Positions 1-33,829 of a stretch of DNA of 33,829 nucleotides are shown piece by piece. Under the pieces are notes generated by a model. That model had not been told where the DNA came from and ran no database searches. It worked only from the letters and a program-made list of their open reading frames with translations. The translations under genes and the position numbers were made by a program. Origin of the DNA: a virus; the IMG/VR virus record IMGVR_UViG_3300030047_000074, positions 1-33,829 of that record, one strand, 5' to 3'. Every line of letters begins with the position of its first letter. The stretch's first letter is position 1.

Positions 1-8
1 CATAAATA

Positions 9-50
9 AAGCATTTATACGGATACCGATTGGTAAGTGTATAAATGCTT
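9..50 (-). terminator. Probable terminator of the leftward late block
   Basis: A 12-bp perfect inverted repeat (AAGCATTTATAC at 9-20, GTATAAATGCTT at 39-50) encloses an 18-nt loop. It lies downstream of the last minus-strand gene, which stops at 146. On the minus strand the stem is followed by TTATTTATG, which is T-rich. It could be phage sequence or host sequence just outside the phage end, because I cannot place the left end to the base. Confidence 0.55.
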
Positions 51-54
51 ATTT

Positions 55-122
55 TGTTCTGCCGATTGCTTACAGCTGTTATCAATAATACATGCAGAAA
101 TGATTCAGGGGTAATGATAACA
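55..122. repeat. Candidate left-end transposase binding region
   Basis: This gene-free stretch holds TGTTATCA at 77-84 and its reverse complement TGATAACA at 115-122. Read inward from the left end on the complementary strand, ATTGATAACAGCTGT closely matches ATTGATAACAATTGT at 33700-33714 near the right end. TCAATAAT at 82-89 is the complement of ATTATTGA in the two right-end direct repeats. MuA-type transposases bind short repeats near both ends. The exact terminus and the 5-bp target duplication could not be fixed. Confidence 0.4.
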
Positions 123-145
123 AAAGTGTATGTATTGAAATGCTA

Positions 146-661
146 TTATTTGGACTTCTTGAAAAGACTTCCATAGATGTTTAAACTCTTTATCTCACCT
201 AAAACAGCCTCTGAATTACCAAACATAGATGTGAGATAAGTATCAAAACTATATGTTTGGGTATGATAATTCACTACCGGTATATCAACCGGTACTTCTT
301 CAATGAATGCAAGGCCTGTTGAGTCGCCTAACTTAGCACCTTCTAATAATGACTGAATGAGGTATAAGTATAGAAAACGATTCATACCGTCATCCTTTTG
401 CTCTGAAATGTTTGAGCAATCAGGCATTGTATCGGTAATGATATGCAACGTTAACGTGATTGTACGTGGATTTCCTTTGCCTTTTCCACGCATAGAATAG
501 TCCACAAATATGGCAGGGATACTGAAGTACTCGTAAAGTTCAGGATGCAGTGGCTGGCCTCTAAACACATCAATAAAGAAGTCGGATTGTAAATCAAGAC
601 TTTTAAACTTTTCTTTGTTGTTATCGAATAGTTTGTATAGGGCTAAAAGTTGGTTTATCAT
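146..661 (-). CDS. Probable tail terminator / tail completion protein
   Basis: A 171-residue protein, last gene of the leftward late block. It has no signal peptide or membrane segment. The composition is that of a small mixed alpha/beta virion protein. Its stop-start junction touches the upstream gpG-like gene at 661, so the two are probably translated together. In Mu-type phages a gp37-like tail-joining protein accompanies gpG and gp36, and that context is the main reason for the call. The sequence itself carries no motif I can name. Function is inferred from size and position; a head-tail connector is the alternative. Confidence 0.45.
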   Translation of the reverse strand: MINQLLALYKLFDNNKEKFKSLDLQSDFFIDVFRGQPLHPELYEYFSIPAIFVDYSMRGKGKGNPRTITLTLHIITDTMPDCSNISEQKDDGMNRFLYLYLIQSLLEGAKLGDSTGLAFIEEVPVDIPVVNYHTQTYSFDTYLTSMFGNSEAVLGEIKSLNIYGSLFKKSK

Positions 662-1224
662 TACTTTAATGCTTTAATAAATTGAACAGTCATGTGTAGG
701 TATATGCGACGCTCAAGCGTATAACTTGAACCAATAAAAGGACGTGCCGGGATTGTAAGGTTCATCTTACGTGAATGAGACTTCACAACATGAGACTTTA
801 CAGTCTGTGCTTTTATATTTTCAGTTCGACCTTTACGTGTACGCGTGAATGATTTACGGTTGTATTGTTTTACTGAATGTTGCTTTACTGTAACCGTATC
901 CTTTATTTTGCCACCATTGTTGTGAATTTCAGCATAAGGAACGTCGGTACCTATAATGACACGATTTGTATCCGCATATATCTTTCTGATGCTTCGTTTT
1001 AAACGCCCTGACTTGACCAATACTGTCTGACTTTTTTTGCCGGAACGTTTACGACTGAGCGGCTTCCATTTTGTTTTGGTTACATCTAACCATGCTTGCT
1101 CTACAAAGCGTTCTTTGCTGAAATTAACGGCTATTGCGGCCACTTCGTTTGGTATTCGGCTATATGCTTTGGACAATGCATCACATTTGCTCACAAACTC
1201 TCTTGTATCAACTATTATTGACAT
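661..1224 (-). CDS. Mu gpG-like virion morphogenesis / tail completion protein
   Basis: A 187-residue basic protein. The central YAEIHNNGG (about residues 98-106) and the C-terminal IPARPFIG (about 159-166) are the two conserved blocks of the phage virion morphogenesis family (Mu gpG, P2 tail completion gpS). Members act at the head-tail joint. Between the blocks lies a Lys/Arg/Ser/His-rich stretch (about 110-155: VKQHSVKQYNRKSFTRTRKG) that looks like a lineage-specific insertion. The start touches the tape-measure stop region (1227). Family assignment is fairly firm; the exact virion position is inferred. Confidence 0.75.
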   Translation of the reverse strand: MSIIVDTREFVSKCDALSKAYSRIPNEVAAIAVNFSKERFVEQAWLDVTKTKWKPLSRKRSGKKSQTVLVKSGRLKRSIRKIYADTNRVIIGTDVPYAEIHNNGGKIKDTVTVKQHSVKQYNRKSFTRTRKGRTENIKAQTVKSHVVKSHSRKMNLTIPARPFIGSSYTLERRIYLHMTVQFIKALK

Positions 1225-1226
1225 AA

Positions 1227-3080
1227 TTAATTGGCTAATTCGGCACTACGTACAACACGCATGAACATTTCAGTCATCCAACGTTCTAACTCATCCTTAT
1301 TCATTCCATTTATAGATTGACTTTGAGGGCTAAACTTATCTATGAAAGAACCAATAGTAATCGTTATATTTTTGGTTTGACTTCCTTTGGCAATTGTGTT
1401 TACATCAGCACCGGCATTATTATCTTTTACTCCCGCACCTGTAGTTTTTCCTTCTTTATTGTCGGGAATTCCGTTGGCATTAGCATCAGTAACCCCATCC
1501 TGTTGGTTTTTTCTGTCAGTATAGGCTTTTGCATTAGCTGCATCTTCGACTTTAAGTTTTTTGCGGATTTCGTCGATAGACATGTTTTTAATGCCTTCAA
1601 CACCACCTTTTATTTTACTTAAATCTAATGTGGCAATACCTCTCATCACAGTGAGAATACCGCTTAGAAACTCTCTAATCCACTCTAAATACGGCCTGAT
1701 TCGGGTGTACATACCTGTAAAACCGCCACTCATACCCGGGAGAAGAGATATAACCCAATTGACTGCATTACCGGCCATTTTTAACCAGCCCCAAAGGACT
1801 TGTAAGGGCAAACAAGCATTATCGAATGCAAACTTAGCGACATCGCCAATGAATGATAGAATATCGCGAAAAGCGCCCGATTGATTGTATAGGTCTCTAA
1901 AATAGTTGATGGTGTCAATTATTCCCTGACCAATAGCGGTGATTGTTGGTAATGCTTTCATCCCTATCTCAATCATTGAGCCTTTTATCAGGTTTTGTAC
2001 CAAATGAAAATTGTCAAGCGGAGTCATTGAATTTTTATAGGCCTCATTCAACTGTCCTTGACTGTTAGTAGTAAAGTCTATTATTTCTTTGAACTTCTTT
2101 GCGTCTTGAGTTGCTGATGCAAAGAATGAAGCAGCTTCCATATCCATACCAATCTTACCAAAGAAGTTAGCGCGTGATAAATCACTCATACTTTTTGTTT
2201 TTGCTGTAAGTTGGTCAATGATATTGGTCAACGGTTTAATCTTACCTTGAGAATCATAGATAGCAATTCCTAATTGTTTGAAAGCCTTTATCCGTTGCGG
2301 ATTTGCAAGGGCTTTGAACGCATTTTCAGACAACGTGGTTGCACGCTCTGAATTCATACCTTGAGCGGTAAGATAAGCCCATGCACCAGCCGTTTCACCA
2401 AGTGCTAATCCTGCATTACGGGCTATAGGTATAAGTTTAGGAAGATATTGGGATATATCCTGAAATTCGGCATTCCCTTTGTTTACAGTTGCAAAAAGGA
2501 CATCGTATACATAATTTATGTCGCGCCCGGATGCGTTCATAACACCAACTGCAGCTTTTGCCGTATCTCCTACATCGGTAAATCCGGCTTTTGCGGCTCT
2601 CAATGTAGGCTCTAACACCTTCAAAGATGTATTCACATCCAATCCGGCTGAGATAATCTTATTGAACGCATCCGGTATTTGCTCAATGGGTGCTACATTT
2701 CGCTCTCCAATCATCAACAACTTGTCGGATAGTTTTCCAAGTTCCTGCTGCGAAAGTTGTGCTGTGACATTGATTTTTGCTAATCCTTTTTGCCAATCTA
2801 ATGCCATATCGACACACTGATAATAAGCCATTCCAAGGCCTATTACTGCCGCTGCTATGGCCACATAAGGATTTGTCAGCATACTCAAAGCTCTACCCAC
2901 GCCAGGCACTTCACTTTTGATAGCATCAAACATTTGGATATTGCTTGATTTTAGAGATGATAATTTATTCTGCATCCCTCCACAGGCTTTGTCAACCTGT
3001 TTTTTTGCTCGGTCTAATCCTGCCGAAAGATTGTTCTTTAGGTCGATAAGTAGCTGTAATTTTGCTATTCCGCTGGGCAT
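1227..3080 (-). CDS. Tail tape measure protein (TP901-like core)
   Basis: A 617-residue protein with an N-terminal helical segment, hydrophobic stretches near residues 65-85 and 410-450, and a TP901-type tape-measure core at about 100-330 (LSDKLLMIGERNVAPIEQIP, AAKAGFTDVGDTAKA, GAWAYLTAQGMNSERATTLS). It sets tail length and is ejected with the DNA. By the usual ratio of about 0.15 nm per residue it suggests a tail near 90 nm. The C-terminal part holds DANANGIPDNKEG, an Asp/Asn-rich calcium-loop-like motif. It sits with the head genes on the minus strand, away from the sheath and tube genes on the plus strand, which is unusual. Confidence 0.88.
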   Translation of the reverse strand: MPSGIAKLQLLIDLKNNLSAGLDRAKKQVDKACGGMQNKLSSLKSSNIQMFDAIKSEVPGVGRALSMLTNPYVAIAAAVIGLGMAYYQCVDMALDWQKGLAKINVTAQLSQQELGKLSDKLLMIGERNVAPIEQIPDAFNKIISAGLDVNTSLKVLEPTLRAAKAGFTDVGDTAKAAVGVMNASGRDINYVYDVLFATVNKGNAEFQDISQYLPKLIPIARNAGLALGETAGAWAYLTAQGMNSERATTLSENAFKALANPQRIKAFKQLGIAIYDSQGKIKPLTNIIDQLTAKTKSMSDLSRANFFGKIGMDMEAASFFASATQDAKKFKEIIDFTTNSQGQLNEAYKNSMTPLDNFHLVQNLIKGSMIEIGMKALPTITAIGQGIIDTINYFRDLYNQSGAFRDILSFIGDVAKFAFDNACLPLQVLWGWLKMAGNAVNWVISLLPGMSGGFTGMYTRIRPYLEWIREFLSGILTVMRGIATLDLSKIKGGVEGIKNMSIDEIRKKLKVEDAANAKAYTDRKNQQDGVTDANANGIPDNKEGKTTGAGVKDNNAGADVNTIAKGSQTKNITITIGSFIDKFSPQSQSINGMNKDELERWMTEMFMRVVRSAELAN

Positions 3081-3085
3081 GTGTA

Positions 3086-3221
3086 TAATTTTGAAAAAAT
3101 GGTTGTATATTTGTGTCGTAAAAAACGATTGAGAGTTGGAGTGGAGGTTAATGCATAAGCAACCACTGCAAGTTGAACGGTATCCTTTACAGGTCTTTGT
3201 TCACGCTCTTAATCGTTTTTT
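3086..3221 (+). ncRNA. Possible small RNA or long-loop terminator between portal and tape measure genes
   Basis: The gap between two minus-strand genes holds a 16-bp inverted repeat (3120-3135 and 3206-3221) around a loop of 70 nt. One position is G-T in the plus orientation but A-C in the minus orientation, so only plus-strand RNA would form an unbroken stem, and that stem ends in a T-run. A possible plus promoter lies just upstream (TTG at 3062-3064, 21 bp, TAATTTTG at 3086-3093). The alternative is a minus-strand terminator after the portal gene, whose stop overlaps the stem. Confidence 0.3.
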
Positions 3222-5739
3222 ATTTTATAAGCAATCCGCTTCTTATAGCCTCCTCTTTATCCTTCATGTTGTACCAAGTGGTAATTTCAAGTCCATCATT
3301 GGTAATTTCGGTATCAATAATGACTACCGTATCGCTATAAAACTTCACATATCGCAATTGTTCTTTGCCTGTTTTATAATTCCTGGCATATAGTTCATCG
3401 GGATTTGTAAGTATATCGGCTATATGAGCAAATAATTTAGGTCTATTTTCCTCAGGAGTAACATATTTATCAGCAAGATGATTTATAAATGTCTTTTCCT
3501 TTAATATCAATTTTCGTTTCAGATAGTCATCAAACCCCATTGCATTGTAGTTAGTTGTTTTTGCATTGTTTACAAATAACTCTTTCACATTGGTTGGCGT
3601 AATACTATTATCAAGTTTCAACGGTTTAAGCGTTCCGCTAAAGTCATTCCAAGGCATCAGACCATAATCTTTGAACGTATAATTATTTAGTTGCTTCTCT
3701 TTTTTATCCAACTGATTGAGATACATTTGATTTTGAGTGAATACTACACCTGCATCAGCGCGATTAACGCCAAAGGCCTGTTTTTCTTTATCGGTGGTAA
3801 ATACTTGATTGATATAGTCTTTACCAGATACTAATTTTTTGCCGGGATTACCAGGGAACTGCAAGCCCTCGCACCGACATTTGTATCCGTTTGGAGGCCA
3901 CAGGTTTCTACCCTCATTATCATCAAAAGAGAATACGCGACCATTCAATAAACGATGCGCATCGCGCACATGGTCATCACCCACGGTTTGATATATCCAG
4001 TTGCTTATCTGGTTCTTTTCGCCCATGAACTCAAACCATCGTGCGGATGTCTGTCCGGTTGCAATAGTAAAATCACGTTCAGTTGATAAATAAGTCTGAT
4101 TGAAATCCTTGTTTATCTTCAATGCTTCATTAATAAAGTCATGTTCGGATCGAATTTCCAATTTATCTTTGTCAACGAGCATCCTATTTAACAACATCAC
4201 TTCGGCTTTGCTTTTGGCCTCAGAAAAATGAAATAGATTCAGTTCCATCATAGCCAATGCACGATTATCCGGCGCATTCCATGCTGCTTCTACACGACTT
4301 TTACCCCACCCACCAAACAGACCTGTGCGAAGTTCTTCGCCTTGTCTTTTTGCCTTTAATAGTCTTACTTTGTCGGCATTGTCTGCGTCGCCTTTCCAAA
4401 GAAAATTCGTTATTTGCTCATCGAAAGCCGACAGCTCATCCAATAAATCTTTGTCGATACCGGCGGCTACCGGATAATGCATAACCTGGTAGTCGGGCAA
4501 AGTGATTGCACAAGCCACCGCCATTGCCCGCACGTCGGTGGCTTTCTTAAAATTTGCCGGAGGTGGCGTTGCTTTTTTGCCTATAATGGGAATGCGGAAT
4601 GTTTTTGACACCCACTCTTGGTCAATGTCATATATCGTTGCCGCTTCTTTTACTATACCCCAATGGTCTTTAATTGTGAGTTCTTCTGTCCAGTCAAACT
4701 CAAAGGTCATTGTAGTATTGTCGAATGGAAAACCTAAACTTTGCAGTACCGGGAACAATTGGTCATTGACAACAAATTGAGAGAATCGTTTATCTTTTAC
4801 AGAAATCTTTTCATCTAACGTGCGCTCATGCACTTCAGTTTGACTTCTGTTAGCCCCGGTATTGACCAGTGTAGTTGAACCAACAAATCGGATGCCTATT
4901 TGTTCGTCATGCTTATTGACTTGCTTCAAATAGCACTTTTCGGGGTCGCCTGCATTTGCAAGGTCGTGCACCATTATCTCTGTGCCTTTCGGCAACACCG
5001 CCTGAGCTGCTTCACCCAGCTCTTTCAACTGGTTTTGAATGCGGGTAATGTCTTGCTTGTTGGCGGTGGTAGCTGTGATAAGCGGTTGTCCATACTTTTC
5101 GCTGAATTCGGCATACGATTGCAGGCAATTCCGCTTCCATATTACATTGGGCACTACTTCGCAAATAATGCCAAATGGAGAGTTATAATTGATTTCTACG
5201 ACAGTAGGATCGCTACGATAGTCAATGAATTTATTGCCGCCAACTTCGGTGTACATATAACCCTTTTGGATGCAGATGTTACGCCGTGGAATAACCGATA
5301 GTATCGGCCTGTCTACACCCCTAAGAACTTGTATCACTGAATACTTTCGATAGATGGCTTTTTGTATTTCTTCTAAGAAGTCATAAAACCATTTTCCATT
5401 CAAAAACTCTGTTTGTTCCGGGAGTTCTTCACCGCTTTTTTTGTCTTTTACATAGAAGCGATGGTTGAGCGTAGCGGCATCTCGAATTTCACTGACAGAA
5501 ATAATTTCAGCGTCCAATAGAATATCATCGTACAAGTCCTGAAGTAAATACCAACGTGGATCGTCCGGATTTTCGGCGGCTAAAATTGCACTACGCCACT
5601 TTTTAATGTCCTTACGGCTACGGTCAGTAAATTCCTGCGCAATTTGTATTGCAATGCCACTATTAAACTCTGCTTTATCAGGATTTTTTGGGGTAGTCAG
5701 TGCTACCGGTGATTTTCTAAATATGTCTTCAAATGCCAT
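3220..5739 (-). CDS. Portal (DUF935) - MuF - C-terminal nuclease-like fusion
   Basis: An 839-residue protein made of three parts. Residues about 1-460 resemble the Mu gp29-like portal family (DUF935), the ring through which DNA enters the head. Residues about 555-630 are a MuF-type minor head domain: DDHVRDAHRLLNGRVFSFDD followed by PPNGYKCRC. Residues about 695-839 look like the phage Barnase-EndoU-ColicinE5/D-RelE-like nuclease (PBECR) domains found at MuF C-termini (KLFAHIADILTNPDELY, YVKFYSDTVVIID, ITTWYNMKDKEEA). Portal and MuF are separate genes in Mu. It lies downstream of the gp36-like gene and before the tape measure. The portal and MuF calls are firm; the toxin-like tail is inferred from pattern. 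Confidence 0.85.
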   Translation of the reverse strand: MAFEDIFRKSPVALTTPKNPDKAEFNSGIAIQIAQEFTDRSRKDIKKWRSAILAAENPDDPRWYLLQDLYDDILLDAEIISVSEIRDAATLNHRFYVKDKKSGEELPEQTEFLNGKWFYDFLEEIQKAIYRKYSVIQVLRGVDRPILSVIPRRNICIQKGYMYTEVGGNKFIDYRSDPTVVEINYNSPFGIICEVVPNVIWKRNCLQSYAEFSEKYGQPLITATTANKQDITRIQNQLKELGEAAQAVLPKGTEIMVHDLANAGDPEKCYLKQVNKHDEQIGIRFVGSTTLVNTGANRSQTEVHERTLDEKISVKDKRFSQFVVNDQLFPVLQSLGFPFDNTTMTFEFDWTEELTIKDHWGIVKEAATIYDIDQEWVSKTFRIPIIGKKATPPPANFKKATDVRAMAVACAITLPDYQVMHYPVAAGIDKDLLDELSAFDEQITNFLWKGDADNADKVRLLKAKRQGEELRTGLFGGWGKSRVEAAWNAPDNRALAMMELNLFHFSEAKSKAEVMLLNRMLVDKDKLEIRSEHDFINEALKINKDFNQTYLSTERDFTIATGQTSARWFEFMGEKNQISNWIYQTVGDDHVRDAHRLLNGRVFSFDDNEGRNLWPPNGYKCRCEGLQFPGNPGKKLVSGKDYINQVFTTDKEKQAFGVNRADAGVVFTQNQMYLNQLDKKEKQLNNYTFKDYGLMPWNDFSGTLKPLKLDNSITPTNVKELFVNNAKTTNYNAMGFDDYLKRKLILKEKTFINHLADKYVTPEENRPKLFAHIADILTNPDELYARNYKTGKEQLRYVKFYSDTVVIIDTEITNDGLEITTWYNMKDKEEAIRSGLLIK

Positions 5740-5755
5740 TTAAAGTATTATTAAA

Positions 5756-5774
5756 GGCAATCCTTATGATTGCC
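5756..5774 (-). terminator. Intergenic hairpin before the portal gene
   Basis: A 7-bp perfect stem (GGCAATC / GATTGCC, 5-nt loop) lies between the gp36-like stop (5781) and the portal start (5739). On the minus strand it is followed by TTTAATAAT. It may work as a partial terminator that lowers portal synthesis relative to the upstream genes. Confidence 0.4.
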
Positions 5775-5780
5775 CATATG

Positions 5781-6233
5781 TTACCATTTATGATTGTTTG
5801 GTGCATTTCCGCTCCAAATGCGCACGTCTGAGTATTCCTCTTCCGTATCGGGGTCGATAATAGCCGGAAGGTCGCATGGATTGGTACCGGTACCCACATC
5901 TTTGAGCCAGTCTATTGCATCCTGATAGCGTTGTGAGCGGTGTTCCGGCACATCTTTGCTGCCTGTTTGCGAGTATAGATGATACAGTGTGATGTCGATG
6001 GTGATGGTAACTATCCACTGGTCGCGGGTATCTTCGGCACCTCCGGTTGTGCCTGCAAATATTTGAGCACAGTCGTATCGTTTACCAATGCGATTCTTTA
6101 TTTGTGCAATGGCTGTGTTTTCGGCTCTTACTAATTTTGCACTGGTAAAGAAGTCGGTAGGGGTAGTAAGCAGGCGCAAAATTTCGGTACGTACCTGCAT
6201 TGCATAGTCTGATTGTTGTAAAAAACGTGCCAT
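5781..6233 (-). CDS. Mu gp36-like protein (DUF1320)
   Basis: A 150-residue protein that resembles the DUF1320 / Mu gp36 family, a head-tail connector component. The N-terminus MARFLQQSDYAMQVRTEILR and the helical ENTAIAQIKNRIGKRYD fit the family pattern, followed by ITIDITLYHLYSQ. The length matches the family (about 140-150). It shares its start region with the end of the large terminase (6233), suggesting coupled translation. In Mu, gp36 lies after the capsid gene; here it lies between terminase and portal. Confidence 0.7.
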   Translation of the reverse strand: MARFLQQSDYAMQVRTEILRLLTTPTDFFTSAKLVRAENTAIAQIKNRIGKRYDCAQIFAGTTGGAEDTRDQWIVTITIDITLYHLYSQTGSKDVPEHRSQRYQDAIDWLKDVGTGTNPCDLPAIIDPDTEEEYSDVRIWSGNAPNNHKW

Positions 6234-7792
6234 TAAAAATATCGTTTACGGGTTTCGGAACGTGACGTTGTTTGTATTTCAAAACTTTCCACAAATGTGG
6301 TTTTGTTGAGTTCGGCAACAGCCGACTGGAGCGCATCCGGGCCGTCATCGTTTGCGCCGCTACCTTTCTCGAAGGCTAATAGTTGGTCGGTCAGATTAAT
6401 CTGTCCGGCATATTCTTTTTCGTCTTCGTTAAACCATACGTTTAACCGCTCGAAATGTCCGGCCATGCTTTCGATGCGGTCATATTTATTTATCTTGCTT
6501 TGCTTGTCGGCTACAACCGGAATGTAGTAACCTCGGTTGTCGCCTTCGGTGTCAAAGTCATTTACAAACTCATCCTGAGCGAATAGACCTTCCATCATAA
6601 AAGAGATATTGAACCTGTCGAGGCATCGTTTTTCCCAAAGGTCATACAACCAACCAGCACAAATAGAACGTGATGTTTGTTTTACAAACGAATGTATTAC
6701 ATGAAACTCCCTGCCTGCTTTACCCACCAAAACAAGGGCTTTGTAGTCGCCTTTATCCTTGTATGATAAGTCACCGTACAGTACTAAAGCATCATATTTT
6801 GAGAGCGGAAGCATCTTTTTATATTGCAACCACTCAGGGTTGAATATCGCCCCATCCACCAATGGTGTACACATGTACTCTCGCATCCATGAGCGGTAAG
6901 GTGTTGAAGCTCGTTTCTCACGCCAATAGTCGGCGGTATATTTTGCAGGCCATGAAGGCGTATATTTATCGTCCAGAACGGCTTTTACTTTGAAATGATA
7001 GAATGTTTTCTTTAATCCCTGTTCTTTGGTTGCTTTATTGGCCATAACTGACAGTTCAATCAGTTTTGCCATCAAAGAGTTTTTGTGAATAAGGTTATTA
7101 CAGAAAACAAAGCGTTCATGTCCTTTATCGAAACAACCCCAAAGCGTACCGGTGATATAGTCCATACCTTCCCGTATCAGCCTGTCGTTATTACATCGTT
7201 TCAACGTGTCAATATCATCACATACGATATAGTCGGGGCGGTGTTCGCCGTTACGAAGGCCGCGCGGGTCTTGACCAAATCCGAGAGACCGGAAGTAAAC
7301 ACCGTCTTTTGTGGTGAAATTACCTTCAGCCCAGTCACCTGTTTTGAATTGTTCGCCGTAATCGTTTATTAAACGGGTATTAAATTTCAAATTGGCTTGT
7401 ATATCCGAAAGCAAACGGATAGATTTTTCTTCGTTTTCTCCAATCAGCAACATAAACCATATCTGCCGTTTAACGAGTGCCAAATACAAAGGGATTCCAA
7501 GCGTTGCATGTACTGATTTTGCTGAACCTCTAAACATATCCAACAACGCTTTGATAATTTCATTGTTTATGATTTTGTTGGATATATCTACATGAAAATC
7601 GGCACAATCACTTGTAGCATATTCCGGGAATTCATATGCAAACCATTCTTTGTATGAATTTTCATATCGTTTCAGGCGACTATGCTTTTCTTCGAGGCTT
7701 TCAACTGTTGCCAGATACGCTTTTTTTTGAATGCGATGACAGTTTAGCTCGTATTCGCGTAATATTTTATCGTAATTAATTACCGCCATCAA
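6233..7792 (-). CDS. Terminase large subunit (Mu gp28-like)
   Basis: A 519-residue DNA-packaging motor. The ATPase half carries a Walker-A-like loop RGSAKS (about residues 88-93) and a Walker B YIVCDDID (about 189-196). The nuclease half begins near residue 325 with an acidic motif in LVLYGDLSYKDKGDY, and ends with DGPDALQSAV near 484-493, the usual C-terminal catalytic acid of the RNaseH-like fold. It overlaps the small subunit gene by 17 bp. In Mu-type phages packaging is headful from integrated copies and includes flanking host DNA. Confidence 0.9.
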   Translation of the reverse strand: MMAVINYDKILREYELNCHRIQKKAYLATVESLEEKHSRLKRYENSYKEWFAYEFPEYATSDCADFHVDISNKIINNEIIKALLDMFRGSAKSVHATLGIPLYLALVKRQIWFMLLIGENEEKSIRLLSDIQANLKFNTRLINDYGEQFKTGDWAEGNFTTKDGVYFRSLGFGQDPRGLRNGEHRPDYIVCDDIDTLKRCNNDRLIREGMDYITGTLWGCFDKGHERFVFCNNLIHKNSLMAKLIELSVMANKATKEQGLKKTFYHFKVKAVLDDKYTPSWPAKYTADYWREKRASTPYRSWMREYMCTPLVDGAIFNPEWLQYKKMLPLSKYDALVLYGDLSYKDKGDYKALVLVGKAGREFHVIHSFVKQTSRSICAGWLYDLWEKRCLDRFNISFMMEGLFAQDEFVNDFDTEGDNRGYYIPVVADKQSKINKYDRIESMAGHFERLNVWFNEDEKEYAGQINLTDQLLAFEKGSGANDDGPDALQSAVAELNKTTFVESFEIQTTSRSETRKRYF

Positions 7793-8270
7793 TGCGTATT
7801 TTTTCGATTAAAAACATTTTGTGATACTTTGTCATTTGTGCAGCAAGTTCCGGGTCATATTCGGATACGAAATTGTCGAGCTCGACAAGAAAATCTCTGC
7901 AAGTTTCGGGACTTACTCCTTTTTGCAGATATTCGCGTGACTTCATCACTTTTATGATAGAATCGGCATCTATCTCTTTTAGTTCATTCCCGTCTTTGTC
8001 CAACCTCTTTTCTCCCTTTGCCATCCTAATGGCCGCTTCTGTCAATAGCTTTTTAAGCTGAGTAGGACTTAAATAGAACAAGTCTTTTGTATCATCCCAT
8101 TTGCCTTCATCACGCCATTTATAGATGGTTTTAATATTCCTATCCATCTCTTTGGCTATCGCTTCCGGCGAAACTCTCTTTTCGCAGTAAAGCCATTCCG
8201 CGTGTGCGATTTCAGCCGGTGAGGCCTTTTGTGCATTTTTTCGAGGTTTAATGGTTGTCGATTTTTTCAT
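7776..8270 (-). CDS. Terminase small subunit
   Basis: A 164-residue protein with an N-terminal helix-turn-helix at about residues 24-60 (HAEWLYCEKRVSPEAIAKEM then DRNIKTIYKWRDEGKWDD), the DNA-recognition domain of small terminases. Residues 60-164 are helical and charged and would form the ring oligomer and the contact to the large subunit. It is the first gene of the leftward late block, about 20 bp from the inferred transcription start, and overlaps the large subunit gene by 17 bp. Confidence 0.82.
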   Translation of the reverse strand: MKKSTTIKPRKNAQKASPAEIAHAEWLYCEKRVSPEAIAKEMDRNIKTIYKWRDEGKWDDTKDLFYLSPTQLKKLLTEAAIRMAKGEKRLDKDGNELKEIDADSIIKVMKSREYLQKGVSPETCRDFLVELDNFVSEYDPELAAQMTKYHKMFLIEKIRIDGGN

Positions 8271-8290
8271 TCTCTTTTCGTTTTAGAGCA

Positions 8291-8298
8291 CAATATTA
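8291..8298 (-). promoter_or_regulatory. Candidate -7 box of the leftward late promoter
   Basis: On the minus strand TAATATTG is one mismatch from the Bacteroidetes -7 consensus TAnnTTTG. There is no TTG at the -33 distance. The nearest of three palindromic sites begins 31 bp upstream of the box. The arrangement suggests activator-dependent transcription of the terminase-to-tail-terminator block. Confidence 0.4.
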
Positions 8299-8329
8299 CG
8301 CCCTTTTCTGCGCGCGTGCGAATCTTTAA

Positions 8330-8384
8330 TAAAGTGGCTTTAACATTTAAACAAGCGGCTTTATAGTTCTATAAAGCGGCTTTA
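8330..8384. promoter_or_regulatory. Three 13-bp palindromic sites at exact 21-bp spacing (late activator array)
   Basis: The sites are TAAAGTGGCTTTA (8330-8342), ACAAGCGGCTTTA (8351-8363) and TAAAGCGGCTTTA (8372-8384). The third is a perfect palindrome around a central G. The common core AAGYGGCTTTA repeats at 8332, 8353 and 8374, so the period is exactly 21 bp, two helical turns. The array lies midway between two divergent weak -7 boxes (gaps 31 and 32 bp). This looks like the binding array of a dimeric late activator in the role of Mu C, and no such activator gene could be named. Confidence 0.7.
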
Positions 8385-8416
8385 ACTGGTGATATACAGG
8401 GTGTTTAAAGATGGTT

Positions 8417-8424
8417 TACCTTCG
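8417..8424 (+). promoter_or_regulatory. Candidate -7 box of the rightward late promoter
   Basis: TACCTTCG followed by C is one mismatch from TAnnTTTG. No TTG stands at the -33 position. The last palindromic site ends 32 bp upstream. The expected start of transcription, near 8430, lies only a few bases before the tRNA, so the tRNA would be the 5' end of the late mRNA. Confidence 0.45.
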
Positions 8425-8435
8425 CAGCATTAAAT

Positions 8436-8509
<74 letters not shown>

Positions 8510-8528
8510 CACAGAATTTTCATAGGAT

Positions 8529-9689
8529 ATGTTTGTACGCGAGATTGACAAAAAAACAGTAGAAGTAAAGTTGTACGGTGATATTGGAGGTTGGTTTGCC
8601 GACGGCGAAACAATCACCAATTTGCTGGACAACTTTGAGGCTTCAGGTTATGAGAATGTAATCATACGAATACATTGCTATGGCGGGAGTGTTTTTGAGG
8701 GTAATGTGATTTACAACGCGGTACTAAGGTCTCCGCTAAACATTAAGGCTATTATTGACGGTGTAGCCGCCTCAATGGGTTGTTTTATTCTCCCGGCTTT
8801 TTCTGTTGTCGAAATCGCCGACAATGGTTTTGGTATGTTGCATCGCCCTGAGTGGCGAACCGGTGGCAATGCGGATGATTTGACGGCAGCGGCAAAATTG
8901 CTCACTGATATGGAGCAAATATGTATAAAGAGAATTTCGGAATGCTCAGGAATAGCCGAGGATGAAGTAAAGGCAAAATGGTTGGATGGTACTGACCACT
9001 GGTTGAATGCAAAAGAGATGGTGGAATTTGGGCTTGCTACTGAAGTGATACCGGCAACGGCAAAGAACATGAAAGAACTGGATAGTTCGATGGTTCTCGA
9101 TTTAGGCGTAGAAGGTGTTTATAATCAATATGTCGCCTTATTGGGCGATACAAAAGACAAACCAATAATTAAAAATGAGATGGACAAAAAAGAATTAATT
9201 CAGGCCTTAGGTCTTGAAGGGGTTACTGAAGAAAGCCCCGATTCGCTGGTGCTTGCAAAAGCAAAAGAAAAACAAGAAGCGCTTGCCGCACAGGCTGCGC
9301 AGGCGAAAGCCTCTGCCGATGCTGTTGTCGCTTTGGCAAAAGCGGAACTCAACGCTGCTATCAAAGCACGCCTTGATGCTGCTGTTGCTGCCAATAAACT
9401 GATTCCACCTGCAGGGAAAACCATTGACCAGGTGCGCGCGTCGTATGAAAAAATCGGACAAAATGCCGGTTTGGATGTGCTTGATTTGGCTTTAGCCGGA
9501 TTAGGTGTTAAAAAACCGATTGTAGATTATTTGCATCCTGAAGGGAAAGGCGGTTCGGATGCAGACCCGAAAACATGGGCTGACGTGATGGCTTTGGAAG
9601 GGGCTACACTGACTGCATTCCGCTCTGAAAATCATGAAGCGTATGCAAAACTGTATAAGGCCGAATTTGGACACGAACCTATTAAATAA
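8529..9689 (+). CDS. Head maturation protease (ClpP-like) fused to scaffold
   Basis: A 386-residue protein. Residues 1-200 are a ClpP/SppA-fold prohead protease: GGSVFEG near 52-58, the nucleophile in DGVAASMGCF (Ser about 82) and the His in GFGMLHRPEW (about 105). Residues about 215-300 form an Ala/Lys/Glu-rich coiled coil typical of scaffolds. The C-terminus (about 330-386) may bind capsid. It directly precedes the major capsid gene. Scaffold and protease are one chain here, so the protease may remove the scaffold during maturation. An internal ATG at 9181 could give scaffold alone. Confidence 0.85.
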   Translation: MFVREIDKKTVEVKLYGDIGGWFADGETITNLLDNFEASGYENVIIRIHCYGGSVFEGNVIYNAVLRSPLNIKAIIDGVAASMGCFILPAFSVVEIADNGFGMLHRPEWRTGGNADDLTAAAKLLTDMEQICIKRISECSGIAEDEVKAKWLDGTDHWLNAKEMVEFGLATEVIPATAKNMKELDSSMVLDLGVEGVYNQYVALLGDTKDKPIIKNEMDKKELIQALGLEGVTEESPDSLVLAKAKEKQEALAAQAAQAKASADAVVALAKAELNAAIKARLDAAVAANKLIPPAGKTIDQVRASYEKIGQNAGLDVLDLALAGLGVKKPIVDYLHPEGKGGSDADPKTWADVMALEGATLTAFRSENHEAYAKLYKAEFGHEPIK

Positions 9690-9697
9690 TTGAAGAA

Positions 9698-10627
9698 ATG
9701 GCAAGAAATTTTCCTGAAATTTGGCTTGGAAGGGTTGAAAAACTACTGACAAGTGCCGACCAAGCTCCTTGGTTGGATGGTATTCCTGAACTTGCAAGCG
9801 ACGTTGTCGTTTTTGGTGAAGGTACACAGACTGAAAAGAACACGGTATATATTCCGCTGACCTCTTTTGAACCTACCGTGTTGATTAACAACACCACTTA
9901 TCCAATGGCATTGGAGACTTACGATGACCAAACTGCCACGGTGAACCTCGATAAGTATCAAACCCTGCCGACATCCATCAGCGATGATGATGCAATGGGT
10001 GCGAGCTACAATAAAATTGATGCTGCTACCGGAAGTCACGTTACGGCTATTGCTAAGAAAAAGTATGCCAAGGCTATTCACGCCATTGCTCCTACTTCGC
10101 ATGTTGCATTATCTACTCCGGTGGTTAAAACGACAGGAGCCGATGATGGTACAGGAAGAAAAATGATGGTAAGAGGCGACATCAAAAAAATGAAAGCGGG
10201 CTTTGATAAAATGGAAGTACCCGGTGATGGTCGACGTTTGGTATTGTGCTCTGACCATGTGAACGACCTTTTGGAAAATGACCAGAAGTTCAGTGACCAA
10301 TATTATAACTACACCACCGGTAAGATTTCAAATCTTCTCAGTTTTGTTATTTACGAATATGTGTCAAACCCGTATTACAATGCGACAACAGCTACCAAAA
10401 AAAGTTTCGGAGCTATTGTGGGTACCGGTGATTATCAGGCCTCAGTTGCCTTCTATGCCCCAAATATTGCAAAGAAAACGGGCAATACAAAGCAATATTT
10501 CACCGATGCTAAGACTGACACTCAAACTCAGTCCAACTCGTTGAACTATCGCCATTACTTTATCTGTGTGCCAAAACGTGCGAAATATATCGGTGCCATT
10601 ATCTCTGATGTGGTTGCAGCCGGTTAA
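9698..10627 (+). CDS. Major capsid protein
   Basis: A 309-residue protein right after the protease/scaffold gene, the standard place for the major head protein. The N-terminus MARNFPEIWLGRVEKLL resembles capsid N-arms. The ALETYDDQTATVNLDKYQTL stretch (about 71-90) and the C-terminal YRHYFICVPKRAKYIGAIIS (about 284-303) fit the Bacteroidetes Mu-like capsid group, presumably HK97 fold. There is no signal peptide or membrane segment. Eight bases separate it from the gene before. Confidence 0.8.
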   Translation: MARNFPEIWLGRVEKLLTSADQAPWLDGIPELASDVVVFGEGTQTEKNTVYIPLTSFEPTVLINNTTYPMALETYDDQTATVNLDKYQTLPTSISDDDAMGASYNKIDAATGSHVTAIAKKKYAKAIHAIAPTSHVALSTPVVKTTGADDGTGRKMMVRGDIKKMKAGFDKMEVPGDGRRLVLCSDHVNDLLENDQKFSDQYYNYTTGKISNLLSFVIYEYVSNPYYNATTATKKSFGAIVGTGDYQASVAFYAPNIAKKTGNTKQYFTDAKTDTQTQSNSLNYRHYFICVPKRAKYIGAIISDVVAAG

Positions 10628-10644
10628 TTAAAGGAGGTTTAAAG

Positions 10645-10857
10645 ATGGATATTTCAAAAGAAAAAAAGGCCGAAGGGCAGGCCTTAGCCGATAAACACGG
10701 TTTTGACAAGCTGTGGGTAAACGAATCCGGTGAGTTTTTCACTACAGAAAATCTTGCTGCCTTTTCGGTAGACAATGCGAAAGCTAAATATGCTGAAGTA
10801 CCGCTGACGGCGAAAAAGCCTGCGGCAAAGAAAGCAGAAAAAAGCGAAACTGAATAA
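10645..10857 (+). CDS. Small protein after the capsid gene, function unknown
   Basis: A 70-residue protein with FDKLWVNESGEFFTTENLAA near the middle and a Lys/Ala/Glu-rich tail (TAKKPAAKKAEKSETE). It resembles small head-associated proteins that many phages keep next to the capsid gene. It is preceded by AGGAGG, a full Shine-Dalgarno sequence, rare in this window and in Bacteroidetes generally, so it may be made in high amount. A decoration or head-completion protein is possible, but nothing in the sequence proves it. Confidence 0.6.
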   Translation: MDISKEKKAEGQALADKHGFDKLWVNESGEFFTTENLAAFSVDNAKAKYAEVPLTAKKPAAKKAEKSETE

Positions 10858-10868
10858 CTGAACAAACA

Positions 10869-12107
10869 ATGAGTTTAAGAGGTGTATCTATATCAGAGGG
10901 TAGCATAGGAGCCAATTCCAACGAGGTACGAGCATTCGGCCTCGTTGGTAGCGGCGTTGCCGTAGTGGGAGGTGCTCAATTGGGCATTGCTTACAAACTG
11001 CTTCGCCCTTCCGATGCTACTGCTATAGGCTTTACGGCGGCTTACGATACGGCGAATAGTGTGAATATCTGTCGCCATATATCGGAGTTTTACCGTAGAG
11101 CCGGTGAAGGGGTGGCATTGCATGTCATCCTTGTGGATCAAGCCAAAAAACCGGAAGAAATGATTGATGCGGCTAAGTTATTGGCCGTGGAGGCAGAAGG
11201 CGCAATAAGCGATTTTGCTTTTGCATACAATCCTGCTGCCGGTTATGTCGCGGCTAATGTGGACGGTCTCGACTCGAATGTGAAGGCTGCAATTCCGGTA
11301 CTGAATGACTTTGGCGCGTGGGCTGATGCCCACGATATGCCATGTCATACGATTCTTGAAGGTCGCGGTATCAGCGATACGCTTTCTTCTCTTGCCGACT
11401 TGAGAGCTTTGACGGTTGGTGCAGTTGATTTGGAGGCTTGTAAAGTGACTTTAGTAGTCGGTCAGGACTGGACGTATGCCGATGGGCTTTGGCCTATGGG
11501 GCAGAAGTTTGCCGATGTGGGTACGTTCCTGGGCGTGGTTGCCTCGCAACCGTGGAACCGAAACCCGGGCGAACAAGCTACACAAAATCTGACGAATGTC
11601 ACAAAAGGCATCTGGACAGTGGGTGGTCTGAGCAATCACAAGAAGTACAGCGAGGTGTTTGATAGCCTCGAAACGATGGATGCAAAGGGCTACGTGTTTC
11701 CGATACGTTATACCGGTGCATCGGGTTACTGGTGGAATGACGGCCACGTATGTGCTCCTATTGTGATTGATGCTGACGGCAAAATGAATCAGCATGAGAT
11801 TTACTACTCACATACGATTGACGAAAGTAAACGCGCGTTGAGAGCTGTTTATTTGCCTGAAGTAAAGACCACAGTTGTATTGGATGATGACGGTTTATTG
11901 CCGGCTTCAAAAGTGGACTATTACGATGCTATCGGTGATATTGAGTTTGATAAAATGGCCGGTAAGCAACTTATTTCGGGAGGTACAACTACTACTGATG
12001 CAAACAGCGACTTGGTGGTTGAAAAGAAACTCAATGTTGCTTTTTCGGTTATTCCAACCGGTTGTGTGGGTGAAATTGTCGGAACTATTAACCTTTCAAA
12101 CAGTTAA
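10869..12107 (+). CDS. Contractile tail sheath (DUF2586-like)
   Basis: A 412-residue protein matching the DUF2586 group that serves as tail sheath in Bacteroidetes Mu-like phages. The N-terminus MSLRGVSISEGSIGANSNEV is typical. A Rossmann-like central part is followed by a C-terminal IRYTGASGYWWNDGHVCAPI and LRAVYLPEVKTTVVLDDDG. Sheath subunits surround the tube and contract at infection, making this a myovirus. It is followed after 3 bp by the tube gene, the order seen in contractile systems. Confidence 0.82.
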   Translation: MSLRGVSISEGSIGANSNEVRAFGLVGSGVAVVGGAQLGIAYKLLRPSDATAIGFTAAYDTANSVNICRHISEFYRRAGEGVALHVILVDQAKKPEEMIDAAKLLAVEAEGAISDFAFAYNPAAGYVAANVDGLDSNVKAAIPVLNDFGAWADAHDMPCHTILEGRGISDTLSSLADLRALTVGAVDLEACKVTLVVGQDWTYADGLWPMGQKFADVGTFLGVVASQPWNRNPGEQATQNLTNVTKGIWTVGGLSNHKKYSEVFDSLETMDAKGYVFPIRYTGASGYWWNDGHVCAPIVIDADGKMNQHEIYYSHTIDESKRALRAVYLPEVKTTVVLDDDGLLPASKVDYYDAIGDIEFDKMAGKQLISGGTTTTDANSDLVVEKKLNVAFSVIPTGCVGEIVGTINLSNS

Positions 12108-12110
12108 ATT

Positions 12111-12527
12111 ATGGCTATTATCAGAAGATTGGGAGAGGAATACTCCGCAGGTGATTGCGTTGTCACGGTAGCCGGATTGGTTGATGTTGACCCTTCAGCA
12201 ATTGAGTACGACTATAAATATGCGCATGAGCTTCAGCATGGTCTGAAGCGGAAGCCACGAGGCTGGCGTATGGGTAAGATTGAGTATTCAGCTAAAATCA
12301 CTCTACCGCTTGATGTTACTTCAGAGTTTGAAAAGGTGTCCGGTGGTGATATTGCGTTGATTCGCCCATTCCCCATTAACATCACATTTTTCAATGCGGA
12401 AAACGATATGATTCACGATTATGTCTATGCCAAATTCACCGGCAATGGTAGAAATGTGAAAGGCGAAGATGGTCTTGAACGTGAACTTGACCTTTTTGTA
12501 CTTGATATGAAACTGAACAAAAAGTAA
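12111..12527 (+). CDS. Tail tube protein
   Basis: A 138-residue protein directly after the sheath gene. The size, the beta-rich composition and IALIRPFPINITFFNAENDM (about 84-103) fit the inner tube protein of contractile tails. No signal peptide. The early segment EYDYKYAHELQHGLKRKPRG is basic and polar. The call rests largely on position between the sheath and the frameshifted tail chaperone, which is the conserved order sheath, tube, chaperones. Confidence 0.72.
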   Translation: MAIIRRLGEEYSAGDCVVTVAGLVDVDPSAIEYDYKYAHELQHGLKRKPRGWRMGKIEYSAKITLPLDVTSEFEKVSGGDIALIRPFPINITFFNAENDMIHDYVYAKFTGNGRNVKGEDGLERELDLFVLDMKLNKK

Positions 12528-12532
12528 AAAAC

Positions 12533-12564
12533 AAACCGGTCTTGCATGTCTGTGAGACCGGTTT
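12533..12564 (+). terminator. Partial terminator / processing hairpin after the tube gene
   Basis: A 10-bp perfect stem (AAACCGGTCT / AGACCGGTTT) with a 12-nt loop lies just after the tube stop. Only a short T-run follows, so read-through is expected. It would let sheath and tube be made in excess over the chaperones and baseplate, or protect the 3' end of the upstream message. Confidence 0.55.
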
Positions 12565-12590
12565 AATAACCCTTTAAAAAACCTACAAAC

Positions 12591-12941
12591 ATGTCACAGG
12601 AAAAAAAAGAACAAACCTTGCCTGAAGGTATTACGCAGGCAATGATTGACGAAGCAAAAGTAAAATACGGTGCCAACAAAGTAAAATTTGTTGACATAAT
12701 GAATGAAGATGGCAATGCCGTAGAACTCACAGTACTGGCTATTGTTCCATCGCGTACAGTTACCGGGCAATATCGTCGCTATAGTGAAACTGACCCGAAA
12801 AAGGCCGATGATCTTTTGGTGAAGGCCTGCTTATTGAGCCACAAAGAACAAGTGATGGCCGATGATGCTTTGGTTTATGGCGCGTTAAACGGTATTGCTT
12901 CGCTTATTCCTATACGGAACGGAATAGTAAAAAACTGTTAG
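12591..12941 (+). CDS. Tail assembly chaperone, short form (gp41-like)
   Basis: A 116-residue protein when read to its own stop. It starts MSQEKKEQTLPEGITQAMID and ends NGIVKNC. The place after the tube, together with a slippery A AAA AAC at 12929-12935 six codons or fewer before the stop, identifies it as the N-terminal part of the tail assembly chaperone pair that coats the tape measure during assembly. A fraction of ribosomes would slip to make a longer product of about 182 residues. The tape measure is encoded on the opposite strand, so the chaperone and its client are not linked as they usually are. Confidence 0.8.
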   Translation: MSQEKKEQTLPEGITQAMIDEAKVKYGANKVKFVDIMNEDGNAVELTVLAIVPSRTVTGQYRRYSETDPKKADDLLVKACLLSHKEQVMADDALVYGALNGIASLIPIRNGIVKNC

Positions 12942-12990
12942 AGCAACTATCGGATATTAAGCCGCTGGCTCAAACGGATAGTTGCTCCAT
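12929..12990 (+). promoter_or_regulatory. Programmed -1 frameshift signal
   Basis: The heptamer A AAA AAC (12929-12935) is in the reading frame of the short chaperone. Five bases after it begins a perfect 11-bp stem, GAGCAACTATC (12941-12951) with GATAGTTGCTC (12977-12987), and the loop carries its own small stem AGCC-GCT-GGCT. The zero frame stops at TAG 12939-12941, inside the spacer and stem base. After slippage the next codon is CTG at 12935 and the frame stays open for 67 codons. Confidence 0.88.
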
Positions 12991-13138
12991 AGATGAGGTG
13001 ATAGAAATGCATAACGCAATGATTCGGTTCTTTTTCAAAGAAAAACCGGAAGCGTTGAGCGACGAAGATTTTGCAAGTCGGGTGAAAGAGTTGAAGTGGT
13101 TGGCCGAATGCGGCTTTTTAAGAGGTATTACATTATGA
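12935..13138 (+). CDS. Frameshift extension of the tail assembly chaperone (long form)
   Basis: This is the -1 frame continuation, 67 codons: LLEQLSDIKPLAQTDSCSID onward, ending LAECGFLRGITL. It has no good start codon of its own near the beginning, while the frame joins cleanly at the slippery site. The stop TGA at 13136-13138 overlaps the ATG of the next gene (13135-13137), the usual tight packing of a real gene end. The combined product would correspond to the long chaperone (lambda gpGT, Mu gp41-42). Confidence 0.85.
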   Translation: MLEQLSDIKPLAQTDSCSIDEVIEMHNAMIRFFFKEKPEALSDEDFASRVKELKWLAECGFLRGITL

Positions 13139-13737
13139 GTTTATCTGTTGATTTGGAAGGTCGTTACATGGCCGCCTTTGGTTTTGTTACAGCAAGTATC
13201 AAAAGCCGAACCGATTCGAGCGGCAATGCAGAGGTGCAAAACAACTTAGCCTCAAATGTGACGGTGTACGTATTGGATAAAACTACCGATATTGATGATG
13301 TGATGATTTACAATGGCAAAGAGACCTACTCGTTTGCCGACTGTAGCCTCGATGGTGAGTTTGCCAATGTGTTGGCCACGGCTCCTATGCTGAGTCTAAA
13401 AAGAGCTAAAAAGCTTATTATTACTTCACCCGACAATACCGATACTGAGGTGGTGGAACGCTTCAACACCGAACCTTACGAAATAACCTGGCGCGGGCTC
13501 CTTATTGACATGGCTAATCACAATTTCCCTCTTGATAAGATGGGCACATTGAATGATATTTTTGAGAAAAACGATGTGTGGAATGTAGCCAGTAAGATTT
13601 TGAATAAACTGAAAGTATCGGCCATTTATGTAAAAGACATTGCGCTTGAGTTTGTCGAAGGATACGAGGACACAGTGTCGTATACGATGACAACCCGGGC
13701 AATAAGACCAATAAATTATCAATTACTTAACAAATGA
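13135..13737 (+). CDS. Tail/baseplate protein (DUF6046-like)
   Basis: A 200-residue protein starting MSLSVDLEGRYMAAFGFVTA. I chose the ATG at 13135 because it overlaps the TGA of the frameshift product. It resembles the DUF6046 type found in Bacteroidetes contractile phages between the tail chaperones and the baseplate hub. In Mu the DNA circularisation / gp43-type protein holds this place. YEDTVSYTMTTRAIRPINYQ near the C-terminus looks like a membrane-free beta segment. A role at the tube-baseplate joint is inferred from position. Confidence 0.6.
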   Translation: MSLSVDLEGRYMAAFGFVTASIKSRTDSSGNAEVQNNLASNVTVYVLDKTTDIDDVMIYNGKETYSFADCSLDGEFANVLATAPMLSLKRAKKLIITSPDNTDTEVVERFNTEPYEITWRGLLIDMANHNFPLDKMGTLNDIFEKNDVWNVASKILNKLKVSAIYVKDIALEFVEGYEDTVSYTMTTRAIRPINYQLLNK

Positions 13738-13821
13738 CCTTTCCTTGTTGGATGGTCGCAAAAACAACATTTTATGAGACGAACGAATTTAATCCTATTT
13801 GCTATGCTGCTTTATCTTAAC

Positions 13822-14781
13822 ATGTCAGCAAAAGTTACCCTTGGTAACGTATTTCTCGAAAACATTGTGGCTTTCGAGGTCAACGAGAATATTCTCGAAA
13901 TGAGTAATACTGCAAAAGTAACCATCCCGAAAGAGTTTGGAAAAATGGCCGGAAAAACAGTGCTGGAACAATTCAAAGTGGGTGATAAAATGTCAATTGA
14001 AGCCGCTTATAACGGTGATTACACCCGCGAGTTTACCGGATATGTACGTGAAATTGGTAGCGATTTGCCTCTCGTGATCGAGTGCGATGACGAAACCTAT
14101 CTTTTGCGAAAACAACCATATACAAAGAGTTATAAATCAGCTACCTTAAAACAGGTTCTTACCGATATTATTCCTTCGTCAATAGCCTTTGAATGCCCTG
14201 ATGTACATCTTGGTAAATTTCAGATAGACAATGCCAGTGCCTTTGTCGTATTGCAGACATTAATCAAAAATTACGGGCTATATAGTCGCTTACAAGATGG
14301 ACACCTTCGGGTTGGACTTGCTTTTGATTTCGGAGAAAAAACGGCTGTAAATCATGATTATTACCTAAACGACAATGAGCGAGGTAATGTGAAGAACAAT
14401 AACCTGAAATATAAACGTTCCGAAGATTATAACATAAGATTCAAGGCTATTGCGACCAATCCAAACGGTAAGAAAACGACGGTAACCGTAGGCAGTAAAA
14501 TAAAAGATGCTTCGGAGCGCACCCTCAATTTTGCCGGGCCGATGACTGAGGCACAACTCAGAGAACGCGCATTGGCGGTGATGTCTAAAGCTGTTTTTGA
14601 CGGCTATACAGGCGACATTACGGGCTTTGGGTGGCCGGTGATTCATGCCGGTGATTCGCTGAAGCTGAATGATGCCTTGGAGTCGGATAGAGCCGGCACG
14701 TACCTTGTCGAAAAAGTAGATATAACCTATAACGATAGCGACGGGTACAGTCGCAAATGCTCTTTGAGCTATAAAATTTAA
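13822..14781 (+). CDS. Baseplate hub protein (gpD / Mu gp44-like)
   Basis: A 319-residue protein beginning MSAKVTLGNVFLENIVAFEV. An upstream in-frame ATG at 13774 would add a short hydrophobic leader (RRTNLILFAMLLYLN). I prefer 13822, because a hub protein is not exported, but cannot exclude the longer form. Features of the hub / late-control-D fold are VGDKMSIEAAYNGDYTREFT (about 54-73), LLRKQPYTKSYKSATLKQVL (about 95-114) and the C-terminal GWPVIHAGDSLKLND followed by YLVEKVDITYND. It would form the trimer below the tube that holds the spike. Confidence 0.78.
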   Translation: MSAKVTLGNVFLENIVAFEVNENILEMSNTAKVTIPKEFGKMAGKTVLEQFKVGDKMSIEAAYNGDYTREFTGYVREIGSDLPLVIECDDETYLLRKQPYTKSYKSATLKQVLTDIIPSSIAFECPDVHLGKFQIDNASAFVVLQTLIKNYGLYSRLQDGHLRVGLAFDFGEKTAVNHDYYLNDNERGNVKNNNLKYKRSEDYNIRFKAIATNPNGKKTTVTVGSKIKDASERTLNFAGPMTEAQLRERALAVMSKAVFDGYTGDITGFGWPVIHAGDSLKLNDALESDRAGTYLVEKVDITYNDSDGYSRKCSLSYKI

Positions 14782-14831
14782 GTGTGTTTTGTGTGGGCGA
14801 AATGTGATTGTGTTTTTTAAAAGGTGGTTAG

Positions 14832-15392
14832 ATGGGTGCACTGGAACAAGCAATTGAAGCGGCAGTAAATGCGCATTCCGATAAGCGACAGATTAAACAG
14901 GTGTTAATCGGAGTTGCCTCGGAAGTGACTGATACAACCTGCACGGTTGAGCGTGAAGGTGCACCTACTCTACACGATGTTCGCCTGAATGCGATTGATG
15001 ATAACCTGGACACATACGTGACAATCTATCCGGCTACCGGCAGTAACGTAGTAGTAGCTATACTCGAAAACATCAAAACCGAAGCAGTGGTAATACGCTG
15101 TAGTGAGGTGGCCAAGGTAAAGCTTAAAATCGGTGCAATCACATTGGTGATTGATAATACCGGTATTGTTATAAACGGCGGTTTATTAGGCGGTCTGATT
15201 AAGATTGAGCAACTAAAATCGCAACTTGATAAAGTTACAGGCCGTATCGACGCTGTGATTAATGCTATAAAAACAGGGACAGTTACTCCGGGAGATGGAG
15301 GTGCTGCTTACAAGCTATCAATGAATACGCAACTTGCATCGCTGCCAAAAGAGGATTTTTCGGGCATTGAAGATACTAAAATAAAGCACTGA
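14832..15392 (+). CDS. Baseplate spike protein (gpV / Mu gp45-like)
   Basis: A 186-residue protein placed right after the hub gene, as spike genes are. The start MGALEQAIEAAVNAH is helical. Residues 25-90 look like an OB-fold (VLIGVASEVTDTTCTVE, NLDTYVTIYPATGSNVVVA), then short beta strands (VKLKIGAITLVIDNTGIVIN) as in trimeric spikes, then a helix and a short C-terminal domain. There is no HxH iron-binding tip. Its TGA shares a base with an ATG at 15392, part of a duplicated sequence. Confidence 0.72.
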   Translation: MGALEQAIEAAVNAHSDKRQIKQVLIGVASEVTDTTCTVEREGAPTLHDVRLNAIDDNLDTYVTIYPATGSNVVVAILENIKTEAVVIRCSEVAKVKLKIGAITLVIDNTGIVINGGLLGGLIKIEQLKSQLDKVTGRIDAVINAIKTGTVTPGDGGAAYKLSMNTQLASLPKEDFSGIEDTKIKH

Positions 15393-15483
15393 TGAACGGA
15401 ATTATATTGACTGAAAGTTTTATGAGAACAAGAGATGTTATTGAATAGTATTTACTGATGAACGGAATTATATTGACTGAAAG
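15388..15483 (+). repeat. Direct duplication of the gp46-like gene start (two 30-bp copies)
   Basis: A perfect 30-bp repeat occurs at 15388-15417 and 15454-15483, 66 bp apart, with 36 bp between. Each copy has the ATG and first nine codons of the next gene (MNGIILTES). The first copy sits at the spike stop (TGATG) as a coupled start, but it runs only 18 codons to TAG at 15446-15448 (MNGIILTESFMRTRDVIE). The second copy opens the real gene. Confidence 0.85.
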
Positions 15484-15769
15484 CTATGACCTTATGATTA
15501 AGGTTGAGCGCGATAGTATCGGTTTGATTACTCAGGGGCTTATGATTGGCAATATTGATTATCAACGATGCCGGTTGATTATTAAAGCCCGTAAAGGCGA
15601 AATAAAGAAGTATCCTACTTTGGGATTCGGCATTGACCAATACCCAAAATCAATTGCCAACCCCCAAAAATTTGTGAATGACCTACAAACAGAACTGAAG
15701 TCGGACGGGTTTACGAATCCTAAAGTGACTGTAACAAGTGATTTGAAAACGTTTGACGTAGAAATATAA
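15458..15769 (+). CDS. Baseplate wedge protein (Mu gp46 / gp25-like)
   Basis: A 103-residue protein. Its length, the start MNGIILTESYDLMIKVERDS, and the segment YQRCRLIIKARKGEIKKYPT leading to LGFGIDQYPKS fit the Mu gp46 family, a small baseplate wedge component related to T4 gp25. It lies after the spike and before the lysis genes; the gp47-like partner comes only at 17871, after a 2-kb lysis insertion. The start is the second copy of a duplicated segment. Distance from the spike stop is 65 bp. Confidence 0.75.
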   Translation: MNGIILTESYDLMIKVERDSIGLITQGLMIGNIDYQRCRLIIKARKGEIKKYPTLGFGIDQYPKSIANPQKFVNDLQTELKSDGFTNPKVTVTSDLKTFDVEI

Positions 15770-15774
15770 TAGAC

Positions 15775-16224
15775 ATGAATTTTATTTCCGAACATATAAC
15801 TTACGCGGAAGCAACGCATACCGAAACCGGGTATAAGAACGAACCGAGCGCGCAGCAAATTGAGGCCATGCAGTTAGTGGCAGAAAAGGTTTTTGAGCCG
15901 CTTCGGCATTATATCAGTGAACCGATTACTATCAGTTCTTTCTTCCGTTCACCAATGGTGAATGCTGCCGTAAGTGGGGCAGTAACCTCACAGCACGTAA
16001 AAGGTGAAGCAATTGACATGAAGTCTGTCGCTAACGCCGGCTACACAAATGCTGACCTTTTTCATTATATCAGGGAACATTTAGTATTTGACCAGTTGAT
16101 TTGGGAATTTGGAACCGATAAAGAACCGGCATGGGTGCATGTATCTTACTCGGCAACTCATAATCGAAAACAGGCATTAAAAGGCCAAAAATTAGGTGGC
16201 AAAACCATTTATAGCAATATATAA
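15775..16224 (+). CDS. Peptidase M15 endolysin
   Basis: A 149-residue protein of the M15 peptidoglycan peptidase family (D-Ala-D-Ala carboxypeptidase / endopeptidase fold). Zinc-binding and catalytic motifs are visible: SQHVKGEAIDM (about residues 75-85, the SxHxxGxAxD signature) and the late WVHVSY (about 123-128). SSFFRSPMVNAAV is the usual preceding block. No signal peptide, so export should depend on the holin that follows. The stop TAATG shares one base with the next start. It could instead be tail-borne, since it sits among baseplate genes. Confidence 0.88.
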   Translation: MNFISEHITYAEATHTETGYKNEPSAQQIEAMQLVAEKVFEPLRHYISEPITISSFFRSPMVNAAVSGAVTSQHVKGEAIDMKSVANAGYTNADLFHYIREHLVFDQLIWEFGTDKEPAWVHVSYSATHNRKQALKGQKLGGKTIYSNI

Positions 16225-16445
16225 TGAAAGCCTTTATTAAAAATATGCTGAGTGGATCCACTGATGTCAGTCATAAAAGAGTGATAGCAGTTTGCGCTTT
16301 TATTGTGCTTGTTATCATGGTAATAGCTCATTTCTTCGGAGCAGCTGTGAATGACAGTTTGATATTCACGTTCGGCGGCCTGTGCGGAGGCGAAAGCGTG
16401 CTTACCATTGCCGAACGATTTACGAAAAAAGACACTAATCCCTAA
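16224..16445 (+). CDS. Probable holin
   Basis: A 73-residue protein with two hydrophobic segments, RVIAVCAFIVLVIMVIAHFF (about 19-38) and a weaker SLIFTFGGLCGGESVLTI (about 45-62), a basic N-terminus (MKAFIKNML) and a charged C-terminus (ERFTKKDTNP). It starts on the stop of the endolysin gene. Size, topology and position fit a small class II holin. Nothing else in the window fits better. Confidence 0.7.
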   Translation: MKAFIKNMLSGSTDVSHKRVIAVCAFIVLVIMVIAHFFGAAVNDSLIFTFGGLCGGESVLTIAERFTKKDTNP

Positions 16446-16467
16446 ATGGGACTTTAATCTGAACGAT

Positions 16468-16812
16468 ATGAATGTAACAGCATCTTTAGCAATAGCCTTT
16501 GTGGGCGGCGGTGGCCTCGTGGCTATAATTAATTGGATTCGTACCCGAAAGTTGACTACGGCTACTGAAAAGCAAACGGCGGCGAAAACAGATAACATTG
16601 CCGTTACAACTCTTAAAGAGGCTTTATCTTCTTTGAATGAGGATGTGATAAAGCCGATACACGAAGAAAATAGAGTGATTAAAACCGAACTTAAAAAGCT
16701 TACAAATGAACTCATTAAATTTCGCAAAGCAATCGAAAAAATTCCATCTTGCACTCATGCTGCTGTGTGTCCTGTCTCTCGTGAGTTGCAGAACGACAAA
16801 GTCGACAATTAA
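16468..16812 (+). CDS. Membrane protein with coiled coil, possible inner spanin
   Basis: A 114-residue protein from the ATG at 16468 (MNVTASLAIAFVGGGGLVAI): one N-terminal membrane segment, then a basic turn (RTRKL) and a long charged helix (about 50-100, TLKEALSSLNEDV, EENRVIKTELKKLTNELIKF). This is the shape of an Rz-type inner-membrane spanin. An earlier in-frame start at 16408 would overlap the holin gene by 38 bp and precede the membrane segment with 20 polar residues. The C-terminus has two Cys (IPSCTHAAVCPV). The next gene starts inside it in another frame. Confidence 0.62.
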   Translation: MNVTASLAIAFVGGGGLVAIINWIRTRKLTTATEKQTAAKTDNIAVTTLKEALSSLNEDVIKPIHEENRVIKTELKKLTNELIKFRKAIEKIPSCTHAAVCPVSRELQNDKVDN

Positions 16813-17296
16813 AGAAACGGCCACGCTGGCTACAGCGCAGCATAATGACATAGCACAGGCTACTGATGTGAAAACTACTTCTGCCACGGATGTGGTGATA
16901 AGTGACTTTTCGATAGTGCGCGATACCACTGTTACGACTTTGACAACTACGAAGTTTTCAAAACCTGATTCGGTTGGTAAGCAATACCCTACTGAGCAAA
17001 CAAAACAGGAAACAAAAAGCTGGAGTAAGAAAGAGAATAATGTGAAGGCGCAGGCAAAGGCACAGGTTGATCAACACGAACAAACAAAGAAAACCGACAA
17101 ATCGGACTATAAATACGACGGGAAACAGACGGTACAACAAAATGATGAAACCAAAACTACAACTCCGCTCTTACTTAAAGGCGTGGTTGTAGTTTTATGC
17201 CTTGCATTGCTCGCTGGGATATATGCTATTTTAAGGCGATTTGGGGCGGTTGCGTGGATAGTTGGGGTAATTGCCCGATTTAGGAATAAGAATTGA
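16706..17296 (+). CDS. Lipoprotein with C-terminal membrane segment, possible unimolecular spanin
   Basis: A 196-residue protein whose start lies inside the preceding gene (107-bp overlap, other frame). The N-terminus KKFHLALMLLCVLSLVSC is a lipoprotein signal with lipobox LVSC, modified Cys about residue 28. The middle is polar, rich in Thr, Lys and Gln. Residues about 153-172 (LLLKGVVVVLCLALLAGIYA) are a membrane segment followed by basic residues. A lipid anchor in the outer membrane plus a C-terminal inner-membrane anchor is the architecture of u-spanins, which fuse the membranes at lysis. The embedded start resembles Rz/Rz1 pairs. Confidence 0.68.
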   Translation: MNSLNFAKQSKKFHLALMLLCVLSLVSCRTTKSTIKETATLATAQHNDIAQATDVKTTSATDVVISDFSIVRDTTVTTLTTTKFSKPDSVGKQYPTEQTKQETKSWSKKENNVKAQAKAQVDQHEQTKKTDKSDYKYDGKQTVQQNDETKTTTPLLLKGVVVVLCLALLAGIYAILRRFGAVAWIVGVIARFRNKN

Positions 17297-17321
17297 ATTT
17301 AAACGGGGTTTAAAGGGTAAT

Positions 17322-17870
17322 ATGAAAGTATCAGAGGGACAATCACTATTCGACTTAGCAATTATCGGTTGCGGCTCTGCCGAAGCGGCATTTGAAATGG
17401 CCGTGTTGAATGGCATTTCGATAACGGATAGTCTCCGGACAGGTTGCGACCTGTCCCTGCCGGATGTGGTGAATGCCGATGTAGTCTCATTTTATGCAAA
17501 TAATAATATTAACCCGGCTACGCTCAACGATGCGCCGGTTCTGGCCGGTAGTGGTAGCAACAATTTAGGCATGATAGCAGCAATTGCGACATTGAGCTTA
17601 AAACCAATGACAGGACAGTCGTTTCTTGACATGGCAATGCTTTCGGCAGGTGATGCCGCAGCAGCTTTCTCGTTAGCCTTGTTAAACGGCAAAAGTATTA
17701 CTGATGACCCGCAAACGGGCGTGGAGCTGGCAATGGTAAGCATTATCAACGCTTCAGTTAAAAATTACTATAAAAACAACGGCATTAACCCGGCAACGGG
17801 TATTACCATTATCGGAACTTCGACCCGCAAACGGATATTTAGCAAACAGTTCACAAAACAATTCTCGTAA
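17322..17870 (+). CDS. Tail protein with two LysM-like repeats
   Basis: A 182-residue protein from the ATG at 17322 (MKVSEGQSLFDLAIIGCGSA). An upstream start at 17271 would overlap the spanin gene. Two repeats of about 80 residues are clear: GQSLFDLAIIGCGSAEAAFE with NGISITDSLRTG, and GQSFLDMAMLSAGDAAAAFS with NGKSITDDPQTG. Each is followed by a copy of NNxINPAT. The spacing resembles LysM modules (GxxLxxIA...NG), used to bind peptidoglycan or join tail parts. The last part is basic (TRKRIFSKQFTKQFS). It directly abuts the gp47-like gene. Confidence 0.6.
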   Translation: MKVSEGQSLFDLAIIGCGSAEAAFEMAVLNGISITDSLRTGCDLSLPDVVNADVVSFYANNNINPATLNDAPVLAGSGSNNLGMIAAIATLSLKPMTGQSFLDMAMLSAGDAAAAFSLALLNGKSITDDPQTGVELAMVSIINASVKNYYKNNGINPATGITIIGTSTRKRIFSKQFTKQFS

Positions 17871-18746
17871 ATGGCACGCACAATCGCAATAATAAAAGGT
17901 GAGATAGGAGACTATTACATTAATCAACCCGCTGTGCAAACGGCTTATGGATTTACATCGGCTGATGTGGCTCTGGGCTTTGATGCGCTGTTTTCTAAAG
18001 TGTCGGTCGAAAGTTTTATTTTTTACGCGGTGGCATTTTGTATCAATGCATTTGAACAAATTATAGACTTGTTTAGAACTGAAATTGAGACCGAAATTGC
18101 GGCGAATTACATTGCAAATAAGGCATGGTGGCATGCTGCCGCTATGGCTTTCCAGAAAGGCTATGCCCTTGTGATGAACGCGACCACTTATCTTTATTCC
18201 TACGCGACTATTGACACGACGGCACAAATTATTAAACGTGCTGCTATTCGCGAAAATACAGACGCAAATACGGGAGTTTGCAAGGTACAATTATACATTG
18301 CAACCGAGACAAATGGAGCTATATCGGCACTCACAAATGCTGATGCAGCCCTGTTTGCTGCTTATGCAAACTCTATAAAACCGGCAGGGGTTCTTATTGA
18401 TGTCATTACCGGTGCCGGTGATGTGCTGGCTTTTGGCATTACGATCGATTACAACCCGTTAATTTTAGACAGTACCGGTCTGCTAATATCTGACGGCGTT
18501 ACCTATCCGGTGAATGCGGCTATTAGTGCCTTTATAAATACTTTAAATGACAATGATTTCGGAGGCAAATTGAATCTTACGAAGTTGATAGACGCAGTAC
18601 AGGTTGCTACGGGTGTCGTAGACGTTGATATAACCGCATTTTCAATTAACGGAAATTCAGAGCAAACGTGGGGCACTTTTGAATCGGCTAACGGCTGGTT
18701 CGCATTAGGAACCATCACACCTACTTATCAACCGCATATAGTTTAG
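17871..18746 (+). CDS. Baseplate protein J-like (Mu gp47-like)
   Basis: A 291-residue protein. Late part YPVNAAISAFINTLNDNDFG with LNLTKLIDAVQVATGVVDVD (about 211-250) is the characteristic block of baseplate J / Mu gp47 proteins, which form the wedge with gp46. The N-terminal IIKGEIGDYYINQP is shorter and less typical than in Mu gp47 (about 380 residues), and the central beta domain is reduced. It begins immediately after the LysM-like gene and is followed by the gpI/gp48-like gene after 2 bp. Confidence 0.7.
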   Translation: MARTIAIIKGEIGDYYINQPAVQTAYGFTSADVALGFDALFSKVSVESFIFYAVAFCINAFEQIIDLFRTEIETEIAANYIANKAWWHAAAMAFQKGYALVMNATTYLYSYATIDTTAQIIKRAAIRENTDANTGVCKVQLYIATETNGAISALTNADAALFAAYANSIKPAGVLIDVITGAGDVLAFGITIDYNPLILDSTGLLISDGVTYPVNAAISAFINTLNDNDFGGKLNLTKLIDAVQVATGVVDVDITAFSINGNSEQTWGTFESANGWFALGTITPTYQPHIV

Positions 18747-18748
18747 TT

Positions 18749-19492
18749 ATGAATATTGACTTTATAAAATTACTAAAGTTGTTGATGCCTACTTTTATCC
18801 GTTCCGGCGTGGTTGGTGCGATGTTGATAGCAATAGGTACGTATTTAAATGCTCTTTACAACTCATTTAAAACATGGCAGGCAGACGCGCGTTTACAAGC
18901 GGCTATCACATGCCAGGTCTTATATCTTGAGAGTATTATTAACTACCGGCTCTTTGGTAATTTCTTACGCACAATTTACATAACCGACGGCGACGGCGTT
19001 ACTGTCGATTTTCATATCAATATCACGCCTGGCATTACTGTGAATGGACAGCTGCTTATCAGTCTGATTGAAAAGTATAAATTACAAGGGAAGCGCTATG
19101 ACGTTGTGCAGTCGACGGTAGTTTATTCGACTGACTGGACTGACCCGGCATGCGAATTATTAGAACTCGTATATACGGCAGAATGGACAGACCCTGAGTG
19201 TGAGTTAACAGAACAAGGCTCACAGATAGATAATGCGATTACGCTTACCTATGCCGAAACGAATTCCGGATTAGGCGTTACATTCACGGTGACGGCTCAA
19301 TATCCGGTTGCTTCTCCACTCGTTATCACGTTAGACCACAACGGTATTGTCTTTAATTTGAATATCGGCGAAACTACAGAAAGTTACACTGATACATTGA
19401 TGGTTGACGGTAGCAATGTGAATATCGACAACATACATATACAGGGAACTACCCTATCAAATGATGCAACCTATTATTATCTAAGAGGATGA
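18749..19492 (+). CDS. Baseplate protein, gpI / Mu gp48 position
   Basis: A 247-residue protein. Residues 1-110 carry a hydrophobic segment near 19-33 (SGVVGAMLIAIGTYL) and a helical part linking to the wedge. Residues about 125-155 hold a tandem repeat, YSTDWTDPACEL then YTAEWTDPECEL. The C-terminal 100 residues are beta-rich (TLTYAETNSGLGVTFTVTAQ) like a small Ig-like or fibre-binding domain. The position after the J-like gene corresponds to gp48/gpI, the adaptor to the fibres. The assignment is positional; the sequence repeat is seen directly. Confidence 0.5.
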   Translation: MNIDFIKLLKLLMPTFIRSGVVGAMLIAIGTYLNALYNSFKTWQADARLQAAITCQVLYLESIINYRLFGNFLRTIYITDGDGVTVDFHINITPGITVNGQLLISLIEKYKLQGKRYDVVQSTVVYSTDWTDPACELLELVYTAEWTDPECELTEQGSQIDNAITLTYAETNSGLGVTFTVTAQYPVASPLVITLDHNGIVFNLNIGETTESYTDTLMVDGSNVNIDNIHIQGTTLSNDATYYYLRG

Positions 19493-19776
19493 GTACATAT
19501 GTAAATACAGGCTACCAGCGAGCCACTACGCTGACGATAAAAATAAACGGCGCGGTGGCAGATGTGCTACCCTTTGAGAGCGCATTTACGCAGGCAGGTA
19601 CAACCTATCCGGCTATCACTACGGATTCGCTACGTAAACTATCTAATACGGACTATAACGCCCGCGTAACGGCTTATGCCGCTTATGTGACCGCCAATTA
19701 TCAAAGCCAGTATCCGGGCTTAAGTGTAAGCACTACGGGTGCAAGAATTTACAATACAACCGCTTGTCCAATTTAA
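19489..19776 (+). CDS. Hypothetical small tail-region protein
   Basis: A 95-residue protein overlapping the preceding stop by 4 bp (ATGA). It is rich in Thr, Ala and Tyr (TGYQRATTLTIKINGAVADV, VTAYAAYVTANYQSQYPGLS) with no signal, membrane or catalytic motif. Coupled translation and position between the baseplate adaptor and the fibre suggest a small structural or fibre-attachment part. Confidence 0.55.
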   Translation: MSTYVNTGYQRATTLTIKINGAVADVLPFESAFTQAGTTYPAITTDSLRKLSNTDYNARVTAYAAYVTANYQSQYPGLSVSTTGARIYNTTACPI

Positions 19777-19780
19777 GAAT

Positions 19781-20701
19781 ATGAACAAAATAGATGATGC
19801 TCGCGTAAAATGGCATTGGATTGGAATACAGACCAATGATGATACCATCACCCCGACTATTATGGATGAGGCTGGACAGGCTATTCTCGACGCAGTTGAG
19901 GTGATTGGGCAGGCTTCACCATATTTCTTTTTTGATGCGGTAACTCCTGCTTCCAAGGTGTTCGACCCTGTTTTATCACTTGCTTTTCATGCAGATGAAA
20001 ATGTCAGGGCTATTCAATATCCTTCCGGAGGATCAAGAGCCATTCAGGTAACTGATTCTGATGTTATCATTTATGACACTAACGGGCAATTCGCATATAA
20101 ATCGGATAATATTCAAAGGAATTTATACTATCCAAATGGCATGGGATTTTTACATGCGGATGCTAATTTATTATTGCTTGCTGACCAAGCTGGAGGGGCA
20201 ATATTGAATGCGGGAATTTACTCAAGAAGTTTATATAAGCCCAATGGAGACAACGCAATATATATAGCGAATGGCAGCATATCATTTTATGCACAAACAG
20301 AATTTAATGAAAATCTTGTTGCTGCTAATGGATTTCAATTTCTTATTAACAATACCGCAATCGAAATTATGCGTGGCGACAGCAATGGTTTGCTCATTAA
20401 TAACATCAATGGCGACCAGGCAATATTAGTAGGAGACTGCATTTATTATTATGCAGATGAACTGCATAACGGTGGCGAGATGCACACGGGAATTAATAGT
20501 TTTCAAGAGGAAGCTGATTTTTATTCATCCGCAAACTTTTACAATGATACCGAGTTTTACGCCAACGGTTTTTTTGACAACGGAGTTATTCTTAACCAAA
20601 TGGCAACTCCCTCAGGAGGATATGATGGACAAGTGATATTCACCGGTTCTGCTCTCAAAGTACGTATTAATGGCATATGGAAAACAATTCAAGTAGCTTA
20701 A
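19781..20701 (+). CDS. Probable tail fibre / receptor-binding protein
   Basis: A 306-residue protein from the ATG at 19781 (MNKIDDARVKWHWIGIQTND). Residues about 80-290 are made of short irregular beta repeats with many Asn, Gly and Tyr (IQVTDSDVIIYDTNGQFAYK, FYSSANFYNDTEFYANGFFD), the pattern of a trimeric beta-helical fibre. The C-terminus GYDGQVIFTGSALKVRINGI is a common fibre ending in Bacteroidetes phages. It is the only fibre candidate. There is no invertase, no reverse transcriptase and no separate chaperone gene that I recognise. Confidence 0.68.
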   Translation: MNKIDDARVKWHWIGIQTNDDTITPTIMDEAGQAILDAVEVIGQASPYFFFDAVTPASKVFDPVLSLAFHADENVRAIQYPSGGSRAIQVTDSDVIIYDTNGQFAYKSDNIQRNLYYPNGMGFLHADANLLLLADQAGGAILNAGIYSRSLYKPNGDNAIYIANGSISFYAQTEFNENLVAANGFQFLINNTAIEIMRGDSNGLLINNINGDQAILVGDCIYYYADELHNGGEMHTGINSFQEEADFYSSANFYNDTEFYANGFFDNGVILNQMATPSGGYDGQVIFTGSALKVRINGIWKTIQVA

Positions 20702-20719
20702 TTTATAATAATAACAACA

Positions 20720-21100
20720 ATGAAAAAAGTAAATTTTGATTCAGAAGTAAAAAGTTTTTCGGGAAAATACGATGAAAAACAAATAGCTCAAGGAAAAGTA
20801 ACCGACTCGCAGGGTCGTGTAGTGAGCGTAATTGCAAGTAGAAAAGTAACGTTAGCAGACATCCAGCTGGCTGCCCTCGATACTGAAGCCACAACCGATT
20901 TGGAGACCGCCCGTGCAAATGCAGACTTTGCCGAAAAGGTGCTGAAGGGTGGCAACATCGAGGTGGATGATGCCCGTTTTGCAAATATCTACAACACTTT
21001 CACAGGGGCAAATGTAAAGAGCTATGTAAAAGCTCAGTTTGCAGATATGGTGGATGCGTTGAATCCGGATAGCAAGATAGCGGATTACAAGGCTGAGTAA
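20720..21100 (+). CDS. Hypothetical protein at the end of late block B
   Basis: A 126-residue soluble protein (MKKVNFDSEVKSFSGKYDEK) with an alpha-rich C-terminal half (LETARANADFAEKVLKGGNI, FTGANVKSYVKAQFADMVDA). There are no catalytic motifs. As the gene after the fibre it could be a fibre assembly factor or a small virion protein, but neither is shown by the sequence. A G/C-rich hairpin follows 5 bp after its stop. Confidence 0.5.
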   Translation: MKKVNFDSEVKSFSGKYDEKQIAQGKVTDSQGRVVSVIASRKVTLADIQLAALDTEATTDLETARANADFAEKVLKGGNIEVDDARFANIYNTFTGANVKSYVKAQFADMVDALNPDSKIADYKAE

Positions 21101-21104
21101 ATAG

Positions 21105-21245
21105 AGGGGCACAAAGAAGCCCCTGACTCCACGCCGGTATAGTTCTCAGGCAGTACCGGAATGACAAAGGTGCAAACACACCACGTCAAGGGCTCAAAAA
21201 GCCTTTGTTCGGTGTGTTTGCACCTTTATTTGTTTGCCTGAGAAG
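21105..21245 (-). ncRNA. Candidate structured non-coding RNA between late block B and the methylase
   Basis: A perfect promoter (21251-21281) would start transcription leftward near 21245, just where an outer 10-bp stem begins (TGCCTGAGAA 21235-21244 with TTCTCAGGCA 21143-21152). Inside is a perfect 17-bp stem (21166-21182 with 21211-21227) capped by a small hairpin. The outer arm also lies in the loop of CCGGTA/TACCGG (21134-21139, 21154-21159), so a pseudoknot is possible. A hairpin with a short U-rich tail (21105-21124) could end it. No open frame. Caution: one apical pair is G-T on the plus strand but A-C on the minus. Confidence 0.55.
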
Positions 21246-21250
21246 CGATG

Positions 21251-21281
21251 CAAAGATAACAATAATATTAAGATGAATCAA
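21251..21281 (-). promoter_or_regulatory. Promoter of the candidate RNA
   Basis: On the minus strand TTG (21279-21281), 20 bp, TATCTTTG (21251-21258) followed by C, an exact Bacteroidetes-type promoter. It overlaps the first codons of the methylase gene on the other strand. It points into the gene-free interval 21101-21250. Confidence 0.65.
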
Positions 21282-21896
21282 AATTACATTCAAGCCCCGT
21301 TACCTTTTCAGGGGCAAAAAAGACGGTTTTTAACCGCATTTAAAGAGGCTTTAAACGGCTTTCAAAGTAAAATAATATTCGTTGACTTATTTGGAGGAAG
21401 CGGCTTATTATCGCATACTGTCAAGCAGGCCATGCCGGGCGCACAGGTGGTATATAACGACTTTGACGGTTACAGTGTAAGATTGGCCAATATCGCTAAC
21501 ACAAATGCATTACTGGCCGATATACGCGCTTCTGTGGGCACTCTTGAGGGTGACAAGAAGCTGAGTGATGAGCAACGCGCACGTGTGCTCGAGCGGGTAG
21601 GTAAAGAGACCGGCTATGTGGATTACATTACACTTTCAAGTAGTTTATTATTTAGTATGAATTACGCCACTTCTTTCGAGGAACTGAGTAAGCAGGCTAT
21701 GTATAACTGCATCAGAAAGAGCGACTATCTGCTTTGTTCAGACTATTTAGCAGGCGTAGATGTTGTAAAGATGGACTATAAGGAACTGTACAATCAATAT
21801 AAGAATATTCCGGGAGTGGTATTCTTAGTCGACCCTCCGTATTTATCTACAGATGTTAGCACATATAGCAAAGAAGATTACTGGCGGGTGGATTAA
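21273..21896 (+). CDS. Dam-like adenine methylase (D12 class), C-terminally short
   Basis: A 207-residue protein from ATG 21273 (MNQNYIQAPLPFQGQKRRFL). The SAM-binding motif FVDLFGGSGLLS (about 36-47) and the catalytic FLVDPPYLSTDVSTYS (about 182-197) identify a D12-class DNA N6-adenine methylase. Such enzymes usually run about 60-80 residues past DPPY; this one ends ten residues later at DYWRVD, followed within 10 bp by a terminator. It may be a decayed or minimal enzyme. It is transcribed towards the minus-strand moron genes. Function would be protection from host restriction or marking of phage DNA. Confidence 0.78.
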   Translation: MNQNYIQAPLPFQGQKRRFLTAFKEALNGFQSKIIFVDLFGGSGLLSHTVKQAMPGAQVVYNDFDGYSVRLANIANTNALLADIRASVGTLEGDKKLSDEQRARVLERVGKETGYVDYITLSSSLLFSMNYATSFEELSKQAMYNCIRKSDYLLCSDYLAGVDVVKMDYKELYNQYKNIPGVVFLVDPPYLSTDVSTYSKEDYWRVD

Positions 21897-21904
21897 GCAA
21901 TAAA

Positions 21905-21928
21905 AAAAGCCCTCGTGTGAGGGCTTTT
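21905..21928. terminator. Bidirectional terminator
   Basis: AAAAGCCCTC and GAGGGCTTTT form a 10-bp stem with a GTGT loop. T-runs follow on both strands. It separates the plus-strand methylase (stop 21896) from the minus-strand secreted-protein gene (stop 21930), so it ends both converging transcripts. Confidence 0.9.
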
Positions 21929-21929
21929 C

Positions 21930-22397
21930 TTATTTCTTCAGGCGTTGTCGCTTTATCCGGTACACTTCGTCGTAGCTCTTTTTGTCGCGGTAAAAGTACG
22001 TCAGCTCTATTACTTTTTCCTGCCAGTTTGAGGCGTATTTTGTGGCCTCTGTGAGGTCGAAATAAACCCGGTCAACTAAGTAGTCAAAGTTCTTTTGCAT
22101 TACCATATAAACGGTTTTCTTTGCCAAAAAAGCATCATTGAGCGGTTGCGGGTTCTGCCGATCGTCCACTACGATTGCGTTCGATGGGTGCCATGCCGTG
22201 CTGTCGTACCGGTAGTAAAGATTCACCTGTTGGTTGGAGTATGGCTTGTTGTTGCAGAACCTGATGCAGTCCTCTGAGGCTTCATACACTTTCACAGGTT
22301 TATGCTGCCGGTCGGATACTACATACACGGGCTTTGTTTGGCTCCATCCGGCTACAGTGAGCGCGGATAATAGGATAAGGGTAAATAGTTGTTTCAT
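21930..22397 (-). CDS. Secreted periplasmic protein, moron candidate
   Basis: A 155-residue protein with a Sec signal peptide, MKQLFTLILLSALTVAGWSQ, cleavage expected after residue 19 or 20. The mature part (about 135 residues) has one Cys pair region (SEDCIRFCNN), repeated aromatic residues and a basic C-terminus (YRIKRQRLKK). No known domain seen. It is the last of three genes behind a dedicated promoter, at the border of the early and late regions, the usual site of lysogenic-conversion genes. Superinfection exclusion or change of host surface is possible. Confidence 0.65.
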   Translation of the reverse strand: MKQLFTLILLSALTVAGWSQTKPVYVVSDRQHKPVKVYEASEDCIRFCNNKPYSNQQVNLYYRYDSTAWHPSNAIVVDDRQNPQPLNDAFLAKKTVYMVMQKNFDYLVDRVYFDLTEATKYASNWQEKVIELTYFYRDKKSYDEVYRIKRQRLKK

Positions 22398-22627
22398 ATT
22401 AAATCGTATTCCTTTATTACTTGTTCTGCTATCGTTTTTCTGCGTTCATCTATTCTTTGTTCTAATTTGTCGATTGCAATTTGTCTTTTTTTTGAATAAT
22501 ATGCCACGAGAATTTCATTCTTCAGTATATATCTTTCTACATTGGAAAGCATCGCCTTTCTTGCATGGAGTAAGGCTTGTAGCTGTCCATCATTGTTATA
22601 CATTTGATTGATTATTGTTTGCCACAT
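22394..22627 (-). CDS. Small helical protein in the moron group
   Basis: A 77-residue protein, mostly helical and charged (LLHARKAMLSNVERYILKNE, KLEQRIDERRKTIAEQVIKE). No signal peptide or membrane segment, so it is cytoplasmic unlike its two neighbours. Its stop overlaps the start of the secreted protein gene by 4 bp (ATGA), implying coupled translation. Function unknown. Confidence 0.6.
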   Translation of the reverse strand: MWQTIINQMYNNDGQLQALLHARKAMLSNVERYILKNEILVAYYSKKRQIAIDKLEQRIDERRKTIAEQVIKEYDLI

Positions 22628-22629
22628 GA

Positions 22630-23043
22630 CTATCTGTTTTTTAGTTGTACTCCATAGTCTTTTTCTCTGTCTTTATGATACATTGCTATCCAGTTAGAGC
22701 CGTCAGCCTCATAGTCGCCTTGCTTTGCATATACATAGACAAACACGTGTGTGGGGCTTTTATGCCATTTTACGGGCTCGGATTGGCAATCAATGGCTAA
22801 TGAGTCGGTGAGTCGTGTTAACTCTTCGTGGGTGTAAACCGTATCGGTAAGATATACCTGGCATGTTACTTGTGATTTTGCCGGTATGTCGTACACCTTC
22901 TTTTCTATTTGCTGAAAGTGGAGCGGCTTTTCTCCCCCTGCTCCGGCACATGACACTATGAGTCCACTGACTAAAGCCATTTCAACATGCCATTTCTTTG
23001 CCTGATGTGGTATTGACAGGATGCTTTTTAGAAGTGATTTCAT
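22630..23043 (-). CDS. Putative lipoprotein, moron candidate
   Basis: A 137-residue protein with a hydrophobic stretch MALVSGLIVSCAGAGGEKP at about residues 22-40, ending in a lipobox LIVSC, so lipidation at about Cys32 is likely. The N-terminal extension before it (KSLLKSILSIPHQAKKWHVE) is longer than normal. The mature part is about 105 residues (VYDIPAKSQVTCQVYLTDTV, HVFVYVYAKQGDYEADGSNW). It is the first gene behind the promoter at 23062-23092. The combination lipoprotein plus secreted protein suggests an envelope function in the lysogen. Confidence 0.62.
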   Translation of the reverse strand: MKSLLKSILSIPHQAKKWHVEMALVSGLIVSCAGAGGEKPLHFQQIEKKVYDIPAKSQVTCQVYLTDTVYTHEELTRLTDSLAIDCQSEPVKWHKSPTHVFVYVYAKQGDYEADGSNWIAMYHKDREKDYGVQLKNR

Positions 23044-23061
23044 ATTGGTGTTTTAGTATTG

Positions 23062-23092
23062 CAAAGATATAAAACCCTATCGGTTCAACCAA
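23062..23092 (-). promoter_or_regulatory. Moron promoter overlapping a terminator
   Basis: On the minus strand TTG (23090-23092), 20 bp, TATCTTTG (23062-23069). The -33 triplet is inside the stem of the upstream terminator and the -7 box follows its other arm. The first gene starts at 23043. Confidence 0.7.
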
Positions 23093-23101
23093 TAGGGTTT
23101 T
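23071..23101 (-). terminator. Terminator of the antirepressor operon
   Basis: A 13-bp stem with a 5-nt loop follows the 68-residue gene (stop 23114). One pair is U-G in minus-strand RNA but C-A on the plus strand, so the structure is made for minus-strand transcripts. GGGTTTTATAT follows. Confidence 0.65.
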
Positions 23102-23113
23102 ATTTTGTTATTT

Positions 23114-23320
23114 TTAGGGTATCATTTTTTTTGCATCTTCCCAATCTGGAAGCAATTCACTGAGGAAATCAATTGTTGCATACAAATCATCCTGAATGTT
23201 ATCATTCTTCACATTTCTAATTAGATTGTGAAGTGATTGTTGTAGCATTAACCAATTTTCGATTGGTGAGGTGCATGTTTCCACCTCGATAATGAAGCTG
23301 TGAGATGTGAACGTAATCAT
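23114..23320 (-). CDS. Hypothetical small acidic protein
   Basis: A 68-residue protein (MITFTSHSFIIEVETCTSPI then NWLMLQQSLHNLIRNVKNDN), acidic and without signal or membrane segment. It starts 4 bp inside the end of the antirepressor gene, so the two form a coupled pair. It could be a partner or modulator of the antirepressor. No motif recognised. Confidence 0.55.
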   Translation of the reverse strand: MITFTSHSFIIEVETCTSPIENWLMLQQSLHNLIRNVKNDNIQDDLYATIDFLSELLPDWEDAKKMIP

Positions 23321-23847
23321 ATATTATTTCCTCCCATCAGTTTATTGGTGATGCTCATTCGTAGTTCTTTGTCGTCAATGCGGCATACATCAGCCAATAT
23401 GCTAACCATTCGGTCTTGAGTGAGCCGATTATGATTGCGCCTCGGCGGCAACTGGCGGCTGTTAATAGCCGTACCAAACAAATCTCTTTGTTCGTTCACT
23501 TTCAGGATTAAATCTTCAGCCCAATCACGAAACAATTTTGCCCGTTCACTTTTGATAAAGAACCCGAGGCGAACAATACCACGCTTCGTAAAAAACATCT
23601 TGTTATGTGGCGTTTTATGAACGCTGTCCAAAGTTTGGACACCACATACGAAGTGTTTGCCAAGCGTAAATTCACTTGTGTGATTTGAAATGTGTGAGCG
23701 TAAGCAACTCGCCGAAATACCATAGCCATACGCCACTTGTCTTGTTTCCATGAGGAACTCATGTTCTGAACTTGGGATAATTTTCACATCAATACCCTCA
23801 ATGGCATTGATAAGCAGTAAGTTGCAAGCTTCATTCTTTGTTGTCAT
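23317..23847 (-). CDS. BRO/AntA-type phage antirepressor
   Basis: A 176-residue protein resembling BRO-N/AntA antirepressors: EFLMETRQVAYGYGISASCL (about 29-48), a winged DNA-binding motif with a TLGKHF turn, and KMFFTKRGIVRLGFFIKSER followed by AKLFRDWAEDLIL (about 83-114), the family hallmark. Such proteins bind phage repressor or DNA and trigger induction. It has its own promoter (24026-24056) and a leader of about 170 nt with competing pairings that include the start codon, so translation is probably regulated. The C-terminal half is basic and specific. Confidence 0.75.
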   Translation of the reverse strand: MTTKNEACNLLLINAIEGIDVKIIPSSEHEFLMETRQVAYGYGISASCLRSHISNHTSEFTLGKHFVCGVQTLDSVHKTPHNKMFFTKRGIVRLGFFIKSERAKLFRDWAEDLILKVNEQRDLFGTAINSRQLPPRRNHNRLTQDRMVSILADVCRIDDKELRMSITNKLMGGNNI

Positions 23848-24020
23848 GCGTTAACAAGAATGTGATAAAACAGCAACGCCCCCGTAGGTGTGCATGACAC
23901 TCATACGCGGGGCGTGTAAGTCGTTGGGTCGTTTCCTATCCAACCACCATAAGGGCGTTACCTTTTATCTTGTGTAAAAATCTTGTTGATTTTTGCCCCA
24001 AGATGATATGAATGTCATGC
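23842..24020 (-). promoter_or_regulatory. Structured leader of the antirepressor mRNA with start-codon switch
   Basis: In minus-strand RNA the 8-mer GCATGACA occurs at the expected 5' end (24020-24013) and again across the start codon (23849-23842, GC-AUG-ACA). Its exact complement TGTCATGC lies between them (23899-23892), in the loop of a GC-rich hairpin whose arms are ACGCCCC-G-CGTA (23915-23904) and TACGGGGGCGT (23886-23876). The middle element can pair with only one of the two. A further hairpin (AAAAATC/GATTTTT, 23994-23976) stands upstream. No long open frame fits here. Confidence 0.6.
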
Positions 24021-24025
24021 GGGGG

Positions 24026-24056
24026 CAAAGATAATATGAAAAATGTTATTTTGCAA
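24026..24056 (-). promoter_or_regulatory. Antirepressor promoter
   Basis: On the minus strand TTG (24054-24056), 20 bp, TATCTTTG (24026-24033) then C. The expected start of transcription is near 24020, giving a leader of about 170 nt before the ATG at 23847. It begins right after the RecA-like ATPase stop (24065), so this gene can be expressed apart from the early operon. Confidence 0.7.
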
Positions 24057-24064
24057 TAGGTTAA

Positions 24065-24655
24065 TTAAAATAAACTTCCTTGTGCGTTTTGGCGTTTGAG
24101 TACTTCCATTCTGTCGGCCTTTCCGTAGCGGCCATGCGCGTAGGCATAGCCATCTTTCACGTTTACCAGTACATCTACCTCATGTTTCCACTTGTCGATA
24201 GGCACGCCCATTTGCATCACCAGGTGCCAGCTTATTTTGCGGCGCTTATACTTCTGCCGCATGGCCTCAAAGTCCTCATAGCTCATCTTAACATGCTGCA
24301 CGGAGTCGATAATCACGAAGCGGTAGCCACCTGTGCGCACGGTTGCGTCAATGTCTTTAATGTCTTTTGTGTGGAGGAACCTCACCTTCGCGGATACTAC
24401 GCCGCACGCTTTTAGACGGCCTTGCAGGGTTTTGCTCCTGATACGTTCCTCGGCGGTGACGTATAGCACGCGCCCGAACGGACTTACCATCTGCGCGAAC
24501 TTGGCGCAATAGGTACTCTTTCCGCTCTTGGCTTCGCCCCGGATAAGTGACGAAAAACGCACGTCCGGTTCGCCAAGTAGCACCTGCCATTCGTCCACGA
24601 ATGGGTAGGTTTCAATTTTGCTTTCCTCAATATCGAGGGGGCTGTAAGTTCTCAT
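24065..24655 (-). CDS. RecA/RadA-like P-loop ATPase
   Basis: A 196-residue protein with Walker A GEAKSGKST (about 40-48), a beta strand GRVLYVTAEE (about 61-70), Walker B RFVIIDSVQH (about 112-121) and a late sensor-like WHLVMQMG (about 143-150), as in the RecA/DnaB-type ATPase core. It is shorter than RadA or DnaB and has no zinc finger or lonB-like domain, so it is a lone ATPase domain. The final KRQNAQGSLF ends like a protein-contact tail. Likely role: DNA recombination or replication help in the early phase. Confidence 0.7.
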   Translation of the reverse strand: MRTYSPLDIEESKIETYPFVDEWQVLLGEPDVRFSSLIRGEAKSGKSTYCAKFAQMVSPFGRVLYVTAEERIRSKTLQGRLKACGVVSAKVRFLHTKDIKDIDATVRTGGYRFVIIDSVQHVKMSYEDFEAMRQKYKRRKISWHLVMQMGVPIDKWKHEVDVLVNVKDGYAYAHGRYGKADRMEVLKRQNAQGSLF

Positions 24656-24683
24656 TTATGTAGTGTGTTAGTGTGTTAGTTAT

Positions 24684-24944
24684 TTAAACCTTTGTGACAG
24701 TTACAGAGTTTAGTGTACTATCGTAATCAGTGATATTTGATTGGTCGATAAATTTTTCTAAAATGTAATAAGCCGGATTATTGATAGGATTTTCATGTAT
24801 CCTATCTTCACTTTTATACAATATCATATCAACCTCGCAATTATCCAAATCCTTTATTATCTCGAAGTCCTCTTTTGTAAGTTCTGTTTCAATTTCATAC
24901 TTAAAGGTTTGTTCAAACTCAATTTTTACTCTGGTTTTTTTCAT
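24684..24944 (-). CDS. Hypothetical early protein
   Basis: An 86-residue acidic protein (KIEFEQTFKYEIETELTKED, NNPAYYILEKFIDQSNITDY). No known domain. The ATG is preceded by ACACTACACAA, a leader sequence shared with several other early genes here, which supports this start. Confidence 0.55.
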   Translation of the reverse strand: MKKTRVKIEFEQTFKYEIETELTKEDFEIIKDLDNCEVDMILYKSEDRIHENPINNPAYYILEKFIDQSNITDYDSTLNSVTVTKV

Positions 24945-24963
24945 TTGTGTAGTGTATTAGTGT

Positions 24964-25218
24964 TTATATTTTTGACGTTTTTAATTCAAACTTTGCCGGC
25001 AGATACTCGACCCTTACTACTGCATCCACGTAGCCGGTACCGGCGCAGTTGGGGCACTCTATTTCGTTGTATTCACTGCCGTATGGTGTAGAGCTTACAT
25101 GCAGGCGAATGATGCGGTTACCGAAGCATCGGCGGCATGGAAGCCTTACGGTGGCTCCCGTAGGCTCTATATCGCTCTGCGGGCTTTTTAGTTCAAGTGT
25201 GTGGTGTACTGTTAGCAT
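24964..25218 (-). CDS. Zinc-ribbon protein
   Basis: An 84-residue protein with two CxxC pairs: CRRC (about residues 28-31) and CPNCAGTGYVD (about 55-65), the latter like the CxxCxGxG repeats of DnaJ-type zinc domains. It probably binds one zinc ion and acts as a small nucleic-acid or protein adaptor. It is in the early minus-strand operon between a hypothetical gene and the HAD phosphatase. Metal binding is well supported, function is not. Confidence 0.6.
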   Translation of the reverse strand: MLTVHHTLELKSPQSDIEPTGATVRLPCRRCFGNRIIRLHVSSTPYGSEYNEIECPNCAGTGYVDAVVRVEYLPAKFELKTSKI

Positions 25219-25237
25219 ATTTTTATATCTAAGCTAT

Positions 25238-25660
25238 TTAATTGTCAATATATTTTGCTGATTTGCCGACAAGTTCACCCTTTAGCTCTTCTTTTGTTAT
25301 GATATAAGCTCTCTCCATACGCTCAATCTCCTTTTCCACCGCTATCCATCCGGAAAACCCAAATATGTTTTTATCGTCAATGTAGCAGTGTGCAAATACT
25401 TTATTGCCGCCATCACCATATTTAGCCATATTCTCAGGCTGGTGGTCATTTACCCTGTGAAATTTAATACCTTGTTCCAGCAGCCAATTAATCGCTGATA
25501 GCAGGTTGTCGCGTGTGCGGCACGTCCAAATGATGATGTAGTGCCCGTCATCATAGAGCTTATTTATCACTTCCTTAGCATAGGGTTGTAGCCCTTCTAT
25601 GACGGGGAACGTGGAGCGGCAAATCGTACCGTCAAAATCTATAGCTATTATCATAATCAA
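25238..25660 (-). CDS. HAD-superfamily phosphatase
   Basis: A 140-residue HAD hydrolase. Motif I is IAIDFDGTI (about residues 5-13), motif II IIIWTCRTRD (about 42-51), motif IV CYIDDKN (about 92-98). There is no large cap, so it would accept small or exposed phosphates such as nucleotides or the ends of DNA. The start overlaps the upstream stop by 4 bp (ATGA). Similar stand-alone HAD proteins are common in Bacteroides genomes and phages. A role in nucleotide or DNA-end metabolism is an inference. Confidence 0.82.
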   Translation of the reverse strand: MIMIIAIDFDGTICRSTFPVIEGLQPYAKEVINKLYDDGHYIIIWTCRTRDNLLSAINWLLEQGIKFHRVNDHQPENMAKYGDGGNKVFAHCYIDDKNIFGFSGWIAVEKEIERMERAYIITKEELKGELVGKSAKYIDN

Positions 25661-26064
25661 TATTTTAAATCTGTCCAGTGAATAATTTTGCCCGTAAAGT
25701 CTTTATTGAACCAATTGAAAAAGTCTTCTGTACTGTCAAAACCATCGTTTTTTGCTATCAGGTCAACAACTGGGTTTGAGGCTACCTTTCTTTTGGGAAA
25801 ATAATGACCAATTCTTCTTCCATCTACATAAATAGTAACGTTTTCTTCAGAGAAAAATGAGGCAGGGAAATAGTCCATAGTAATAGTTTGAGTACCCGTA
25901 CACGTGGTGAGAACAAAGCAGCTATACAGCTTCGTTCTTACTCCTGTAGCCATATGCATAGCCATACCGGCACGCCACCGGTTATGCTTATCCTCTCTGA
26001 TGGTAGTTTTTTTAATCTTCCTCAGAATTGGTTCTTTGAAGCGAGGTTTGAATCCTATTATCAT
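25657..26064 (-). CDS. ASCH/PUA-like domain protein
   Basis: A 135-residue protein. FKEPILRKIKKTTIREDKHN then RWRAGMAMHMATGVRT (about 9-44) looks like the opening of the ASCH fold, where a T-R motif and a basic patch precede the beta-barrel; the closing part has TMDYFPASFF and a NDGFDSTEDFFNWF stretch typical of ASCH proteins. These RNA- or nucleotide-binding domains are frequent in phages. It overlaps both neighbours by 4 bp. The domain call is by pattern only. Confidence 0.6.
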   Translation of the reverse strand: MIIGFKPRFKEPILRKIKKTTIREDKHNRWRAGMAMHMATGVRTKLYSCFVLTTCTGTQTITMDYFPASFFSEENVTIYVDGRRIGHYFPKRKVASNPVVDLIAKNDGFDSTEDFFNWFNKDFTGKIIHWTDLKY

Positions 26065-26336
26065 ATCGTTAGCAGGTGTTGATAGGTTTCTAACTTCGCG
26101 TTCACCTGTGCTACTACGCCTTCGTCCTCACAGGTCATCTTCACGTTTAGCATTCCGGCAATGGTTTTCATTGCGTTCTCGTTGTCGGCATTAGTGCTTT
26201 GGTTGTCGCTCACATCGGCTTTGTAGAGTAGCTTTGCTTTGCCGGTGCGTGGGTTCTCAATGCATACTACGCCGTAAAACTTGTTGTCGCGGCTCTTAAT
26301 GGCCACGAATCGGGGTGGTGTTTGTTTCTTCGTCAT
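26061..26336 (-). CDS. Hypothetical early protein
   Basis: A 91-residue protein (RFVAIKSRDNKFYGVVCIEN, NADNENAMKTIAGMLNVKMT) with no recognised motif, signal or membrane segment. It overlaps the upstream gene by about 40 bp and the downstream gene by 4 bp, so it is firmly inside a translationally coupled early cluster. Confidence 0.58.
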   Translation of the reverse strand: MTKKQTPPRFVAIKSRDNKFYGVVCIENPRTGKAKLLYKADVSDNQSTNADNENAMKTIAGMLNVKMTCEDEGVVAQVNAKLETYQHLLTI

Positions 26337-26628
26337 CGTTGTTATAATTATAGTGTTCTAAAAATTCGTTGATGCCAGGAGCTTGCTTATTACTTGTTAA
26401 GCACTCATATTTGGGCTTATTCGGCCAGTCATCGGTTCGGCGGGCAATACCTCCGCGCTTGGTGATTGGGCAAAACCATAACCTTACAACTACGCCGGGT
26501 TTCAGTTGATATATTCGCCCTATGCTGGCCTTACTGCTTGTACCGACAAATTTCCATTCCGCAGGAATTATTACGGAAGCAAAGAACTCTTCCGGGGTTT
26601 CATCTTTTGCCCTTTTTATTTTCCTCAT
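26296..26628 (-). CDS. Hypothetical early protein
   Basis: A 110-residue protein from the ATG at 26628 (MRKIKRAKDETPEEFFASVI). A longer reading to 26691 would overlap the membrane-protein gene by 92 bp, so the shorter is preferred. A basic first third is followed by QLKPGVVVRLWFCPITKRGG and a tail rich in Asn and Asp (EHYNYNNDDEETNTT). No family recognised. Confidence 0.52.
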   Translation of the reverse strand: MRKIKRAKDETPEEFFASVIIPAEWKFVGTSSKASIGRIYQLKPGVVVRLWFCPITKRGGIARRTDDWPNKPKYECLTSNKQAPGINEFLEHYNYNNDDEETNTTPIRGH

Positions 26629-26824
26629 TATAGGCTTCGTAAAAAAATGAGAAACTAATGAATGCGGTGGCAAACCCGAGTACCAGCTCAAGCAGAAAGC
26701 ACATGCCCCATTTGTCGCCGTCGATTCTGAAGGTGATATTCTTGAATAAAAAGAATAGACCTACCATGAGTGTACCTCCTAAAATAAGTGCAATAACGCC
26801 GGTAATGATGTTTTGTCTTTTCAT
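26600..26824 (-). CDS. Small membrane protein
   Basis: A 74-residue protein with two membrane segments, ITGVIALILGGTLMVGLFFL (about 6-25) and MCFLLELVLGFATAFISFSF (about 41-60), and a charged C-terminus (EAYNEENKKGKR). Holin-like in size, but it is in the early operon, so an inner-membrane protein acting in the lysogen or in early infection is more likely. The next upstream element is the tRNA/tmRNA-like structure. Confidence 0.58.
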   Translation of the reverse strand: MKRQNIITGVIALILGGTLMVGLFFLFKNITFRIDGDKWGMCFLLELVLGFATAFISFSFFYEAYNEENKKGKR

Positions 26825-26852
26825 GTTTAAAGTGGGTTTAAATGGTCTTTAA

Positions 26853-26940
26853 TGGTGAGCCGGCGGGAGTCGAACCCGCGTCCAATCCGACATTGCCGGC
26901 TCCGGGTGCCGGATGGGGTCTCACGACTGCAACCGGCTAA
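26853..26940 (-). ncRNA. tRNA/tmRNA 3'-end-like element in the early mRNA
   Basis: On the minus strand GGACGCGGGTTCGACTCCCG followed by CCGGCTCACCA matches the T-arm and acceptor end of bacterial tmRNA closely, including a genomic CCA. AGCCGG near the 5' side pairs with CCGGCT, and a short D-like arm (GTC/GAC) and a CCGGC/GCCGG arm with a 7-nt loop lie between. That loop lacks the U before the anticodon, and the acceptor has a mismatch, so it is not a normal tRNA. No tag frame is present. It lies between two early genes. Confidence 0.45.
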
Positions 26941-26986
26941 GATTGTAAAAATCAAAAAAAAAGAAAATTGGTTCGTGTTAGCCTGC

Positions 26987-27205
26987 CTAATCGGCTAACT
27001 CTAAAGCATCTTCAAGTGTTATCCTGAAGTCTTTATTTTGGTTGCTGATATGTGCCAGAAATTGAGAAAGGGCACCCGAATTACCATTTACAAATACATG
27101 CCCGCCCGTCCCTTTAGCTGAAATTGCCAGAATGATGGCATAATCACCATCATTTTCAATTTGCTCTTCAGCCGCTTTTAATTGTTTAATAGTTTCTTCT
27201 TTCAT
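26987..27205 (-). CDS. Hypothetical early protein
   Basis: A 72-residue protein (KQLKAAEEQIENDGDYAIIL, GTGGHVFVNGNSGALSQFLA) with the look of a small alpha/beta fold and a Gly-rich turn. No motif recognised. Start supported by the shared TACACA-ATG leader. It is followed downstream by the tRNA/tmRNA-like element. Confidence 0.55.
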   Translation of the reverse strand: MKEETIKQLKAAEEQIENDGDYAIILAISAKGTGGHVFVNGNSGALSQFLAHISNQNKDFRITLEDALELAD

Positions 27206-27227
27206 TGTGTAGGTATTTATATGTTGA

Positions 27228-27431
27228 TTACCATCCTATTGATTTTGATATTTCGGGAGTAAAACCGCCGAAATGGTTCCAAAGCCGGTCTGTGAAATAT
27301 TTACCTGCCGGGTGAGTGCCATCTTTCCACTCCGGCTTTCTTGTTCCAAACCGCCACATGCGGCACATCTCTTCGTGCGATAAAGCATCTATGGCAGCTT
27401 TATCTTCAGGGATAATTTCTTGTGTACTCAT
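27228..27431 (-). CDS. Hypothetical early protein
   Basis: A 67-residue protein from the ATG at 27431 (MSTQEIIPEDKAAIDALSHE). The start directly follows the stop of the DUF3164 gene. It contains MCRMWRFGTRKPEWKDGTHP and FTDRLWNHFGGFTPEISKSI, rich in Trp and aromatic residues. This pattern recurs in early proteins of Bacteroides Mu-like elements, but I cannot name the function. Confidence 0.55.
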   Translation of the reverse strand: MSTQEIIPEDKAAIDALSHEEMCRMWRFGTRKPEWKDGTHPAGKYFTDRLWNHFGGFTPEISKSIGW

Positions 27432-27432
27432 A

Positions 27433-28047
27433 TTAAATATTTGAAAAATTAAGGTCAATGCATTGATATTCACCTTCACCATCTTTTACAAAAATTCGAT
27501 AGTAGGTTTTTGAATCGGGACGAACGATTGCTTTTTTTATCAACTCACAGGCTTTATCGTATTTTTCGCTGTTTATTTTAGTCTGCCATTTCAATAGGCC
27601 AACTACTTTTTTCGTATCAAGTTTTCCGCGAGACGTTGAAAAGGCATCCCTCACAAAGTCTTTTACATAACTAAGTTTGCTTTCAATCGTTTCCGATAGA
27701 AACTCATTAAGAATGCTTTGAGCGGCTAAAATTGTAAGATCATCGAAACGAACAGGCGTCGATACAGCAACGTCCAACATGAGGCTACGATCAAACGAAT
27801 AGATACTCCAATTACCTTTTGCATCAACTTTTACTAAGTTGTCGTTCATTGCCATTTCAAAAAGCTCTTTTGCTTCTTTCTTTACAGCTTCTTTTAATGC
27901 TGTAAGTTTGATACTGACGGCTTCGGCGTCCTTTTGTAGCTTGCCCAAAACCTTTTCGCGTTGTTTCTCAAATGGGGTTATACGATTTCGAGGGATTTGC
28001 ATCCCGGTTTCGTCACACCATTTTTCGTCTTTAGTTGAGTAAATCAT
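27433..28047 (-). CDS. DUF3164 family early protein
   Basis: A 204-residue protein of the DUF3164 family, widespread in Mu-like phages. The start IYSTKDEKWCDETGMQIPRN is typical (a short beta hairpin carrying W and G before helices). Then come a helical region (KLTALKEAVKKEAKELFEMA), YSFDRSLMLDVAVSTPVRFD, and the C-terminal GLLKWQTKINSEKYDKACEL. The family is early-expressed and of unknown biochemical function. It supports the Mu-like nature of the element. Confidence 0.75.
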   Translation of the reverse strand: MIYSTKDEKWCDETGMQIPRNRITPFEKQREKVLGKLQKDAEAVSIKLTALKEAVKKEAKELFEMAMNDNLVKVDAKGNWSIYSFDRSLMLDVAVSTPVRFDDLTILAAQSILNEFLSETIESKLSYVKDFVRDAFSTSRGKLDTKKVVGLLKWQTKINSEKYDKACELIKKAIVRPDSKTYYRIFVKDGEGEYQCIDLNFSNI

Positions 28048-28096
28048 AAGCTTAATTATTAGTAATTTATAAATCCGTTATTTCTATTTTTAATAC

Positions 28097-28345
28097 TCAC
28101 GTTGTGAGTTCTTTTAGTTGTTCGTGGATAGCATCCAACTGTCGTTGCGGGTTTGGCTCGTTCAGCATGTTGTTGAACGTGGTGTAGCTGCAATGCACCT
28201 GCGGCTTTATATATAGCGCAAATACCCGTTTGCGCACGCTTGTAGCCGACTCGTGCTCGCTTAGCAGTTCATTCACCCGGATGCACCGTTTAAGGTATTC
28301 CGTGCGCCTTCCCAGTTGCATTTTCAGTTGTTGTATCTTGTCCAT
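28097..28345 (-). CDS. Hypothetical early protein
   Basis: An 82-residue basic, helical protein (KMQLGRRTEYLKRCIRVNEL, SVRKRVFALYIKPQVHCSYT) with a possible DNA-binding helix-turn-helix near CSYTTFNNMLNEPN. It lies two bases from the stop of the 151-residue gene and is followed by the DUF3164 gene. A small DNA-binding regulator is possible; it is one candidate for the missing middle or late activator. Confidence 0.5.
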   Translation of the reverse strand: MDKIQQLKMQLGRRTEYLKRCIRVNELLSEHESATSVRKRVFALYIKPQVHCSYTTFNNMLNEPNPQRQLDAIHEQLKELTT

Positions 28346-28346
28346 A

Positions 28347-28802
28347 TTAATTCCAGTGTGCTAATCGGTTGTGTTCCTCTATCAGGGCTTTGTCTTTCTT
28401 CAGGATGCTCTCCATTTTAGGTATAAGTGCCTCCATTTCGGGTATTGTCATTGCATAGAGACGTTTGCCGGCAATGCGCTTTTGTTCCATGAATGCGTTC
28501 ACCTTGTCCCAGTCGGTGGTGTCAATGCCATGTTTCTGAATGCGTTTCAGGATGCCTGAGCGAAGCTTTTTAAGCCTCGATAATTCCTCTACCGGGTCGC
28601 TTCTCTTATACTTTTCAGTGCTGTCCACCATCTCCTGAAGTGCGCGTATCATCATATTGTAACCTTGTGGGTTGTAGTCGTGAAAAGTGCTCAGGGAGTC
28701 GGTAAGCATTCCGCTGTATTGCCATACCACATCCTTTTTGCTCAGGTATGGCAGTTTAGCCAATAGCCCGTAAAAGCGGGCATGTGATACTTTTGTGGTC
28801 AT
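28347..28802 (-). CDS. Conserved early protein after MuB, GemA position
   Basis: A 151-residue helical protein. N-terminal KVSHARFYGLLAKLPYLSKK and C-terminal IDTTDWDKVNAFMEQKRIAG-KRLYAMTIPEMEAL (about 93-127) appear to be two helical domains. It overlaps the MuB stop by 4 bp (ATGA), so it is translated with MuB. In Mu-like phages the early gene after B is often a regulator such as GemA. The two-domain layout is compatible, but I see no sequence match strong enough to name it so. Confidence 0.55.
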   Translation of the reverse strand: MTTKVSHARFYGLLAKLPYLSKKDVVWQYSGMLTDSLSTFHDYNPQGYNMMIRALQEMVDSTEKYKRSDPVEELSRLKKLRSGILKRIQKHGIDTTDWDKVNAFMEQKRIAGKRLYAMTIPEMEALIPKMESILKKDKALIEEHNRLAHWN

Positions 28803-29719
28803 ACGTTTGCCTGTTTAATGCGTTCGCGTTTTACTACCCGTTTGATGCGGCGAATGTCTTCAATCACCTTTATGGTTTTGCCTCCATCTAACTCGTGTTG
28901 CACCGGTGTACACTCCTGAAAGATGGCCAACTGTGTGGCGGGGTCGGTAACGCCGTTGGCGGCACATATCTTACGTGTATCTTCAAGACTTGACCCGCGC
29001 AGATGTATGTAGTTGCGACCAAACCGGCTGTCGAGCTCATCGTAGCCGTCTTTGTTGAAGCGCACGCCACGTTTTATCTCTTGTTCGAGATTCTCTGTGC
29101 CCAGTATCACGCAGCCCAGCACGTCTTCACACTCGTTGTAGAGGTGTATAAGGCTGATAAGTGCCGATGGCCGCAACGAGTTGGCTTGGTCGAGTATCAG
29201 CAGCGGGCGCAGATTTGCTTTGTTCTTGAAAGAGCGCGATACGCTTTCCAATAGGTCGTTTTTGCGGGCAATGCCTTTGGGCATATCGGCACCCACTTCG
29301 TTGGCGAGCTTGGTGAGGAACTCGCGTCCGCTCCACTCTTTACATGCAAGGTAGAAAGCACCTTTTGCCTTGTTGTTTTCGAGATAGACCGATGCCGGGG
29401 TTGTTTTTCCGCCTCCGGCCTTGTGGCTTATGCCGATAAAAAGACACTCTTGCTTAGCATCTTGCAATACGGTGTACACGCTACGGAAGTCGTGTGTTTC
29501 GGCCACGTTCCAACGTCCACCGCCAAAGTCAAACTCTAAGGCCACTGCAATATTTTCGTATATGTCATCGCCTTTGGCAGCATACACGCCTTTGCGCAAT
29601 TGCGAGATAGCGGTTTCGCTTATCCGGCATTTTTTAGCCACGGCAGCGGCAGAGCCAAGCCGGGCAATTTCATCTTCTACCATGCGTAGAATTTCTTGTT
29701 TTTGTGTTGTTGAGAGCAT
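28799..29719 (-). CDS. MuB-like transposition AAA ATPase
   Basis: A 306-residue target-selection ATPase. An N-terminal helix-turn-helix (SAAAVAKKCRISETAISQLR, about 22-41) is followed by Walker A GISHKAGGGKTTPASVY (about 97-113), Walker B LRPLLILDQANSLRP (about 166-180) and a C-terminal domain with EDVLGCVILGTENLEQEIKR. It binds target DNA as a helical filament and stimulates MuA. Length and domain order match Mu B (312). It lies 22 bp downstream of the transposase gene. Confidence 0.92.
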   Translation of the reverse strand: MLSTTQKQEILRMVEDEIARLGSAAAVAKKCRISETAISQLRKGVYAAKGDDIYENIAVALEFDFGGGRWNVAETHDFRSVYTVLQDAKQECLFIGISHKAGGGKTTPASVYLENNKAKGAFYLACKEWSGREFLTKLANEVGADMPKGIARKNDLLESVSRSFKNKANLRPLLILDQANSLRPSALISLIHLYNECEDVLGCVILGTENLEQEIKRGVRFNKDGYDELDSRFGRNYIHLRGSSLEDTRKICAANGVTDPATQLAIFQECTPVQHELDGGKTIKVIEDIRRIKRVVKRERIKQANV

Positions 29720-29741
29720 ATTAAAGAGGGTTTAAAGGTGT

Positions 29742-31751
29742 TTAGTATTGATTTCTAATGTTTGTTTCTTGTGTTTCTGCTTCTTCCCATTCGTGAAGTA
29801 AATGGCGGCTTTCGGCATCTTCGTAGTCGGGCTTTGGTATTACACCGCCCAACATCATGCCAACCTCGCTGGTTACGCTTGCCGGTTCCTCATCCTGCTG
29901 TATTGCATCGGTGGCAGTATCTTTCTTGAGCCTAATATCAGTACGTTTTTCGTTCCGGTAGTTATCCATTTTGGTGGCTATGGCCTGCATTTTGCCCACC
30001 GCCCTCATGTCTTTACCCGGGCCGAATCTTTGTGCCGGTGTGATGGCTTTGAAAGTGCCTACGTATTCATTACCATTATAGAGATGTACCTTGCTGTAAT
30101 CTTCGTAATCGAAGCAGTTTGTGAGTTTTACTCCCGTGTATCGTTCGGCTATTTCGCACTCATCAATGCCGTAGTAGTAAGGTGCATTGTCGATTTGCGT
30201 GTGTATCATGTAGTTTCTGATAGATACCTCTTTGCGAAGCCCAAACATGTAGCAGAACTGATGTTCTTCCACCGGATAAGTGTTCGGTTTGTCGCTCTCA
30301 TCGTGCAGTTGTGCCGGGCTTTTGTCAATGCTTGCAAATTTGCGTGAGTAAGCACTATAGGGTGTATTGTTGTGCCTGTCGATAAAGCCGTCGGTTTCGC
30401 GAATTGCATCGTCGAAGTCAAAGCCATTACTTTTTGCCCATTGGCGCACTTGGCTGATATATTCTTTACTGCGGTGAGCGTGGCGGCGGCTCGACTTGAT
30501 GCCCTGTCCATAGTAAAGGTCGGATTCCTGCATAAATATGTCTTGCAATGTGCCAAACCAACGCTCAATGTTTGCTTTACCTTCGGCCTTATGGCTTACT
30601 GTCATTATCACTTTTGCACGTTGCATTTCGGCCTCTACAAATGCCCAATCAACGGTGTTGTGTCCCGGGAAGCGGTCATAACACAACTCATACGGCAAAT
30701 ATCCGGTGTTGCGTACTGCCGATGCCAGCGCGTTGATAACTACCTGTGCATTTTCTTCGTAGCAATATTCCCATCCAACCGGCAGACCGCTCATCACATC
30801 GCGCACTACCACTATGTAGAGAAACTTTTGCCCAGTTACCATTTTGCCGGTCTTGTCGCGCCATTTGCCGCGGTGGTCAATGATGTTAACCCGTGTTCCA
30901 TCCACCTGCCAACAGTCGCCGGCATAGATAGCCGATTGAAGCGGTGTGTAGGCTCTGTGGCGTTGATTGAAGCGGCTACCTGCACCATAGCGTTGATTGA
31001 TTAAGAATTGCGTTTCGGGCTGACTGATGTAGTCGCTTACCCAACGAGGTGAGGGGTGTTCGGCTATATTGTTTTGTGTGCACAACAATCGTAGTTTGCG
31101 ATACATGAAGGCCGATGAGTAGTTTCGTTGTGTATCGGCCAGTTCTATCAACCAGCCTTTTATCAGGTCATTATTTTTGAACTGAGCGCGGTTTATGTTG
31201 CCTTCGTTCTTTGCTCTTATCAGCGTATTAATAGGCTCGCCGTGGGTGTATTCGCGCACTTTGTCGCGTAGGTTTCGCCACGACTTCGGCAGGTATTTCA
31301 ACCCCTGTAAGTCAATCTCTTTTGCCAGTTTTTCAAAGAACTCACTTTTGCTGAATGAGATATTTTGTTGAGTGCAGTAGCGGCTTGCTTCCACCACTAT
31401 GGCGGCTGATTTGGCCAGCTCTATGTTTTTGGCATAAGTGCTCAACAGGGTCTTAAAACCGTCATTAAGAGCATTGCTAATCAGTGTTTGAATATCGTTA
31501 CTGTAGGTGATTGCGATGGTTTGAAGATTCTGCCGGGTAGGTAGTTGATTACGCATATTTGCCGGCAAATTGGTGTAATAGAAATAGCATCGGTTTAGCA
31601 GCTTTTCGTGCCGCCAAGTGCCGCCTGTCTTACCGGCTCTCGACTTAGCAACCCGCATATAGTCATAGTCTAAAGAAGTGTTCTTTAGCATGTACTCCTG
31701 CGATAGCAAAAGCTCTGAGTCGTAATTTATAATGTCACCTGATGTAATCAT
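29742..31751 (-). CDS. MuA-like DDE transposase
   Basis: A 669-residue transposase, close to Mu A in length (663). The RNaseH-like core has the catalytic triad DCWQVDGT (Asp about 284), ELCYDRFPGHN (Asp about 359) and KANIERWFGT (Glu about 396). N-terminal helices (1-250) would bind the phage ends, and a C-terminal beta domain and tail (about 500-669) would stabilise the transpososome and contact MuB. It joins the phage ends to target DNA, giving integration and replicative transposition. A strong hairpin lies directly upstream at 31773-31796. Confidence 0.93.
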   Translation of the reverse strand: MITSGDIINYDSELLLSQEYMLKNTSLDYDYMRVAKSRAGKTGGTWRHEKLLNRCYFYYTNLPANMRNQLPTRQNLQTIAITYSNDIQTLISNALNDGFKTLLSTYAKNIELAKSAAIVVEASRYCTQQNISFSKSEFFEKLAKEIDLQGLKYLPKSWRNLRDKVREYTHGEPINTLIRAKNEGNINRAQFKNNDLIKGWLIELADTQRNYSSAFMYRKLRLLCTQNNIAEHPSPRWVSDYISQPETQFLINQRYGAGSRFNQRHRAYTPLQSAIYAGDCWQVDGTRVNIIDHRGKWRDKTGKMVTGQKFLYIVVVRDVMSGLPVGWEYCYEENAQVVINALASAVRNTGYLPYELCYDRFPGHNTVDWAFVEAEMQRAKVIMTVSHKAEGKANIERWFGTLQDIFMQESDLYYGQGIKSSRRHAHRSKEYISQVRQWAKSNGFDFDDAIRETDGFIDRHNNTPYSAYSRKFASIDKSPAQLHDESDKPNTYPVEEHQFCYMFGLRKEVSIRNYMIHTQIDNAPYYYGIDECEIAERYTGVKLTNCFDYEDYSKVHLYNGNEYVGTFKAITPAQRFGPGKDMRAVGKMQAIATKMDNYRNEKRTDIRLKKDTATDAIQQDEEPASVTSEVGMMLGGVIPKPDYEDAESRHLLHEWEEAETQETNIRNQY

Positions 31752-31772
31752 AAGTTTGCTATTCTTTGAAAA

Positions 31773-31796
31773 GGGAGCGGCGGTTTTGCCGCTCCC
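31773..31796 (-). terminator. Rho-independent terminator in the transposase leader
   Basis: A 9-bp perfect GC-rich stem (GGGAGCGGC/GCCGCTCCC) with a 6-nt loop, followed on the minus strand by TTTTC, ends 18 bp before the transposase start (31751). With no promoter seen between it and the gene, MuA must be made by read-through or antitermination. Confidence 0.75.
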
Positions 31797-31867
31797 GGCT
31801 CACATGTTTAAAGTCTAAAAGACTATCCTACGTCTCATTTGGCATTCGCCAGCATTTGAAAGGTTTG

Positions 31868-31967
31868 TGCCTGTTACCGGAGTCGAACCGGTTCGCTACT
31901 TGGTTCGGGACGGCTAACGCAATCTGCGCCCCTACTTTCAATCGCTCTACCCTTGAGCTAAACAGGC
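31868..31967 (-). ncRNA. tRNA-like structure upstream of the transposase
   Basis: The minus strand gives a perfect 7-bp acceptor (GCCTGTT/AACAGGC), a D-arm (GCTC-AAGGGTA-GAGC) and a T-arm (ACCGG-TTCGACT-CCGGT). Between D-arm and T-arm are 50 nt with no 5-bp anticodon stem; instead short stems such as CGCA/TGCG or GGGGCG/CGTCCC can form. There is no CCA. So it has the outer form of a tRNA, enough for RNase P or Z recognition, but no readable anticodon. It stands between the small early genes and the MuA terminator. Confidence 0.55.
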
Positions 31968-32049
31968 ATGTGCCGGGCGGTGCTAAAACTACCAATCACA
32001 CCAATCAAATCAACCAAATGCCCGCCCGGCTTTTCTCTCTCTTTAGATA

Positions 32050-32244
32050 CTATATTGCAAAAGAATATCCGTTAAAATCATTTGTGAAATACTTTGCCAA
32101 TGCCCATCCTTCATCATCATATAGACCAACATTGATTCTGGTGGCACCTCTTAGCAATTCTTTGAATAACCTTCTTGCAACAGTATATTTTCCTTCTCTT
32201 ACGAGTTTAGCATGTACCAATACTGTTTTTGTTGATTTTGCCAT
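32050..32244 (-). CDS. Small early protein
   Basis: A 64-residue basic protein from the ATG at 32244 (MAKSTKTVLVHAKLVREGKY). An earlier ATG at 32289 would overlap the zinc-ribbon gene and contains the spacer, so the shorter reading is preferred; it has the shared ACACTACACA leader. It contains VARRLFKELLRGATRINVGL and ends in TNDFNGYSFAI. It resembles small nucleic-acid-binding proteins in composition. No named family. Confidence 0.55.
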   Translation of the reverse strand: MAKSTKTVLVHAKLVREGKYTVARRLFKELLRGATRINVGLYDDEGWALAKYFTNDFNGYSFAI

Positions 32245-32266
32245 ATGTGTAGTGTTTATGTGGTGA

Positions 32267-32512
32267 TTAAATTTCAAATAGGCGCACAAGTTTTTTTGCT
32301 TTTGTTACCAGTTTCGGATTGATACGTCCATCCTGATGCCTTGATAACTGTTGTAGTAAGTCTAAAATTTCAGAACCATTGTCAAGCATTATTTCTCCGC
32401 GTGTTATTGCCTTTGTGCGGTTACCCCCACAATTTTGGCATAAAATACCGGAAGGTATGTTGTAAAATCCTGCGCCTTGAGGAATTATATTTCCGCATCT
32501 TGTACATTCCAT
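32267..32512 (-). CDS. Small zinc-ribbon early protein
   Basis: An 81-residue protein with an N-terminal treble-clef or ribbon of two pairs, CTRC (3-6) and CQNC (25-28), separated by GNIIPQGAGFYNIPSGIL. The C-terminal part is a charged helix pair (EILDLLQQLSRHQDGRINPK, KAKKLVRLFEI). Likely a DNA- or RNA-binding regulator or adaptor. It is the third gene from the early promoter, so it is expressed at the very start. Confidence 0.62.
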   Translation of the reverse strand: MECTRCGNIIPQGAGFYNIPSGILCQNCGGNRTKAITRGEIMLDNGSEILDLLQQLSRHQDGRINPKLVTKAKKLVRLFEI

Positions 32513-32523
32513 GTGTGTGAAGA

Positions 32524-32679
32524 TTAAATGCGTTTTGACTCGCGATAGTAGGCCGCACTAAGTAGCGCCAAGCCGCCTCCGGTTAAAAGGTGAAACCATG
32601 CATGTGTAATGATAGCCACGGCAATGAGGGCAATAGCTAATAGGCCAATGATGGTCGCGAAGGTTAAGTCTGTTTTCAT
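32524..32679 (-). CDS. Small membrane protein overlapping the Ner-like gene
   Basis: A 51-residue protein, too short for routine gene calls: MKTDLTFATIIGLLAIALIA VAIITHAWFHL then a polar end (SAAYYRESKRI). It has one or two membrane segments. Its ATG (32677-32679) overlaps the TGA of the Ner-like gene by 4 bp, a strong sign of a real coupled gene. Being second in the early operon it may act in the membrane early after infection or in leaky lysogens. Function unknown. Confidence 0.6.
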   Translation of the reverse strand: MKTDLTFATIIGLLAIALIAVAIITHAWFHLLTGGGLALLSAAYYRESKRI

Positions 32680-32873
32680 GCTTCAGTATTTTTAGGTTGT
32701 TTTTTGCCATATTTTTGCGCAATAGTATGCATTACACGCATACGTAAAGGATCATCATCGGCTCTTTGAAGGGCGTTATATACGCTGTTTCGGTGTATTC
32801 CCAAAGCACTGGCGACTTTCGTACGCCAGCCGTGCGGAAGGATTTCAGGTATTTTTAATTCCTCTTGTGCCAT
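32676..32873 (-). CDS. Ner-like early regulator
   Basis: A 65-residue DNA-binding protein. The helix-turn-helix is WRTKVASALGIHRNSVYNAL (about 16-35), followed by a basic tail (KKQPKNTEA). Mu-like phages encode a small Ner protein as the first early gene that turns down the early promoter and the repressor. Position, size and fold agree, and the gene begins about 50 bp from the operator. The sequence is not close to Mu Ner, so the name is functional. Confidence 0.75.
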   Translation of the reverse strand: MAQEELKIPEILPHGWRTKVASALGIHRNSVYNALQRADDDPLRMRVMHTIAQKYGKKQPKNTEA

Positions 32874-32897
32874 ATTCTAAAATTTATTGTACTTTTG
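32865..32897 (+). promoter_or_regulatory. Repressor promoter
   Basis: TTG (32865-32867), 22 bp, TACTTTTG (32890-32897). The start of transcription falls near 32903, inside the palindromic operator, so the repressor should control its own gene. Confidence 0.55.
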
Positions 32898-32900
32898 TTG

Positions 32901-32920
32901 CGTTGTTCAAATGAACAACG
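32901..32920. promoter_or_regulatory. Palindromic operator between early and repressor promoters
   Basis: A perfect palindrome, CGTTGTTCAAATGAACAACG: 9-bp arms with a 2-bp centre. Both inferred start sites lie within it. It is the only perfect palindrome of that size in the interval and the likely site of the S24 repressor, the Ner-like protein, or both. Confidence 0.8.
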
Positions 32921-32924
32921 GTTG

Positions 32925-32957
32925 CAAAGATAAGTCATAATATTCGCCTTTCTTCAA
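32925..32957 (-). promoter_or_regulatory. Leftward early promoter
   Basis: On the minus strand TTG (32955-32957), 22 bp, TATCTTTG (32925-32932) then C. Transcription would start near 32919 inside the operator and run through the early genes to MuA and MuB. The promoter faces the repressor promoter, so the two transcripts overlap for a short distance. Confidence 0.65.
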
Positions 32958-32960
32958 AAA

Positions 32961-33650
32961 ATGGATAAAATTTTTACTCAAAAGGAAAGAATTTTGTATT
33001 TTATTGAAAAACAACATATTAAAAAGGTTGATTTCTTCAATAATACAGGGGTTTCCTATGCAAACTTCAAAGGAATTGCATTAAAAAGCGAACTTGGAGG
33101 TGAAAAAATAGCGAAAATACTGACTGTTTATCCTCAATTATCTTCTGATTGGTTAGTCATAGGGAAAGGAGATATGCTTAGTAGCTATACGGAGTATAAA
33201 ACACAAGATAGGGGTACTGTCGGCTTTGAAGAGCCAACACGTAGCTATAAATCGTCAAGTGATAGTATCCCTTTGATTCCCATCTCTGCAATGGCGGGTG
33301 CATTTACGGGTGAGATGCAAATATTGGAGCATGAGTGTGAACGTTTTGTGATACCTACATTCAAAGGTGCAGACTTTCTTATCAGCGTGAAGGGTAGTAG
33401 TATGAACCCTAAATATAACAGTGGAGACATTATTGCCTGTAAGCGCCTGCCTATAGATACATTCTTTCAGTGGCATAAGGTGTACGTATTGGATACAGAC
33501 CAAGGCGCGTTAGTCAAGCGAGTGAAGAAAGGTAAGACACCCGATGAACTCATCATAGAGTCTGATAACCCAAATTATGAGCCATTTGAACTACATAGAA
33601 GCAAGATATACCACATTGCGCTTGTTATAGGCGTCGTCCGGCTTGAGTAG
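32961..33650 (+). CDS. LexA-like (S24) phage repressor
   Basis: A 229-residue repressor. N-terminal helix-turn-helix region VDFFNNTGVSYANFKGIALK (about 24-43); C-terminal S24 peptidase with a cleavage site ISAMAGAFTGE (Ala-Gly, about 111-112), catalytic Ser in VKGSSMNPKY (about 143) and Lys in GALVKRVKKG (about 182). Damage signals through RecA would cause self-cleavage and induction. Divergent from the Ner-like gene, as in Mu-type and lambdoid switches. The start is chosen as the first ATG after the operator. Confidence 0.88.
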   Translation: MDKIFTQKERILYFIEKQHIKKVDFFNNTGVSYANFKGIALKSELGGEKIAKILTVYPQLSSDWLVIGKGDMLSSYTEYKTQDRGTVGFEEPTRSYKSSSDSIPLIPISAMAGAFTGEMQILEHECERFVIPTFKGADFLISVKGSSMNPKYNSGDIIACKRLPIDTFFQWHKVYVLDTDQGALVKRVKKGKTPDELIIESDNPNYEPFELHRSKIYHIALVIGVVRLE

Positions 33651-33667
33651 AATCGATTTAAAAAGAA

Positions 33668-33692
33668 CAAAGCGGCCACATGAGCCGCTTTT
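33668..33692 (+). terminator. Terminator after the repressor gene
   Basis: AAAGCGGC (33669-33676) and GCCGCTTT (33684-33691) make an 8-bp GC-rich stem with a 7-nt loop, followed by TTGTGTT. It stops the repressor transcript just before the right-end repeats and would also block outside reading into the phage. Confidence 0.8.
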
Positions 33693-33699
33693 GTGTTAA

Positions 33700-33812
33700 A
33701 TTGATAACAATTGTGCGTATATTGTTCCCCTAAAAGCTAACAATTTTGTGATTATTGAACTGCCGAAAGATAGCAGTTTCGAGTCAGATTTTTGCGATTA
33801 TTGAACTGCCGA
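33700..33812. repeat. Right-end repeats, candidate transposase binding sites
   Basis: Two direct repeats of 23 bp (33744-33766 and 33790-33812) differ at one base and are 46 bp apart; the shared core is GATTATTGAACTGCCGA. A weaker third copy may begin near 33711. The preceding ATTGATAACAATTGT (33700-33714) recurs inverted at the left end. In Mu the transposase binds three sites at each end at unequal spacing. No coding sequence lies beyond the repressor. Confidence 0.6.
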
Positions 33813-33829
33813 TTAATCAACATTAAAAT

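Follow-up and report, generated by a model that had tools for sequence, protein, structure and literature searches.

Iyer et al., 2017 (PMC5512222) give fusions with MuF and portal domains as the simplest PBECR architectures and predict packaging and injection. In phage Mu the homologous domains are encoded by two genes, gp29 (portal) and gp30 (MuF). The latter ends in a MuF_C/PBECR-type domain, which is called inactive by Iyer et al. and which scored 21 bits here, below the MuF_C cut-off. The Mu portal is a 12-mer; in the virion structure gp29 lacks its last 124 residues, a loss that the authors put down to cutting by protease I (PMC11915804). MuF polymorphic toxins (Jamet 2017, PMC5576092; Bxa, PMC11699363) are encoded in the head module of temperate phages and likewise combine MuF with an enzymatic C-terminal domain that varies. 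In these systems MuF has a gene of its own, located downstream of the portal gene, with immunity genes nearby; at the locus described here MuF belongs to the portal chain, which no immunity gene adjoins.

The DNA analysed (the window) is IMG/VR virus record IMGVR_UViG_3300030047_000074 (33,829 bases). Its gene set, which includes a transposase-type rve protein, an AAA protein, DUF3164, terminase, a gp36-like adaptor, a Clp-type head protease, major head protein, sheath and tape measure, is that of a Mu-like transposable phage. The phage is one of Bacteroidota. Within the head-packaging operon lies a gene of 839 codons with no internal stop that encodes portal, MuF and PBECR2 domains in one chain. 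The features discussed below are as follows.

1227..3080, minus strand: tape-measure protein, the next gene downstream of the chain (Pfam and gene order in relatives).
3117..3225, plus strand: conserved structured RNA element of ~110 nt between the chain gene and the tape-measure gene (covariation, covariance model).
3220..5739, minus strand: portal-MuF-PBECR2 chain, 839 amino acids (ORF, Pfam, relatives with the same chain).
4591..5541, minus strand: Portal_Mu PF06074, residues 67-383 (Pfam E 2.7e-50).
4300..4572, minus strand: variable portal-MuF seam at about residues 390-480, a candidate head-protease cleavage site (relatives; Flavobacterium phage fF4 is divided here).
3868..4065, minus strand: Phage_Mu_F PF04233 minor-head motif, residues 559-624 (Pfam E 2.4e-11; TIGR01641).
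3235..3534, minus strand: PBECR2 PF18810, predicted RNase domain, residues 736-835 (Pfam E 1.8e-9; model; conservation).
3478..3480, minus strand: predicted catalytic His754 (22/23 relatives).
3277..3279, minus strand: predicted catalytic Thr821, Ser in two relatives (Thr/Ser in 23/23).
5781..6233, minus strand: Mu gp36-like head-tail adaptor (Pfam).
6233..7792, minus strand: terminase large subunit (PHROGs).
8529..9689, plus strand: Clp-type head maturation protease, a candidate for cutting at the portal-MuF seam (Pfam, PHROGs).

A tRNA gene with a CAT anticodon (8436-8510, plus strand) lies where the terminase and protease genes diverge. It has initiator-like features, starting with CGCGG and having a G/C-rich anticodon stem and no encoded CCA, and it was also found in loci L001, L005 and L006. 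PADLOC gave no defence-system match for the chain; weak PDC-S05 and PDC-S23 matches were obtained for a Bro-N-like protein (below cut-off) at 23317-23847 on the minus strand.

The sequence-only reading had placed a portal (residues 1-460), a MuF motif (590-625) and a PBECR-like domain (695-839) in one chain. All three were found above their Pfam cut-offs, with profile boundaries near those proposed. Portal_Mu, formerly DUF935, scored 172.1 bits against a gathering score of 23.9 and was covered over its whole profile (1-336 of 336); the match was extended to residue 455 by PHROGs, and the domain also matched the 512-residue portal protein of PDB entries 9khx/9knu (E 5.7e-8). Phage_Mu_F scored 44.8 bits against 29.6 (profile 48-110 of 112), and the SPP1 gp7-like family TIGR01641 of NCBIfam was matched at residues 574-624. 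The profile search of the C-terminal region gave PBECR2 at 38.3 bits against a gathering score of 27.1 (41-48 bits in relatives), with PBECR3 below the cut-off.

The full-length AlphaFold model of the chain had a mean pLDDT of 38.9, which permits no statement on the placement of the parts on the portal. Residues 690-839 were modelled confidently, at a pLDDT of 88.6, as two helices followed by four strands; the predicted fold shows the BECR order, helix then four strands. His754 (model residue 65) is at the end of helix 59-64 and Thr821 (model residue 132) lies within strand 128-135. The best structural alignment with VIA-align was to CdiA-NC101 (Z 5.9, 85 aligned residues, r.m.s.d. 3.6), followed by BrnT (5.4), CdiA-Kp342 (4.3) and RelE (about 4), with HigB and YoeB also among the top matches; all of these Z values are below 8, the level at which they would be conclusive alone. 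These proteins are all BECR-type RNases, a class marked by metal-independent RNA cleavage. Foldseek comparison of the C-terminal model with the PDB and BFVD gave nothing at E<=0.001, the weak best BFVD matches including minor capsid and polyvalent/nuclease proteins, and a profile search of the domain against PDB sequences returned no match.

Conservation was assessed over 23 aligned C-terminal domains, the relatives being 40-66% identical to that of the window. His754 was kept in 22 of them and position 821 was Thr or Ser in every one; R766, P780, E782, Y797, W822, R833 and G835 were invariant. Active PBECR domains are defined by such a His and Thr/Ser pair in Iyer et al., 2017 (PMC5512222). 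The His was absent from L061 and from the fused protein of genome G278, and the PBECR domain of Mu gp30 is called inactive, which makes a purely structural, non-catalytic role conceivable. Where other Bacteroidota encode MuF-PBECR2 as a separate protein, most such proteins share the His but have Asn aligned with the Thr/Ser position, which makes this position the less certain of the two. Pairwise dN/dS of the PBECR region was 0.05-0.11 among close relatives, indicating purifying selection. A search of the literature gave no biochemical evidence on the window protein or on any PBECR2 domain. As a prediction, the nuclease-like C-terminus of the sequence-only reading holds up: the curated PBECR2 profile, the conserved His754 and Thr821 and a model with a BECR-like core agree with it, and the window domain is probably an active RNase. 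The outcome that would have overturned that reading, a C-terminus lacking both a BECR-like core and conservation at the catalytic positions, was looked for and did not appear.

A Paludibacter MAG encodes the chain, about 840 residues long, at 74% identity to that of the window, as do about 20 IMG/VR loci (37-100%), and an 823-residue version of the three domains is encoded on a human-gut phage contig. Wherever the contig of a fused ~840-residue relative continues, the tape-measure gene comes next. An assembly artefact was ruled out, as the same chain occurs in about 20 independent contigs. By these comparisons the fused chain is a conserved lineage. It is a minority lineage, since fused chains (840 and 817 residues) account for only two of 51 Portal_Mu places, located in 44 genomes of a sample of 395 Bacteroidota genomes; in most relatives portal and MuF are neighbouring separate genes.

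Among the closest known systems are also phages of Porphyromonas and Flavobacterium. In transposable phages of Porphyromonas gingivalis (e.g. phage007a_Bg4, PP754929) an 853-residue chain (about 26-31% identity) carries Portal_Mu, Phage_Mu_F and PBECR2 all above cut-off, and up to the portal the gene order is that of the window. They differ in that the chain is annotated only as 'portal' and that the next gene is not a tape measure. Flavobacterium phage fF4 (MN850656) has the order seen in the window, 39% identity over the whole chain and PBECR2 above cut-off, but its chain is divided into a 415-residue portal and a 425-residue MuF-PBECR2 gene. In a tree of the MuF-PBECR part fF4 nests inside the fused clade and is the only clean split case; L051 was not counted as a second one, as no portal is encoded ahead of its MuF gene. 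The frame changes in fF4 (L008 5170-5200) at a run of nine A between the two genes, which may reflect a true frame change, an error in sequencing, or transcriptional slippage that yields the portal as well as a longer portal-MuF product. Several ATG, GTG and TTG codons lie near the seam of the window chain, none of them convincing as a separate MuF start.

Further variation was observed among the relatives. Loci L020 and L042 share MuF-PBECR halves of 94-96% identity and portal halves of only 65%, which points to recombination at the seam of the fused gene. L024, L025 and L026 have a portal 57% identical to that of the window, but their MuF is a separate gene with a different tail that weakly matches CdiA_C, which amounts to a natural exchange of tails; in L026 the portal ORF is broken in two. 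MuF of related Bacteroidota phages carries PBECR2, Gln_amidase or CdiA_C-like C-terminal domains, the papain-fold Gln_amidase lying behind MuF in Bacteroides BKO1-TP4 (above cut-off) and the CdiA_C-like domain in L012, L013 and L024 (below cut-off).

The gap between chain and tape-measure gene in the fused relatives is about 75-330 bp and contains no conserved small ORF; an immunity ORF was found there in none of the fused relatives examined. The position is occupied in the window by the RNA element. Both-sided changes were seen in 11 of its 22 pairs, and 97% of cells pair, compared with 88% in shuffles, figures that lean towards structure because the alignment was fitted to the model; sliding destroyed the pairing. 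On the strand opposite to the genes the hairpin loops are of GNRA or UNCG type in several relatives (GAAA, GUAA, UACG, UUCG), and a TAnnTTTG-like motif precedes the element in most. To judge from these loops and the motif, transcription of the element probably uses the plus strand and so runs against that of the late genes. Convincing covariance-model matches were confined to this phage clade, behind the portal-MuF-PBECR2 gene, and Rfam gave no match; exact-pattern matches to the core hairpin in several unrelated viral contigs were judged to be due to chance. Two tandem copies occur in L018, and a second copy of the core hairpin motif, with three mismatches, is found at 23235-23253 (plus strand) of the window. 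Any link between the element and the RNase would be speculative. It seems very improbable that ~12 portal-borne RNase units per virion, passing through the DNA gate, are held in check in the producing cell by the opposite-strand RNA, as decoy or inhibitor, rather than by a protein.

With moderate confidence we explain the locus by a fused portal and MuF protein with a probably active PBECR2 RNase that would be built into the head, perhaps cut, and enter the cell with the DNA. The window portal would assemble as a 12-mer, placing up to 12 MuF-PBECR units in each procapsid with no separate targeting step and with the C-terminal side of the chain inside the head. As the Mu portal is dodecameric, about 12 copies of the domain, delivered with the virion, would be expected by analogy. 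The Clp-type head protease might then cut the variable seam, a candidate site suggested by the residues missing from Mu gp29 (PMC11915804), and release free MuF-RNase pieces. Since the head protease apparently removes the C-terminus of the Mu portal, the window domain may not remain at the gate. The pieces would exit with the DNA and cleave RNA of the host (or of the phage) in the cell just infected; such cleavage and injection of the MuF-PBECR2 part are proposed purely by analogy. The PBECR2 domain would then be an early effector in the cell entered and not a weapon of bacterium against bacterium.

Portal and MuF are neighbours in most relatives, fF4 is split at its A9 run within the fused clade, and the halves recombine, as between L020 and L042; a neutral joining of two neighbouring genes that has no functional consequence, the head protease separating the parts again, is accordingly plausible, although we hold it to be somewhat doubtful. 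Against it, the fused state persists across a clade whose most distant members share only about 37% identity and is thus at least stable. Neutral joining is compatible with the explanation favoured above, copy number excepted. The domain might instead be a structural or RNA-binding remnant serving head assembly or packaging, its catalysis irrelevant, as proposed for Mu gp30. The inactive gp30 domain (PMC5512222), the two relatives that lack the His and the attachment to the essential portal agree with such a role, which would call for no immunity gene; we nevertheless regard it as unlikely, because the His in 22 of 23 domains and the Thr/Ser in all have been kept while identity falls to 40%.

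It is more doubtful still that the protein is a MuF polymorphic toxin directed against competing bacteria and neutralized in the lysogen by an immunity factor. The exchange of tails behind MuF (Gln_amidase, CdiA_C-like) and the pairing of 57%-identical portals with a separate, differently tailed MuF gene speak for it. In characterised Bacteroidales MuF toxins, however, small immunity genes come next (PMC11699363), and none precedes the tape-measure gene in the fused relatives examined. For the word 'toxin' of the sequence-only reading, taken in the polymorphic-toxin sense, support is weaker than for its nuclease-like domain, because no immunity gene adjoins the chain. The pattern would fit an effector working in the infected cell, as in the favoured explanation, better than a classical toxin-immunity pair.

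The portal, MuF and PBECR domains of the window chain are also those of the fusions in Iyer et al., 2017 (PMC5512222), so the architecture is not unprecedented but is a better-documented case of a described arrangement. Added here are the conservation of the lineage, its rarity, the residue and fold evidence, the lack of an immunity gene next to the chain and an argument from cleavage about copy number. MuF-linked effectors have been proposed to travel in phage heads. An enzyme borne by the portal would fix the starting copy number (12 per head) and the exit vertex, and would make injection directly testable by mass spectrometry of virions, in a lineage that holds natural experiments in its split form, its His-less forms and its swapped tails.
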